Assembly: GCA_027624955.1 (NCBI GenBank)
Contig: JAQBTG010000026.1
Location: forward strand, 1-53,528
Direction: 5' to 3'
Origin: Pseudomonadota bacterium
GTDB taxonomy: Bacteria > Pseudomonadota > Alphaproteobacteria > UBA828
DNA length: 53,528 bases
The notes beneath the pieces were generated by a model that was given only the letters and a program-made list of their open reading frames with translations, made no database searches and was not told the DNA's origin. The translations under genes and the position numbers were made by a program. Below are positions 1-53,528 of this stretch, one piece after another (within the stretch, counting starts at the first letter, position 1; every line of letters starts with the position of its first letter).

Positions 1-313
1 GCTCTGAAAATCCACTTCGAAAACCGTCGGAAACCCGGCCGCTACCGCTCGCCCCGCTCAAATCCGGTGGCCGTCATGAATAATCCGGGTTAGTTCCCCA
101 ATTTATATTTTGTGCCAGCTCTTCAGAGCCCCATGCATGGGGACATTCCGGTGACCAGACCAACGTTAACTATTATAGGCTAATAGTATCGCAAAAGGTA
201 ACCGCGATCACACCCTAAAAAGTAGTTCACTTACAAATCTATTGCTGGCGGCGCCGGTTGGCGCCAATATTATCTCTTCGAGAATAGGTGGCGGGATCGC
301 TTCGAGGTAGACC
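1..313. other. Leader region without a convincing gene
   Basis: No gene is supported here. Frame +1 is open from base 1 to a TAG at 91-93 and could be the tail of a gene lying to the left, but its 30 residues are not recognisable. A perfect 14-base palindrome CCCCATGCATGGGG sits at 129-142. The last 100 bases are the probable promoter and leader of the small gene at 314, with a GAGG ribosome site about 8 bases before its ATG. Confidence 0.5.
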
Positions 314-547
314 ATGCAGCTGCAAAATATTGGCGGTCGGGAAGTTTATTTGGAGTTCCAGCGCGTGGGCGATTACGTCAAGGTTTCCGCGATCGATGCC
401 GAGACCAATATCGAATCCTCGATCGTCGGCGCGTCTCGCACCACGCAGCAGCAGTTAACCCGTCTTGCCGTGCGTAAGCTGGAATATGTCATGGAAAAAC
501 GCCGCCGCGCCGACAATACTAAGGCGGACCGTGGTACTACCGTGTGA
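314..547 (+). CDS. Small conserved protein, DUF6898-like
   Basis: A 77-residue soluble protein with no signal or membrane segment. The N-terminal half alternates hydrophobic and polar residues (REVYLEF, YVKVSAID), as in short beta-sheet proteins. The C-terminal half is a basic helix containing LTRLAVRKLEYVMEKRRR. I recall this pattern from small alphaproteobacterial proteins annotated DUF6898; that is recall, not a search. A GAGG site precedes the ATG. It is convergent with the MucR-type gene that ends at 606, with about 60 bases between the stops. The function is unknown. Confidence 0.6.
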   Translation: MQLQNIGGREVYLEFQRVGDYVKVSAIDAETNIESSIVGASRTTQQQLTRLAVRKLEYVMEKRRRADNTKADRGTTV

Positions 548-605
548 GCAGAAGATTATTAGATCCCCGGAAGGCGTCGGGACAAAGCAGCGTAGGGCCG
601 GGTGC

Positions 606-1031
606 TTAGTTTTCGGGGCGTTTTTGCCCGAGGCCGATTTTTTTCGCGAATTCGGAGCGCCGCTTGGCGTAGTTAGGCGCCACCATTGGATAATCTGCCG
701 GCAAGCTCCAGCGCGCTCGATATTCGTCCGGCGTCATCCCGAAAGTGGTGCGCAAATGGCGTTTCAGCATTTTCAGCTTGCGGCCGTCTTCCAGACAAAT
801 GATGTAGTCCGGTGTGATCGACTTGCGGATCGACACCGCCGGCTTACCAGCCGCTTTGTCGGGCCCGTTTTCGCCTTGTTCGAGTTGCCTCAATGCGATG
901 CTGACGGTGCGTACAATTTCTGGGACCTGATCGGCGCTGAGCGAATTATTGCTGACATAAGAAGCGACGATCTTCGCTGTCATGCGCAACAACTCGTTGC
1001 CATTTGTGTGGTCTTCGTTGGCATCCGACAT
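606..1031 (-). CDS. mucR: MucR/Ros-family transcriptional regulator
   Basis: This is a 141-residue regulator of the MucR/Ros family, which in alphaproteobacteria controls exopolysaccharide, motility, cell cycle and virulence genes, often as an H-NS-like silencer of AT-rich DNA. The N-terminal part (about 10-50) is the helical oligomerisation region. The C-terminal part carries the family signatures CLEDGRKLKMLKRHL (79-93), MTPDEYRARW (99-108) and LPADYPMVAPNYA (110-122). In Ros the metal is held by Cys79, Cys82, His92 and His97. Here Cys79 and His92 remain, but position 82 is Asp and 96-97 are Thr-Phe, so the zinc site is probably incomplete. Its upstream region has repeated AT-rich words that could be autoregulatory sites. 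Confidence 0.92.
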   Translation of the reverse strand: MSDANEDHTNGNELLRMTAKIVASYVSNNSLSADQVPEIVRTVSIALRQLEQGENGPDKAAGKPAVSIRKSITPDYIICLEDGRKLKMLKRHLRTTFGMTPDEYRARWSLPADYPMVAPNYAKRRSEFAKKIGLGQKRPEN

Positions 1032-1316
1032 AGTATTAGTGTCATTTATTATTTGAAGGCATTATTTTAATGACAGCGTGATTTGCTAGTGTCAAATAAT
1101 ATTTACGTCGAAAGACAATAAATCAGTGTAACTACTCGATCGATATTTTTAACGACATCTTTGGTTCGCACGGCGCTCGCGCGGGATCGGAACCCGCGCG
1201 ATCTCTAGTGGCGCAAGTCGAAACTCTACGCGAGATGTGGTGCCGGTGGGCTTGCCCCGCGCCGTGATGTGCGCGTATACAATAATTCCGGAATGTAACG
1301 ATAAAGCTTCGATTTC
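1032..1316. promoter_or_regulatory. Divergent mucR / rpiB control region
   Basis: An AT-rich divergent intergenic region. The word TAGTGTCA occurs at 1037-1044 and again at 1087-1094, exactly 50 bases apart (about five helical turns). The bases after each copy are inverted relative to each other (TATTATTTGA at 1047-1056, TCAAATAATA at 1092-1101). The first copy touches the mucR start, which suggests autorepression. A 9-bp hairpin with a 7-base loop lies at 1177-1201 with no T-tract. The rest is presumably the rpiB operon promoter, but no clear -35/-10 pair was identified. Confidence 0.5.
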
Positions 1317-1751
1317 ATGTCTCTCAGAGCCGTCGCGATTGCTTCAGATCATCGAGGCGTCGCTTTGAAAGCAGTCCTGTCGGAAGCCCTGCGCGTCCGA
1401 GGGTTGAAGGTCGTGGATCTTGGCCCCGAGGATGCGCAAGCGGTCGATTATTCAGATTTTGCCGATGCGCTGGCGCATGAAATCGGCTCCGGCAGGGTTG
1501 GGCGCGGCGTGCTGATCTGCGGCTCCGGCATCGGCATGAGCATTGCCGCCAATCGACATCGCCAGGTGCGTGCGGCACTGTGTCATGATGCCGCCGCCGC
1601 CCGCCTCAGTCGCCAGCACAATGACGCCAACGTCCTCACACTGCCCGGCGCCACCATGTCCGAAGAACACGCCCAAGCATGTTTGAGCGCCTTTCTCGAT
1701 ACTCGCTTCGAAGGCGGGCGCCATGCCCGCCGCGTGGCAAAACTGGCATAG
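1317..1751 (+). CDS. rpiB: Ribose-5-phosphate isomerase B
   Basis: RpiB interconverts ribose 5-phosphate and ribulose 5-phosphate in the non-oxidative pentose phosphate pathway in the cytoplasm. The protein has 144 residues, the usual size. It shows the family signatures ASDHRG near the N-terminus, CGSGIGMSIAAN around 63-74 with the active-site Cys, and HNDANVLTLPG near 100-110. It is the first gene of a rightward run, with glyA only 21 bases downstream; the rpiB-glyA-nrdR-rib order is common in alphaproteobacteria. Ribulose 5-phosphate is also a substrate of RibB four genes later, a loose metabolic link. Confidence 0.95.
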   Translation: MSLRAVAIASDHRGVALKAVLSEALRVRGLKVVDLGPEDAQAVDYSDFADALAHEIGSGRVGRGVLICGSGIGMSIAANRHRQVRAALCHDAAAARLSRQHNDANVLTLPGATMSEEHAQACLSAFLDTRFEGGRHARRVAKLA

Positions 1752-1772
1752 TCCAGGCAGAGCTTCCACCGA

Positions 1773-3116
1773 ATGGATTCTAAAATGGCCGCATCGGACA
1801 TAGCCGCCAATTCGCCTGCCGCTATGCGGCACGATGATTTTTTTTCGGGCTCTCTCGCGGCGGCTGATCCGGAGATCGCCCAGGCAATTCGCCATGAAGT
1901 CGAGCGCTTGCAGAATTCGATCGAACTAATCGCATCGGAAAACATCGTCTCGCGCGCCGTCCTCGAGGCGCAAGGCTCGGTGATGACCAACAAATACGCC
2001 GAGGGCTATCCCGGCAGGCGGTATTATGGCGGCTGTGAGTTTGTCGATGTTACCGAACGGTTGGCCATCTCGCGGGCCAAACAACTCTTTTCGTGCGAAT
2101 TCGCCAATGTGCAGGCGCATTCCGGCTCGCAAGCCAATCAGGCCGCCTATATGGCGGTCATGCAGCCGGGCGATACTCTGCTCGGCATGTCGCTCGCCGC
2201 CGGCGGGCATCTCACCCATGGCGCCGCACCCAATCAGTCAGGAAAATGGCTTAACGCCGTGCAATACGGTGTGCGCCGGCAAGACGCGGCGATCGATTTT
2301 GATGAAGTGGCACAGCTCGCTGCCGAGCATAAGCCGCGCGTAATTGTCGCCGGCGGCTCCGCCTATCCGCGTTTTATCGATTTTGCCCGATTTCGCAAAA
2401 TTGCCGATGATGTCGATGCCGTGCTGATCGTCGATATGGCGCATTTCGCCGGGTTGGTGGCTGCGGGCCTGCATCCGAGTCCGCTGCCGCATGCCCATAT
2501 CGTGACGACGACGACGCATAAGACCCTTCGCGGTCCGCGCGGCGGCATGATCCTCAGCAATGACGAAGCCTTGGCCAAGAAAATTGATTCAGCGATTTTC
2601 CCCGGCCTTCAAGGCGGGCCGCTTGAGCATGTTATCGCCGCCAAGGCGGTGGCCTTCGGTGAAGCCTTGCGGCCGGAATTTCGTACTTATGCAGCGGCCG
2701 TCCTCGACAATGCCCGCATCCTTGCCGATACCCTGGCCGGCCGCGGTATCGATATCGTTTCGGGCGGCACTGACACCCATTTGCTGCTGGCCGATCTCAG
2801 GCCCAAGAAATTGTCTGGCAAAGCGGCTGAGGAAAGCCTCGAGCGCGCCGGCATGACCTGCAACAAGAACGCCATCCCGTTCGATCCGGAAAAACCGTCT
2901 GTTACGTCGGGTATCCGCCTCGGTTCGCCCGCCGCGACCAGCCGGGGATTTGGCGGCGAAGAATTTCGCCAGATTGGCCTGTGGATCGCCGAAGTGCTGG
3001 AGGGGTTGGCCGAGAACCCGGAAAATAACGGAACAGTGGAAGCGAAAATACGCGGGCAGGTCGTGGCGCTGTGCCATCGCTACCCGATATATCCCGATCT
3101 GGTGGGTAGAATTTAA
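1773..3116 (+). CDS. glyA: Serine hydroxymethyltransferase
   Basis: GlyA converts serine and tetrahydrofolate to glycine and 5,10-methylene-tetrahydrofolate, the main source of one-carbon units. It is a PLP enzyme of 447 residues. Family motifs include the substrate-binding stretch [15 protein letters not shown], the [12 protein letters not shown]-phosphate region, [12 protein letters not shown], and [14 protein letters not shown], in which Lys250 should carry the PLP Schiff base. The N-terminus is about 20 residues longer than common homologues, so translation could begin at ATG 1785 or ATG 1824 rather than 1773; no upstream site decides this clearly. It lies between rpiB and nrdR in one operon. 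Confidence 0.97.
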
Positions 3117-3133
3117 CACGTCAGGAATTCGCC

Positions 3134-3598
3134 ATGCGTTGCCCCTTTTGCGGAAATGAAGATACCCAGGTAAAGGATTCGCGTCCGACGGAAGACAACA
3201 CGTCGATCCGTCGGCGCCGCGCCTGCACCAATTGCGGCGGCCGCTTTACGACCTTCGAGCGAATTCAGATGCGCGAGCTCACGGTCATTAAGCGCAACGG
3301 CCAGCGGGTCCCATTCGAGCGCGACAAGCTGGTTCGCTCGATGGCGATTGCGCTCAGGAAACGGCCGGTCGAGCCGGATAGGGTGGACCGCGTGATCAAC
3401 GGCATTGTGCGCCGGCTCGAAAGTCTGGGCGAGCAAGAAGTGCCCTCGAGCGTCGTCGGCGAAATGATCATGGAGGCGCTGGCTGGGCTCGATTCCGTGG
3501 CCTATGTGCGCTTCGCCTCGGTGTATAAGAACTTTCGCGAGGCTAAGGATTTTGAGGAATTTATCGGCGGCCTAGGTGGCGAAAACGAAGATTCATGA
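3134..3598 (+). CDS. nrdR: Transcriptional repressor NrdR
   Basis: NrdR is an ATP/dATP-sensing repressor of ribonucleotide reductase genes. This 154-residue protein has the N-terminal zinc ribbon (Cys3, Cys6, Cys31, Cys34; MRCPFCG and CTNCGG) followed by the ATP-cone domain, with the typical [16 protein letters not shown] stretch at about 51-66. It sits 17 bases after glyA and its stop lies inside the start of ribD, so the genes are translationally coupled. NrdR boxes would be expected before nrd genes elsewhere in the genome; none was identified here. Confidence 0.96.
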
Positions 3599-4700
3599 CG
3601 CCGCGGCGGATATGCGCCACATGGCGGGCGCGTTGGCGCTGGCCGAACGTGGGCTGGGCGCCGTTTGGCCAAATCCTGCAGTCGGCTGCGTCCTTGTGCG
3701 CGCCGGGCGCGTCGTCGGACGCGGCTGGACTCAAGCAGGCGGCCGGCCTCATGCCGAGAGCGAGGCGCTGACACGCGCCGGCGCCGCCGCCGAAGGCGCG
3801 ACCGCCTATGTGACACTCGAACCCTGCGCCCATCACGGCAAGACGCCACCATGCGCCGATGGGTTGATCGAAGCACGGGTCGCGCGCGTGGTGGCGGCCA
3901 TGAGCGACCCGGATCCGCGTGTGTCCGGGCGTGGTTTTGAGCGCCTCAAAGCGGCGGGAATCGAGGTTGCGATCGGCCCCGGAGGTGACGTAGCGGCCCG
4001 CCTCAACGCCGGTTTCCTGCAACGCATCGCGCTCGGTCGCCCCCTGGTGACGCTCAAGCTTGCGACCAGCTTGGATGGCCGCATCGCCACCGGGAGCGGC
4101 GAAAGTAAATGGATCACCGGCGATTTGTCGCGTGCCCGCAGCCACCTCTTGCGCGCCCAACACGATGCCATTCTGGTGGGCTCGGGAACCGCGTTGGCCG
4201 ACGATCCGGCTTTAACTTGCCGCCTTCCTGGCCTTGAAGAACGCTCTCCCATCCGCGTTGTCATGGATGGCCGCCTGCGGCTGCCGCCTAGCCATCAACT
4301 GGTTGCCGGCGCGCGCGACGTGCAAACCTGGATCGTCACAGTGGAGGGCGTCGATGCGGCGCGGCAAGAATCCTATCGGGTCGCCGGCGCCGAGGTGATC
4401 CCCGTCGCGCCAGATTCCGAAGGCCATCCCGATGCGCTGGCCACGCTCAATGCACTTGGTGAACGCGGCATTACCCGCCTGTTGGTAGAAGGCGGCGCGC
4501 ACGTCGCGGCGGCGCTGCTTGGCGCACGCCTGGTGGACCGCCTGATCTGCTTTCGCGCGCCCAGCATCCTTGGCGGAGACGGCGCGCCGGCGGCCGAATC
4601 CTTCGCCCTCGACCGCCTTATCGACGCACCCGCCTTTGTGCGCCAAAGCGTGAGCGAACTGGGCGGCGATCTTGTCGAAACATTCGATAGCAAATCATAG
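3576..4700 (+). CDS. ribD: Riboflavin biosynthesis deaminase/reductase RibD
   Basis: RibD performs the second and third steps of riboflavin synthesis: deamination of the pyrimidine 5'-phosphate and NADPH reduction of its ribosyl group. The N-terminal deaminase domain has the zinc motif His59-Ala-Glu61 and [11 protein letters not shown] (Cys84, Cys93). The reductase domain starts near 155 ([13 protein letters not shown]) and contains [15 protein letters not shown]. From the GTG at 3576 the protein has 374 residues and overlaps nrdR by 23 bases. An internal ATG at 3612 is an equally plausible start, since homologues usually begin a few residues before the first helix. It begins the rib gene run. 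Confidence 0.95.
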
Positions 4701-4708
4701 GCGCCGAA

Positions 4709-5305
4709 ATGTTTACAGGAATCATAAGCGACGTGGGTCGGCTCAGCGAAATCCGCGGGGCTGGGGGCGGCGAAGATCACCGTCTGATTATCGAAACCAG
4801 CTATGACACGGGCACGATCGCCATCGGCGCTTCCATCGCCTGTGCCGGGCCGTGCCTGACCGTGGTCGAAACCGGACCAGGATGGTTTGCTGTCGACGTC
4901 AGTGGTGAGACTCTCAACTGCACGACGATCGGCAAGTGGCAGGTGGGCAGTCGCATCAATTTGGAGCGTTCGCTCCGCCTTGGCGATGAATTGAGCGGTC
5001 ATCTGGTGAGCGGTCATGTCGATGGCGTGGGTAAACTTATGTCGCGCCAAGAAGACGGTGGGTCGGAGCATATGACGTTCTCAGCGCCCGCCGAGCTGAT
5101 GCGGTTCATCGCGGTGAAGGGCTCGATTGCCGTAGATGGCATTTCGCTCACGGTCAATGCGGTGGGCCGTCGGGACTTCGCGGTTAACATAATTTCCCAC
5201 ACGCTGGTAGCGACCGCCCTGGGCGACCTCATCCCGGGCGCCGCCGTCAATCTTGAGATCGACTTGCTTGCGCGCTACGTTGCTCGTCAGAAAGAGGAAA
5301 TTTAG
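4709..5305 (+). CDS. ribE: Riboflavin synthase, alpha subunit
   Basis: This enzyme dismutates two 6,7-dimethyl-8-ribityllumazine molecules to riboflavin and the pyrimidine that RibH reuses. The 198-residue protein begins with the invariant MFTGII and is built from two lumazine-binding repeats, the first about 1-95 and the second from about 97. It contains the conserved SGHLVSGHVDGVG and DGISLTVN stretches, one in each half. It is 8 bases after ribD and 2 bases before the ribB-type gene, firmly inside the operon. It is often called ribC in some genomes. Confidence 0.95.
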   Translation: MFTGIISDVGRLSEIRGAGGGEDHRLIIETSYDTGTIAIGASIACAGPCLTVVETGPGWFAVDVSGETLNCTTIGKWQVGSRINLERSLRLGDELSGHLVSGHVDGVGKLMSRQEDGGSEHMTFSAPAELMRFIAVKGSIAVDGISLTVNAVGRRDFAVNIISHTLVATALGDLIPGAAVNLEIDLLARYVARQKEEI

Positions 5306-5307
5306 AC

Positions 5308-6456
5308 ATGTTGCGCGTAGCCAGCCACCCCAGCGAAGCACTCTCCTCTGTCGAGGAAGCTATCGAAGAATTCCGCAACGGCCGGATGGTCATCCTGGTC
5401 GACGATGAAGAGCGGGAAAATGAAGGCGACCTCGTCATTCCGGCGCAATTGGCAACACCCGAAGCCATTAACTTCATGGCCAAGTTCGGGCGCGGCCTGA
5501 TTTGCCTCGCCCTGACGCCCGAACGCTGCAACGAACTCGGGCTCGAACTGATGCCCAAACGCAACGAATCGCGCCATGACACCGCGTTTACCGTATCTAT
5601 TGAGGCGCGCGAGGGCGTGACCACCGGAATTTCAGCATCCGACCGGTCTCGCACCGTCATGGCGGCGATCGATCCGGCCCATGGGCCGCACAATATCACT
5701 TCGCCCGGCCATGTGTTTCCGCTTATGGCGCGCGATGGCGGGGTGTTGGTGCGCGCCGGCCATACCGAAGCAGGTGTCGACATGGCGCGTTTGGCCGGCC
5801 TCAATGCGTCCGCCGTCATATGCGAGATCATGAATGACGATGGCACCATGGCGCGCATGGCCGACTTGGAAGCGTTCGCCCAACGCCACGCCGTCAAAGT
5901 GGCGTCGATATCCGATTTAATCTCTTACCGTTTGCGCAACGACACCTTCGTCAAGCGCATCGAAGAAACCGAATTGAACAGCCGGCATGGCGGCAAGTTC
6001 AAAATGTATGTCTATGCCAACACGATTGAATATGCAGAACATATTGTCTTGGTGAAGGGTAATATCACGGACGATGCACCGGTCTTGGTGCGGGTCCATG
6101 ATTTTAACCCGCTCGACGATATCCTCGGCGATAGCGCGAGTGGGCATGAAGGAAAATTGCAAGCTGCGATGCGCATCGTTGGTGAGCAAGGACGCGGTGT
6201 GGTCATCGTCATTCGTGAGCCGCGGCAGTCACGTGTGTCGGAATTGGTGCGCGCGCGCTCGGGCGGCAGCGAGACGACGGGTCTGCGCGATTATGGCGTC
6301 GGCGCGCAGATTTTGCTCGATCTTGGCGTTCGTCAGATGATCCTGCTGCACAATACCGAATGGACGATTGTTGGCCTCGACGGCTATGGCTTGAAGGTCG
6401 TGGGCCAACAGCCAATTCCGCCGTCGGCGCTCGGAAACGACGACGTGAATGGCTGA
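5308..6456 (+). CDS. ribB: 3,4-DHBP synthase fused to a degenerate GTP cyclohydrolase II domain (RibBX type)
   Basis: Residues 1-205 form a normal 3,4-dihydroxy-2-butanone 4-phosphate synthase, making the four-carbon unit of riboflavin from ribulose 5-phosphate. DDEERENEGD, the HDTAFTVS stretch and RAGHTEAGVD are intact. Residues about 210-382 align with GTP cyclohydrolase II, but the zinc site is lost: where RibA has three Cys (HSECLTGD, RCDCG) this protein reads HDFNPLDDILGDSASGHEG, with no Cys at all. The second domain is therefore unlikely to open GTP. This matches the RibBX variant known in Proteobacteria, and a separate ribA should lie elsewhere in the genome. The gene overlaps ribH by 8 bases. 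Confidence 0.93.
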   Translation: MLRVASHPSEALSSVEEAIEEFRNGRMVILVDDEERENEGDLVIPAQLATPEAINFMAKFGRGLICLALTPERCNELGLELMPKRNESRHDTAFTVSIEAREGVTTGISASDRSRTVMAAIDPAHGPHNITSPGHVFPLMARDGGVLVRAGHTEAGVDMARLAGLNASAVICEIMNDDGTMARMADLEAFAQRHAVKVASISDLISYRLRNDTFVKRIEETELNSRHGGKFKMYVYANTIEYAEHIVLVKGNITDDAPVLVRVHDFNPLDDILGDSASGHEGKLQAAMRIVGEQGRGVVIVIREPRQSRVSELVRARSGGSETTGLRDYGVGAQILLDLGVRQMILLHNTEWTIVGLDGYGLKVVGQQPIPPSALGNDDVNG

Positions 6457-6892
6457 TCCGCTTCATATACTGATTGCCGAAGCGCGGTTTTACGACGATA
6501 TCGCCGACGAGCTAGTGCAGGGCGCGCAAGCGGTCCTCGACGCGGCCGGCGCGACCTTTGAGACCGTCGCCGTGCCCGGCGCCTATGAACTTCCCGCCGC
6601 CGTGCGGATGGCTATGGAGAGCGGGCGCTTCGCAGGCTATATCGCGCTCGGCTGCGTGATTCGGGGAGAAACTTCGCACTATGATTATGTCTGTGGTGAA
6701 TCGGCGCGTGGCCTCATGGCGCTCTGCACGGAACACGGCATCGCGCTTGGGTACGGAATTTTGACGACGGAAAACCGTGACCAAGCTTGGGTGCGGGCCT
6801 CGCGTGCCGACAAGGACAAGGGCGCTGTTGCCGCACGTGCTTGCCTGGAAATGGTCGCGTTGCGCCACGCCTTTAGTCCAGAAGTGGAGTGA
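6449..6892 (+). CDS. ribH: 6,7-dimethyl-8-ribityllumazine synthase
   Basis: RibH condenses the DHBP product of RibB with the RibD-derived pyrimidine to give lumazine, normally as an icosahedral or pentameric assembly. The 147-residue length is typical. Family markers are VPGAYELPAAVRMA (about 46-59), ALGCVIRGETSHYDYV (about 72-87) with the conserved His, and GYGILTTENRDQA near 105-117. Its ATG is inside the end of ribB (ATGGCTGA overlap), and nusB begins within its stop codon, so translation is coupled on both sides. Confidence 0.96.
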   Translation: MADPLHILIAEARFYDDIADELVQGAQAVLDAAGATFETVAVPGAYELPAAVRMAMESGRFAGYIALGCVIRGETSHYDYVCGESARGLMALCTEHGIALGYGILTTENRDQAWVRASRADKDKGAVAARACLEMVALRHAFSPEVE

Positions 6893-7422
6893 CCGCCATG
6901 CCGGCAAGCGACACGGCGGCACCGCCAGCCGGGCAGGGGCGCAGTACAGCGCGCCTCGCCGCGGTGCAGGCGCTCTATCAAATGGAACTTTCGGATTCGC
7001 TGCCCGAAGACGTGATCGATGAGTTTCTCGCTCTTCGCATCGGCCGTGAAATCGAGGGCGAACAATATGCCGACGCCGACCGCGTGCATTTCAAATGGCT
7101 GGTCAGAAGCGTCACCGAGCGCATTACGGAATTAGACGAATGTATTGGTGGCGCTCTCGATGCCGGCTGGACGATTGTCCGGCTGGGCGCACTCATGCGG
7201 GCGCTGCTGCGTTGCGCCACGATTGAACTGTTGGCGCGGCCCGATATCCCGGCGCGGGTCGTGATGAATGAATATGTTGAATTGGCCGGCGCATTCTTCT
7301 CGCAGCGCGAGCCGGCATTCGTCAATGCGGCGCTAGATGGGCTCGCGCGGCGCTTGCGCGCCGGAGAATTCGTCTCGCCGGATGATGCGAGTGACGATGT
7401 CAGATCTCCCACAGGGCGCTGA
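6889..7422 (+). CDS. nusB: Transcription antitermination factor NusB
   Basis: NusB binds boxA RNA with NusE (S10) and promotes antitermination of rRNA operons. The protein is all-helical, 177 residues from the GTG at 6889 (GTGA overlap with ribH) or 174 from the ATG at 6898. Typical NusB features are the N-terminal ARLAAVQALYQME stretch and the C-terminal region with VVMNEYVELAGAFF and FVNAALDGLARRLR. It is somewhat longer than E. coli NusB at both ends, as is common in alphaproteobacteria. The ribH-nusB-thiL order is widely conserved in bacteria. Confidence 0.93.
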   Translation: MTAMPASDTAAPPAGQGRSTARLAAVQALYQMELSDSLPEDVIDEFLALRIGREIEGEQYADADRVHFKWLVRSVTERITELDECIGGALDAGWTIVRLGALMRALLRCATIELLARPDIPARVVMNEYVELAGAFFSQREPAFVNAALDGLARRLRAGEFVSPDDASDDVRSPTGR

Positions 7423-8386
7423 GTTCGAGTTAATCATGCGGCATTTCGCGCCGCTTTCCACGGCCGAGGCGGGCGCCTATGGCTTGCGCGACGACGCCGC
7501 GTCGCTAGTGCTCGCGCCCGGCCGTGAATTAATTGTGACCAAGGATATGATGGCGGCCGGGGTGCATTTTTTTGCTGATGACCCGGCGCAAACGCTCGGC
7601 CGCAAGATCCTTCGCGCCAATCTCTCCGATTTGGCGGCGATGGGGGCGACGCCGCGAGCCTATGCCATGGGTCTGGCGTTGCCTGCCGAGCTGCCTGCAG
7701 AATGGCTGACGGAGTTCGCCGCTGGTTTGGCCGCCGATCAGGCGCAATTTGGCGTGACCCTCATCGGTGGCGATACCATCCGCGCAGCGAGCAGCCTGAC
7801 GTTGTCACTCACGGCCTTCGGAGAAGTGCCGCAAGGCCAGGCGCTGCGGCGCTCGGGTGCGCGGGCGGGCGACGATATCTACGTCAGCGGCACCATCGGT
7901 GATGCGGCGCTCGGCCTGCTGGCGGCCGAAGGCGGTTTGGCCATGCTTTCGCAAGCCGAGAAGTCGACGCTAATTATGCGCTACCGACTGCCGCAACCGC
8001 GCACTGAATTGGGCAAGCGCCTGATCGGTCTGGCGGGCGCGGCGATAGACGTATCCGACGGTCTCATCGCCGATCTCGGGCACATCTGTACGGCGTCGGT
8101 GCTGGGCGCACGCATTGAGGCGAATTTGGTGCCGTTATCGCCCGCCGCGGCCGCAGCCTGCGCCGCCGATGCAAAACTGCTGGTCCGGGCGTTTTCTGGC
8201 GGGGACGACTACGAATTGCTGATCGCCGCGCCACCGGCGGCGGCGGGCGAGCTCGCCAATGCCGCCAAGAGCGTGGATGTCGCGCTCACCCGGATCGGCG
8301 CGGTTCATGAGGGTTCCGGCGTCCGCGTCATGACTTCTGACGGGGACGAAATGAACTTCACAAACACCGGATACGAGCATTTCTAG
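7397..8386 (+). CDS. thiL: Thiamine-monophosphate kinase
   Basis: ThiL phosphorylates thiamine monophosphate to the active diphosphate using ATP. I chose the ATG at 7397 (MSDLPQGAEFELI), giving 329 residues and a 26-base overlap with nusB; the open frame extends to 7337 but the extra residues are only nusB read in another frame. Family motifs are LRDDAASL at about 25-33, DLAAMGATPRAYAMGLALP, GGDTI, and SGGDDYELL near 265, with Asp and Gly residues that bind Mg-ATP. It belongs to the AIR synthase/PurM-like fold. Confidence 0.94.
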   Translation: MSDLPQGAEFELIMRHFAPLSTAEAGAYGLRDDAASLVLAPGRELIVTKDMMAAGVHFFADDPAQTLGRKILRANLSDLAAMGATPRAYAMGLALPAELPAEWLTEFAAGLAADQAQFGVTLIGGDTIRAASSLTLSLTAFGEVPQGQALRRSGARAGDDIYVSGTIGDAALGLLAAEGGLAMLSQAEKSTLIMRYRLPQPRTELGKRLIGLAGAAIDVSDGLIADLGHICTASVLGARIEANLVPLSPAAAAACAADAKLLVRAFSGGDDYELLIAAPPAAAGELANAAKSVDVALTRIGAVHEGSGVRVMTSDGDEMNFTNTGYEHF

Positions 8387-8468
8387 CGATTGACGCCGAA
8401 TTCACCGTTTGTTCAGGCTTGTCGCGTAGGATTGGCGCATCATTCCCTGAACCCACCGTGCGCGCATT

Positions 8469-8918
8469 ATGGCGAAAAAGAAAAGCCGAAAGAAACTTGT
8501 AGCTATTGTCGGGCTGTTTGCAGTCGGTGCGGCAGCGATCGTCGGCTATCAAATGTTCATGGTCGAGTCTGGGGAAAGCGCCGCTCCGTCGGTCTCAGAC
8601 GAACTTGGCTATGTCATCATGGCACCGTTTCTGGCGCCGATCATAGAGGGCCGGCGGATATCCAAATATGTCGCCGTCGGCGTCATTTTGGAGCTGCACA
8701 GCGAGGATTACAGAATTCAGGTGCAGGACAATATGACTCCGCTCAGGAACGCATTTATCGATGATTTCGTATTTCAGGCGCAAATGAACAGCGGACGCTC
8801 AGAAACCGTCTATCTGAACCGCGTCAAATCGCGCTTTCACACATTGGCAGACCGGATTGTTGGCCCCGATATCGTCAAGGAAGTGCTTATCAGCCACGCG
8901 CTGGATCGTGGTTTCTAG
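8469..8918 (+). CDS. Single-pass membrane protein, possibly FliL-like
   Basis: A 149-residue protein with a basic N-terminus (AKKKSRKK) and one membrane helix at about 10-28, followed by a periplasmic domain. The C-terminal domain (VAVGVILELHSEDYRIQVQDNMTPLRNAFIDDF) has the strand-helix layout of FliL-type proteins, which anchor to flagellar stators, but no flagellar gene is nearby, so this is only a resemblance. Related small membrane proteins between thiL and the pyrophosphatase gene are common in this part of the alphaproteobacteria, by my recall. A role in the inner membrane is all that can be claimed. Confidence 0.6.
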   Translation: MAKKKSRKKLVAIVGLFAVGAAAIVGYQMFMVESGESAAPSVSDELGYVIMAPFLAPIIEGRRISKYVAVGVILELHSEDYRIQVQDNMTPLRNAFIDDFVFQAQMNSGRSETVYLNRVKSRFHTLADRIVGPDIVKEVLISHALDRGF

Positions 8919-9104
8919 CCGCAAGGCCAGTTTCTTCCAGATCTTTGAGGGTGGACGTCAATAATTTCCTGTGTCGGGCCGGTTGCGTTCTGATCCTTCT
9001 TCTGGCACTTTCCGCGCGCGCAAAAATCGGGTGCCGGGATTCGCGGCGCTCGCTGGGTATTTACCTAGGCATTTTCACTTTTTCTATTAGAGGGCCAGGC
9101 AGAG

Positions 9105-11198
9105 ATGGACGGGATTTATTGGTTCGCAGTGGGCTGCGGTATCGTTGCTCTGCTTTATGGAATTTATGCCGTTCGCTCGGTGCTTGCCGCCAGCTCCGGC
9201 AATGAACGTATGCAGGAAATTGCCGGCGCGATTCAGGAAGGCGCGCGCGCCTACTTGAACCGGCAATATATGACGATTGGCGTGGTTGGTGTCGTCATCT
9301 TCGTCATTCTGTTGGTTCTGCTTGGCTATAAGGTCGGTATCGGCTTCGCCATCGGCGCCATTTTGTCGGCCGCTGCAGGTTATATCGGCATGTATGTTTC
9401 GGTGCGCGCAAACGTGCGCACCGCTGAAGCAGCGCGCAAGGGAATAGCGCCTGCTCTTAACATCGCTTTTCGCTCTGGCGCCGTGACCGGCATGCTGGTG
9501 GTCGGCCTCGGGCTGCTCGGTGTGGCGGTTTATTACGGCATCCTGCTGTCGGCGGATGTCGATACTGGGACGATTTTGGAATCGCTTGTGGCACTCGGTT
9601 TCGGCGGCTCGCTGATTTCGATTTTTGCCCGCCTCGGCGGCGGTATCTTCACCAAAGGCGCCGATGTGGGCGCTGATCTGGTCGGCAAGGTCGAAGCGGG
9701 AATTCCCGAAGACGATCCACGCAATCCGGCCACTATCGCTGATAATGTTGGCGACAATGTCGGCGACTGTGCCGGCATGGCGGCGGATCTGTTCGAGACC
9801 TTTGCGGTGACCATCGTTGCGACGATGTTGCTCACCGCCGTTTATTTCAGTGGCGACATGCTGGATACCATGATGCTTTATCCGCTCGCTCTTGGCGGCG
9901 TCGGCATCTTGGCCTCGGTGCTCGGCACCTTCTTCGTCCGCCTCGGCAAAAGCCAAAAAATCATGTCGGCGCTGTATAAGGGCTTTCTTGCTTCGTCGGT
10001 CATCGCTGCGGTGGCATTTTATTTCGTCACCGAGTGGGTTGTCGGCTGGGGCACGGAATTCATGATCGGCGATACGGCGGCCACCGGCGGCGACCTTTTT
10101 TGGTGCGGCCTGATTGGTCTGGTCGTGACCGGACTGATGATCTGGGTGACGGAATATTACACCTCGACCGAATACAAGCCGGTCAAATCCATCGCCAAGG
10201 CTTCGACCACCGGGGACGCGACCAACATCATCCAGGGCCTTGCGGTCTCGATGCAGGCGACCGCGATTCCGGCGCTCATTATTTCCGCCGGTATCATTCT
10301 GGCCTATCTCTTTGCCGGCCTGTTCGGTATCGCAATCGCGGTGACCGCGATGTTGGCGTTGGCCGGCATGGTCGTGGCGCTCGATGCCTATGGACCGGTG
10401 ACCGATAATGCCGGCGGCATCGCTGAGATGGCCGATCTGCCGGAAGACGTGCGCAAGACGACCGACGCGCTCGATGCGGTCGGCAATACCACCAAGGCGG
10501 TGACTAAAGGTTACGCAATTGCGTCGGCCGGTCTGGCGGCTCTGGTGTTGTTCGCTGCATTCACTCAGGACATCGGGCGATATTTCCCTGATCTGGAGAG
10601 GCTCACTTTCTCGTTGAGCAATCCGTATGTCGTGGTCGGGCTCTTTATCGGCGGTCTGATGCCGTTCCTCTTCGCCTCGATGGCCATGCTTTCCGTCGGC
10701 CGCGCCGCGGCAGAGGTGGTCATCGAAGTCCGCCGGCAATTTAAGGAAATTCCCGGCATCATGGAAGGCACCGGCAAACCGGAATATGGTCGTGCTGTGG
10801 ACCTGTTGACGCGTTCAGCGATCCGCGAAATGGTGTTGCCGTCACTCCTGCCGATTGTGGCGCCGATAGCTCTCTATATCGTCATTTGGCTGATCGCCGG
10901 CCAGGCAGCGGCGCTGTCTTCTCTCGGCGCCATGTTGATGGGCACGATCGTCACCGGGCTGTTCCTTGCCCTTTCAATGACGGCGGGCGGCGGTGCTTGG
11001 GACAACGCCAAGAAATACATCGAGGACGGCAATCACGGCGGCAAGGGCTCCGACGCTCATAAGGCGGCGGTGACCGGCGATACAGTCGGCGACCCCTATA
11101 AGGACACTGCCGGCCCGGCGATCAACCCGATGATCAAAATAACCAACATCGTGGCGATCCTGATGTTGGCGATCATCGCCATGATCACTGGCGGCTGA
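9105..11198 (+). CDS. hppA: Membrane-bound proton-pumping inorganic pyrophosphatase
   Basis: HppA hydrolyses pyrophosphate and pumps protons across the inner membrane. It has 697 residues and about 16 membrane helices. The catalytic loops are clear: [20 protein letters not shown] (about 185-204), [13 protein letters not shown], and near the C-terminus [10 protein letters not shown] and [14 protein letters not shown]. The sequence [10 protein letters not shown] places Lys464 where K+-dependent enzymes carry Ala, so this should be the K+-independent class, as in Rhodospirillum rubrum. It stands alone after a 186-base gap and is closed by a strong terminator, so it is probably its own transcription unit. 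Confidence 0.97.
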
Positions 11199-11238
11199 CA
11201 CCACACCGGAGAGCGGCGTCACATAAAACTCGGGAAAT

Positions 11239-11268
11239 GCGGGGGGCGGTTGCTCCCCGCTTTTTTTT
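11239..11268 (+). terminator. Rho-independent terminator after hppA
   Basis: GCGGGG at 11239-11244 pairs with CCCCGC at 11255-11260, with a further GC pairing in the loop region, and eight T follow at 11261-11268. It is 40 bases past the hppA stop. The leftward bamE gene ends 30 bases further on, so this site separates the two convergent units. Confidence 0.9.
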
Positions 11269-11299
11269 CTTTGGTCAGTCGCGCGACGCTGAAAGGCGC

Positions 11300-11770
11300 T
11301 TAGCGCGGAACCGAAACTCCGATATTGCCCAGGAGCTGCTGGAAAAAACCCAACTGGCGGCCCTTGGTCGGGGTCGTCCTGTCGACCGGGTCAATATCGC
11401 GCGCTTCGTCGTTCGACAACTGCGCCACCTCTTTGACGAATCCCGCCGTGTCGAATTCCACCACCACGACCTTCGCCTCGATCAGGTCCGGATCGTAAAA
11501 CGCAAGCTGCTCGGTTCTGCGTGTGATGTAGTACCAGCGGCTATCCTCGAACGTGCCGATCGCGGTTGGCGAGCCCAGCATATCGAGCACTTGGTCGCGC
11601 GTCTGCTGGCCGGGTTTGATCAGCGCCAGGGCTTCCGGATTGGGCACATGGCCGCGCATATCAACCGCCGGTGCGCAGCCGGCGATAGCCAGCGCCGTCA
11701 CCACAACAATCGCCGCCACGGGCCCAGTACGGCGCGCATCAATGCGGCGGTAATTTAAGAATTTCATCAT
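11300..11770 (-). CDS. bamE: Outer membrane assembly lipoprotein BamE
   Basis: BamE (SmpA/OmlA) is a small lipoprotein of the BAM complex that folds beta-barrel proteins into the outer membrane. From the ATG pair at 11770/11767 it has 156 residues. A signal peptide with hydrophobic core (18-30) ends in a lipobox at AIAG-Cys32. The mature part has the BamE signatures ALIKPGQQTRDQVLDMLGSP and SRWYYITRR. Longer open reading upstream to 11881 is not used, because the signal peptide would then be internal. It is divergent from the cytochrome bc1 chaperone gene. Confidence 0.92.
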   Translation of the reverse strand: MMKFLNYRRIDARRTGPVAAIVVVTALAIAGCAPAVDMRGHVPNPEALALIKPGQQTRDQVLDMLGSPTAIGTFEDSRWYYITRRTEQLAFYDPDLIEAKVVVVEFDTAGFVKEVAQLSNDEARDIDPVDRTTPTKGRQLGFFQQLLGNIGVSVPR

Positions 11771-11882
11771 GGTCGGGATATTATAGCGCGTGTGAGCGGC
11801 CTGTGCCGTATAAGGATGACGCGGAGCGAAAAAAATGCGCGCCGCGTACGAATCTGTCAACGCTGTTGAGACGAATACCAAA

Positions 11883-12488
11883 ATGAAATTGCTGAGTGGC
11901 TTGATCCGCCATGCCAGACGGCGCGGCCGGGAGCGGGACCAGGCGCTTTCCCTCTATATTGCCGCGGTCGAGCAGGCGCGCCGGCCGGGTTTTTACACCG
12001 ATTGCGGGGTGGCCGATAGTTTAGACGGCCGCTTTGATCTGATCGTGCTGCATGTATTTCTGGTCGTGCGCGCGCTGCGCCCGTCGGGTGAGCCGGGCAA
12101 GCGCCTGTCCGATCTGATGTTCAAGATCATGATGGACGATATGGATATGAATTTGCGCGAGATGGGCGTCGGCGACCTCAGCGTTGGTAAGCGCGTTAAA
12201 TCGATGGCGCGGGCATTTTACGGCCGCGCGGCCGCCTACGACGCGGCCTTTGACGCGGAACGGGATGCAGCGCCGGACGCGGCAGTCGAAGAGCGCCTGG
12301 AGGCGACACTCCAGCGCAATATTTATGGCGCGGAAGAGCCCGATCCCGGTGCGCTTGCCCTGCTTCTCGGTTACGTCAGCCGGGCTGAAACGGCTTTGGC
12401 GGCAGAGCCCGCCGCGGACTTACTCTCGGGTCAGGTCACATTCGCTGTCGCTCCGGGCGACCCTCCGGCTTCAGAGCGGGCCGAATAG
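11883..12488 (+). CDS. Ubiquinol-cytochrome c chaperone (CBP3/UQCC1 family)
   Basis: Homologue of mitochondrial Cbp3/UQCC1, which binds newly made cytochrome b and assists bc1 complex assembly. I chose the ATG at 11883 (MKLLSGLIRH), giving 201 residues; the frame is open to 11835. Family landmarks are LYIAAVEQARRPGFYTDCGV, DSLDGRFDLIVLHVFLVVRAL and LMFKIMMDDMDMNLREMGVGDLSVGKRVK. In alphaproteobacteria it characteristically sits between divergent bamE and the DUF177 gene, as here. The C-terminal 60 residues are rich in Ala and acidic residues and look less conserved. Confidence 0.9.
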   Translation: MKLLSGLIRHARRRGRERDQALSLYIAAVEQARRPGFYTDCGVADSLDGRFDLIVLHVFLVVRALRPSGEPGKRLSDLMFKIMMDDMDMNLREMGVGDLSVGKRVKSMARAFYGRAAAYDAAFDAERDAAPDAAVEERLEATLQRNIYGAEEPDPGALALLLGYVSRAETALAAEPAADLLSGQVTFAVAPGDPPASERAE

Positions 12489-12672
12489 ATAAGGAATCCG
12501 GGCGATTGAAGGCGGTCGGCCGGAATAACAAGCGGCCATATTGACCTCCGAGGCCGGTCCTCATATTGTGCCCGCCCGGTCGCCTGCTGATCAGCGAATT
12601 ATTTCCTGTAGCGGCCGGAATTCGGCGCTTGGCGCCGGCGCTTTTCCTGTCCTGTGAGAGGTTCTTATTGTC

Positions 12673-13233
12673 GTGGACAATATAGTCGCGAATTTGGAGT
12701 TTCCCCGCCCAATCGACGTGAGCGATTTGCCGGCTCATGGCCTGGACATCTCGGTCCAAGCGACCCCGGCGGAACGCGAAGCGCTGTGCCGGCGTTTCGA
12801 GTTGGTGGAATTGCGGACTCTCGAGGCGCGCATCCGCGTAGAGCGCGCCCGCGACGGGGACGGCGGTGCGGCAATCCGCGTGCAGGCAGAGCTGCATGGT
12901 GAAGTTACGCATCAATGCGTTGTCTCGTTGGAGCCCTTTCCGGTGGAAGTGGATGAAGAATTCTCGATTCTATTCCAATTTAGCGCCACCAAGCCGGGAG
13001 ACTCCGGCGATCTCGAAGATGTTATGGCGGAAAACTCGCCCGAACCCCTCGATACGCCGGAAATCGATGTCGGCGAATTGGTCGCACAACATATGGCTCT
13101 GGCTCTCGATCCCTATCCTCGCGGTCCCGGTGCGCGGCTGGAATTGAGCGCCGAAGAAGCCCATATCTCGGACCTTGCGGCACGGCCAGACAACCCGTTC
13201 GCAATACTTGGACAACTCAAACACAAAATGTAA
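12673..13233 (+). CDS. DUF177 / YceD family protein
   Basis: YceD-type proteins precede rpmF in many bacteria and are linked to 23S rRNA or ribosome biogenesis (plant DUF177 homologues). This one has 186 residues from a GTG start at 12673. The core motif with Cys, HQCVVSLEPFPVEVDEEFSILF (split around 77-98), is visible, followed by an acidic stretch (DLEDVMAENSPEPLD) and VGELVAQHMALALDPYPRGPG, all typical. A gap of about 100 bases separates it from rpmF. Confidence 0.9.
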   Translation: MDNIVANLEFPRPIDVSDLPAHGLDISVQATPAEREALCRRFELVELRTLEARIRVERARDGDGGAAIRVQAELHGEVTHQCVVSLEPFPVEVDEEFSILFQFSATKPGDSGDLEDVMAENSPEPLDTPEIDVGELVAQHMALALDPYPRGPGARLELSAEEAHISDLAARPDNPFAILGQLKHKM

Positions 13234-13335
13234 TGTTCTGAACCCACGGCTCGGCGCAAATCAAAAAGGATCGCCGCTACTTGCATTGCAAGTGGTCGGC
13301 GGGGCGTGCCGAACTATGCTAGAGAAAGTATCGTT

Positions 13336-13521
13336 ATGGCAGTTCCAAAGAAAAAAATCTCAGTTTCCCGTCGCGGTCAGCGGCGCTCTCACGACGCGCT
13401 GAAACGCGTCAACGCGGTTGAATGTTCCAATTGCGGTGAATTAAAGCGACCGCACCACGTATGCGCCTCCTGCGGTCATTACGGCGATCACGAAGTCGCT
13501 GAGCCCGCGGTTGTGGCGTAA
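13336..13521 (+). CDS. rpmF: 50S ribosomal protein L32
   Basis: Small protein of the large ribosomal subunit. The true start is the ATG at 13336 (MAVPKKKIS), giving 61 residues; the open frame begins 10 codons earlier. The N-terminal [20 protein letters not shown] is diagnostic. It carries the zinc-ribbon Cys pairs CSNCG and CASCG, so this is the Zn-binding (C+) form. It leads into the plsX-fabH fatty-acid genes with 30 bases between, the normal order across many bacteria. Confidence 0.97.
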
Positions 13522-13551
13522 CCAGACATTTAGGGCCGGAGTGCTCTGAAC

Positions 13552-14601
13552 ATGGGCCAGGAAATCATACTTGCGCTGGACGCAATGGGTGGCGATCAGG
13601 CGCCGGGTATGGTTCTCAAGGGCGCTAATATCGCGCGGTTGCGCTATCCCGATTTGCGGTTTGTTTTGTTCGGCAATGAATCGGTTATTCAACCGGTGTT
13701 AAAGCCCCTCAAGAAGCTGGCCGCAGTCTGCACGATCCAACATACCGACGAGACCATTAAGAGCGACGAAAAACTATCGGTGGTGCTGCGCAAACGGCGG
13801 AAGTCGAGCATGAGCCTGGCCGTGGATGCTGTCGGCAGAGGTGAAGCACATGGCGTCGTTTCAGCCGGCAATACCGGCGCACTGATGGCGTTCGCCAAGA
13901 TCGTCCTTAAAACACTCCCCGGCATCGACCGCCCCGCCATGGGTTCGATATTCCCAACCCAGCGCGGCGAGAGCGTGATGCTCGATTTAGGCGCCAACAT
14001 CGATTGTAATTCTGCCAATTTGGTGCAGTTCGCCATCATGGGCGAGGTCTTTGCACGCAATGTTCTGGGCGTGAACGAACCTACGGTTGGCTTGCTGAAT
14101 ATCGGCTCCGAGGAAGGCAAGGGCAACGAGACCATCCGCAACGCGGCGGCTGCTTTGCGCCAATCCGGATTGCCAATCCATTTTTACGGATTTGTCGAGG
14201 GCGATGATATCGCGGCCGGGACCGTCGATGTCGTCGTAACCGATGGATTTGCCGGCAATATAGCGCTGAAAACAGCCGAGGGTACGGCGCGCCTTTATGG
14301 TGGTTATATCCGCAATGCCTTCAAGCGCTCTTTGATGTCGCGTGCCGGCTATTTGCTGGCTCGCCCGGCACTTAAAATGCTGCGCGAGCGCCTTGATCCG
14401 CGGACCTACAATGGCGCGATGTTTCTGGGCGTGAACGGTGTGGCGGTTAAAAGTCATGGCGGCACTGATCACAAGGGTTTTGCCAATGCTTTGTCCGTGG
14501 CGGCGGACATGGTCAGCCAAGGCATTAATCCCAAGATCATCGAAGAGTTATCGCGCATCAAGATCGTGGAGCCGCTAGAGCCAAAAAGAGCCGCAGTTTA
14601 G
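13552..14601 (+). CDS. plsX: Phosphate acyltransferase PlsX
   Basis: PlsX converts acyl-ACP to acyl-phosphate, the donor for PlsY in glycerolipid synthesis; it is a peripheral membrane enzyme. The 349-residue length is normal. Motifs include LALDAMGGDQAPGMV at the N-terminus, VSAGNTGALMAFAK around 103-116, and VVVTDGFAGNIALKTAEG near 226-243. The stop codon directly abuts the ATG of fabH (TAGATG), so the two are coupled. Confidence 0.97.
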   Translation: MGQEIILALDAMGGDQAPGMVLKGANIARLRYPDLRFVLFGNESVIQPVLKPLKKLAAVCTIQHTDETIKSDEKLSVVLRKRRKSSMSLAVDAVGRGEAHGVVSAGNTGALMAFAKIVLKTLPGIDRPAMGSIFPTQRGESVMLDLGANIDCNSANLVQFAIMGEVFARNVLGVNEPTVGLLNIGSEEGKGNETIRNAAAALRQSGLPIHFYGFVEGDDIAAGTVDVVVTDGFAGNIALKTAEGTARLYGGYIRNAFKRSLMSRAGYLLARPALKMLRERLDPRTYNGAMFLGVNGVAVKSHGGTDHKGFANALSVAADMVSQGINPKIIEELSRIKIVEPLEPKRAAV

Positions 14602-15573
14602 ATGCTGCGTTCTCGTATTATTGGTTGCGGCGCCTATTTACCGGAAAAAGTGGTCTCAAACGAAGAACTGGCGAAGACTGTCGATACGTCCAGCGAATGG
14701 ATTATTGAGCGCACCGGCATTACCCAGCGCCATATCGCGGCGGAGGGCCAACTCACTTCTGATCTGGCACATGCCGCCGCGGAACGCGCCATCTCTGCTG
14801 CCGGCATTGATGTCAGCGAGCTAGATTTGCTCGTGCTGGCAACATCCACGCCCGACAATACTTTTCCGGCAACGGCAACTAAGGTTCAGGCCCGCCTCGG
14901 CATGCGCCAGGGCGTCGCCTTCGATGTCCAGGCCGTCTGTGCCGGATTTATCTGCGCCCTCTCGGTGGCCGATAAATTCCTGATCTCGGGGCAGGCAAAA
15001 AAAGCCCTGATCATCGGCGCGGAGACCTATTCACGGATATTGGATTGGACCGACCGGACGACCTGCGTGTTGTTCGGCGATGGTGCTGGCGCAGCCGTTT
15101 TGAGTGCTGAAGAGTCGACGGGAAACGGCGCAGAGCGGGGAATACTCGCAGTCAAACTGCATTCCGACGGCCGTCACTACAACGCGCTTTACGTCGATGG
15201 CGGGGTTTCTTCTAGCCAAACCGCTGGTTATCTTCGGATGCAGGGTAAGGAAGTTTATCGAAATGCGGTGATAAATCTGGCGACCGTTGCCGGAGAAGCA
15301 CTGGATGCGGCTGGCCTGGTCCCGAGCGACATCGATTGGCTGGTGCCGCATCAGGCCAATCTGCGCATCATGAACGCCATTGCCCAGCGCCTCGACCTGC
15401 CGCCTGAGAAAATGGTGGTGACCGTGGATCATCATGCCAATACATCTTCCGCCTCCATTCCCTTGGCGCTGGTCGAAGCGATTGAGGATGGTCGAATCAA
15501 GAGCGGTGATCTGGTCCTGATGGAGGCCATTGGCGGCGGATTCGTCTGGGGTTCCGCTGTAGCGCGCTGGTAA
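14602..15573 (+). CDS. fabH: 3-oxoacyl-ACP synthase III (FabH)
   Basis: FabH starts type II fatty-acid synthesis by condensing acetyl-CoA with malonyl-ACP. The 323-residue thiolase-fold protein has the catalytic triad Cys113 (DVQAVCAGF), His250 ([11 protein letters not shown]) and Asn280 ([12 protein letters not shown]). The ACP-binding and CoA-arginine regions ([15 protein letters not shown]) are intact. It directly follows plsX and precedes the IHF alpha gene by 118 bases. Confidence 0.97.
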
Positions 15574-15691
15574 GATCGCCACTCCTTGGCATAAGACGCT
15601 GAGACGGCCCGAAAAATTGGCATCGCGCGTGTTGACGGCCTCGTCCCAAAACGCTACCGTTTCGTCCTCAGTTTGAGGGGGCAATCCAAAT

Positions 15692-16045
15692 ATGACCGGC
15701 AATACGGTCACGCGCGCCGATCTGGCCGAAGCAGTGTTTCGCGAAGTCGGGCTATCACGCAACGAATCAGCGAAACTTGTTGAATCCGTACTCGGCCTAA
15801 TAACCGATAGTCTGGCGCAAGGTGAAACAGTAAAAATTTCATCTTTCGGCAGCTTTTCCGTGCGCTTGAAGGGCGAGAGAATCGGACGCAATCCAAAAAC
15901 CGGTGAAGAAGTGCCAATCTTGCCGCGTAGGGTCTTGGTATTTCGCGCGTCGCATGTGCTGAAAGATCAGATCAACGGTCTACCGCCTGCGGATGAGGTG
16001 AGTGGGTCCATAGGGTTTTCGCCGTCAGTCGACCCGGCCAACTAA
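15692..16045 (+). CDS. ihfA: Integration host factor subunit alpha
   Basis: IHF alpha pairs with IHF beta to bend DNA sharply at specific sites in replication, recombination and promoters. The protein has 117 residues and typical stretches [43 protein letters not shown] and [13 protein letters not shown]. The beta-arm proline (NPKTG) that intercalates in DNA is present. The C-terminus is about 15 residues longer than E. coli IhfA. It is followed 3 bases later by a MerR-family gene, the standard alphaproteobacterial order after fabH. Confidence 0.93.
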
Positions 16046-16048
16046 TAC

Positions 16049-16477
16049 ATGGCGAATATTGATTCGACCGAGACGGTGTCCGGGCGGGCGAGTAAGTCTC
16101 CGGATGCATTTCGAACAATTCGCGAGGTCTCCGAAGAACTTGACGTTCCTCAGCACGTGCTGCGCTTCTGGGAGACCAAGTTCAATCAAGTTCGGCCGTT
16201 AAAGCGCGGTGGCGGTCGGCGCTATTACCGCCCTGAGGATGTCGAGTTGCTGCGCCGCATCCGCACCCTGCTATATGCCGATGGTTACACCATCCGTGGC
16301 GTTCAGAAGCTTATGCGTGAAACCGGCGGTAAAATGCCGGACGTCGTGTCCGCTCCCGAACCCGCCGCGCCGGCGCCGGCTAAGTTGGCGTCAGAATTTT
16401 CCGAGCGCAGCAAAGAGTTATTGGCTGAGTTGGAAACGCTGCGCGATATGCTGCGCGGCCGTATTCCCCGCCAATAG
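16049..16477 (+). CDS. MerR-family transcriptional regulator
   Basis: A 142-residue regulator with an N-terminal winged helix-turn-helix of MerR type: [23 protein letters not shown] (split, about 24-46), then [36 protein letters not shown]. There is no Cys-rich C-terminal metal site; the tail is an Ala/Pro linker and a short helix ([19 protein letters not shown]), so the effector is unknown. This conserved neighbour of ihfA resembles the group sometimes called HlyU/CarA-like MerR proteins in alphaproteobacteria. It is co-transcribed with ihfA (3-base gap). Confidence 0.9.
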
Positions 16478-16607
16478 ACTTCGCCCGGCACAGCATCGTA
16501 TCCGCAACCGATACAACGGCGGCCCCCTAGTGCCCGGCAAATTGCACAGGCGGAAAGCGGACGGTATAATAAGCCTCTTCCACGCCCACTCTTGCGGCAT
16601 GGTATTT

Positions 16608-16684
16608 CGGAGCGTGGCGCAGCCTGGTAGCGCACTTGTCTGGGGGACAAGGGGTCGTGGGTTCGAATCCCGCCGCTCCGACCA
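16608..16684 (+). tRNA. tRNA-Pro(GGG)
   Basis: A full cloverleaf can be drawn by eye. The acceptor CGGAGCG (16608-16614) pairs with CGCTCCG (16674-16680), followed by encoded ACCA. The D-arm region contains GCGCAGCCTGGTAGCGC. The anticodon stem CTTGT/ACAAG encloses loop CTGGGGG with anticodon GGG. The T-arm is GTGGGTTCGAATCCCGC. The length is 77 bases with CCA. Confidence 0.97.
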
Positions 16685-16746
16685 TTCGTTTCAAACAGCC
16701 GACAGTCTAATCCCAATGCCGGCTGTCATTGACGAGCCCGGATAAG

Positions 16747-17433
16747 ATGTGCGGGCGCTTTTCCCAATTCTATAGTTGGCAGGAAGTTCACGCCTATCTG
16801 AATATATTTGGCGCCGCGCGCAATTTGCCGGCGCGCTACAATATCGCGCCGACCCAGGACGCTGCGGTAGTGCGGCAGGGGGCAGAAGGCCGTGATCTGG
16901 ACTTTCTACACTGGGGCCTGGTGCCATCCTGGACCAAGGACAGTTCCATGGCGGCGCGGATGATCAATGCGCGGGCCGAAACCGTGGCGCAAAAACCCTC
17001 CTTCCGCAGCGCCTTCCAGAAGCGCCGCTGCCTGGTGCCGGCCGATGGGTTTTACGAATGGCGCGGTGCAAAAGGCGCGAAACAACCCTATCGCATCCTG
17101 AGCCCGGATCGCGGGGTATTCGCTTTTGCCGGTCTTTGGGAGCGCTGGAAAATGGCTGACAGTGAGCCGCTCGAGAGCTTTACCATCATCACCACCGAAG
17201 CCAACGGCAAATTGGCGCCGTTGCACGCGCGTATGCCGGTCATTCTTGATCCGACGGATTTCGAACGCTGGCTATCGCCCGATCTCACGGCCAATGACGC
17301 GCAGGCTCTGTTGCGCCCGGCGCCCGATGACGCTGTGGAATTCCATGCGGTCAGCAAGCATGTGAACAACGCGCGTAATGACGATCCGGGTTGTATCGAG
17401 CCAGTTTCCGATGATCAAGACAGGGATGTTTAA
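16747..17433 (+). CDS. SRAP-family protein (YedK/HMCES-like)
   Basis: SRAP proteins form a covalent thiazolidine with abasic sites in single-stranded DNA through Cys2, protecting forks. The ATG at 16747 gives MCGRFSQF, which places Cys at position 2 as required after Met removal; the open frame upstream is ignored for that reason. The protein has 228 residues. Other active-site motifs are PARYNIAPTQ, HWGLVPSW, NARAETV, CLVPADGFYEW with the catalytic Glu, and LHARMPVIL with the His. It stands alone downstream of tRNA-Pro. Confidence 0.95.
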   Translation: MCGRFSQFYSWQEVHAYLNIFGAARNLPARYNIAPTQDAAVVRQGAEGRDLDFLHWGLVPSWTKDSSMAARMINARAETVAQKPSFRSAFQKRRCLVPADGFYEWRGAKGAKQPYRILSPDRGVFAFAGLWERWKMADSEPLESFTIITTEANGKLAPLHARMPVILDPTDFERWLSPDLTANDAQALLRPAPDDAVEFHAVSKHVNNARNDDPGCIEPVSDDQDRDV

Positions 17434-17482
17434 CTGCCCGCACACAGCTTGCACGCGGGCGCAAACGTGGGATAGATAAGAT

Positions 17483-18265
17483 ATGGATGATTCGCAGACT
17501 CACGATGCCGCCCGCCTGCTCCACGCCGCTTGGCGAGACCAAAAGCCGATTCCCGGGTTACCCGATGCATGCCGGCCACAAAACCTTGACGATGGCTACC
17601 GTATTCAGGCGGCGCTCGCGGCTGTGCATGATGTACCGGTAGCCGGTTACAAGATCGGCGCAACCAACAAAGTGGCGCAGCGTTTATTTGATGTCGACGC
17701 GCCGTTTTTCGGGCGGATATTTGCGCCCTCGGTGCTCGACAGTCCGGCCGAGATCGCGGCGGGTTCGGTTCGCCTTCATATTATCGAGGCGGAATTTGAT
17801 TTTACCCTGAAGAAGGATTTGCCGGCGCGAGACGGCGCCTATTCACGCGACGAAGTGATGGCGGCGGTTGACAATTTACACCCCGCCATCGAGATTCCGG
17901 ATTCGAGATATGAAAATTGGCGTGAAGCGGGAATGCCGCAACTGGTCGCCGACAACGCGATCGCCGCACTTCTGATCCTTGGCCCCCCCGCCGCCGACTG
18001 GCGTGAGCTGGACCTGTCGCGCCACGCGGTTACGGTAAAGGTTAACGGCGAAGCGGTTGACGTGGGATCGGGCGCCAATGTTCTCGGTGATCCGCGCAAT
18101 GTGCTGCTGTGGCTAGCGAATGAGTTATCTGCCCGTGGCCTTGGGCTGAAAGCAGGGCAAGTCGTTACCACGGGAAGTGCCGCGAATGTCATCACGGTCA
18201 AGCCCGGGGATACGGTTGTAGCGGATTTCGGCGATTTGGGCGTTGCCCAGGCGACCTTCGGCTGA
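17483..18265 (+). CDS. 2-keto-4-pentenoate hydratase-family protein
   Basis: A 260-residue member of the fumarylacetoacetate hydrolase superfamily, nearest to MhpD/HpcG hydratases that add water to 2-hydroxypentadienoate in meta-cleavage pathways. Landmarks are GYKIGATNKVAQRLFDVDAPFFGRIFAPSV (in parts, about 53-82), EAEFDFTL with the metal-binding acidic pair, AIEIPDSRY and the C-terminal GDTVVADFGDLG. No other meta-cleavage genes are adjacent, so its substrate is uncertain. HspQ follows 9 bases later. Confidence 0.85.
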   Translation: MDDSQTHDAARLLHAAWRDQKPIPGLPDACRPQNLDDGYRIQAALAAVHDVPVAGYKIGATNKVAQRLFDVDAPFFGRIFAPSVLDSPAEIAAGSVRLHIIEAEFDFTLKKDLPARDGAYSRDEVMAAVDNLHPAIEIPDSRYENWREAGMPQLVADNAIAALLILGPPAADWRELDLSRHAVTVKVNGEAVDVGSGANVLGDPRNVLLWLANELSARGLGLKAGQVVTTGSAANVITVKPGDTVVADFGDLGVAQATFG

Positions 18266-18273
18266 GCCCGCCC

Positions 18274-18606
18274 ATGCGCTCCCCAAGCGCCACGACGTCG
18301 ACGGCCTTATTCGAAATAGGCCAAATCGTGCATCATCGGTTGTTCGGATATCGTGGCGTTGTTCTGGACGTTGATGCTGATTTTCAGGGTGGCGAGGAAT
18401 GGTACGAGCACATGGCACGCTCGCGCCCACCCAAACACCAGCCGTGGTACCATGTTCTGGTCGATGACTCCGAGAACAATACATATGTGGCTGAGCGCAA
18501 TTTGGAGCCGGCGAAAGACCTCGGGCCGGTGCGGCATCATCTGCTAGAGCAAGGCTTGATGCGCTACGAAAATGGCCGTTACCTGGCGGATCGCAAGCTG
18601 GTCTGA
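18274..18606 (+). CDS. hspQ: Heat shock protein HspQ (YccV-like)
   Basis: HspQ was named for hemimethylated oriC DNA binding and is now known as a specificity enhancer of the Lon protease. The protein has 110 residues. It has the YccV beta-barrel sequence FEIGQIVHHRLFGYRGVV, then DVDADF, the PWYHVLVD segment and NNTYVAERNLEP. It is a cytoplasmic protein that closely follows the hydratase gene. Confidence 0.92.
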   Translation: MRSPSATTSTALFEIGQIVHHRLFGYRGVVLDVDADFQGGEEWYEHMARSRPPKHQPWYHVLVDDSENNTYVAERNLEPAKDLGPVRHHLLEQGLMRYENGRYLADRKLV

Positions 18607-18739
18607 GTTCGCGTTCGCGATACGGTTATGCTGCGGCGCAATATTAGGGTGGACATTTGGCTGAATTGGGCCAAAAATATTCGCCATAGTTTGTTTTGCG
18701 TTGCAATATTGCGAACCATCCCGAGAGGAGAGGATTCGA

Positions 18740-19645
18740 ATGTCAGCACAATCCCAGAAGCGCCGATTAAACGTACGCGATCTTGCCGCCATGAAGGGCG
18801 AGCGCCCAATCGTCAGCCTGACCGCCTATAGCGCGCCGATGGCTCGGGCGCTGGATGCGGAGGTCGACATGATATTGGTCGGTGATTCGCTTGGCATGGT
18901 GGTCTACGGCATGGACACGACGGTTGGTGTCAGCCTGGATATGATGGTGGCGCACGGCGCTGCCGTGGTGCGCGCCTCTGAACATGCCTGTGTGATCGTC
19001 GATCTGCCGTTCGGGTCCTATCAGGAATCGCCAGAAGCCGCGTTCCGCGCCGCAGCCCGAGTGATGTCCGAGACCGGCTGTAGCGGGGTCAAGCTCGAAG
19101 GCGGTGTAGAGATGGCCGAGACCGTGCGCTTTCTCACCGAGCGCGGCGTGCCGGTGTTGGGCCATATCGGTCTAATGCCGCAATCGGTCAATGCCGCCGG
19201 CGGCTTCCGCGTCCAGGGCAAAACCGACGATGGCGCCCGGCGCATCCGTGCTGACGCCAGCGCGATTGCCGATTCGGGCGCGTTCGCCATCGTTATCGAA
19301 AACACGGTCGAGGCGCTGGCGCGCTCTTTGACGGAAGAATTGAAAGTGCCCACGATCGGCATCGGCGCGTCGCCGGCGTGCGATGGGCAAATTCTGGTGA
19401 CCGAGGACATCGTCGGGCTGGGCGGTGATTTCACGCCGCGCTTCGCCAAGCGCTATGCCGAACTTGGTGACGAACTTCACAAGGCGGTCGGACAATATGC
19501 CGAGGACGTGCGCGCCCGGCGCTTTCCGGCAGTTGAGCATTGCTTCATTCCGCTGGCCAAGGGGAGCAGCGTCAAGCCGCGCCTGGCGGCGGTTTCATCC
19601 GAAGCAATTGGCACGCCCGACGCTAAGGAGCGGCGCGGCGCCTGA
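18740..19645 (+). CDS. panB: Ketopantoate hydroxymethyltransferase
   Basis: PanB makes ketopantoate from 2-oxoisovalerate and 5,10-methylene-tetrahydrofolate, the first committed step to pantothenate. I chose the ATG at 18740, preceded by a strong GAGAGGAGAGG site; this gives 301 residues. Typical motifs are [48 protein letters not shown], and [15 protein letters not shown]. The upstream 100 bases contain GCAATATT at 18638 and, as part of a perfect palindrome GCAATATTGC, at 18703-18712. It is followed closely by panC. Confidence 0.95.
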
Positions 19646-19673
19646 CGCCGCGTCTGACGCCGTGCCAGGCGCT

Positions 19674-20549
19674 ATGCCAGGCGGTGACGCGGGAGCGCCC
19701 GACAAGGCTTCGCCGGCCATTGTTCGCAGCGTCGGCGATTTGCGCGCGGCGGTCGCCAGATTTCACCGGGACGGACATCGTGTCGCCCTGGTGCCGACCA
19801 TGGGCGCGCTCCATCGCGGGCACATGGCACTGGTGGTGGCTGCGCGCGAGGCGGCGGCGCGCACCGTGGTCAGCATCTTCGTTAACCCAACGCAATTCGC
19901 GCCAACGGAAGATTTAGCCGCCTATCCGCGCAACGAAGCGGAAGATTTGCGCAAATTGGCGGATGCCGGCGTCGATCTCGTGTTCATGCCGGCGGCCGGC
20001 GACATGTATGGTGCAGGCTTCGCCACCACGGTCACGGTGGCCGGCCCCGGCGCCGGGCTGGAAAGCGCTGCCCGGCCGCATTTTTTTACCGGCGTCGCCA
20101 CCGTTGTTTGCAAGCTGCTGCTGCAATGCCTTCCCGATATCGCCGTCTTCGGCGAGAAGGATTACCAACAGCTCCAGGTGGTGCGCTGCATGGTGCGCGA
20201 TCTCGATATCCCGAGCGAAATTCTCGCCATTCCGACGGTGCGCGAGGCGGACGGCTTGGCCTGTTCGTCGCGCAATGATTATCTCTCACCTGAGGAACGC
20301 CCGACGGCTGCGCGTCTCTATGAAATTCTGCATGACATGGCTGCTCGGCTTAGGTCCGGCAGTGGCGTCATTGCTGAAATCGAACGCGGCATGATCGCGT
20401 TGCGCGACGCCGGCTTCGATCGCATCGATTATCTCGCGCTCTGTGATGGCGAGAGCCTTGCGCCGCTACTGGAGGCCAAAACGGGCGGACGCTTGCTGGC
20501 CGCGGTGCGGCTCGGCCGGACCCGTCTGATCGACAATCTAGCGCTTTAA
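19674..20549 (+). CDS. panC: Pantothenate synthetase
   Basis: PanC ligates pantoate to beta-alanine with ATP through a pantoyl-adenylate. The ATG at 19674 gives 291 residues; an in-frame GTG at 19662 is an alternative. The open frame reaches back to 19425, but that part is panB read out of frame. Motifs are VPTMGALHRGHMALV (the HIGH-type nucleotide site), VSIFVNPTQF, FGEKDYQQL, and IPTVREADGLACSSRN. It completes a panBC operon and is convergent with the alcohol dehydrogenase gene, the two stops overlapping by 4 bases. Confidence 0.95.
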   Translation: MPGGDAGAPDKASPAIVRSVGDLRAAVARFHRDGHRVALVPTMGALHRGHMALVVAAREAAARTVVSIFVNPTQFAPTEDLAAYPRNEAEDLRKLADAGVDLVFMPAAGDMYGAGFATTVTVAGPGAGLESAARPHFFTGVATVVCKLLLQCLPDIAVFGEKDYQQLQVVRCMVRDLDIPSEILAIPTVREADGLACSSRNDYLSPEERPTAARLYEILHDMAARLRSGSGVIAEIERGMIALRDAGFDRIDYLALCDGESLAPLLEAKTGGRLLAAVRLGRTRLIDNLAL

Positions 20550-21733
20550 CGCGCCGTCACATCACCGCGGATTGCATCGACAAACAGTTGCGTCAGATCT
20601 TGCGTGGTGAGATCGCGCGGATTACCGGCGCGCGCCTGGTCGATCTCGGCCAAGGCCACCAAGTCCACCACACCGCTCTCCGCGACCCCGAGATCGGCAA
20701 GGCTGTGCGGAATGCCGATCTCGCTGCGCAGCGCCAAAACCCACTCTATGACGCCGTCCACGCCTTCTCCGGGCAGGTCCAGATAGCGCGCAAGGCGCAC
20801 CATTCGGTCGTCGATGGCCTGGCGGTTGAAAGCTAGCACATAGGGCATGAACACGGCGTTCGTTAGGCCGTGATGGGCGTTATAAAGTGCACCCACGGGA
20901 TGGCTTAGCGCATGAATCGCGCCCAGACCCTTTTGAAACGCCGTTGCTCCCATGGTGGAGGCAATCAGCATATGGGCGCGGGCGGAGAGATCGGATCCGT
21001 CGTGCACTGCTCTTGGCAACCAGTCCCGGATCAGGCGCATGCCCTCCAGCGCGATACCATCCGCCAACGGGTGAAAGCCGCGTGCGCAATAGGCCTCGAG
21101 ATTATGCGTTAGCGCGTCCATCCCAGTCGCTGCGGTTAGGTTCGCCGGCAAGCTCAGGGTCAAAGCCGGATCGAGGATCACAGCGCCAGGCAACAGCTTC
21201 GGATGGAATATCAATTTCTTGCAGCGCGCACTCTCGTCGGTGATGACCGCCACCCGGCCCACTTCCGAGCCCGTGCCCGCCGTTGTGGGCACCGCGACCA
21301 CCGGGGCGATGGTGTTGGCGTTGGCGCGCAGATACCAGTCCTCGCGGTCCTCGAAATCCCAGATTGGGCGGCGTTGCCCAACCATCAGGGCGGTCGCCTT
21401 GGCGACATCCATAGCGCTGCCACCGCCAAAACCGATGATGCCGTCATGCCTGCCGGCACGATAGGCGGCAACCGCATCGGCCACATTGCGACCGACAGGA
21501 TTGGATTCTAGTTCCGAGAAGGGTAGCGCCGGTAGCCCGGATCCCGTACACGACGCCAGCGCGCTCCGCACCATGTCGCTGTCGGCCAGACCGGGGTCGG
21601 TGATGAGAAGCGGGCGGGAAATGCCGAGTTTGGCACAGGCGTCGGGCAGTTCCTCGATCCGCCCGTTGCCGAAGCGGATCGCAGTTGGATAGTTGAAATC
21701 GCCGAGTAGAGCCCAGCCCACGTCGCTATTCAT
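20546..21733 (-). CDS. Iron-containing alcohol dehydrogenase
   Basis: A 395-residue group III (Fe-ADH) dehydrogenase that oxidises an alcohol or reduces an aldehyde with NAD(P). Motifs are FGGGSAMDVAKA (nucleotide site), PTTAGTGSEVG, and the metal-binding region with GMDALTHNLEAY, IHALSHPVGALYNAHHG and downstream His. The substrate is not evident. It is the last gene of a possible leftward group with the 40-residue membrane protein and the alpha/beta hydrolase. It lies back to back with the monooxygenase operon and could act on its alcohol products, but that is inference. Confidence 0.93.
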   Translation of the reverse strand: MNSDVGWALLGDFNYPTAIRFGNGRIEELPDACAKLGISRPLLITDPGLADSDMVRSALASCTGSGLPALPFSELESNPVGRNVADAVAAYRAGRHDGIIGFGGGSAMDVAKATALMVGQRRPIWDFEDREDWYLRANANTIAPVVAVPTTAGTGSEVGRVAVITDESARCKKLIFHPKLLPGAVILDPALTLSLPANLTAATGMDALTHNLEAYCARGFHPLADGIALEGMRLIRDWLPRAVHDGSDLSARAHMLIASTMGATAFQKGLGAIHALSHPVGALYNAHHGLTNAVFMPYVLAFNRQAIDDRMVRLARYLDLPGEGVDGVIEWVLALRSEIGIPHSLADLGVAESGVVDLVALAEIDQARAGNPRDLTTQDLTQLFVDAIRGDVTAR

Positions 21734-21787
21734 AACGTCTCCAGCGGTTTTGCCGGAGAGAGATTATCAAACTCCGTGAAACAGGCG

Positions 21788-21910
21788 CTATTCGCTTTCT
21801 TCGGCGCCGCGCGGATCGGTGATCAGCGATTTGGCGGCGTAATAAATGCCGACAAATAGCAAAAGCGTTACAAAGCAGACGAGAAGCGGCAGCGCCAAGT
21901 CCCAAGGCAT
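21788..21910 (-). CDS. 40-residue membrane protein
   Basis: A short gene on the minus strand, ATG at 21910 and TAG ending at 21788. The peptide starts MPWDLALPLLVCF, has one membrane helix at about 5-26, and ends in a polar, acidic tail (SLITDPRGAEESE). A Shine-Dalgarno-like GGAAGGGA lies about 7 bases before the ATG. It is 54 bases upstream of the alcohol dehydrogenase gene in the same direction. No family is recognised. Clean topology and ribosome site make it a credible small protein. Confidence 0.6.
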   Translation of the reverse strand: MPWDLALPLLVCFVTLLLFVGIYYAAKSLITDPRGAEESE

Positions 21911-22049
21911 AGTCAGGTCCCTTCCTTCGCCGGGCATTGCGTCCAGCGGCATTCGAAATTACTCCACCTAGAGCGTGAATAGCGAAGCCACCGCCGCCAG
22001 TCAAGCTGCGAAGATGGCAGGACGAAAATTCGATCCTTGCAGGATCGAG

Positions 22050-22691
22050 TTAAGCGTTTGACGACAATCCGGCAGCGAACTCCGCAATCGCGTCCGCGCC
22101 ATCGGCCCAGTTTTGTTCGTCACTGGTCTCCGAATCGTTGGGCGTCGCCAGATGGTGATCGCCGCCGTCCAGCCAAGTGATTTTCACATTGTCCGGCAGG
22201 CCGTATTCTGCGACTTCATCGGGCGAGCCGAACGGGTCCTCGGCGCCTTGCAAAATCAATGTCGGCGCCGTGATGTTTTTCAAATATTCGATGCGGACAT
22301 TATCTGGCTTCTCCGGCGGGTGAAACGGATAGCCCAGGCAGACGACGCCTTTGGCCTGCACCTGATTGGCGATTAGCGTTGCAATGCGGCCACCGAGAGA
22401 TTTGCCGCCGATCACCAATCTGGAACCGCCTCCGAGCGCGCCGACCACGGCCAGATAGCGCTCCACCAGCACCGGCGTCGGGCTGGGCGGGAAGCGCTTA
22501 CCTTCGACGCGCTGGCGTTGCATATAGGGGAATTCAAACCGCGCCACCCGGTAGCCTGCTTTGGCGACGCCTTCGGCGAATATTTCCATGAATGGCGCAT
22601 CCATCGGCACGCCGGCGCCATGCGCCAAAACGACAGTTAGTTCCGCGTCTTCTGGCCCATCAAAGAGAATTTTGATATTGCCTGTCATCAT
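22050..22691 (-). CDS. KANL3/Tex30-like alpha/beta hydrolase
   Basis: A 213-residue cytoplasmic alpha/beta hydrolase of the small KANL3/Tex30 (dienelactone-hydrolase-like) type. The N-terminal strand leads into VVLAHGAGVPMD, an oxyanion-type loop; the nucleophile is Ser in IGGKSLGGRIA; an Asp lies in LQGAEDPFGSP; and the His in DGGDHHLATP. The substrate is unknown. It starts 143 bases from the monooxygenase operon and is transcribed away from it, so the two probably share a divergent control region. Confidence 0.88.
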   Translation of the reverse strand: MMTGNIKILFDGPEDAELTVVLAHGAGVPMDAPFMEIFAEGVAKAGYRVARFEFPYMQRQRVEGKRFPPSPTPVLVERYLAVVGALGGGSRLVIGGKSLGGRIATLIANQVQAKGVVCLGYPFHPPEKPDNVRIEYLKNITAPTLILQGAEDPFGSPDEVAEYGLPDNVKITWLDGGDHHLATPNDSETSDEQNWADGADAIAEFAAGLSSNA

Positions 22692-22834
22692 GGCTTTGTC
22701 TCCCTCGTTTCATCATCTCTTCGAGGTCTACGGGTTTATCCTGCTCGACGTCAAGTCGAAGGCACAGATCGCGTTGGCTTTTTCGGCGTCTGAGAATAAA
22801 ATCGATCACAATGAATTTGCCCTAGGAGAAACCA
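22692..22834. promoter_or_regulatory. Divergent hydrolase / monooxygenase operon control region
   Basis: A 143-base divergent gap. CTAGGAGAAACC just before the ATG at 22835 holds the ribosome site of the large hydroxylase subunit. I did not find a sigma-54 type -24/-12 pair, which is common before aromatic monooxygenase operons, nor an adjacent regulator gene. Promoters for both sides presumably lie here. Confidence 0.4.
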
Positions 22835-24331
22835 ATGGCTTTGCTAGACCGTTCGGATTGGTACGATATTGCCCGCGATACAAATTGGACACCGGGATTT
22901 GTTCCGCGCGAGGAATTATTTCCTTCCGAACTTAGTGATCCGTATGACATTCCTCTGGCGGAGTGGGAGACCTTTGACGAGCCCTACAAGGTTTCCTACC
23001 GCGAATATGTCAAAGTTCAGCGCGAGAAGGATTCTTCCGCCTATTCCGTAAAGGCAGCGCTGTCGCGCTCCAAGTTTCACGACGGATTGGATGAAGGCTG
23101 GGCCAGCGTCCTCAAACTGCATTACGGCGCCGTTGCTTTGACCGAATATCAAGCAAGCCAGTTCCAAGCGCGCATGGTGCGCTTTGGCCCGTCGCCGTCG
23201 ATGCGCAACATGGCCACTTACGGCATGCTTGACGAGTTGCGCCATTCCCAACTGCAACTCTATTTTCCGCACGAATTATTGTCGCGTGACCGGCAATATG
23301 ATTGGGCGCATGAGGCGGCGCATACCAAGAATTGGGCGATTCTCGGCGGCCGTCACGCCATGGACGATGTCATGATGTGCCGCGACGCGATAACTGGCGC
23401 GATCATGGTGTCTTTTGCCTTCGAGACCGGCCTGACAAATTTGCAGATGGTCGGCCTCTCGACCGACGCGGCGAATATGGGTGATTTCACGTTCTCCAAT
23501 ATGATCACCAGCATCCAGTCGGATGAGGCGCGCCACGCACAGCTTGGCTCGCCGGCAATCGAGATCATGATAAAAAACGGCCGCAAGGCGGAAGCGCAGC
23601 AGGCCGTGGATATAGCTTTTTGGCGGATGTGGCGGTTGTTCGGCATCACGGTCGGCATCCCCATGGATTATTACATCCCGCTGGAGCAGCGCCATTTGTC
23701 GTTCAAAGAATTCATGCATGAATGGATTATCCGCCAATATGACCGCCAGGTGCGCGATCTTGGTCTGGAGACGCCGTGGTATTGGGATCTGCTGAAGGAC
23801 GACATCGAAAATCACCACCATTGCCAACAGGGCGGTATTTGGTCGTGGCGCCCAACAGTGTGGTGGAATCCGCCGGGCGCCGTTGGTCCGCGCGAACGCG
23901 ACTGGCTGGAGGAGAAATACCCCGGCTGGAATGACAGTTACGGCACCTATTGGGATGTCATCACCGACAATCTGCTGAACGGGCGGGAAGAGAAGACCCA
24001 CCCTGAATGCATCCCGGTAATCTGCAATATGTGCCAGATTCCGATATCCAACCGGCCTGGTCCGACCTGGAAGGCACGAGTCGTGCAACACGAACATGAA
24101 GGCCGGCGCTATAATTTCTGCACCGAGCCGTGCCGCTGGATCTTCACCACTGATCCGGAGCGTTACAAGCATCACGAGAGCATCGTTGATCGCATGTATT
24201 CCGGCGAGATCAATCCGCCCACCTTGGACAATGTCCTCACCTATATGGGCATCGGCGTGGTGAGCGAGGGCGGCCGCGACGGCCATGATTATCGCTGGAT
24301 TGACGGCTTCCGCGCCCAGGCGGCGGAATAG
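22835..24331 (+). CDS. Toluene-monooxygenase-like hydroxylase, large (di-iron) subunit
   Basis: Homologue of TmoA, the catalytic subunit of four-component toluene/alkene monooxygenases. The 498-residue size fits. All di-iron ligands are present at the same numbers as in T4MO: Glu104, Glu134, His137, Glu197, Glu231 and His234 (DELRH and SDEARH motifs). Thr201, Asn202 and Gln228 are also kept. Pocket positions differ from T4MO: 100 is Val, 103 Thr, 176 Met, 180 Met and 205 Met, so the substrate is probably not toluene. The C-terminal Cys pairs (CNMC, FCTEPC) form the zinc-like region of this family. It is the first gene of the operon. Confidence 0.93.
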   Translation: MALLDRSDWYDIARDTNWTPGFVPREELFPSELSDPYDIPLAEWETFDEPYKVSYREYVKVQREKDSSAYSVKAALSRSKFHDGLDEGWASVLKLHYGAVALTEYQASQFQARMVRFGPSPSMRNMATYGMLDELRHSQLQLYFPHELLSRDRQYDWAHEAAHTKNWAILGGRHAMDDVMMCRDAITGAIMVSFAFETGLTNLQMVGLSTDAANMGDFTFSNMITSIQSDEARHAQLGSPAIEIMIKNGRKAEAQQAVDIAFWRMWRLFGITVGIPMDYYIPLEQRHLSFKEFMHEWIIRQYDRQVRDLGLETPWYWDLLKDDIENHHHCQQGGIWSWRPTVWWNPPGAVGPRERDWLEEKYPGWNDSYGTYWDVITDNLLNGREEKTHPECIPVICNMCQIPISNRPGPTWKARVVQHEHEGRRYNFCTEPCRWIFTTDPERYKHHESIVDRMYSGEINPPTLDNVLTYMGIGVVSEGGRDGHDYRWIDGFRAQAAE

Positions 24332-24344
24332 GGAGGGCGTGCAA

Positions 24345-24623
24345 GTGTCGGCTTTTCCGATTCTCTCCCGTTTCCAGTTTGATTGCCACGTTAAGGTCGT
24401 GGAGGCCGAGCCGGCGCAAACCATCGACGCGCTCGCCGCGGTCTGTGCGCACCATTCGATCGGCCTCCATGTCGCCGACCAGCCGGGCAAGATTCTCCGC
24501 ATCCGCCCGACCACGGATGCCGACGATGCCGAGCCCTGGCCACGCGACATGACTGTCGCAGAAGCCGGACTAAAGCAATTTGAGTGTATCGATATCTATT
24601 TCACCGATTCGGACGCGGCGTGA
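24345..24623 (+). CDS. Toluene-monooxygenase-like hydroxylase, gamma subunit (TmoB-like)
   Basis: Small gamma subunit of the hydroxylase core. I chose the GTG at 24345 (MSAFPILSRF), because GGAGGG at 24332-24337 is 7 bases upstream; a GTG at 24339 would be too close. This gives 92 residues. MSAFP at the start and WPRDMTVAEAGLKQFECIDI near the C-terminus match TmoB-type proteins. It lies 13 bases after the large subunit and touches the ferredoxin gene (1-base gap). Confidence 0.9.
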   Translation: MSAFPILSRFQFDCHVKVVEAEPAQTIDALAAVCAHHSIGLHVADQPGKILRIRPTTDADDAEPWPRDMTVAEAGLKQFECIDIYFTDSDAA

Positions 24624-24624
24624 C

Positions 24625-24960
24625 ATGGCATTTACCAAGATTTGCGCACTAGCCGATGTGTGGCAGGGCGAGATGGATACTTTCGAGGTCGACGGCACGG
24701 AAGTTCTCCTGATTCACACGATGGGCGGAGAAGTTCATGCGGTGCAGGCGATCTGCCCGCATCAGGAAGTCGATTTGGTTGATGGTGAGCTGGAAGGCAA
24801 TGAGCTGACTTGCTGCATGCATCTTTGGCAATTTGATGTGGTGAGCGGCAAGGGCATCAATCCCGGTCACGCGGAATTGGCCAAATATCCGGTCAAAATC
24901 GAAGGCGAGGATGTCCTGGTCGACGTTGCCGGAATCGAAGCAAAGTTTGCTCATGCCTGA
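24625..24960 (+). CDS. Rieske ferredoxin (TmoC-like)
   Basis: Rieske [2Fe-2S] protein that carries electrons to the hydroxylase. The ATG at 24625 gives 111 residues. The cluster motifs are CPHQ (Cys-x-His) and CCMHLW (Cys-x2-His), with the second Cys adjacent to another Cys. DLVDGELEGNELTC and the WQFDVVSG stretch follow the family pattern. It directly follows the gamma subunit. A reductase is needed to feed it electrons, but none is encoded in this operon. Confidence 0.93.
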   Translation: MAFTKICALADVWQGEMDTFEVDGTEVLLIHTMGGEVHAVQAICPHQEVDLVDGELEGNELTCCMHLWQFDVVSGKGINPGHAELAKYPVKIEGEDVLVDVAGIEAKFAHA

Positions 24961-24984
24961 GCGCAGCGGAAGCGGAAAGCGGAT

Positions 24985-25290
24985 ATGACAAATTCAGAAG
25001 AAGGGCGGCAAAATTCAGTCGGCCCCGTGTTGCGCGCCGGAGAAGTCGCCGATGCCGTGGTGGAGGCGGTGCAGATCGACAATCCTGACAAGGAGTTTGT
25101 CATTGAGAACCGCATCGCCTATGTGCGCGTTGAGACGGAAGGTGAATGCTTCATCCGCCAGGAAACTTTGTCGGAAATGCTCGGCCGCCCAATCACCATG
25201 CCCGAAGTCGAGATAAATCTCACTTCTTTCGCCGGCCGCATCGAAACCACCGACACATACATGCGGTTCTATCTCGAAAAAGATCTGTGA
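24985..25290 (+). CDS. Monooxygenase effector protein (TmoD/MmoB-like)
   Basis: Cofactor-free effector that binds the hydroxylase and gates substrate and oxygen use. The 101-residue protein matches the MmoB/DmpM/TmoD type: GPVLRAGEVADAVVEAVQIDN, VIENRIAYVRVETEGECFI and the C-terminal LTSFAGRIETTDTYMRFYL. It is fourth in the operon, 24 bases after the ferredoxin gene. Confidence 0.92.
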   Translation: MTNSEEGRQNSVGPVLRAGEVADAVVEAVQIDNPDKEFVIENRIAYVRVETEGECFIRQETLSEMLGRPITMPEVEINLTSFAGRIETTDTYMRFYLEKDL

Positions 25291-25319
25291 CGCGCCGAAA
25301 AACATGAAAGCGACAAACC

Positions 25320-26309
25320 ATGACTGACATTTCCGATCTCAAGCCGCTCAAGACCTGGAGCCATCTTGCCGGCCAGCGCCGCAAGCCGAGCGAATATGAG
25401 ATCGTCTCGACCAATCTGTTGTGGAGTACCGACGACGAAATGCCGTGGTCGCTGGCGCCCGGCGTGCATATGAACCAGTGGTATTTGAAATACCGCGAGG
25501 CTTCGCCGCTCAAACACGGCGACTGGAACGCCTTCCGCGACCCTGACGAAATGGTCTATCGGACCTACAATATCATGCAGGATGGCCAGGAAACTTTTGT
25601 CGACGGGTTGTTGGACGAATACAACACCAATGGCCATGACGGTAGTTTGAGCGCCGACTGGATCGCGCAGCTTGCGGCGCTGTACACACCGGGCCGCTAT
25701 CTGCTTCATACCGCGCAGATGGCCTCGGCCTATCTCGTGCAAATGGCGCCGGCCAGCACGATCATCAATTGCGCCATGCTCCAGTCCGCCGATCAGTTGC
25801 GCTGGGTTTCACGCATCGCCTACCGCACCAAGGAGCTTTCCATGGCCGCGCCCGATGCCGGTTTCATCGGCGGAGAACGCGGCCACTGGCAAGGCGATGC
25901 CGCTTGGCAGGGCTTCCGCGAATTGATGGAGCGCACATTGGTCGCTTATGACTGGGGCGAGCAATTTGCCGCGCTCAATCTGGTCGCCAAGCCGGCGATC
26001 GATGAAGCCTTTGTTCGCCAACTCGGCGAAGCCGCGCAGCGCGAGGGCGACGGCCTGCTGCATCAGTTGACGGATGCCCATAAGACCGACAACGAGCGGT
26101 CGCGCCGTTGGACCAAGGCGCTGGTCGCCTTCGTGATGGAAACCGGCGACAACAAGAAAGTTCTAGCCGAATGGGTGGCAAAATGGGCGCCGCTCGGCGA
26201 TGCCGCTATCGACGCCTATTGCGCGGCACTCCCCGGTGCGGGCAGCGCGGCGGCGGATGCGAAAGGCGCGGCGGAAGCGTTCCGCGCCGATCTCGGCCTC
26301 GGCCGCTAA
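25320..26309 (+). CDS. Toluene-monooxygenase-like hydroxylase, beta subunit (TmoE-like)
   Basis: Helical beta subunit that scaffolds the hydroxylase dimer; it has no iron. It has 329 residues. The N-terminal LKPLKTWSHLAGQRRKPSEYEIVS and WYLKYREASPLKHGDWNAFRDPDEMVYRTY stretches (each quoted only in family sense, about 8-30 and 57-85) are typical of TmoE. The C-terminal 70 residues are Ala-rich. Gene order A-B-C-D-E matches tmo, tou and iso clusters, but the usual sixth gene for a flavin reductase does not follow. Confidence 0.92.
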   Translation: MTDISDLKPLKTWSHLAGQRRKPSEYEIVSTNLLWSTDDEMPWSLAPGVHMNQWYLKYREASPLKHGDWNAFRDPDEMVYRTYNIMQDGQETFVDGLLDEYNTNGHDGSLSADWIAQLAALYTPGRYLLHTAQMASAYLVQMAPASTIINCAMLQSADQLRWVSRIAYRTKELSMAAPDAGFIGGERGHWQGDAAWQGFRELMERTLVAYDWGEQFAALNLVAKPAIDEAFVRQLGEAAQREGDGLLHQLTDAHKTDNERSRRWTKALVAFVMETGDNKKVLAEWVAKWAPLGDAAIDAYCAALPGAGSAAADAKGAAEAFRADLGLGR

Positions 26310-26344
26310 GCGCGACCCATTTTTCACGAAGGAGACAAGGACAT

Positions 26345-27400
26345 ATGGCGCGTAAAAAAGCGCTGGTAATCGGCGGTCTTGGCGTCATCGGGCGCAATAT
26401 CATCAATCACATGGCGGAGCAGGATGATTGGGATATCGTCGCGGTTAGCCGCCGTGCGCCGGATGCGGAAATGGCGACAAAGGCTGACTTTATCTCCTGC
26501 GATCTCCTCGATATGGCGGCGGCCGAAGCCAAGCTTGCGCATCTCACCGATGTCACGCATGTGTTTTGCTGCGCCCTTGATGGCGGCATCGATGCCACAA
26601 ACACGGCGCACAACCGCGCCCTCGTGGCCAATCCGGTCACGGTGATGTCGTCGGTTTCCAAGCAATTACGACGGGTCGTGCTGCAGGAGGGTAGCAAGGC
26701 CTATGGCCGCCAATTGGGGCCATTCAAGACGCCGGCCAAGGAATCCGATTCGCGCCACATGCCGCCCAATTTTTATTACGAGCAGGAAGATTTCCTGATC
26801 GAGTTTCAACAGGGCAAAGAGTGGAGCTGGGCGGTGCTGAGGCCCGAGGCAGTATGCGGTTTCGCCGTCGGCAATCCGATGAATTTGATTATGTGCTTCG
26901 GCACCTATGCGGCGATCTCGAAAGAGCTCGGCATGCCACTCAAATATCCTGGAGATTTGCGCGGCTTTGAAGCGATCAACCAGGTAACGGATTCGGGTCT
27001 GCTGGCGCGCATGACTTTATGGAGCGCGACCGCGCCCAACGCTGCCAACGAGATTTTCAACATCACCAATGGCGATGGCTTCCGCTACGTCAATGTGTGG
27101 TCCGATTGGGCGGCGGCGTTCGGCATGGAAGTCGGCATGGCGCAGCGCATCATCTCGGCCGACGTCATGCCCGACAAAGGGCCGGTCTGGGATCGTATCG
27201 TCGAGAAGCATGACCTGGTGAAACTGCCCTACGAGCAAACCGCCGGCTGGCCCTATTTCGACTTCAACATGGATACGTCATGGGATGTCCTGATGTCGGA
27301 CGCCAAGCGCATCGACCGGGGCTTTACTGAAATGATCGATACGGAAAAGATGTTTCTCGACCTGTTCGCGGAATTCCGCCGCAGGAAAGTTCTGCCTTAG
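26345..27400 (+). CDS. PRISE-like NAD(P)H enone reductase (SDR family)
   Basis: A 351-residue atypical short-chain dehydrogenase of the PRISE group (progesterone 5-beta-reductase / iridoid synthase-like), which reduces C=C bonds next to a carbonyl. The start is the ATG at 26345 after AAGGAGACAAGG. Features are the Rossmann motif GGLGVIGRN, LTDVTHVFC, the Lys118 in EGSKAYG, the Tyr144/145 in NFYYEQED, and AVLRPEAVCGFAVGNPMN. In PRISE proteins a Lys and Tyr in these motifs are catalytic. It follows TmoE by 35 bases. It takes the place of the missing reductase gene in the operon order, but it is not a ferredoxin reductase. Confidence 0.85.
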   Translation: MARKKALVIGGLGVIGRNIINHMAEQDDWDIVAVSRRAPDAEMATKADFISCDLLDMAAAEAKLAHLTDVTHVFCCALDGGIDATNTAHNRALVANPVTVMSSVSKQLRRVVLQEGSKAYGRQLGPFKTPAKESDSRHMPPNFYYEQEDFLIEFQQGKEWSWAVLRPEAVCGFAVGNPMNLIMCFGTYAAISKELGMPLKYPGDLRGFEAINQVTDSGLLARMTLWSATAPNAANEIFNITNGDGFRYVNVWSDWAAAFGMEVGMAQRIISADVMPDKGPVWDRIVEKHDLVKLPYEQTAGWPYFDFNMDTSWDVLMSDAKRIDRGFTEMIDTEKMFLDLFAEFRRRKVLP

Positions 27401-27414
27401 TTAGGAGTTGGTAC

Positions 27415-28455
27415 ATGGAAACGGTCGCACCGGACACGCCATTTCAGCTTCGCGAAGGATTGCACAAGCGCGAGATCATCCGTCTCAAGCCGGACGACGT
27501 GCCGATAATAGATTTCGGCTCGATCTATAGCAGCAGCAAGGCAGATCACCGTAAATTGGCGCAAGAATTTCGCGACGCCTGCACCGGGCCGGGCTATTTC
27601 TATCTGACCAACCACCAATTTCCCCAGTCGGTGATCGACCGCGCCTATGCCGCGATGCAGCGCTTTTTCGCCTTGCCGCTCGAAGAGAAAATGAAAAATC
27701 ATTATCTCGATTGGCCAAATCATCGCGGCTATGTCCCGCTCCACGGCATCCAGGCCGATCACAGTCTCAAGGGCAACGATATCTCCGAGGCGATCGAAAT
27801 GGCCGAGGATCTACCCGAGGATGATCCCCATTACCTGCGCGGCTTGCGCTTCTACGGCCCCAACAACTGGCCGCAAAATCCGCCGGATTTCCGCTGGGCC
27901 CTCGGCACCTATTATGACTGCCAGATCGAGCTTGGCCGTTCGATCTTCCGCGCCTTCGAATTGGCGCTCGATGTGCCGCCCGGCTATTTCACCGAAAAAT
28001 TCACCAAGCCGTTGTCGCGCACCCGGGTGTGCTATTACCCGCCGCAGGGCGAGGATTTCGATATCGCCCATATCGGCCTCGGCGCGCATACAGATTACGA
28101 ATGTTTCTCGACCGTCTGGCAGAACGGTGTGCCCGGCCTGCAAATGCTGACCCTGGACGGCGATTGGCTGGAACTGCCCTCTATCCCCGGCACCTTCGCC
28201 GTCAATCTCGGTGATCTTATGCAGCAGTGGACGAATGATTATTTTGTCTCGACCGCGCATCGCGTGATCAACACCACCCCCAAGCCGCGCTATTCGTTGG
28301 TGCAGTTTGTCGGTGTCGATTACGACGTTCTGGTGGAGGCTTTGCCCGGTTGCGTGAGCACCGACAATCCGTGGAAGTACCAGGCCATCAAGGCGGGTGA
28401 ACATTCTGAACAAATGGTCGCGCGCACCTATGGCTATGACGGCGATTCAGACTAA
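27415..28455 (+). CDS. 2-oxoglutarate/Fe(II) oxygenase, isopenicillin N synthase-like
   Basis: A 346-residue member of the isopenicillin N synthase/2OG-Fe(II) oxygenase family. The iron triad is His225-x-Asp227 (GAHTDYE) and His282 (STAHRVIN), and Arg292-x-Ser294 (PRYSLVQF) would hold the 2-oxoglutarate carboxylate. The N-terminal DIOX_N part (VPIIDFGSIY, GYFYLTNHQ) is complete. It can hydroxylate, desaturate or cyclise; the substrate cannot be read from sequence. It begins 14 bases after the PRISE-like gene and is the last gene of the operon. Confidence 0.92.
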   Translation: METVAPDTPFQLREGLHKREIIRLKPDDVPIIDFGSIYSSSKADHRKLAQEFRDACTGPGYFYLTNHQFPQSVIDRAYAAMQRFFALPLEEKMKNHYLDWPNHRGYVPLHGIQADHSLKGNDISEAIEMAEDLPEDDPHYLRGLRFYGPNNWPQNPPDFRWALGTYYDCQIELGRSIFRAFELALDVPPGYFTEKFTKPLSRTRVCYYPPQGEDFDIAHIGLGAHTDYECFSTVWQNGVPGLQMLTLDGDWLELPSIPGTFAVNLGDLMQQWTNDYFVSTAHRVINTTPKPRYSLVQFVGVDYDVLVEALPGCVSTDNPWKYQAIKAGEHSEQMVARTYGYDGDSD

Positions 28456-28895
28456 GAGCCGCGCCGCCAGCTCATAATCGAAGGCAACGGGCTGTAGAAT
28501 GCCGGCCACAAGCTCACAAAATTTTGCGCCGAAATTCTTCGCACGAATATCGCCGCAGCCGGAATGAGCGCACAGAAAAAAGCGAACACGAACACCTTGT
28601 CCAGGTGCCAACGCTAGTGGTTATGCGATGATTTTGGATACGGGGTTTTGGACCTCCGATACGAACATCGGATAGAACCCAACTACCAGAACCGTACGGT
28701 CTCCTGACAAATATTGATGCCGCGTTTGAACAACCGGTCTTCGGCCTGGGGCAACGATCGTAAATACCGGATGTACATCACAACCGTTAGCGGATCATCT
28801 CGAGTGAGTTCTAGAAGTACAGGAACGGAATTTGCATCCGCCGACGCTACGCCGCGGGTCGTGCGTGGCTCAGGCCACTATTTTCTGACAGCGCT
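28456..28895. other. Gene-poor spacer with transposase debris
   Basis: No intact gene. It separates the convergent oxygenase operon and the hydantoinase operon. Minus-strand bases 28587-28811 are the remains of an IS6-type transposase (separate entry). Between 28456 and 28580 the minus strand has a 32-codon open run ending in LQPVAFDYELAARLLV that reads like coding sequence but is not identifiable. No terminator was seen for either operon. Confidence 0.5.
28587..28811 (-). pseudogene. Decayed IS6-family transposase fragment
   Basis: Read on the minus strand in three shifting frames, this gives IS6-type transposase pieces in the right order: YIRYLRSLPQAEDRLFKRG then INICQETVRFW and a TAG (28811-28683), GFYPMFVSEVQNPVSKIIA and a TAA (28680-28621), and RWHLDKVFV (28613-28587). 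These correspond to the N-terminal HTH block, the FGPMF block and the first catalytic Asp block of IS6/IS26-like enzymes. Stops and frameshifts separate them and the rest is gone. No terminal inverted repeats were found. Confidence 0.7.
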
Positions 28896-30752
28896 CTATT
28901 CCGCGGCGAGTGCGACCTCCGCCACCTGAATCAACTCTCCAAGCGGGTGTACTTCGCCGGGACCGTAGCCCCGGACACGAGTCGCTTTTGCAATTTTTCC
29001 CCGCATCGCGGTTGTCGCGTTACGATCAATGACGTAGCGATCTTTTTCCGATTCATCTGCACGCAGAACGACACCATAGACCGCACTGGCCTTTTCCCTG
29101 GAGATCCAACCCAACTCGACATCAGCTGACACGCGCTCCGGATCCCGGTCCAACGGATTGCCAAATCCGCCGCCGCCATTCGAGCGGTAGATCATATGGT
29201 CGCCGGGCTCCAAACGGATGCCCACGGCGTGCATGCCAAGATCTTCCTCTATCTCGGGATTTGCTGCGCGCCGCAAGCGCAGGATATTGGCGCCGCCGTT
29301 GGTTCCACCAGCAAGGCCAAATGGCGTGACTTCGGCCCGGTCGCCATGCATGGTCAGAGTCAACGCCCCAAGAACCTTGAAACTCCGGTCAATACCTACG
29401 CCGCCGCGGAATTTTCCGTCGCCGCAGGAATCCTCGACACCCACGCAATTGGTGTAGAGAAGCGGATACAGTCGTTCCAATATCTCAACCGGCTGGTTGG
29501 TGGCGCCGCCGATAAAAATCATCATCTGAAAGGGATTGCCGTCTTTGTAGCTGCGCGCGCCCTGTCCGCCCTCATTCCACAAATAATTGACGAATTGCTT
29601 GCCCGTCTTGGGATGGATGCCGCCAATACATAGATTCGCAAGATTGATGCCTGCCGCATACATACGGCGCGGATTGACGGTGGAAAAGGCATTTGCCCAG
29701 CAGGCCATCGTCACGGCCGCGACCTTTTCATAGGCACCGGAAGCATAGCCGGACGCCGGCGTCGGCTCCTGGATATGTACACAGCTTCCTGGCGTCGAAA
29801 GGATCTCGACTGAGCGGGCCAGGCCATGATTCAACGGCGCAAGCTGGGGAAAGCAGTGGAGCGTCCCATCATAGACGGCTGTCTCCAGCGATGCGCGGGG
29901 AAATCCGAACGGGCCAACCGGCGCCGGATCGCTTCCCCGATAGTCGAAAGTCACCTTATCGCCGCTGATTCGCATCCGGCAGTGCACCCGGATGCGGGGG
30001 GTGTCGGGGTGCATGACGTCCATATCCGAGAAATCTTCAAACTCGAATTCACCGTCAGGCAGTTCCGCCACCTGCTTGCGGAACATCTCCTCCGTATAGT
30101 CGAAAACGTCGATGAACAGGGTCTCGATGGTCTCGCCGCCGTGGCGATCATAGAGCTCACAGAGGCGTTCCTCGATCAATAGCCCTGCCCGGTGCTGAGC
30201 GTAGATATCGGCGATCCGCTCTCTGCCCGTGCGCATATTGTATTCGATCAGGGTCATCACTGTTCGGTCGAGCTTATCGCCTTTGAACAGCAGCATGGGC
30301 GGCATACGCAGCCCCTCTGAATAGCAATCGGTGGCGCGCGGATTGAAGCTGCCCGGCAGGGCACCGCCCACATCGGGCCAATGCCCTGTGCTTGAATTAA
30401 AAGCGATAACTTTGCCGCCATGGAAAATAGGCCGGATGAGCTTGACGTCGTTGGTATGAATGCCGCCTGAATAGGGATCGTTGAAGATATAGACGTCACC
30501 GGGCTCGAATTTGTCCTCGGTCCACTCCCGCACCACCCGCACGGATGGTTCAAAGGAGCCGATATGCGGCGCCTGATCGCGGTCGCCGTGGGACACCAAG
30601 CGGCCCTCCGCGGTCAACAGAGCGCAAGAATGGTCGTGCCCCTCGCTAATCGTCGGCGCATAGGCCAGGCGGGCGATCATCTCGCTGCCCTCATCGCACA
30701 TGGCGCTAAGCGCATTGCGCAGCACTTCAAAAGTAATCGGATTCAGTTGCAT
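28896..30752 (-). CDS. hyuB: Hydantoinase/oxoprolinase B-type subunit
   Basis: HyuB-type subunit (618 residues) of the hydantoinase/5-oxoprolinase/acetone carboxylase group, which opens lactam or hydantoin rings or carboxylates ketones with ATP. Family motifs are ITFEVLRNALSAMCDEGSEM at the start, SHGDRDQAPH, YIFNDPYSGGIHTNDV, VNYLWNEGGQGARSY and the C-terminal GGGGFGNPLDRDPE. It is the last gene of a leftward five-gene operon, 4 bases after its partner. The true substrate is open: ATP-dependent ring opening of a product of the upstream molybdenum hydroxylase is a reasonable guess. Confidence 0.93.
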   Translation of the reverse strand: MQLNPITFEVLRNALSAMCDEGSEMIARLAYAPTISEGHDHSCALLTAEGRLVSHGDRDQAPHIGSFEPSVRVVREWTEDKFEPGDVYIFNDPYSGGIHTNDVKLIRPIFHGGKVIAFNSSTGHWPDVGGALPGSFNPRATDCYSEGLRMPPMLLFKGDKLDRTVMTLIEYNMRTGRERIADIYAQHRAGLLIEERLCELYDRHGGETIETLFIDVFDYTEEMFRKQVAELPDGEFEFEDFSDMDVMHPDTPRIRVHCRMRISGDKVTFDYRGSDPAPVGPFGFPRASLETAVYDGTLHCFPQLAPLNHGLARSVEILSTPGSCVHIQEPTPASGYASGAYEKVAAVTMACWANAFSTVNPRRMYAAGINLANLCIGGIHPKTGKQFVNYLWNEGGQGARSYKDGNPFQMMIFIGGATNQPVEILERLYPLLYTNCVGVEDSCGDGKFRGGVGIDRSFKVLGALTLTMHGDRAEVTPFGLAGGTNGGANILRLRRAANPEIEEDLGMHAVGIRLEPGDHMIYRSNGGGGFGNPLDRDPERVSADVELGWISREKASAVYGVVLRADESEKDRYVIDRNATTAMRGKIAKATRVRGYGPGEVHPLGELIQVAEVALAAE

Positions 30753-30756
30753 GGCC

Positions 30757-32799
30757 CTATCCTACGCTACAAATAAGATTGCGTCGCTCATCCACCGTGG
30801 CGCTGGAGCCCGGAATAAGCAGCGTCGTGCTATCGATTTGTTCAATCACGGCAGGCCCTTTGATGATACAGCCGGCCGGCAACTCCGCCCTTTGGTAGAT
30901 AGCGGTCTCGGTCCAGTCATCGAAATAGACTTGCCTTGTGCCACTCGGCTTCACCTTGTCCACACGCTTACCCAGAAACAACGGCGCCGCGGGCGCGCTC
31001 TGCTGCCCTTCGGCGTTAACCCGGGCGTTGACGATTTCCAGCTCAGCAAGATCGCTCGGAAGCGTATAGCCGTATTCTTCCGTGTGCTGGACATGAAAAG
31101 AATCAAAGATGGCGCTGACATCGGCGTCAGAGAGTATTCCTTGGCCTGCATCGAGCGTAAGCCCGCCGGAGACCTGGCCGTAATAGCGCACATCAAGCTG
31201 ACGGTGTATCGCCAAGCGGTCATCTGGCACGCCCTCCTCCACGAGGCGGGCGCGGGCGCGGGCCTCAAGTTTGCTGAAGGCGGCGTTTATTTCCGCGACG
31301 TCGAAGCGCGTATTGGTCGCGAAGATGGACTGCACAAAATCATGTCGTACCTCTACCGAGAGCACGCCGAGGGCCGAACCCAGTCCAGGCACATAGGGAA
31401 TAATGACTTCGGGAATTCTAAGCTCCACGGCGAGTTCCAACGCATGTAGCGGCCCGGCGCCACCAAACGCCGCCAGAGCGAACGTCCTTGGGTCATGCCC
31501 GCGCCGGACTGACATCAGGCGAATAGCGCCGGCCATGTTCGCGCGCATAATTTGCAATATTCCCGCCGCCGCTTGCTCAAGCGAGCAGTTCAGGGGCCCA
31601 CTTATGCTTGCTACGGCCTGCTCCGCAAGATCGGACCGCAGGGCGACCTGACCGGCCAGCTTGGTATCGCCGCTAAGCCGCCCGAGCACGAGATTCGCAT
31701 CGGTAACCGTTGGTGCCTCACCGCCATGGCCATAGCACGCCGGCCCCGGGCGGGCGCCGGCACTTTCGGGTCCGACCTTCAGCACACCGCCCGCATCGAC
31801 CCGCGCTATGGAGCCGCCGCCAGCGCCGATGGTCGCTACATCCACCGAAGGAAAATTAATGACGATATTAAAATCGACATTCCACTCCGCCCGGATCAAC
31901 GGGCGTCCACCGCGCGCCAGAGATACATCGGCGCTGGTGCCGCCGACATCCAGGTTGATCACATTCGGCCGGCCTGTGACCTGTCCAAGATTTGCGCCGG
32001 CCATGACGCCGGCTGCCGGCCCGGATTGGCAAATCCGCGCCGGAATCTCGCGCGCCGCCTCGACCGACATCACGCCGCCGCCGGAGTGCATGATCAGCAG
32101 GGGACCGCTATATCCGAAGGCCTTAAGACGCTCGGCCAGGGCTGACAGATAACGGTCGAGGACCGGCCCTAAATAGGCATTCGCGACCGTCGTGCTGGTG
32201 CGTTCAAACTCTCGTATTTCGGGCAGAATATCGGATGAAAGGCTCACATAGGCGTCTGGGATTTCCTCCAACAGAATATCCCGCGCCTGGCGCTCATGGC
32301 TGCCGTTGATATAGCTGTGCAGAAAGCTGACGGCGACCGCTTTTACGCCCTGATCGCGCAACTTGACGGCAATCGCCCGCAGGCCCGCCTCATCAAGCGC
32401 CTCAATCTCCTCGCCCTCATATGTTGTGCGCTGGCGAACGGCGTGCGTGTCGCGCCGCGATACGAGAGCCGGCGCGGGGTCCCAATCGGAATCGTAGAGC
32501 GTCGGACGGGCGGCGCGCGCTGCGTGCAGAACATCGGTAAAGCCCAACGTCGTTACCAATGCTGTGCGCGCGCCCGTGCGCATGATTATGGTGTTGGTGG
32601 CGATGGTGGTGCCGATCTTAATGAGGCTGATTTCCGCAGGCTCGATGCCGAGCGCTGTGATGCCGTTAATCATGCCGCCGATGAAATCAGGCGGCGTCGA
32701 TGGCGCCTTGGCGATTTCCGCCGTGCCCGTCTCGGCGTTAAAACAGATCACGTCGGTGAAAGTGCCGCCAACGTCGATGGCCAAAGTATAATGCGGCAT
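30757..32799 (-). CDS. hyuA: Hydantoinase/oxoprolinase A-type subunit
   Basis: HyuA-type subunit of 680 residues, with the ASKHA-type ATP-binding start LAIDVGGTFTDVICFN, TNTIIMRTGARTALVTTLGF, and further NVINLDVGGTSADVSL and the AFGGAGPLHALELA stretch near 435. Together with the B subunit it should form an ATP-dependent hydrolase or carboxylase. It starts 1 base after the stop of the large molybdenum subunit and ends 4 bases before hyuB, so all three are one unit. The acetone carboxylase gamma subunit is absent, which favours a ring-opening role. Confidence 0.93.
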   Translation of the reverse strand: MPHYTLAIDVGGTFTDVICFNAETGTAEIAKAPSTPPDFIGGMINGITALGIEPAEISLIKIGTTIATNTIIMRTGARTALVTTLGFTDVLHAARAARPTLYDSDWDPAPALVSRRDTHAVRQRTTYEGEEIEALDEAGLRAIAVKLRDQGVKAVAVSFLHSYINGSHERQARDILLEEIPDAYVSLSSDILPEIREFERTSTTVANAYLGPVLDRYLSALAERLKAFGYSGPLLIMHSGGGVMSVEAAREIPARICQSGPAAGVMAGANLGQVTGRPNVINLDVGGTSADVSLARGGRPLIRAEWNVDFNIVINFPSVDVATIGAGGGSIARVDAGGVLKVGPESAGARPGPACYGHGGEAPTVTDANLVLGRLSGDTKLAGQVALRSDLAEQAVASISGPLNCSLEQAAAGILQIMRANMAGAIRLMSVRRGHDPRTFALAAFGGAGPLHALELAVELRIPEVIIPYVPGLGSALGVLSVEVRHDFVQSIFATNTRFDVAEINAAFSKLEARARARLVEEGVPDDRLAIHRQLDVRYYGQVSGGLTLDAGQGILSDADVSAIFDSFHVQHTEEYGYTLPSDLAELEIVNARVNAEGQQSAPAAPLFLGKRVDKVKPSGTRQVYFDDWTETAIYQRAELPAGCIIKGPAVIEQIDSTTLLIPGSSATVDERRNLICSVG

Positions 32800-32800
32800 G

Positions 32801-35125
32801 TCAGCCTATCTTTGCATTGTTGATCATTGCGAGAATATCGCTTGGACTGAGCGGAACGGCATTACAGCGGGCCCCGAACGGCTGCAGCGCCGCTTCCACG
32901 GCCGCAGCACATACCGCGGGTGCGCCGATGGCGCCGCCCTCTCCTACACCTTTGACGCCGAGCGGATTGCGGGTCGAAGGCCGGTCCAAATGATGAATTT
33001 CAATTTCGGGAATTTCCATGGCGGTCGGCAAGAGATAGTCCATAAACGTCGTCGTCAGCAACTGGCCCTGATCGTTGAAAACCAGTTTTTCGTAGAATGC
33101 ACCGCCGATGCCTTGCGCGGTACCGCCCAAAACCTGCCCCTCGACGATGGCGGGGTTGATCATATTCCCGCAATCATGGACGACAACATATTTCTGGATG
33201 GTGGGAACGCCTGTCTCGATATCAACATCTACAATCGCACCATGAATACCGCTAGAAAATTCCGCACCTTCGGGTCGGTGATATTCGGTGGCCCGCAAGC
33301 CGGGCTCGACGCCCGGCTCCAGGGAATTGATCGGGTTTGACTGCGCCGCGAGCTCGCCGAGGGTAATCGAATGCCCGGGTACCCCTTTCACTTGCACGCA
33401 ACCGGAGACAAGGTCCAGATCGTCAACCGCCGCTTCCAGCTGGGTGGCCGCCAGTTCCAGCGCCTTCTTTCGTACCCGCGCGGAGGCCAGTACCGCTGCG
33501 GTGCCGCCAATTACCGCGGAACGGCTCGACAAGGTGCCGACGCCCCAGGCGAAGGCGTCGGTGCGTCCGCTTTGCACTCTCACCTGTTCAAGATCCACCG
33601 TGAGCGCTTCAGCGACTACTTGCGCCAGCGCGGTATGATGGCCTTGCCCTTGTGCGGGATATCCCGTAGCGACATGCACGAATCCGGTAGGTTCCACGCG
33701 CACTTCCACACCCTCATAGGGCGCGATACCGGTGCCCTCCACATAGAACGCGACGGCGATGCCGCGATAAACCCCTACGTCCCTAAGTCCGGGCAGCGTC
33801 CGGAGCACAGCATCATAATCGAGCGCCTCAAGGAGCTTTTCCAGTTCGGCCGGATAATCGCAATCCTGGTGGATGAGTGGCGTGTCGTTCTGAAAGACGG
33901 TACCGGCGTCATAGGGGCAATCCGCCGGGCTCACCAGATTACGGCGGCGTACCTCCACGGGGTCCATCTCCAGCTCGCCCGCCAGACGGTTCATCATGGT
34001 TTCCATGACGAATGCGCCGTGGGGCTGGCCGGCGCCACGATAGGGGCTGACGATCGGCGTGTTGGTATAGACGGCGAGATATTCTGTGCGCAGATTCGGA
34101 ATCTTGTAAGGCCCGGGCAAGATACCCTGACAACAGATCGCGTTGATCGGGCCATAGGGGCAATAAGCGCCTGAGTCGTAGTAAAAGGTATCGCTGAGGC
34201 CGAGCAGGCGGCCATCACGAGTCGCCGCGAGGGTCACCTCATGCACCATCAGGCGCTCGTGGTTGGAACCCAGGAAATGCTCCTGACGGTCCTCGATCCA
34301 TTTCACCGGTCGCCCGAGCATGCGCGCGGCGAAGGGAACCAGAAGTTCCTCAGGGTAAACCAGCATGATCTTCACGCCGAACCCACCGCCAACATCCGGG
34401 GCGATTACGGTTATATCGGCTTCCGGCATGGCCAGTTTTTCCGCCAGCACGGTGCGCGCGCCGACCGGCACTTGGGTCGTGTCCCAGACCGTTAATCGCC
34501 CCGTTTTTGTCTCATAATCGGCGACCACACCGCGCGTTTCGATCGGCTGGGCGGCGCCGCGTTCCGGTCGCAACACCTCTCGGATGATCACTTCCGCGTC
34601 TTCAAACGCGCGGGCCGTATTGCCGCTCTCATTCACCGTGCGGCAGGCGATATTGGACTCGGTATCGTCGTGAACAAGCGGCGCGCCCGTGGCGGCGGCG
34701 GCGATCACATCCACCGCAGGCTCGCGCACTTCGTACTCCACCTCAATTAAGGCCAGCGCGTCTTCGCAGACGTAGCGTGAGTCAGCGACCACGAATGCCA
34801 CCGCTTCACCCACGAAGCGCACCTCTCCAGCGGCCAACGCCCGGTGTGTCCGCGGATAGATAAAGCCCGGGTCGTCATTCAGCAGAGGCATGTCACTATT
34901 GGCGTCGCCGAGTTGCTCAGATGTTAGTACCGCATGCACGCCCGCCAGCGCTAGCGCGGCCGCCGTTTGAATCGAGTGAATGCGGGCGCTGGCGTGCGGG
35001 CTTCTGAGCACCGCTCCGTGCACCATCCTCGGGAGCACAATGTCATCGATGAAGGTAGCCCGCCCGGTGAGCAGGCTCAGGTCTTCGCGCCGCTTTATGC
35101 GCTCCCCGACAAACCGTGTTGCCAT
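32801..35125 (-). CDS. Molybdenum hydroxylase large subunit (xanthine dehydrogenase/CoxL type)
   Basis: Molybdopterin-binding catalytic subunit of the xanthine oxidase family. I chose the ATG at 35125 (MATRFVGERIKRRED); it overlaps the end of the small-subunit gene slightly, and earlier starts run deep into that gene. It has 774 residues. The active-site loop reads YRGAGQ (Arg363), unlike the CSFR loop of genuine form I CO dehydrogenase, so it is a form II or other hydroxylase. The catalytic Glu729 lies in GVGEGG. It probably hydroxylates an N-heterocycle or aldehyde. It is third in a FAD-FeS-Mo-HyuA-HyuB operon. Confidence 0.93.
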   Translation of the reverse strand: MATRFVGERIKRREDLSLLTGRATFIDDIVLPRMVHGAVLRSPHASARIHSIQTAAALALAGVHAVLTSEQLGDANSDMPLLNDDPGFIYPRTHRALAAGEVRFVGEAVAFVVADSRYVCEDALALIEVEYEVREPAVDVIAAAATGAPLVHDDTESNIACRTVNESGNTARAFEDAEVIIREVLRPERGAAQPIETRGVVADYETKTGRLTVWDTTQVPVGARTVLAEKLAMPEADITVIAPDVGGGFGVKIMLVYPEELLVPFAARMLGRPVKWIEDRQEHFLGSNHERLMVHEVTLAATRDGRLLGLSDTFYYDSGAYCPYGPINAICCQGILPGPYKIPNLRTEYLAVYTNTPIVSPYRGAGQPHGAFVMETMMNRLAGELEMDPVEVRRRNLVSPADCPYDAGTVFQNDTPLIHQDCDYPAELEKLLEALDYDAVLRTLPGLRDVGVYRGIAVAFYVEGTGIAPYEGVEVRVEPTGFVHVATGYPAQGQGHHTALAQVVAEALTVDLEQVRVQSGRTDAFAWGVGTLSSRSAVIGGTAAVLASARVRKKALELAATQLEAAVDDLDLVSGCVQVKGVPGHSITLGELAAQSNPINSLEPGVEPGLRATEYHRPEGAEFSSGIHGAIVDVDIETGVPTIQKYVVVHDCGNMINPAIVEGQVLGGTAQGIGGAFYEKLVFNDQGQLLTTTFMDYLLPTAMEIPEIEIHHLDRPSTRNPLGVKGVGEGGAIGAPAVCAAAVEAALQPFGARCNAVPLSPSDILAMINNAKIG

Positions 35126-35129
35126 GGCG

Positions 35130-35627
35130 CTACGTCTTCCCGTCCGGGAGTTGCGCCATCCGCTCGGCTGCTTCCACAACAGACTCGACGATCTGTTGGT
35201 AGCCGGTACAGCGACACAGATGACCCGCCAAAACGGTACGGATTTCGGCGGTGCTCGGGTTAGGGTTTTCTGCCAGAAAAGCTTTCATGGTCATGAGAAT
35301 GCCAGGCGTACAGTAGCCGCATTGAAGCCCGTGCTTCTCCCAAAAACTTTGCTGCAACGGATGCAGACTTTGCGCGCTCCCCAGTCCCTCGACCGTTTCC
35401 ACATTATGGCTGGAAAGCTGTACCGCAAGCAGAAGGCACGAGCGCACCGGCGCGCCATCCAGAAGTATCGTGCAGGCGCCGCAAACACCATGCTCGCATC
35501 CCACATGGGTTCCGGTCAGCCCAGCTTCGTGGCGGATAAAGTCCGACGCGAGGAGGCGCACTTCGATCTCGCGCTCGAAAGGCTCACCATTGATGATCGT
35601 ACGGACCGTGCGGCGCTCCCCGTTCAT
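35130..35627 (-). CDS. Molybdenum hydroxylase [2Fe-2S] small subunit
   Basis: Small subunit of 165 residues with two [2Fe-2S] clusters. The plant-type ferredoxin domain has GCEHGVCGACTILLDG and the following Cys in RSCLLLA; the helical domain has CGYCTPGILM and CRCTGYQ. It passes electrons from the Mo centre to the FAD subunit. The gene overlaps the FAD-subunit gene by 4 bases at its start and ends 4 bases before the large-subunit start. Confidence 0.95.
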   Translation of the reverse strand: MNGERRTVRTIINGEPFEREIEVRLLASDFIRHEAGLTGTHVGCEHGVCGACTILLDGAPVRSCLLLAVQLSSHNVETVEGLGSAQSLHPLQQSFWEKHGLQCGYCTPGILMTMKAFLAENPNPSTAEIRTVLAGHLCRCTGYQQIVESVVEAAERMAQLPDGKT

Positions 35628-36532
35628 GCGACGGCTCCTGGCTTCTTACCACGCTGTGCTGCAAAATCGGCGCCTCTCATCAGAGCGTCTTGGCACGCCC
35701 GCGCCGCCATCACGCCCGCGACCTGCTGGCGATACCATCCCGGGGCATGAAGGTCCTCAAAGGGCTCGACCGCCGTTTCCACCGCGGCACGGATGGCCTT
35801 ATCCCGGGCTGCGCTCCACGCGCCTTCGCACAGAATATTTTCTGCCTCGCTTACACGCAGCGGGCGCTCCGCTACCCCAGTGACAACGATGCGCGCACCG
35901 GGTGCGCGCGCTGTGTCTCCTGGTATCAGTTGCACTGCCGCCGCCGCCAGTGCGAAATCGCCATGCCGGCGGGAAATCTCCGCGAAGCCCCATCCGGCGG
36001 ATGAGTCCGGCACCGGCGCCTCAATCGCGACCAGCAGCTCGTCCGGCGCCAATGCCGTTTCCAGCGGGCTGACAAAAAAACTTTCCGCCGGTACGGTCCG
36101 TTGTGCCGTTGCGCTCTGTAGGATCATGCGAGCTCCGAGCGCGATCATGACCGCGGGTAGCTCCGCCGCAGAATCGTTATGAGCAAGACTGCCGCCGATG
36201 GTTCCGCGATTGCGGATTGGCGGATGCGCGACGTGGCGCAAGGCGTCGACCAATAGTGGCCAGCCCCGTATGATTTCTCGATGGCTCTCCACAGCCGCCT
36301 GACGCGCCATGGAACCGATCTTAAACCAATCGCCTGTAACCTGGATATTACCAAGCTCCTCAATTCCATTGAGGTCAATAATCACAGCCGGCTGCACCAG
36401 GCGGAAATTCAGCATCGGCACAAGGCTCTGGCCGCCCGCGAGAAGCCGGGCGTCTTCGCCATGCTCGGCGAGAAGGTTCAACGCCTCCGCGACCGTCACG
36501 GGGTCACGGTACAAAAATTGTGCGGGCTTCAT
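35624..36532 (-). CDS. Molybdenum hydroxylase FAD-binding medium subunit
   Basis: FAD subunit (CoxM-like) of 302 residues. The PCMH-type flavin motifs are LLAGGQSLVPMLNFRL at about 30-45 and TIGGSLAHNDSAAELPAV at about 111-128; the C-terminal CO-dehydrogenase flavoprotein domain ends in WYRQQVAGVMAARA. It is the first gene of the leftward operon; start at the ATG 36532. The upstream gap contains a repeated GTGTTTGCGC word that may be a regulator site. Confidence 0.94.
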   Translation of the reverse strand: MKPAQFLYRDPVTVAEALNLLAEHGEDARLLAGGQSLVPMLNFRLVQPAVIIDLNGIEELGNIQVTGDWFKIGSMARQAAVESHREIIRGWPLLVDALRHVAHPPIRNRGTIGGSLAHNDSAAELPAVMIALGARMILQSATAQRTVPAESFFVSPLETALAPDELLVAIEAPVPDSSAGWGFAEISRRHGDFALAAAAVQLIPGDTARAPGARIVVTGVAERPLRVSEAENILCEGAWSAARDKAIRAAVETAVEPFEDLHAPGWYRQQVAGVMAARACQDALMRGADFAAQRGKKPGAVA

Positions 36533-36724
36533 CGCAATGCTTCCTGTGCTTCCTCAGCGTCGTAAAAGGCCAATACAATATCCTACTCGTACATTCTTAC
36601 ATTCCTACAGTGTTTGCGCCGGTCGCGAGAGGCTCCGTGTTTGCGCGGGCCTCCAGAAGCTCTGTCTAAGCGATGTTCTTGATCGCCAGGATCATGCACT
36701 CATCGAAATCCGACTGCGGTGCCT
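36533..36724. promoter_or_regulatory. Upstream region of the molybdenum hydroxylase operon with direct repeats
   Basis: GTGTTTGCGC occurs at 36610-36619 and 36637-36646, each followed by GG and C-rich bases, so 27 bases apart in the same orientation. A TACATTC word is also repeated nearby (36590s and 36600). These lie about 80-115 bases before the FAD-subunit ATG at 36532 and are candidate operator sites. On the minus strand a 20-codon frame (36666-36728) starts inside the stop of the EamA gene. Confidence 0.4.
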
Positions 36725-36728
36725 TCAT
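36666..36728 (-). CDS. Possible 20-residue coupled ORF
   Basis: On the minus strand the EamA gene's stop overlaps an ATG (ATGA), which opens a 20-codon frame starting MKAPQSDFDE and ending at a TAG at 36666. The overlap is the usual sign of translational coupling, but the peptide resembles no family I know and may be chance or the remnant of a lost gene. Confidence 0.25.
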   Translation of the reverse strand: MKAPQSDFDECMILAIKNIA

Positions 36729-37663
36729 TTTTGTGCTCGTGTGCCAGCCCGCGCGCCCAAGGTGAGCAACAGCACGCTCATCGCCATCAGCGCTGTGCCG
36801 CCCCATACATAAAGGCTATACCGTTCACCGAATAGAACCATGCCCCAACCGAAGCCAGCGGCGACAGATAAATAATTCATTTGCGAAAAGAACACCGGGC
36901 CGGAGATGCGGATGATCTCAAGGAAGGCGATATAGAAAACCGAATTTAGCAAGGTGGCGTAGAGGAAATTCCAGTTCACTCCCGGCGTCGCGCTGTCCAA
37001 CAAATAAAACTGCCCGGTTGCCGCCATGAGCAGGAGGAGCATGACCGCGGCGGTCAACAACATACCGGCGGCGAGCACCGTTGGCGGCATCATCGGCGGG
37101 CGCACCAATACGGTCAAAACATTACCGAGCCCGAGCAGCACCGGCGCCAGCAGGGCAAGCAATAGCCACCACACCATGTCACGCTCCGGCAGGCTCACAT
37201 CGGGCAGCACGATCAACAAAATGCCGCCGATGCCGACCGCCAGGCCGACAACGCTGAGCAGCTTCAGACGGTCAACGCCAAACAGGATGGCAAACAGATA
37301 GGTGAGCGTTGGTGCCAGGATGACCACCATGCTGATCAATCCTTGCGGCAATTTATCGGCGAGAAATGTGAGCACCGCCATCGGCGCGCCCATGACAAAT
37401 ATTCCGATCGTCAAATAGGCGCGGAGATAGGCGAATTTCAGGCTTGGCGTCTCGCCCCGTAAAATTGCCACCAGGAGCAATAGAATTCCGGCGAACAGCA
37501 TCGGCCAAAACGCGAAGGCAAACGGTGGCACACCGCCATCGACCGCGAACTTGTTGAACACGAAGCGCAGTGGCCCGACGATTCCGCCGGCTAACATAAG
37601 CGTTAGCGAAAGGGCGCCGACCCGCGTTTCCATGCGCAGCGGGAGCCGTTCATTAGTCGTCAA
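36725..37663 (-). CDS. EamA/DMT-family transporter
   Basis: An inner-membrane permease of the drug/metabolite transporter superfamily: 312 residues, about ten membrane helices in two EamA repeats. The N-terminal helix pair, the central LAVGIGGILLIVLPDVSLPE and the second repeat (VLLGLGNVLTVLVRPP) are typical. The substrate could be an amino acid, amine or other small metabolite. A paralogue lies at 39142-40095; both share the motif VPxxSLPE at the end of the first repeat. It is divergent from the glutamine-synthetase-like gene. Confidence 0.88.
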   Translation of the reverse strand: MTTNERLPLRMETRVGALSLTLMLAGGIVGPLRFVFNKFAVDGGVPPFAFAFWPMLFAGILLLLVAILRGETPSLKFAYLRAYLTIGIFVMGAPMAVLTFLADKLPQGLISMVVILAPTLTYLFAILFGVDRLKLLSVVGLAVGIGGILLIVLPDVSLPERDMVWWLLLALLAPVLLGLGNVLTVLVRPPMMPPTVLAAGMLLTAAVMLLLLMAATGQFYLLDSATPGVNWNFLYATLLNSVFYIAFLEIIRISGPVFFSQMNYLSVAAGFGWGMVLFGERYSLYVWGGTALMAMSVLLLTLGARAGTRAQK

Positions 37664-37813
37664 TTCGGGTATCCTTCCGCCATCGCGCGCGCCATTTGCT
37701 GCGGCGCGACACCCTATCCGCCGCCACGGCCCGCGACAACGCGGGCTCGACGCATCGCGGCCGGTTACGCTATCTTCTGCTGACCGAAAAAAACAAACCG
37801 GAAAGGCTGAACC

Positions 37814-39160
37814 ATGTCAGCGGGAGAAGAATGGCCGATTCTATTCAGCGGCGGCGAGGACGAGGTCATGACCTGGCTGCGCGGCCATGGTGTCGAGCGC
37901 ATTCGGGTCGAGTACTCTGATTTTGGCGGTATCGCGCGCGGCAAGGCGGTCTCTTTGGGGCAATTCGAACACGCCATGCATCACGGCGTGGCCTTTTGCG
38001 CCAGCGTATTCGCTTTCTCCATGAACGCAGATGTGGTGCCGGGCACGGATTACGCCGAATCCATCGGCTATGGCGATTTCATCGTCAAACCGGATCTTTC
38101 AACGCTCCGCCTGCTGCGCCATGAGGGCGGCGCGGCGCTGGTGATGGGCCCCATCGTATGGCCGAACGGCTCAGTGGTGGAAGGCTGTCCGCGCAATGTT
38201 CTCGAGCGGGTGGCCAAGCGTGCGGCAGATATGGGCTTTACCGCCCATGCCGCGCCGGAGTTTGAGTTTTACCTGCTCGATGAGAATCACGAGCTGATCG
38301 ATGACGGCCTGCAATGCTATTCGATGCAAAAGCGCACGAAATTCTTGGCCGAGGAATTGGCCCTTCTCGAAGCCGCTTCGGCGCATGGCCAGTTGGAAAA
38401 CAGCCATTACGAGTACGGCCCCGGACAGTATGAAATGACCATGCGTTACCGGGAAATCCGCCGGATGGCCGATGACGGGCATTTGTTCCGCGCCACGCTT
38501 AAAGAGGCGGCGATGAATATCGACCGGCGCATCACTTTCATGGCCAAGCCGTTCGACGGCGCCACTGGAAACTCCTGCCATATGCATCTGTCGCTGACCG
38601 ATAAAGACGGCAAGAACGTTTTCGCGGCGCCCGATGCGCCCGATCGTATCAGCGATACCCTCCGCCATTTCATCGGCGGCGTGCTCGCCCATATGCCCGA
38701 GCTGACCGCGATCTTTTTCCCCAATTCAAATTCCTACCGTCGGCTGGTGCCGGCGAATTTTGCGCCAATTTCCCTCGTCTGGGCGGTCGACAATCGCACC
38801 GCGGCGGTGCGCGTGCTTAACGAGGCGGCTGAATCAACGCGCGCCGAGCTGCGCGTTTGCGGCGGCGATATTCAAGTCCATTTGGGGATGGCCGCCTATC
38901 TCGCGGCCGGGCTGGACGGGATTGAGAAAGGCACTGACCCCGGGGCCGCGGCCAGTGGCGATCTCGACGCGCAGGATGTCCCGCGCCTGCCCGATGATTG
39001 GGGCGATGCGCTCGACGCCTTTGACGCCTCGTCCTGGGTAAAAGAAGCGCTCGGCGAGGAATTTTGCCGCAACTTCAGCGTCGTCAAACGCTTCGAATAT
39101 AATGCCTTCCGTCGCACCGTGCCCGAGACCGAACGCAAGAGCTATATCGAGTTCCTGTAG
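37814..39160 (+). CDS. Glutamine-synthetase-family gamma-glutamyl ligase
   Basis: A 448-residue GS-fold enzyme of the type III-like/PuuA/GlnT group, which joins glutamate to ammonia or to an amine using ATP. Metal and substrate motifs are EFEFYL, ENSHYEYGPGQYEMTM, GNSCHMHLSL, SYRRLVP and NRTAAVRV. It lacks the adenylylation Tyr loop of GSI-beta, as is common in this subgroup. Two EamA exporters on either side suggest that it conjugates or detoxifies an amine. It ends inside the convergent EamA gene (19-base overlap of the ends). Confidence 0.88.
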   Translation: MSAGEEWPILFSGGEDEVMTWLRGHGVERIRVEYSDFGGIARGKAVSLGQFEHAMHHGVAFCASVFAFSMNADVVPGTDYAESIGYGDFIVKPDLSTLRLLRHEGGAALVMGPIVWPNGSVVEGCPRNVLERVAKRAADMGFTAHAAPEFEFYLLDENHELIDDGLQCYSMQKRTKFLAEELALLEAASAHGQLENSHYEYGPGQYEMTMRYREIRRMADDGHLFRATLKEAAMNIDRRITFMAKPFDGATGNSCHMHLSLTDKDGKNVFAAPDAPDRISDTLRHFIGGVLAHMPELTAIFFPNSNSYRRLVPANFAPISLVWAVDNRTAAVRVLNEAAESTRAELRVCGGDIQVHLGMAAYLAAGLDGIEKGTDPGAAASGDLDAQDVPRLPDDWGDALDAFDASSWVKEALGEEFCRNFSVVKRFEYNAFRRTVPETERKSYIEFL

Positions 39161-40095
39161 CGCGGCCGCGCCAAGCGTTGCTGGCGCATCTTCGAGAGCG
39201 TGTTGACGGCGAGGCCGAGGAGGAGCAGCCCGGCTGCGGCCCAGATATAGCCGCTCACCTCGCCACCGAAAAATAGCGCCTGCCAACCGAAACCGCCGAG
39301 AACGATGATGTAGGCGGTTTGTGAGACGAATATCGCGCCCGCCATGCGGATGATAATGAACATCAGCCACCAGCGTACAGCGTTGATCAGGGTGGCGTAG
39401 AGGACGGCGAGATCACCTTCGGCGCTCGGCCCCGGGAAGATATGAAATCCGCCGACGATGGCGGTGATCGGCAGCATCATCAATCCGGCCGCTAGCAAAA
39501 TGCCGGTGCCGAGTTGCAGCCCGCCTTCCTGCGGCGGCGCGTAGAGGTCGATAAAGATATTGAACAGCGCGAAGACCACCGGGACGAGCAGGGTAAGGAG
39601 AACCCAGCCCACCATGCCGGGCTCCGGCAGGCTCGCCTCGGGCACCAGAATCAGCAACACGCCAGCCAGGGCACAGAGCAGCCCGACCAGGCCAAGCCAG
39701 CGAAAGCGCTCAAGCTTGACCGGCAAGGCAAAGACGAAACTAAGGATCGGCGCCAGAACGACGATCATGGTGATAACGCTCGAGGGCAGGCGCGGTGCGG
39801 CGAGGGCGAGCAGCGTCATTGGCGCCGCGATGCTAAGCGCGCCACCGACGACATAAGTCACTACATGGCGGCGTCCGAGGCGCGGTAATTTTCCGGTCAA
39901 AACACAGGCAATCAGCATCAGCACGCCGCCGCCGAGCGATACCCACACGACGTAGCCGAGCGGTGGCACACCATTTTCCGTGGCGATCCGGTTCATAGGA
40001 AACAGCAGGCTGTAGATCAGCCCTGCAAGGAGAAGTATGAACAGCGCAAACGGCCCGATATGGCGGGCTGGCGCCGCCGGTGTCGCTTCGCTCAT
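39142..40095 (-). CDS. EamA/DMT-family transporter (second copy)
   Basis: A 317-residue membrane transporter with about ten helices. I chose the ATG at 40095 (MSEATPAAPARH), which overlaps the stop of the molybdopterin oxidoreductase gene (ATGA); the open frame to 40509 lies within that gene. It shares the loop VPEASLPEPG with its paralogue at 36725. The C-terminus ends in basic residues (RQQRLARPRYRNSI). It is the last gene of a two-gene unit with the oxidoreductase and is convergent with the ligase gene. Confidence 0.87.
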   Translation of the reverse strand: MSEATPAAPARHIGPFALFILLLAGLIYSLLFPMNRIATENGVPPLGYVVWVSLGGGVLMLIACVLTGKLPRLGRRHVVTYVVGGALSIAAPMTLLALAAPRLPSSVITMIVVLAPILSFVFALPVKLERFRWLGLVGLLCALAGVLLILVPEASLPEPGMVGWVLLTLLVPVVFALFNIFIDLYAPPQEGGLQLGTGILLAAGLMMLPITAIVGGFHIFPGPSAEGDLAVLYATLINAVRWWLMFIIIRMAGAIFVSQTAYIIVLGGFGWQALFFGGEVSGYIWAAAGLLLLGLAVNTLSKMRQQRLARPRYRNSI

Positions 40096-42212
40096 TTGGC
40101 GGTGGCGTTGGCGATGGCAGGGGCAGGGGCGAGGCTCACCGCATTGTCGTGAAATGCCGCGCCGCCGATCGGCTTGACCGGATCGGCGCCGGTCAGCGCA
40201 TTGATGCCGATGCCGCCCTCGAAGGCGTCGTTCGGCCAAATACTCTCGACCACCAACACGCCGCGCTGTAGGCCTGAAAATAGCTCGGCGGCGAGGATAA
40301 CTTCGCCGCGCTCGTTGGCGAGGCGCACGCGTTGACCGTCTTGGATGCCGAGTTTTTTGGCGTCTTTTGGGTGCAGCATCACACTCGGTCGGCGCTCGCG
40401 CTGCCGCGAGGTCGGCGTCTCGGTAAAAGACGAATTGAGAAAATTGCGCGCCGGTGCAGTGACCAGTCGGAACGGTAGCTCGTTGCTGGTTTCTTCGATC
40501 ACCGCCCAATGATCGGGAAATTCCGGCATCCCCGTGGCGTCAGCCTTGCCATGGGCGCACCCCGCCGTGGTCCCGGCGATGGGGGCAAATTCCGCCCAGT
40601 TGGGACGAAAGTGGAACTTGCCGTCGGCATGGGCAAAGCCGTTCTGATAATGCGCCTCTTCATATTTGGGCCGGCAATCGATCCAGCGCATGTCTTCAAG
40701 CGTCGCCAAGTCGGGGAAGCCTGAGACACGCAGTGTTTCCGTCAAAACCTCGTCACCCGTCATCGCGAAGCCCGGGTGCTCAGCGCCCAGGCGCTTGGCG
40801 ATTTCGCAAATGACATAATGGTTGTCGCGCGCCTCGCCCGGCGGCTCGACGATCTTCGGCCCGAGCTGAACATGCGGGTGCCCGCCGCCCTGATAAAGAT
40901 CGGCATGTTCTAAAAACGCCGTTGCCGGCAGAACGATATCGGCCATCTTGGCGGTGTCGGTGAGCAATTGCTCATGCACGCAGGTAAACAAATCCTCGCG
41001 CGCGAAACCGGCATGGACCTTGTTGAGGTCAGGCGCCACCATCATCGGGTTGGTGTTCTGGATCAAGAGCGCGGTTACTGGCGGGCCGTCGCCGAGATCG
41101 CGTTTGTCGCCTAGCAAGATTGCGCCGATCCGCGATTGATCGAGCATGCGAACCGAGGGGTCTTTGAGATCCAGCCCTTCTATCAGCGTTTTATCCCATG
41201 GATAGATGCCTTCATTATTCTTAAAAGCGCCGCCGCCCTCATATTGCCAGGCACCTGTGACCGTGGCGATCGACAACGCTGCGTGCATGTTGACCGGCCC
41301 ATTTCGGCTGCGCGTAAAACCGAAGCCGAGGCGGAAATAGGTGCGTTTCGTCGTCCCGACCATTTTGGCGAAGGTCTCGATCTCCTCCACTGAAAGCCCG
41401 GTGATTGCCGCCGCCCATGCGGGGTCACGGGTTTTCAAATGCGCTTCCAACTCATGCGGCGCGTCGGCATAGCGCTCCATATAATCCCAGTCCGCATACC
41501 CATCGCGGAACAGCACATGCATCACCGCACAGGCAAGCGCGCCGTCAGTGCCGGGGCGAACGCAAAGATGCATATCTGCCTGGCGCGCGGTCGCATTGAG
41601 ATAGGGGTCGATAACGACGATCTTCGCGCCGCGTTTTTTGCGTGCCTGGATGGCATGGTGCATGACGTTGACCTGCGTCGCCGCGGCATTGGTGCCCCAT
41701 ATGATCACCAGGTCCGATTCTGCCATTTCGCGTGGATCGACGCCTTGCAGCTTGCCGGCGCCAGCTTCAAAGCCGAGCCACGCCATGTTGACGCAGATGG
41801 TGGTGTGGAACAGCGAATAGCCCTTGGCGTTGCGCAAACGGTTAATGCCGTCGCGCATCAAAAGTCCCATGGTGCCGGCAAAATAATACGGCCACACCGT
41901 TTCTGCGCCATGGCGTTGCTCGGCGCGCAACAACGCATCTCCCACCTCGTCGAGCGCCGCTTCCCACGATATCGGGCGGAATTCGCCGTCGCCCTTGATG
42001 CCGGTGCGCTGTAAGGGCTGCAACAGGCGGCCGGGATGGTGCAGACGCTCGGCATAGCGCGCGACCTTGGCGCAAATGACGCCGGCGGTATAGCTGTTGT
42101 CGCGCGCGCCGCGGATACGTCCGATGGTGAAATCGTCGAGCTTCTCTACTTCCAGCGCACAGGTGGAAGGGCAGTCATGCGGGCAGGCGCTGTGGCGAAT
42201 TTCGGGCGGCAT
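40092..42212 (-). CDS. Molybdopterin oxidoreductase, DMSO-reductase family
   Basis: A cytoplasmic-looking bis-MGD enzyme of 706 residues. I chose the ATG at 42212 (MPPEIRHSACPHDC); the reading frame is open to 42275. The N-terminal [4Fe-4S] motif is CPHDCPSTC plus Cys in GVICAK. Then come the pterin-binding domains (DLVIIWGTNAAATQVNV, RKKRGAKIVVIDP) and the C-terminal molydopterin dinucleotide-binding part (VMLHPKDAKKLGIQDG). No twin-arginine signal is present. The family includes formate and nitrate enzymes and many of unknown substrate; I cannot choose. It is followed by an EamA transporter. Confidence 0.9.
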   Translation of the reverse strand: MPPEIRHSACPHDCPSTCALEVEKLDDFTIGRIRGARDNSYTAGVICAKVARYAERLHHPGRLLQPLQRTGIKGDGEFRPISWEAALDEVGDALLRAEQRHGAETVWPYYFAGTMGLLMRDGINRLRNAKGYSLFHTTICVNMAWLGFEAGAGKLQGVDPREMAESDLVIIWGTNAAATQVNVMHHAIQARKKRGAKIVVIDPYLNATARQADMHLCVRPGTDGALACAVMHVLFRDGYADWDYMERYADAPHELEAHLKTRDPAWAAAITGLSVEEIETFAKMVGTTKRTYFRLGFGFTRSRNGPVNMHAALSIATVTGAWQYEGGGAFKNNEGIYPWDKTLIEGLDLKDPSVRMLDQSRIGAILLGDKRDLGDGPPVTALLIQNTNPMMVAPDLNKVHAGFAREDLFTCVHEQLLTDTAKMADIVLPATAFLEHADLYQGGGHPHVQLGPKIVEPPGEARDNHYVICEIAKRLGAEHPGFAMTGDEVLTETLRVSGFPDLATLEDMRWIDCRPKYEEAHYQNGFAHADGKFHFRPNWAEFAPIAGTTAGCAHGKADATGMPEFPDHWAVIEETSNELPFRLVTAPARNFLNSSFTETPTSRQRERRPSVMLHPKDAKKLGIQDGQRVRLANERGEVILAAELFSGLQRGVLVVESIWPNDAFEGGIGINALTGADPVKPIGGAAFHDNAVSLAPAPAIANATAK

Positions 42213-42472
42213 TTTTGCTTCCGGGAGAGCTGTGACGGCGAAATCAAGTGTTTCGACCGGGCCCGCGCCTGTCAACGATTGCTTCCGGTGAAGGGTACGA
42301 AAGCCACCGGCAGATTCCCGTATTCAATTATTCCTACGGTGGCGGCGCGGGTGATCATCGTCAGTCCCGCTTCCGAGGCGAGCCCTCAGGCGTTGAAACA
42401 ACGGACACCCTCCTTCAACATGACGTTTGAACGCGCGGCAAATCGTGCGGCGGACTGAAAGGGGAGCGGCAG

Positions 42473-43483
42473 ATGAGCGATTATGAAGTTTTCGAAGCGG
42501 ATCAGGTGCGCCTGCAAAGCGGCGCCACATTGCGCGGCGCCAAATTGGCCTACAAGACCTATGGCAGCCTGAACGCGGCCAAGGACAATGTCATCATTCA
42601 GCCGACCTGGTATTCCGGCAATCACAATGATGTCGAGTGGTCGATCGGCCCAGACATGGCGCTCAATCCGGAAAAATACTTCATCATCGTTCCCAATCTG
42701 CTGGGCAACGGCCTATCATCTTCGCCGAGCAACACGCCGGCGCCCTATGACAAAGCGCGGTTTCCCAATTGCACGATGTACGACAATGTCCGCCTGCAAC
42801 ATCGCATGGTGACCGAAACCTTCGGCATTGAAAAAATCAAATTGGTGACCGGCTGGTCGATGGGCGCGGCGCAAACCTACCAATGGGGCTGCCTTTATCC
42901 CGACATGGTGGAGCGCATTGCGCCGACCTGCGGCGCGGCCAAATGCTCGCGCCATAACTTCGTCTTCCTCGAAGGGGTCAAGGCGGCGCTGACGGCGGAT
43001 GGCGCCTGGCAGCATGGCTGGTACGATTCACCGCCGACCACTGGCCTGCGCGCTATGGCGCGGGTCTATGCCGGCTGGGGTTTCTCGCAGGCATTCTACC
43101 GCGTCGAAGAGGATCTCAAGCTCGGATTTTCATCGCTTGAGGATTTTCTCATCGCGTTTTGGGAAGGTTTCTTTATCCATAAGGACGCCAACAATCTGCT
43201 CGCCCTGCTGTGGACCTGGCAATATGCCGATATCAGCAACAATGAGCTATTCGGCGGCGATTTCGATAAGGCGCTCGGCGCCATCAAGGCCAAGGCGATC
43301 GTCATGCCCGGGCGGACCGATCTCTATTTCCCGCCGGAAGACAATGAATATGAAGTGAGCAAGATGCCAAACGCCGAGCTGCGCGTGTTCGAATCGATCT
43401 ATGGGCATTTTGCGTCGAGTGCGCTCAACGCCGACGACGTTAAGTTCCAGAACGACGCCCTCAACGACCTATTGGCAAGTTAG
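42473..43483 (+). CDS. MetX-like alpha/beta hydrolase/acyltransferase
   Basis: A 336-residue alpha/beta-fold protein related to homoserine O-acetyltransferase (MetX). The N-terminal region (LRGAKLAYKTYGSLNAAKDN) and LLGNGLSSSPSNT match the family, and the nucleophile Ser is in TGWSMGAAQTYQWG. A C-terminal Asp (GRTDLYFPPED) and His (YGHFASSA) complete the triad. It lacks some active-site residues that I would expect in a true MetX, so it may be a hydrolase or another acyltransferase. A strong hairpin follows 17 bases after the stop. Confidence 0.85.
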   Translation: MSDYEVFEADQVRLQSGATLRGAKLAYKTYGSLNAAKDNVIIQPTWYSGNHNDVEWSIGPDMALNPEKYFIIVPNLLGNGLSSSPSNTPAPYDKARFPNCTMYDNVRLQHRMVTETFGIEKIKLVTGWSMGAAQTYQWGCLYPDMVERIAPTCGAAKCSRHNFVFLEGVKAALTADGAWQHGWYDSPPTTGLRAMARVYAGWGFSQAFYRVEEDLKLGFSSLEDFLIAFWEGFFIHKDANNLLALLWTWQYADISNNELFGGDFDKALGAIKAKAIVMPGRTDLYFPPEDNEYEVSKMPNAELRVFESIYGHFASSALNADDVKFQNDALNDLLAS

Positions 43484-43500
43484 CCACAGCCCAGAATCAA

Positions 43501-43528
43501 CAACCCCGCCTTACAGAAGGCGGGGTTG
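43501..43528. terminator. Perfect 12-bp hairpin, possible bidirectional terminator
   Basis: CAACCCCGCCTT (43501-43512) pairs perfectly with AAGGCGGGGTTG (43517-43528) around an ACAG loop. It lies 17 bases after the MetX-like stop and about 165 bases beyond the cysH end on the other strand. There is no T-run on either side, so it may stop transcription with Rho or protect RNA ends rather than act as a classic intrinsic terminator. Confidence 0.6.
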
Positions 43529-43691
43529 TGTAACGGGTGGCTTGGAAGCTCACCGCCCGGCTCGAAGCCGAGCAATAAATTCGTTTGTCGAATCTATGTC
43601 AGGCGCTGCTTGGGCGGAGTCATAATTGTAACCTCCATGCATTTCTACAGGCATAGCACAAATTGGCGACGGGCGGTACCGAGCCAGTGGC

Positions 43692-44432
43692 CTACGACCA
43701 GCGCGAGTGATGGATGCCGCATTCGCTTTTAGCGCTGCCGCGCCAGCGCCCGGCGCGGGCGTCCGCGTTGGCTTCGGACGGTTCGGTGCAGGGCACGCAA
43801 CCGATTGAGGCATAGCCTTCCTCATTCAGCGGGTGGCGCGGCAGGCCGCGTTCGCGGAAAGTATCATTGATATTCTCACGGCTCCACTGGGCCAGCGGAT
43901 TGAAGCGGATGCGGCCATCGACGGCCTCGATGGTTTGCAGCCCGCCACGTTCGCCGCCGTGATCGCGCTTGCGCCCGGTGATCCAAGCATCGAAGTCGCC
44001 AAGCGCGCGTTCGAGCGGCAAGACTTTGCGCAAATAGCAGCACAGATTGGGATTGCTTTGCCACAGCGCGCCGTCCGGATCATGTCCGGCGAGATCGAAG
44101 CGGATCGGCTCGATGCTGCGCACGTCTGTCAGGCCAAGGCGGCGCACCAATATGTCGCGGTAGGTGAGGGTGTGGTGAAATAGCTTGCCGGTATCGATAA
44201 AAATTACCGGCGTGGCGGGGTCGATGCGCGCCACCATATCAAGCAGGATTGCCGCCTCGGTGCCGAACGAAGAAACCAGGGCGATGCGCCCGTGATATTC
44301 CCATTCCAGCATAACGCGGAGCAGCGCTTCGCTTTCAAGCTCGCCGTAGCGCTCGCGCAGCACTTCGGCGCGCGCTGCTGCGCTGGAAAGCCGCGCCGCG
44401 TCGGGTCGCTGTAGTTCAACAAATCCGCTCAT
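43692..44432 (-). CDS. cysH: Phosphoadenylyl/adenylyl-sulfate reductase CysH
   Basis: CysH reduces activated sulfate to sulfite. The 246-residue protein has the PP-loop motif SSFGTEAAILLDMV and the family's VIFIDTGKLF. The Cys pairs CCYLRK and CVPC, which bind a [4Fe-4S] cluster, mark it as the APS-reducing (plant/bacterial assimilatory) type rather than the enteric PAPS type. The active-site Cys is in SECGIH near the C-terminus. It is the last gene of the leftward sulfate-assimilation cluster, 9 bases after the DUF934 gene. Confidence 0.95.
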   Translation of the reverse strand: MSGFVELQRPDAARLSSAAARAEVLRERYGELESEALLRVMLEWEYHGRIALVSSFGTEAAILLDMVARIDPATPVIFIDTGKLFHHTLTYRDILVRRLGLTDVRSIEPIRFDLAGHDPDGALWQSNPNLCCYLRKVLPLERALGDFDAWITGRKRDHGGERGGLQTIEAVDGRIRFNPLAQWSRENINDTFRERGLPRHPLNEEGYASIGCVPCTEPSEANADARAGRWRGSAKSECGIHHSRWS

Positions 44433-44441
44433 GCCGAATTC

Positions 44442-44945
44442 CTATTCCGCCGCCGCGCGGCGATGCCGGAGTGCGCTCAGCACACCACGCGGGTCGCTCG
44501 TCGGTTGGTACCAGATCGAAATTTCTGAAACCGCGCGCAGCCAAGCTTCCACTGCGCCGGCGTTTGTCACCTGGAACGCGTTGAAACCGCAGCGATGCAT
44601 GAACAGGAATTGATCGCGCGATACATCGCCCACGGCGCGGAGTTCCCCAGCAAAGCCGTAGCGCTCGCGCAGCAGTCGCGCGGCGCTGTAAGGCCGCCCG
44701 TCACGAAAGGTCGGAAAATCGAGCGCGATCAACCCGAATTCCTTGAGGTCCGGAAAGATGCCTTCGACCGGCTCGCCGCTCTGCACCAGCAGGCCGAGCG
44801 GTTCGCTGCGTGCTTGCAACGCCGCTTTCTCGCGCTGCCAGCGGGCCAGCGATACGGCCACGGGCCCGTGCCCGGGCAGCGGCGCGTCGTCAGCCGCGAA
44901 CTGCCAGCGGTCCTCGGCGATTGCGCCATTCTTAATGAGCGGCAT
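44442..44945 (-). CDS. DUF934 family protein of the sulfite-reduction cluster
   Basis: A 167-residue protein with the DUF934 signature LIALDFPTFRDGRPYSAARLLRER and GELRAVGDVSRDQFLFMHRCGFNAF. DUF934 proteins are nearly always beside cysI and cysH; a helper role in sulfite reduction is inferred from that context only. The gene starts 14 bases inside the cysI end (44932-44945 overlap), so translation is coupled. Confidence 0.9.
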   Translation of the reverse strand: MPLIKNGAIAEDRWQFAADDAPLPGHGPVAVSLARWQREKAALQARSEPLGLLVQSGEPVEGIFPDLKEFGLIALDFPTFRDGRPYSAARLLRERYGFAGELRAVGDVSRDQFLFMHRCGFNAFQVTNAGAVEAWLRAVSEISIWYQPTSDPRGVLSALRHRRAAAE

Positions 44946-46587
44946 AAAGACGCTCCTTGAACGGTTCGCGGCCTAGGCGGGCATAGGCATCGATAAACAG
45001 CTCGCCGGTTTGGCGCAGATCGAGATAAGTATCGACCACCGTTTCTACCGCGCCGACGATATCGTCAGCTGAAAAGGCCGGCCCGACGATTGCGCCGATC
45101 GCGGCTTTGCCGTCGGCCCGCCCGCCGAGGGTAATTTGGTAATTCTCCACGCCCTTCTTCTCCAGCCCGAGAATACCGATATGGCCGACATGGTGATGGC
45201 CGCAGGCGTTGATGCAGCCCGAAATATTGAGCCGAAGATCGCCGATATCCTTTTGCCGCGCCAAATCCTGAAAGCGTGTGCTGATCGCCTGGGCAACCGG
45301 GATCGAGCGCGCCGTGGCGAGGCTGCAATAATCCATGCCCGGGCAGGCGATGATATCGCTGATCAGACCGCGGTTGGCGGTGGCCAGGCCATGCGCCTTC
45401 AAGCCCTGCCAAAGCGCATAAAGATCGCGCTTGCGCACATGCGGCAACACGAGATTCTGCTGATGCGTCGCGCGCATTTCGTCGCAGCTGAAGCGCTCGG
45501 CGAGATCGGCCACCGCGTCCATCTGTTCGGCGTTGATATCGCCGGGCACCCCGCCCTCAGGCTTGAGCGAAATGGTGGCGATGGCATAGCCCGGCTGCTT
45601 ATGGGCGTCGACATTCTGCTCCAGCCAGTGATCGAACGCGCTGTTCGCACGGCGCGCCGCATCCAGGCCGGTGTCGCTGCCAGCCGCGGGATCGAAGGGT
45701 GGCGGAGCGAAATAGCGGCCAATGCGCGCCACTTCCTCGTGCGGAAGGTCAGTAAATCCCTCGCGCAGCTGGCGCCACTCGGCCTCGACCATTTTGGCCA
45801 ACGATTCGGCGCCAATTTCATGCACGAGAATCTTGATCCGCGCTTTGTAGATATTATCGCGCCGGCCCAATAGATTGTAGACGCGCAGAATGCTCTCCAA
45901 ATAGGACAGCAGTTCCGCCTTGGGCAGGAATTCGCGGATGGTTTTGGCAAGCATCGGCGTGCGCCCTTGGCCGCCGCCCACCATCACCTCAAAGCCAACT
46001 TCACCGGCATCGTTGCGGCAAAGCTGAAGGCCGATATCGTGGACGCGAAGCGCCGCCCGATCTGTCGCCGCACCGCTGACCGCGATCTTAAACTTGCGCG
46101 GCAGGAAGGAGAATTCGGGATGCAACGTGGACCATTGGCGGATGATCTCGCACCACACGCGCGGATCTTCAATTTCGTCCGCTGCGGCGCCGGCAAAATG
46201 ATCGGCGGTGACGTTGCGGATGCAATTTCCGCTGGTCTGGATGGCGTGCATCTCGACCTCCGCCAGCTCGGCCAGCAGGTCGGGCACCTCGGTGAGCTGG
46301 ATCCAATTATATTGGATGTTCTGGCGCGTGGTGATGTGGCCGAAACCCTTGTCGTAGCGCCGTGCGATATGTGCGAGGCGGCGCATCTGGTGCGACGACA
46401 GCGTGCCGTAGGGAATGGCGACGCGCAGCATATAGGCATGAAGCTGCAAATAGAGCCCGTTCATCAGCCGCAGCGGCTTGAATTCATCCTCGCTCAATTC
46501 TCCGGTAAGGCGGCGTGCCACCTGATCGCGGAATTGTGCCACGCGTTGATGCACGAAGGCATGGTCGAATTCATCGTAGCGATACAT
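44932..46587 (-). CDS. cysI: Nitrite/sulfite reductase, siroheme [4Fe-4S] type
   Basis: Reduces sulfite to sulfide by six electrons. The 551-residue protein has two ferredoxin-like halves. The cluster ligands are in CPGMDYC (Cys-x5-Cys) and SGCINACGHHHVG (Cys-x3-Cys). Siroheme-binding Arg and Lys residues occur in TTRQNIQY and RATHQQN. With no NADPH flavoprotein gene nearby, it is probably ferredoxin-fed. It lies 2 bases after the DUF2849 gene and overlaps the DUF934 gene. Siroheme should come from the CysG-type gene of the same cluster. Confidence 0.93.
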   Translation of the reverse strand: MYRYDEFDHAFVHQRVAQFRDQVARRLTGELSEDEFKPLRLMNGLYLQLHAYMLRVAIPYGTLSSHQMRRLAHIARRYDKGFGHITTRQNIQYNWIQLTEVPDLLAELAEVEMHAIQTSGNCIRNVTADHFAGAAADEIEDPRVWCEIIRQWSTLHPEFSFLPRKFKIAVSGAATDRAALRVHDIGLQLCRNDAGEVGFEVMVGGGQGRTPMLAKTIREFLPKAELLSYLESILRVYNLLGRRDNIYKARIKILVHEIGAESLAKMVEAEWRQLREGFTDLPHEEVARIGRYFAPPPFDPAAGSDTGLDAARRANSAFDHWLEQNVDAHKQPGYAIATISLKPEGGVPGDINAEQMDAVADLAERFSCDEMRATHQQNLVLPHVRKRDLYALWQGLKAHGLATANRGLISDIIACPGMDYCSLATARSIPVAQAISTRFQDLARQKDIGDLRLNISGCINACGHHHVGHIGILGLEKKGVENYQITLGGRADGKAAIGAIVGPAFSADDIVGAVETVVDTYLDLRQTGELFIDAYARLGREPFKERLYAAH

Positions 46588-46589
46588 GC

Positions 46590-46892
46590 TTATGCCACCC
46601 GGCCCGCTGGCTGGCCCGCCGCGCGGCTATGTCTCGGGCCAAACAAGCGGATGCGCTCGCGAAAATGTAGCGGTGCGAAAGCGCCGCCGTCATCGGCCAT
46701 CGAGACGAGATAGGGCGAGACGATAATTCCGGCCGCCACGGCACGCTCTGCATCGGCGAGCAGCGCGGCGCCTTCTTCGGTGGACGCCGCCGTACGGCCG
46801 TCGATGATGCTTTCCGACCAGCCGTCGTCGCGGGTGAGATAGACCACGCGGCCATCGGTGAGGCGGTTGGCGCTGACGATATCCAGTTTCAT
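46590..46892 (-). CDS. DUF2849 family protein
   Basis: A 100-residue soluble protein starting at the ATG 46892 (MKLDIVSANRLTDGRVVYL); the upstream in-frame ATG at 46928 lies inside the cysG-like gene. DUF2849 proteins sit between the siroheme synthase and sulfite reductase genes in alphaproteobacteria, as here. GWSESI, EGAALLADAE and VVSPYL-like stretches are typical. The function is unknown; a link to sulfite or siroheme metabolism is by context. Confidence 0.88.
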   Translation of the reverse strand: MKLDIVSANRLTDGRVVYLTRDDGWSESIIDGRTAASTEEGAALLADAERAVAAGIIVSPYLVSMADDGGAFAPLHFRERIRLFGPRHSRAAGQPAGRVA

Positions 46893-46905
46893 TATTCTGT
46901 TCCTT

Positions 46906-47826
46906 TTAAAATGCGCCGACATCGGCATGTTGCTCTTGCGTTCGCGCCACTAGGCGTACGACCCGCTTGCCGGCGCGAAGCTCTGCCGCCGTCAGATTTC
47001 TGGTTTGTTCCGTATTGTCGCGCGCCGAGACGCGAACCGCATCGCGCCGGGCATGATCGAGAATGGCGTTACCGATAGCGGCGTCATGAACAATTACATC
47101 GGCGCGGGCGATGTGCCGGACATCGCGGAGCGTCAGTAAATCGGCCTGGGCGGGGTCAACCGCGATGTCCTGCATCCCGCCGGTTGGCGGCAGCTGGGCG
47201 CGGTTTACCAACGCCAGCATGTCGCTTCGCGCTTGATGTTCGTTGCCGGCGAGAACGGATTCGGCCAGCGGCCCATCGAAGAAATTTTCCCAAAAGCGCA
47301 GCCGGGTGTCGAAATCTTTGAACGTCGCCCGCACCGCTGAGCGGAAAGAGTGGGCGAAATGGGCGAGGCGGCCGAGGCCGTGCGGCAGCAGCGTTTCGAT
47401 TTCAGCCCGTATGCGGCGGGCTAGCACCGGCGAGGCGCCGCCCGAGGAAATGGCGACCACCAAGGGGCCACGATCGACGATAGCGGGCATGACGAAGCTC
47501 GAAAGGGCCGCGCGGTCGACCACATTCACCGGGATATTCCGCGCCTTGGCGGCGCAGGCGACTGCCTGGTCTGGCTCGGCCACGCCGCTTGCAGCATGGA
47601 CAAGGGCACAGCCGGTGACGTCTTCAGCGCGGAACTCGCGCAGCAATAGCGTCACATCTCCGCTCTCGCCGAGAGCCTTGAGATCCGCGTCGAAGCGCGG
47701 CGCTATCACGGTCACGGCTGCGCCGGCACGGCACAACAAGTTGACTTTGGCCAATGCCGTAGCGCCGCCGCCAACCACCAAGCAGGGTTTCCCCTGGATA
47801 TCGAAGAATGCCGGATAATACCGCAT
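46906..47826 (-). CDS. cysG: Siroheme synthase, CysG-like with truncated methyltransferase part
   Basis: Residues 1-200 form a complete precorrin-2 dehydrogenase/sirohydrochlorin ferrochelatase (Met8-like): FFDIQGKPCLVVGGGATALAK is the NAD-binding start, and GASPVLARRIRAEIE is typical of the helical part. Residues about 215-306 resemble only the first third of the uroporphyrinogen-III methyltransferase domain (DLLTLRDVRHIARADVIVHD, ILDHARRDAVRV, RAGKRVVRL) and stop where full enzymes continue GGDPFVFGRG. The glycine-rich GAGPGD loop is also lost. Full CysG is about 460 residues. Uroporphyrinogen methylation must therefore be supplied by another enzyme. It leads the cys cluster. Confidence 0.88.
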   Translation of the reverse strand: MRYYPAFFDIQGKPCLVVGGGATALAKVNLLCRAGAAVTVIAPRFDADLKALGESGDVTLLLREFRAEDVTGCALVHAASGVAEPDQAVACAAKARNIPVNVVDRAALSSFVMPAIVDRGPLVVAISSGGASPVLARRIRAEIETLLPHGLGRLAHFAHSFRSAVRATFKDFDTRLRFWENFFDGPLAESVLAGNEHQARSDMLALVNRAQLPPTGGMQDIAVDPAQADLLTLRDVRHIARADVIVHDAAIGNAILDHARRDAVRVSARDNTEQTRNLTAAELRAGKRVVRLVARTQEQHADVGAF

Positions 47827-48174
47827 TTTCCGCCCGTTTCCTCTTCGTTCCCGTTTTCTAGGCGATAGCCGTTAAAAATATGTGGTCACGAAAAACTTGC
47901 TCGTGATCATTGTATATAACAGTTAAAAACTATTTGTCATGTGAAAATTTTATTTCACATTAAAAAAAAGTTATAACAATTGAAAATTTGTGAAAAATGG
48001 AAGGCACCGGCGGATTTGAACTAGCGATCCCTGCCGTATATAGACTGGCGCTCGGAGCCACGGCTTCGAGAAACAAGATAGTGCCGCGATAGTCGGCGTC
48101 TGGCGCGAAATAAATCACGGATAACGGCGCCAGGAAGACCGAGGCCATCAAGCCATGGTCCGTTAGGGTAGAAC
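47827..48174. promoter_or_regulatory. AT-rich divergent region between cysG and the TPR gene
   Basis: A strikingly AT-rich stretch (about 47860-47997) followed by a GC-normal part. It has an 8-bp inverted repeat ATGTGAAA-N6-TTTCACAT at 47939-47960, a run of eight A, and a decayed tRNA at 47998-48060. Promoters for both the leftward sulfate cluster and the rightward TPR gene presumably lie here, but I could not assign -35/-10 boxes. No protein gene is supported. Confidence 0.5.
47998..48060 (-). pseudogene. Decayed tRNA gene lacking its D-arm
   Basis: On the minus strand the 3' part reads as a tRNA: acceptor GGTGCCT, T then encoded CCA (47998-48000), T-loop TTCAAAT with a broken stem, 5-base variable loop, and anticodon stem CAGTC/GGCAG with one mismatch. 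The 5' acceptor is TGGCTCC, two mismatches from pairing. The D-arm is missing, making it 63 bases against the normal 75. Its layout otherwise follows tRNA-Val at 51665 position by position. Confidence 0.5.
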
Positions 48175-50586
48175 ATGTCTGGGCAGCAACAAACGCCAAC
48201 CGTCGACCTCGCCGTTCAGCACTTTAACGCCGGGCGACTGTCCGAAGCAGAACGCGTCTGCGAAAAAATCCTACGAAAAGATCCCGATCATCCGGTTACG
48301 CTGCATCTGCTCGGCGTGATAACCCACCGATTAGGCAGAAACGAAGCCGCCGCCGATCTCATCGCCAAGGCGCTCGACCTCAGGCCCGATATGACGGCGG
48401 CGCATTTTAACCACGCCCTCGCGTTGACGGCGCTCGGTAGGCTAGACGAGGCCATAGCCAGTTACCGCAAGGCGCTCGCTCTCAAGCCCGATTATCCCGA
48501 AGCGCATAACAATATTGGCAATGCGCTTCAGAATTTGCAGCGGCCGAAAGAGGCGGTCGCAAGTTTTCAGGCAGCACTCGCTCTCAAGCCGAATTACGCC
48601 GCCGCACACAACAATCTAGGCCTTGCACTGCGTGACCTTGGCGAGCTCGGCGAGGCCATGGCCAGCTACCATAAGGCGCTCGCCATCATGCCAAAATACG
48701 CCGAGGCGCACGCCAATCTTGGCCTAGTGCTTCAGGAAATGGGCAATCCCGAGGAGGCCGTCACCAGCTACCGCAGGGCGCTCGATTTCCAGCCCGGCTA
48801 TGCCAGAATTTACAGTAATCTCGGAGCGTCCCTACAGAGCCTCGGCCGGGTGGACGAGGCAATGGCGAGTTACCGCAAGGCGCTTGAACTCCAACCCGAT
48901 CTTGCCGAGGCACATAACAATCTCGGTAACGCGCTGCAGGACCATGGCAATCTCGAAGAGGCGATCACCCGCTACCGCCAGGCTGTCGCGCTCGAACCCG
49001 AGAATGATTTATTCGCAGCCAATTTTGCCGCGTCTTTGAGGTCTGTTTCGATTTCGTCTGTCGATGAGAATTTGTATCAGGATCTGTCGCGGCTGTTGCA
49101 ACGGCCCAAACTGCCGCCGTCCTACCTGGCCCGATCCGTCATCGAAGCAGTTCGCCATCATCCGGATTTTGCACGGATTGTGGCGGTTGTTGGCGCAGAA
49201 GCGCAAATCACTGGCGAAGCCTATGGCGATATTGCCGAGCAGCTTTCGGGCATACCGCTGTTTCTGCAGATTCTGAAACTCAGCCCGATCGTGGACCTTG
49301 AGATAGAGCGATTGCTGACCCATCTTCGTCGCCTGATGCTGCGCGAAATAACCGGACCACATATGGCGAACCGGGTCGCTCCATTTACGGCGGCGCTGGC
49401 GCATAATTGCTTCACCAACGAGTATATCTTCCCGGAAACGGAAGAAGAGCAAGCGTCTATCGAACAGGTGCAACAACGGATCGCTGGGCTGCTCGAGAGC
49501 CGGCAAGCCGTGCCGCCATCTTTGGTTATCGCTCTGGCCGCGTACCGGCCTCTCTATGAGTTCCCCTGGGCGCAACAGCTCAGTGACAGCGAATGGGACA
49601 GCGAGATAAAGAGCGTTCTCCGACGGCAAATAACCGAGCCGTCAGAAGAGCGCGCTCTCGGCATGCAAATTCCCCGCATTACCGCCATTGAGGATTCGAT
49701 CTCCCAGGCGGTGCGCCAGCAATATGAGGAAAACCCCTACCCGCGTTGGATCAAAGCCGGCCTGGCACATAAAAACGCCAGCCCTGGCGAGGTGTTGCGC
49801 GGCTCTCCGCTGTTCTTCGATGTGACAGAGGACAGCTTCGCAGAGCGCCCGGAAATTCTCATGGCTGGCTGCGGCACCGGCCAGCATACGCTCTATATGA
49901 CCTCGCGGTTCGCGAACGCGGAAGTGCTGGCGCTGGATCTGAGCCTGAATAGCCTGTCCTACGCCAAAAGAAAGACCGCGGAGCTCGGGTTCACGAATAT
50001 CGAATATGCCCAAGGCGACATCTTGCAATTGGGCGCGCTCGGGCGACAATTCGATGTCATCGGATGTGCTGGCGTGCTGCACCATCTCGGCGACCCGCTG
50101 GCCGGCTGGCACGTTTTGGCCGATCTGTTGCGCCCCGGCGGTGTGATGAAAATTGGCCTCTACAGCGAGACCGCGCGCAAACATCTCATTGCCGGGCGTT
50201 CGCTGATTGCCGAGAAGGGCTATTCGACATCGCCAGAGGACATCCGCCGCTGCCGCCAAGACATCATATCGCTGGCGGCAACCGGCAACGCTGAGATGGC
50301 GAAGATCTGCCACGGCGAGGAATTTTTCAGCCTTAGCCAATGCCGTGATCTGCTATTCCACGTCCAGGAGCAGCGCTTTACCCTGCTGGAGATCGCGACG
50401 ACGCTGGAGTCGCTTGAACTCATCTTCCTCGGATTCGAGTTTGATAACCGCAGAACCCTCGGCCGGTTCAAGCAATTGCATCCCGACCGTGGCGCGCCGG
50501 CCTCGCTATCGCTGTGGCATGAATTCGAACTGGAAAATCCCGACACCTTCGCCGGCATGTACCAATTTTGGTGCCAGAAATCGTGA
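48175..50586 (+). CDS. TPR-repeat protein fused to a SAM methyltransferase
   Basis: An 803-residue protein. Residues about 10-285 are eight TPR units of 34 residues, each ending in an ALxLxPxxxEAHxNLG-like pattern. A helical middle region (290-540) follows. A class I methyltransferase domain has motif I at about 562-571 (MAGCGTGQHT), Asp in VLALDLSLNSL, and CAGVLHHL. The C-terminal 100 residues are typical of such fusions. Substrate unknown; TPRs would bind a protein partner. Related TPR-methyltransferase proteins are frequent in Rhodospirillales and planctomycetes by recall. It stands alone. Confidence 0.9.
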   Translation: MSGQQQTPTVDLAVQHFNAGRLSEAERVCEKILRKDPDHPVTLHLLGVITHRLGRNEAAADLIAKALDLRPDMTAAHFNHALALTALGRLDEAIASYRKALALKPDYPEAHNNIGNALQNLQRPKEAVASFQAALALKPNYAAAHNNLGLALRDLGELGEAMASYHKALAIMPKYAEAHANLGLVLQEMGNPEEAVTSYRRALDFQPGYARIYSNLGASLQSLGRVDEAMASYRKALELQPDLAEAHNNLGNALQDHGNLEEAITRYRQAVALEPENDLFAANFAASLRSVSISSVDENLYQDLSRLLQRPKLPPSYLARSVIEAVRHHPDFARIVAVVGAEAQITGEAYGDIAEQLSGIPLFLQILKLSPIVDLEIERLLTHLRRLMLREITGPHMANRVAPFTAALAHNCFTNEYIFPETEEEQASIEQVQQRIAGLLESRQAVPPSLVIALAAYRPLYEFPWAQQLSDSEWDSEIKSVLRRQITEPSEERALGMQIPRITAIEDSISQAVRQQYEENPYPRWIKAGLAHKNASPGEVLRGSPLFFDVTEDSFAERPEILMAGCGTGQHTLYMTSRFANAEVLALDLSLNSLSYAKRKTAELGFTNIEYAQGDILQLGALGRQFDVIGCAGVLHHLGDPLAGWHVLADLLRPGGVMKIGLYSETARKHLIAGRSLIAEKGYSTSPEDIRRCRQDIISLAATGNAEMAKICHGEEFFSLSQCRDLLFHVQEQRFTLLEIATTLESLELIFLGFEFDNRRTLGRFKQLHPDRGAPASLSLWHEFELENPDTFAGMYQFWCQKS

Positions 50587-50620
50587 AGCGGCACAGCATC
50601 TTTAACATGGGAGAAGAATT

Positions 50621-50944
50621 ATGATTGTTGAACAGCGCACCTACACCCTGCATCCAGGTCAGCATCTGAAATATTTGGATACCTACGAAAAAGAAGGGCT
50701 GGAGATACAGCGCCCGATTCTCGGCAATTTGGTTGGTTATTTCTTCACCGATATCGGGCCGCTCAACCAGATCGTACATATGTGGGGCTATGAGTCTCTC
50801 GATGATCGGGCCATCAGACGCAAAAAATTGTTTGAGGATTCTGGCTGGCGCACATACATCCAAATGGTTGTCCCCATGATCGCGTCGCAGGAAAGCAAAA
50901 TTCTGATTCCGGCGGCGTTCTCTCCGATTGGCGGCAGCCGCTAG
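50621..50944 (+). CDS. NIPSNAP-family protein
   Basis: A 107-residue dimeric alpha-beta barrel protein of the NIPSNAP type: IVEQRTYTLHPGQHLKYLDTYEK at the start and QIVHMWGYESLDDRAIRR in the middle are diagnostic. A GGGAGAAG site precedes the ATG. NIPSNAP proteins in bacteria often occur with catabolic genes, but here the neighbours are a TPR-methyltransferase and a DUF924 gene, so its job is open. Confidence 0.9.
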   Translation: MIVEQRTYTLHPGQHLKYLDTYEKEGLEIQRPILGNLVGYFFTDIGPLNQIVHMWGYESLDDRAIRRKKLFEDSGWRTYIQMVVPMIASQESKILIPAAFSPIGGSR

Positions 50945-50974
50945 GCGGAAAATGGATCATGTCCGGTATCGTCG

Positions 50975-51595
50975 TTGACTAGCGAATTAGCCTCCGAAAT
51001 CGTTGCGTTTTGGCTTGGGCCAAGCCTTGAGGGACCCGAGGCCGCACTCGCGCGGTTGGATTGGTGGTACCGCGCCGGCGCGGCGGTCGACGAAGAGATT
51101 CGCGTCCGGTTTGGCGAGCACCTACCCCTTGCTTGCGCAGGTGGGCTCAGCGACTGGGAGAGGACGGCGACCGGCGCGTTGGTTCTTGTGATCGTGCTTG
51201 ATCAATTCACCCGTAATCTCTATCGCCATACGCCGGACGCCTATATCGGCGATTCTTCTGCTTATAGGATTGTCGAAAAAGCCATCGAACAGGAAATGGA
51301 TCATGAGCTTCACCCTGTCGCGCGGATTTGGCTCTACCATCCATTTCACCATGCCGAGGACGTCCAACAACAGGATAGAGGCTTAGCCCTGCTGCATGAA
51401 CTGGAGCAGACATCAGAGCAAGTGTGGCAACCCTATATTCAACGCGCCATTGAAGGCTGGACCCGCCACCGGAATATCGTTGCCCGCTTCGGCCGTTTTC
51501 CCCACCGCAATCAGGTGCTGGGCAGGATCGACACTGCGGGAGAGCTCAAATTCCTGTCAAAGGATGCGGACAGCTTTGGGCAGGGGCGCGAATAA
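50975..51595 (+). CDS. DUF924 family protein
   Basis: A 206-residue helical protein of the DUF924 family. Markers are IVAFWLGP, LDWWYRAGAAVDEEIRVRF, VLVIVLDQFTRNLYR (DQF-R-N-R), WLYHPFHHAED and IVARFGRFPHRN. The only in-frame start that keeps the conserved N-terminus is TTG at 50975; an in-frame stop at 50942 and no ATG or GTG in between force this rare start. Function unknown. It lies about 70 bases before tRNA-Val. Confidence 0.9.
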   Translation: MTSELASEIVAFWLGPSLEGPEAALARLDWWYRAGAAVDEEIRVRFGEHLPLACAGGLSDWERTATGALVLVIVLDQFTRNLYRHTPDAYIGDSSAYRIVEKAIEQEMDHELHPVARIWLYHPFHHAEDVQQQDRGLALLHELEQTSEQVWQPYIQRAIEGWTRHRNIVARFGRFPHRNQVLGRIDTAGELKFLSKDADSFGQGRE

Positions 51596-51664
51596 CACGC
51601 GCGATTAATGAACCACTTGGCTCAATAATCTTTTTCGGGTTTCCACCTAAGTCCTTGAAATAAG

Positions 51665-51739
51665 TGGTGGGCGCTACTGGATTTGAACCAGTGACCCCCG
51701 CCGTGTGAAGACGGTGCTCTCCCACTGAGCTAAGCGCCC
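51665..51739 (-). tRNA. tRNA-Val(CAC)
   Basis: A complete cloverleaf on the minus strand. The acceptor GGGCGCT (51739-51733) pairs with AGCGCCC (51675-51669), then A and encoded CCA (51665-51667). The D-arm is GCTCAGTGGGAGAGC, the anticodon stem CCGTC/GGCGG with loop TTCACAC (anticodon CAC), and the T-arm CTGGTTCAAATCCAG. The length is 75 bases with CCA. Phage-like genes begin about 270 bases to its right. Confidence 0.97.
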
Positions 51740-52011
51740 TGACTCATCAAAACCGTTGCTTACTGTGGTAATTCTCGCCCTTTCGGGATTCCCGGTCAAT
51801 GCATTAAAAGAGTTGTTTTCTTGAAAATTTGGTACGGGATTGGTCCGAAGCTGAAGGGGGGGGGAGCGGAAAAATCCATCGCGCTATTCCATCTATGTAT
51901 AGATTGAACTCCCAGTGTTTGAGCAACTTTTTTCCTTGTGAAGAAATTTCCATCGCTGGCATTGCACCTCTATAATTCACATATATTTAGTGTGATTTAG
52001 GAGGGCAGCAA
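51740..52011. promoter_or_regulatory. Spacer between tRNA-Val and the phage-like gene
   Basis: It holds no gene. There is a run of nine G at 51856-51864, a near-palindrome ATCTAT-GT-ATAGAT at 51891-51904, and TCACA-N9-TGTGA at 51977-51995, the last just upstream of an AGGAGGGC ribosome site. These symmetric elements could be operator sites for the phage-like gene at 52012. The T-rich composition is unlike the surrounding housekeeping DNA. Confidence 0.4.
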
Positions 52012-53145
52012 ATGAAGACCGGCGAAGTGGAAGCAACTATCAAACGATTAATCCAGCGGGATGAAGGGATCGCACCGGCATTACGACTGCTAGAACAGAT
52101 GCTGGGTACAGCGATAAGCGAGAAGGAAGCTGAGGAATTAAGGCGAGTGATAGAGCGCCGGCGAATAAGGCTCTTGGCTGAGGCAGCCGTAGATGGCGTT
52201 GAGGTGGATACTGCCGGAATGAAGATCGAAGATGTCCGTGCCTCTCTGAGGGAAATGGTCGCTGAGACAGACAATCCTAACCTAATACGGATGGCGGATG
52301 GTGTTGCTGCAACATTCGGTGATGACGCTGCTGCCGGACGAATGAAGCCTGGTGGTCTGCGGGCGCGACGGTCAGGAAATGTGATCGTAGCTCCGGGAAA
52401 TGGTGTGGACCAAGGGTTTGCAGCTGTTAATGGAGAAAACCTTATACCCGTGTGGCTTGATGATGGTGAATATATTTTTTCGAACAAAGCTATCGAGGGT
52501 CTTGGTCTGCGCAACGGGGCACCCAGGGTAAAGGCGAGGGATGTTGGCCTGGTCGAGTTGGAAAAACTCCACAACGAGTTGAAAGCACTCGCAGCAACTG
52601 AGCCACCGGCACCGCCGGAAGAAATCACTGCCGATGTTGGCCCCGCAGAGCCTGTGATGACGCCCACCGAACTCTTAGCAGAAGCACAAATAGCGGAGGA
52701 GCGAAGGGAGCGGGCGGCGGTAGCTGACGAAACAGGCAGATGGCATGCATCAGACGAATTTATTAATGCTGTAATTGCTGCCGAAAGCGGCGGTGATCCC
52801 AACGCTGTGAGTGAGGCCGGCGCCGTTGGCTTGCTCCAGATTCTGCCAAGTACTGCCCGCGACCCCGGCTTTGGCGTGATTGGGTTGGAAGGAACTGATG
52901 ATGAAGTGGTGGCTCAGTTGAAGAATCCTGAAATCAACCGCCGCCTCGGGTCAGAATATTTGTCTGCGATGCTCCACCGTTATCATGGTGATGCTGACTT
53001 GGCGCTGGTTGCCTATAACGCCGGTCCGGCCAGAGCAGATAGGGTCGCGAAAGATGAAAGACCATTGGATCGATTCGTGGAGTTAAATCCTAAGGCTGCC
53101 CTAGAGACACTGCCATACATCAAGCGGGTTCTTGGAAATGTCTGA
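52012..53145 (+). CDS. Phage-like protein with C-terminal lytic transglycosylase domain
   Basis: A 377-residue protein. The N-terminal 110 residues are helical and charged. Residues about 120-165 have a phage virion pattern (VAPGNGVDQGFAAV, IPVWLDDGEYIFSNKAIEGLG). Residues about 245-377 are a soluble lytic transglycosylase domain (goose-lysozyme-like): Glu258 in AAESGGDPNA is the catalytic acid, followed by GAVGLLQILPSTA and YNAGPARADRV. Such fusions occur as internal or tail proteins that open the cell wall for DNA entry. No other structural gene is beside it. A strong ribosome site precedes the ATG. Confidence 0.8.
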   Translation: MKTGEVEATIKRLIQRDEGIAPALRLLEQMLGTAISEKEAEELRRVIERRRIRLLAEAAVDGVEVDTAGMKIEDVRASLREMVAETDNPNLIRMADGVAATFGDDAAAGRMKPGGLRARRSGNVIVAPGNGVDQGFAAVNGENLIPVWLDDGEYIFSNKAIEGLGLRNGAPRVKARDVGLVELEKLHNELKALAATEPPAPPEEITADVGPAEPVMTPTELLAEAQIAEERRERAAVADETGRWHASDEFINAVIAAESGGDPNAVSEAGAVGLLQILPSTARDPGFGVIGLEGTDDEVVAQLKNPEINRRLGSEYLSAMLHRYHGDADLALVAYNAGPARADRVAKDERPLDRFVELNPKAALETLPYIKRVLGNV

Positions 53146-53338
53146 ATTTATGCGTGCTGCCGAGGTGGCCAAATTGTTGGATGTGACCGAGAGGCGCGTC
53201 TATCAAATGATGGAAAGTGGCCAACTGGACTACCGTGGGCGCAGACCAAGGCGGATAAGCAAGGAGAGCTTTGATCAATATCTGGAAGGTCGGTGGCCTC
53301 AGTTGTTGGCGTTCATGAGTGGCGACCCCAGGAATTGA
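53138..53338 (+). CDS. Excisionase-like HTH DNA-binding protein
   Basis: A 66-residue protein with the MerR/Xis-type helix-turn-helix MRAAEVAKLLDVTERRVYQMM and a wing (GRRPRRISKESFDQYL). Such proteins act as excisionases or small regulators on phages and integrative elements. Its ATG overlaps the stop of the transglycosylase gene (ATGTCTGA). Its last codons coincide with a tRNA-like sequence at 53320-53342, so the gene ends right at a possible attachment site. Confidence 0.8.
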   Translation: MSEFMRAAEVAKLLDVTERRVYQMMESGQLDYRGRRPRRISKESFDQYLEGRWPQLLAFMSGDPRN

Positions 53339-53342
53339 ACCC
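53320..53342 (-). other. tRNA/tmRNA-like T-arm fragment, possible attachment site
   Basis: On the minus strand GGTTCAATTCCTGG followed by GGTCGCCA has the T-loop TTCAATT, a T-stem 3' strand CCTGG and a seven-base acceptor-like stretch. The 5' half of the stem is not matched, no CCA follows the expected discriminator, and no anticodon arm lies beside it. Fragments of this kind arise when an element integrates into a tRNA or tmRNA 3' end. It overlaps the end of the excisionase-like gene. Confidence 0.35.
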
Positions 53343-53481
53343 ATAGCTTAGCCATATTGGCGCGTGCTGCATTTCTGTCACCGACAATTGGCGTGACTGT
53401 TATGTAACTAACGTCTAGATTTTAGCCGCCTACGTAACCTTCGCAGGCAAGCGTCTATCGCGCATTGGAAAGATGAGGGGG

Positions 53482-53528
53482 ATGATGAAATCACTCACTA
53501 CTCTCCTCGCACCCATTCTTCTTCTGAC
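53482..53528 (+). CDS. Exported protein, 5' end only
   Basis: The window ends within this gene. An ATG-ATG pair at 53482/53485 follows GAGGGG. The readable start MMKSLTTLLAPILLL has a basic residue followed by a hydrophobic run, as in a Sec signal peptide. Nothing more can be said about its function. Confidence 0.5.
   Translation, partial: MMKSLTTLLAPILLL

Follow-up and report, generated by a model that had tools for sequence, protein, structure and literature searches.

The window analysed here, a stretch of 53,528 nucleotides, is the complete contig C26 of the draft genome G000 (3.58 Mb, 84 contigs, 98% complete), and the sequence read stops at its right end, position 53528. Among the ORFs listed for 51.6-53.5 kb, two are gene-like by reading; one encodes an SLT lytic transglycosylase and the other a small HTH protein of the excisionase family, whose start overlaps the SLT stop by 8 bases (Table 1). 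These genes were described in an earlier note as a phage-like module standing without integrase or capsid genes between tRNA-Val and a tRNA-like fragment; together with the leader in front of them they are referred to below as the module. The identities of both genes are borne out by profile matches above the cut-offs (PF01464, PF12728 and TIGR01764), the tRNA-Val is called in agreement by ARAGORN and Rfam, and there is indeed no integrase or capsid gene among the ORFs listed for 51.6-53.5 kb. Terminase, portal and primase genes are likewise not seen in this interval, which is cut off by the contig end at 53528.

Table 1. Positions of the module and of its neighbouring features in the window.
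Feature	Position	Strand	Basis or remark
tRNA-Val(cac)	51665..51739	-	ARAGORN; Rfam RF00005, 67 bits
Leader/control region	51838..51976	+	Common to the G002 (L024) and G001 (L022) copies
Dyad ATCTAT-GT-ATAGAT, possible operator	51891..51904	+	By reading
Candidate sigma-70-like promoter, TTTCCA-18-TATAAT, upstream of SLT	51947..51976	+	10/12 consensus
377-aa SLT protein	52012..53145	+	PF01464 profile
66-aa HTH_17/excisionase-family (Xis/AlpA-like) protein, from ATG	53138..53338	+	PF12728, TIGR01764
T-arm-like 23-mer	53320..53342	-	Overlaps last HTH codons
Unmatched tail	53346..53528		ORF start runs off contig (by reading)

The SLT lytic transglycosylase domain is C-terminal (residues 241-349 of the 377-aa protein; PF01464, 80.1 bits against a cut-off of 21.3, E 1.2e-22 in the profile search), and the translation contains ES at residue 258 and also AYNAG, which we take to be the motif with the catalytic glutamate and the later motif of SLT lytic transglycosylases, respectively. 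PHROG matches of the protein are to lytic tail protein and endolysin families. Among the matches listed, the domain is 41-46% identical (90-96 bits) to Caulobacter and Paracoccus phage proteins, which are lytic virion or hypothetical proteins, and the strongest of the matches listed are virion lytic proteins of alphaproteobacterial phages; it is also 39% identical to a protein of Pelagibacter phage HTVC024P, the gene of which lies among putative internal virion genes. The catalytic domain is thus shared, at 39-46% identity over ~125 residues, with the podovirus-like phages ParKuw1 (Paracoccus), HTVC024P and RW (Caulobacter). In ParKuw1 and HTVC024P, however, it is one part of a large protein, the genes for which (3,183 and 2,709 bp) stand in a virion gene cluster; in the module it makes up the C-terminal part of a protein of 377 aa, the N-terminus of which is unrelated, and no structural genes adjoin. 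The protein matches 894 phage records, all with less than 60% identity and none covering more than 80% of the query, and 966 plasmid records; the difference between the plasmid matches (at most 75 bits) and the best phage match (96 bits) is a rough comparison, as both figures come from the matches listed and neither set was ranked by bits.

At E 10, none of 50,697 phage records matches the N-terminal 240 aa of the SLT protein, and pieces of this region reach only 0.012 as the best match in PHROG; the counterpart in the same-genus genome G002 is 78% identical. On the evidence of these searches, the N-terminal ~240 aa are considered novel. The earlier description of the enzyme as virion-type thus stands in part: such a role plausibly fits the catalytic domain only, because the N-terminal 240 residues are without a phage match. 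The DGEF/DGEY motif, which is presumably a podovirus virion motif, was considered for the middle of the protein and rejected, as a search of three phage loci, two of them complete phage records and the third a stretch, did not find it. A structure prediction from the single sequence had a mean pLDDT of 48.8 and was set aside.

The HTH protein scores 43.8 bits against PF12728 (cut-off 27) and 32.4 bits against the excisionase family TIGR01764 (cut-off 28.8), and is 77% identical to a protein of another same-genus genome (G001). It is provisionally identified from these profiles as an AlpA/Xis-type regulator or excision factor. An identity as MADS MAD1 was rejected at 21.7 of 80 bits, under the cut-off, and a tblastn search of plasmids gave no match to the HTH protein.

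The leader of the window aligns locally with those of the G002 and G001 copies at scores of 60 and 39, respectively, neither of which was reached in 1000 first-order Markov shuffles; among the three leaders the scores are 39, 60 and 65, and the shuffle maxima are 26, 32 and 28 (1000 each). All three copies having that stretch (window, G001 and G002) contain the core TATGTATAGAT-N12-15-TTTGAGCA, and the arms of the dyad, which may be an operator, are paired at 6/6 positions in the window, 5/6 in G001 and 4/6 in G002. At the place aligned with the candidate promoter, G001 and G002 read TTTCTT-18-TAGAAT (by reading). The promoter scan is near chance (3 promoter-like sites, where shuffles give 1.3) and the match alone is weak, so the site is a candidate supported by the spacing common to the copies. 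The leader is followed by the SLT and then the HTH gene in the window and directly by the HTH gene in G001, while in G002 the SLT gene comes after it and the contig end falls inside this gene.

The genomes compared, G000 included, comprise 6 of the same genus, 21 of the family and 22 of the order; the homologue searches used draft assemblies, in which the G002 copy sits at a contig end. Pieces of the module are present at five loci in four of the six same-genus genomes, with two of the copies decayed. Outside the window, the DNA search finds the SLT N-terminal region at 82% identity over 368 bp in G002:C265, where the leader is present too, and the HTH gene at 81% over 167 bp in G001:C71, where the leader is recognized by alignment and by the core pattern. 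G005:C12 retains HTH residues 15-62 (E 7e-26; DNA 90% identical over part of the gene), and a decayed second copy in G000 itself (G000:C46) retains 72 bp of the SLT region at 79% and a leader piece, the leader start matching at 85% over 40 bp. In the latter (L008, 4448-4538), the leader start is joined to the SLT N-terminal piece, and an internal deletion between similar GAAGCTGA stretches is apparent by reading. In the DNA search G003 matched the module query in tRNAs only, and G004 gave no match at all. Within the family, 2 of 21 genomes contain the SLT N-terminus, and within the order 3 of 22 contain the HTH gene, so the module is not ordinary chromosome conserved in all relatives; among 385 class genomes the HTH gene is found in one, that of the window, in a sample that need not include all same-genus genomes. 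Five scans of IMG/VR with peptides or DNA patterns detected no copy of the module.

Neighbours differ at each locus (their names being mostly from reading ORF translations), namely tRNA-Val in the window and a phosphatase-like gene in G002, while in G001 the copy is on the 3' side of tRNA-Lys, after tgt; in G005 a gene resembling chemotaxis receptors is broken off at the HTH remnant, and at C46 the neighbours are two genes of chromosomal appearance. The sequence past the HTH gene differs in all three copies read, so that no common right end is apparent. The composition shifts as well: 1-kb intervals that begin between 51.5 and 52.5 kb have a GC skew of 0.126-0.193, those that begin between 40.0 and 51.0 kb one of -0.064 to 0.049. 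If the two genes, a regulator and a cell-wall enzyme, were immobile accessory genes that descended within the genus and were lost or reshuffled in most of its members, their occurrence in one genus only would be explained; this is quite unlikely in view of the neighbours that differ at every copy, the second decayed copy in the same genome, the strong composition shift and the absence from G003 and G004. The phage-like and mobile character proposed earlier is upheld by the SLT matches, the excisionase score above its cut-off, the base composition shift and the recurrence at different places in sister genomes.

The proposed borders fared otherwise. The 3' end of tRNA-Val faces left, which leaves the module on its 5' side, and elements of tyrosine recombinases are normally inserted 3' of a tRNA. 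The longest exact repeat common to both flanks is 7 bp, against a mean of 7.5 in shuffled sequence, in a comparison confined to the sequence up to 53528; the actual right end may be situated beyond the contig. tRNA-Val is probably not the attachment site of the module, and was rejected as such for its wrong geometry and the lack of a repeat common to the flanks. Neither the weak imperfect repeats of the region (e.g. 22 nt at 73% between 53196 and 53451) nor the two inverted pairs that match exactly over 12-13 nt were accepted as element ends.

At the right, the tRNA-like fragment does not hold up. Chance alone would give 0.91 occurrences of GGTTCRANTC per window; 3 are found, 2 of them in tRNAs called by ARAGORN, whereas the T-arm-like stretch itself has neither an ARAGORN call nor an Rfam match at E up to 10. 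The 23-mer has no second copy in its own genome within 3 mismatches, no parent tRNA or copy within 1 mismatch in the 22 order genomes (own included) and no exact copy in IMG/VR, and it agrees with the 3' ends of the 19 distinct tRNAs in the loci analysed at 10 of 23 positions at best (two register shifts). The stretch is most likely coincidental, and was rejected as attR as a chance-level match with no tRNA call and no copy elsewhere. With about one such 10-mer to be expected in every 53-kb window, a sequence of this kind is unfit as the sole clue to an att site. An element bounded by tRNA-Val and the T-arm-like fragment, which do flank both genes, is therefore highly improbable: the module lies on the wrong side of the tRNA, the flanks share no repeat above chance, the fragment has no parent tRNA in 22 genomes, and a 3' tRNA fragment oriented in this way would point to an element on its right and not on its left.

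The surroundings of tRNA-Val also vary. In G001, G002 and G003 (L025, L026 and L027) tRNA-Val is preceded by a phosphoglycolate-phosphatase-like gene, which has no close match in G000 (best 27% identity); in the window tRNA-Val stands beside a DUF924 gene, and in G001 the NIPSNAP-DUF924 pair is at another location without tRNA-Val. With a differing neighbourhood and no close match to the phosphatase, either the stretch was rearranged or the junction is misassembled. An assembly artefact joining unrelated contig pieces at a draft contig end would suit the draft state of the genome, the position at a contig end and the different tRNA-Val neighbourhood in the three relatives read, and is yet very unlikely as an account of the module: the leader and SLT (G002) and the leader and HTH (G001) are contiguous in independent assemblies, therefore the module is real and only the tRNA-Val junction is doubtful. 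Beyond the HTH gene, the tail has no match in the five other same-genus genomes or elsewhere in G000 (DNA search); an ORF with a signal-peptide-like beginning starts within it (53484-53528) and runs off the contig end, unmatched in relatives. A continuation on another G000 contig was rejected, as the DNA query 51600-53528 gave no overlapping contig end. The module is a real, phage-like and probably mobile fragment, the borders first given to it being wrong or unproven.

The copy in G001 (L022, G001:C71, 1002-3281) comprises the HTH gene, a 524-aa effector and a four-repeat CRISPR array, and lies ~290 bp 3' of tRNA-Lys; the leader common to the window precedes the HTH gene, and the SLT gene is absent. 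The effector, which follows the HTH gene after 38 bases, is Cas12f/V-U-like, as it contains a Cas12f1-like TNB domain (PF07282, 52.4 bits against a cut-off of 26.3) and has Cas12f as its best PADLOC match (E 3e-27); it falls under the NCBIfam Cas12f2 cut-off (NF049972, 90.6 of 450 bits) and just under that of guided_TnpB (89.4 of 100 bits). The array has four repeats with a 33-nt core identical in 4/4 and spacings of 67, 65 and 66, and a repeat array beside a Cas12-type effector places the locus among type V CRISPR-Cas systems. The effector is encoded in one of the six same-genus genomes. Distant relatives of it are the TnpB-like proteins of two plasmids, annotated as 'RNA-guided endonuclease TnpB family protein' and 'zinc ribbon domain-containing protein', the genes of which adjoin CRISPR-like arrays of eight repeats in Pseudoalteromonas spongiae (L030, NZ_CP023400.1, 5466-7440) and five repeats in Salinibacter ruber (L031, NZ_CP030362.1, 6073-8344). 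Three positions, which are presumably the RuvC D, E and D, are invariant in the alignment of the three proteins. In IMG/VR, 20-mers of one of three G001 spacers matched 6 contigs and those of two matched none; the matches were rejected as protospacers, since they agree at 21-23 positions of the full 34-nt spacer and lie in two unrelated genes.

The sequence 3' of tRNA-Lys differs in all four genomes read (G000, G001, G002 and G009), for which reason this tRNA is likely an insertion hot spot. In G000 the place is taken by a different, low-GC stretch (L071, G000:C24, 1220-3083; GC 0.44, that of tgt being 0.62), which carries small ORFs and a DUF6641 gene and extends to the contig end; this is likely another mobile element. 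Another side observation concerns G005, where a tyrosine integrase gene without most of the C-terminal catalytic domain (profile; L023, G005:C12, 6108-7160) lies ~1.35 kb from the HTH remnant at 4614-4757; this integrase may belong to another element.

The module could instead be the decayed end of an ordinary temperate prophage reaching past the right contig end, with the SLT protein as a leftover virion lysozyme and the HTH protein as the excisionase. The best matches of the SLT domain, among those listed, to phage lytic virion proteins, the excisionase-like HTH protein (PHROG and TIGR01764) and a contig that stops 383 bp past the region of the HTH start agree with this possibility, which is nonetheless somewhat unlikely: G001 has the leader and HTH without SLT and a Cas12-CRISPR locus instead, no other phage gene is seen, and the 183-bp tail is unmatched in relatives. 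The order of promoter, SLT and Xis, which is unusual for phage late genes, also speaks against a prophage end.

The reading we prefer, with a probability of roughly one half, regards the module as the regulatory end of a horizontally mobile element that is restricted to the genus and has here been cut short, either by decay or by the end of the contig. It is favoured by the five loci, the leader scores, the GC skew, the phage-like SLT domain, the excisionase-family HTH protein, the position of the G001 copy 3' of tRNA-Lys and the truncated integrase near the G005 HTH remnant; against it count the lack of an integrase, primase or att repeat beside the module in the window, of a common right end and of an IMG/VR copy. 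Such an element would be of the integrative, satellite or prophage type, combining an AlpA/Xis-like protein with exchangeable cargo, and may depend on a helper. A promoter in the common leader would drive an operon whose constant member is the small AlpA/Xis-type HTH protein, with the phage-type lytic transglycosylase as the cargo after the promoter in the window genome and G002; in G001 the HTH gene would be transcribed directly after the promoter, followed by the compact Cas12 effector and the CRISPR array. The HTH protein would most likely bind the leader or the attachment region and regulate both expression and excision, the integrase for the latter being encoded in another part of the element. 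The SLT protein is predicted to cleave peptidoglycan when DNA enters or is released, in the manner of virion lysozymes.

The closest working model is provided by the PICMI satellites of Vibrionaceae, in which an AlpA-like protein is needed for excision and defence genes are the cargo (PMC10803314). The PICMI model given there accepts PF12728 (or PF05930) as AlpA (PMC10803314), and by this standard the HTH protein of the module, at 43.8 bits against PF12728, is AlpA-like. The module resembles PICMI in its small HTH_17-class protein, its operon with variable neighbours, its defence cargo and its marine hosts; in contrast to PICMI, neither an integrase nor a primase is seen with it in the stretch to 53528, its neighbour is tRNA-Val and not fis, and no helper phage is known. 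PICMI membership is not claimed. The G001 copy in turn is similar to compact type V (Cas12f/V-U) loci on mobile elements (PMC11656645, PMC12669027) in pairing a 524-aa TNB-domain effector with an array, but the window itself has no CRISPR and the G001 effector is under the Cas12f2 cut-off. It also recalls CvkR, a MerR-type repressor adjoining Cas12k (PMC9938897), in having a small HTH regulator beside a Cas12 gene, and differs from it in that the regulator is of the HTH_17/excisionase type and no Tn7-like transposition genes are seen. A more specific version, namely an undescribed family of small satellites in marine Alphaproteobacteria with one control region, an AlpA/Xis-like protein and cargo swapped at a fixed place (virion-type lysozyme or compact Cas12-CRISPR), is unlikely.

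The module looks like a fragment of a genomic parasite and not like a new kind of thing, and the only feature that merits further pursuit is its alternation, in a sister genome, with a CRISPR-Cas12 locus. If the reading as a mobile element is true, the uncultured marine Alphaproteobacteria related to MarineAlpha10_Bin2 would carry a genus-specific family of integrative elements, where a single small regulator is found together with a lysozyme-type gene in some cases and with a miniature CRISPR system in others; this would be a further example of cargo that alternates between defence and virion genes.
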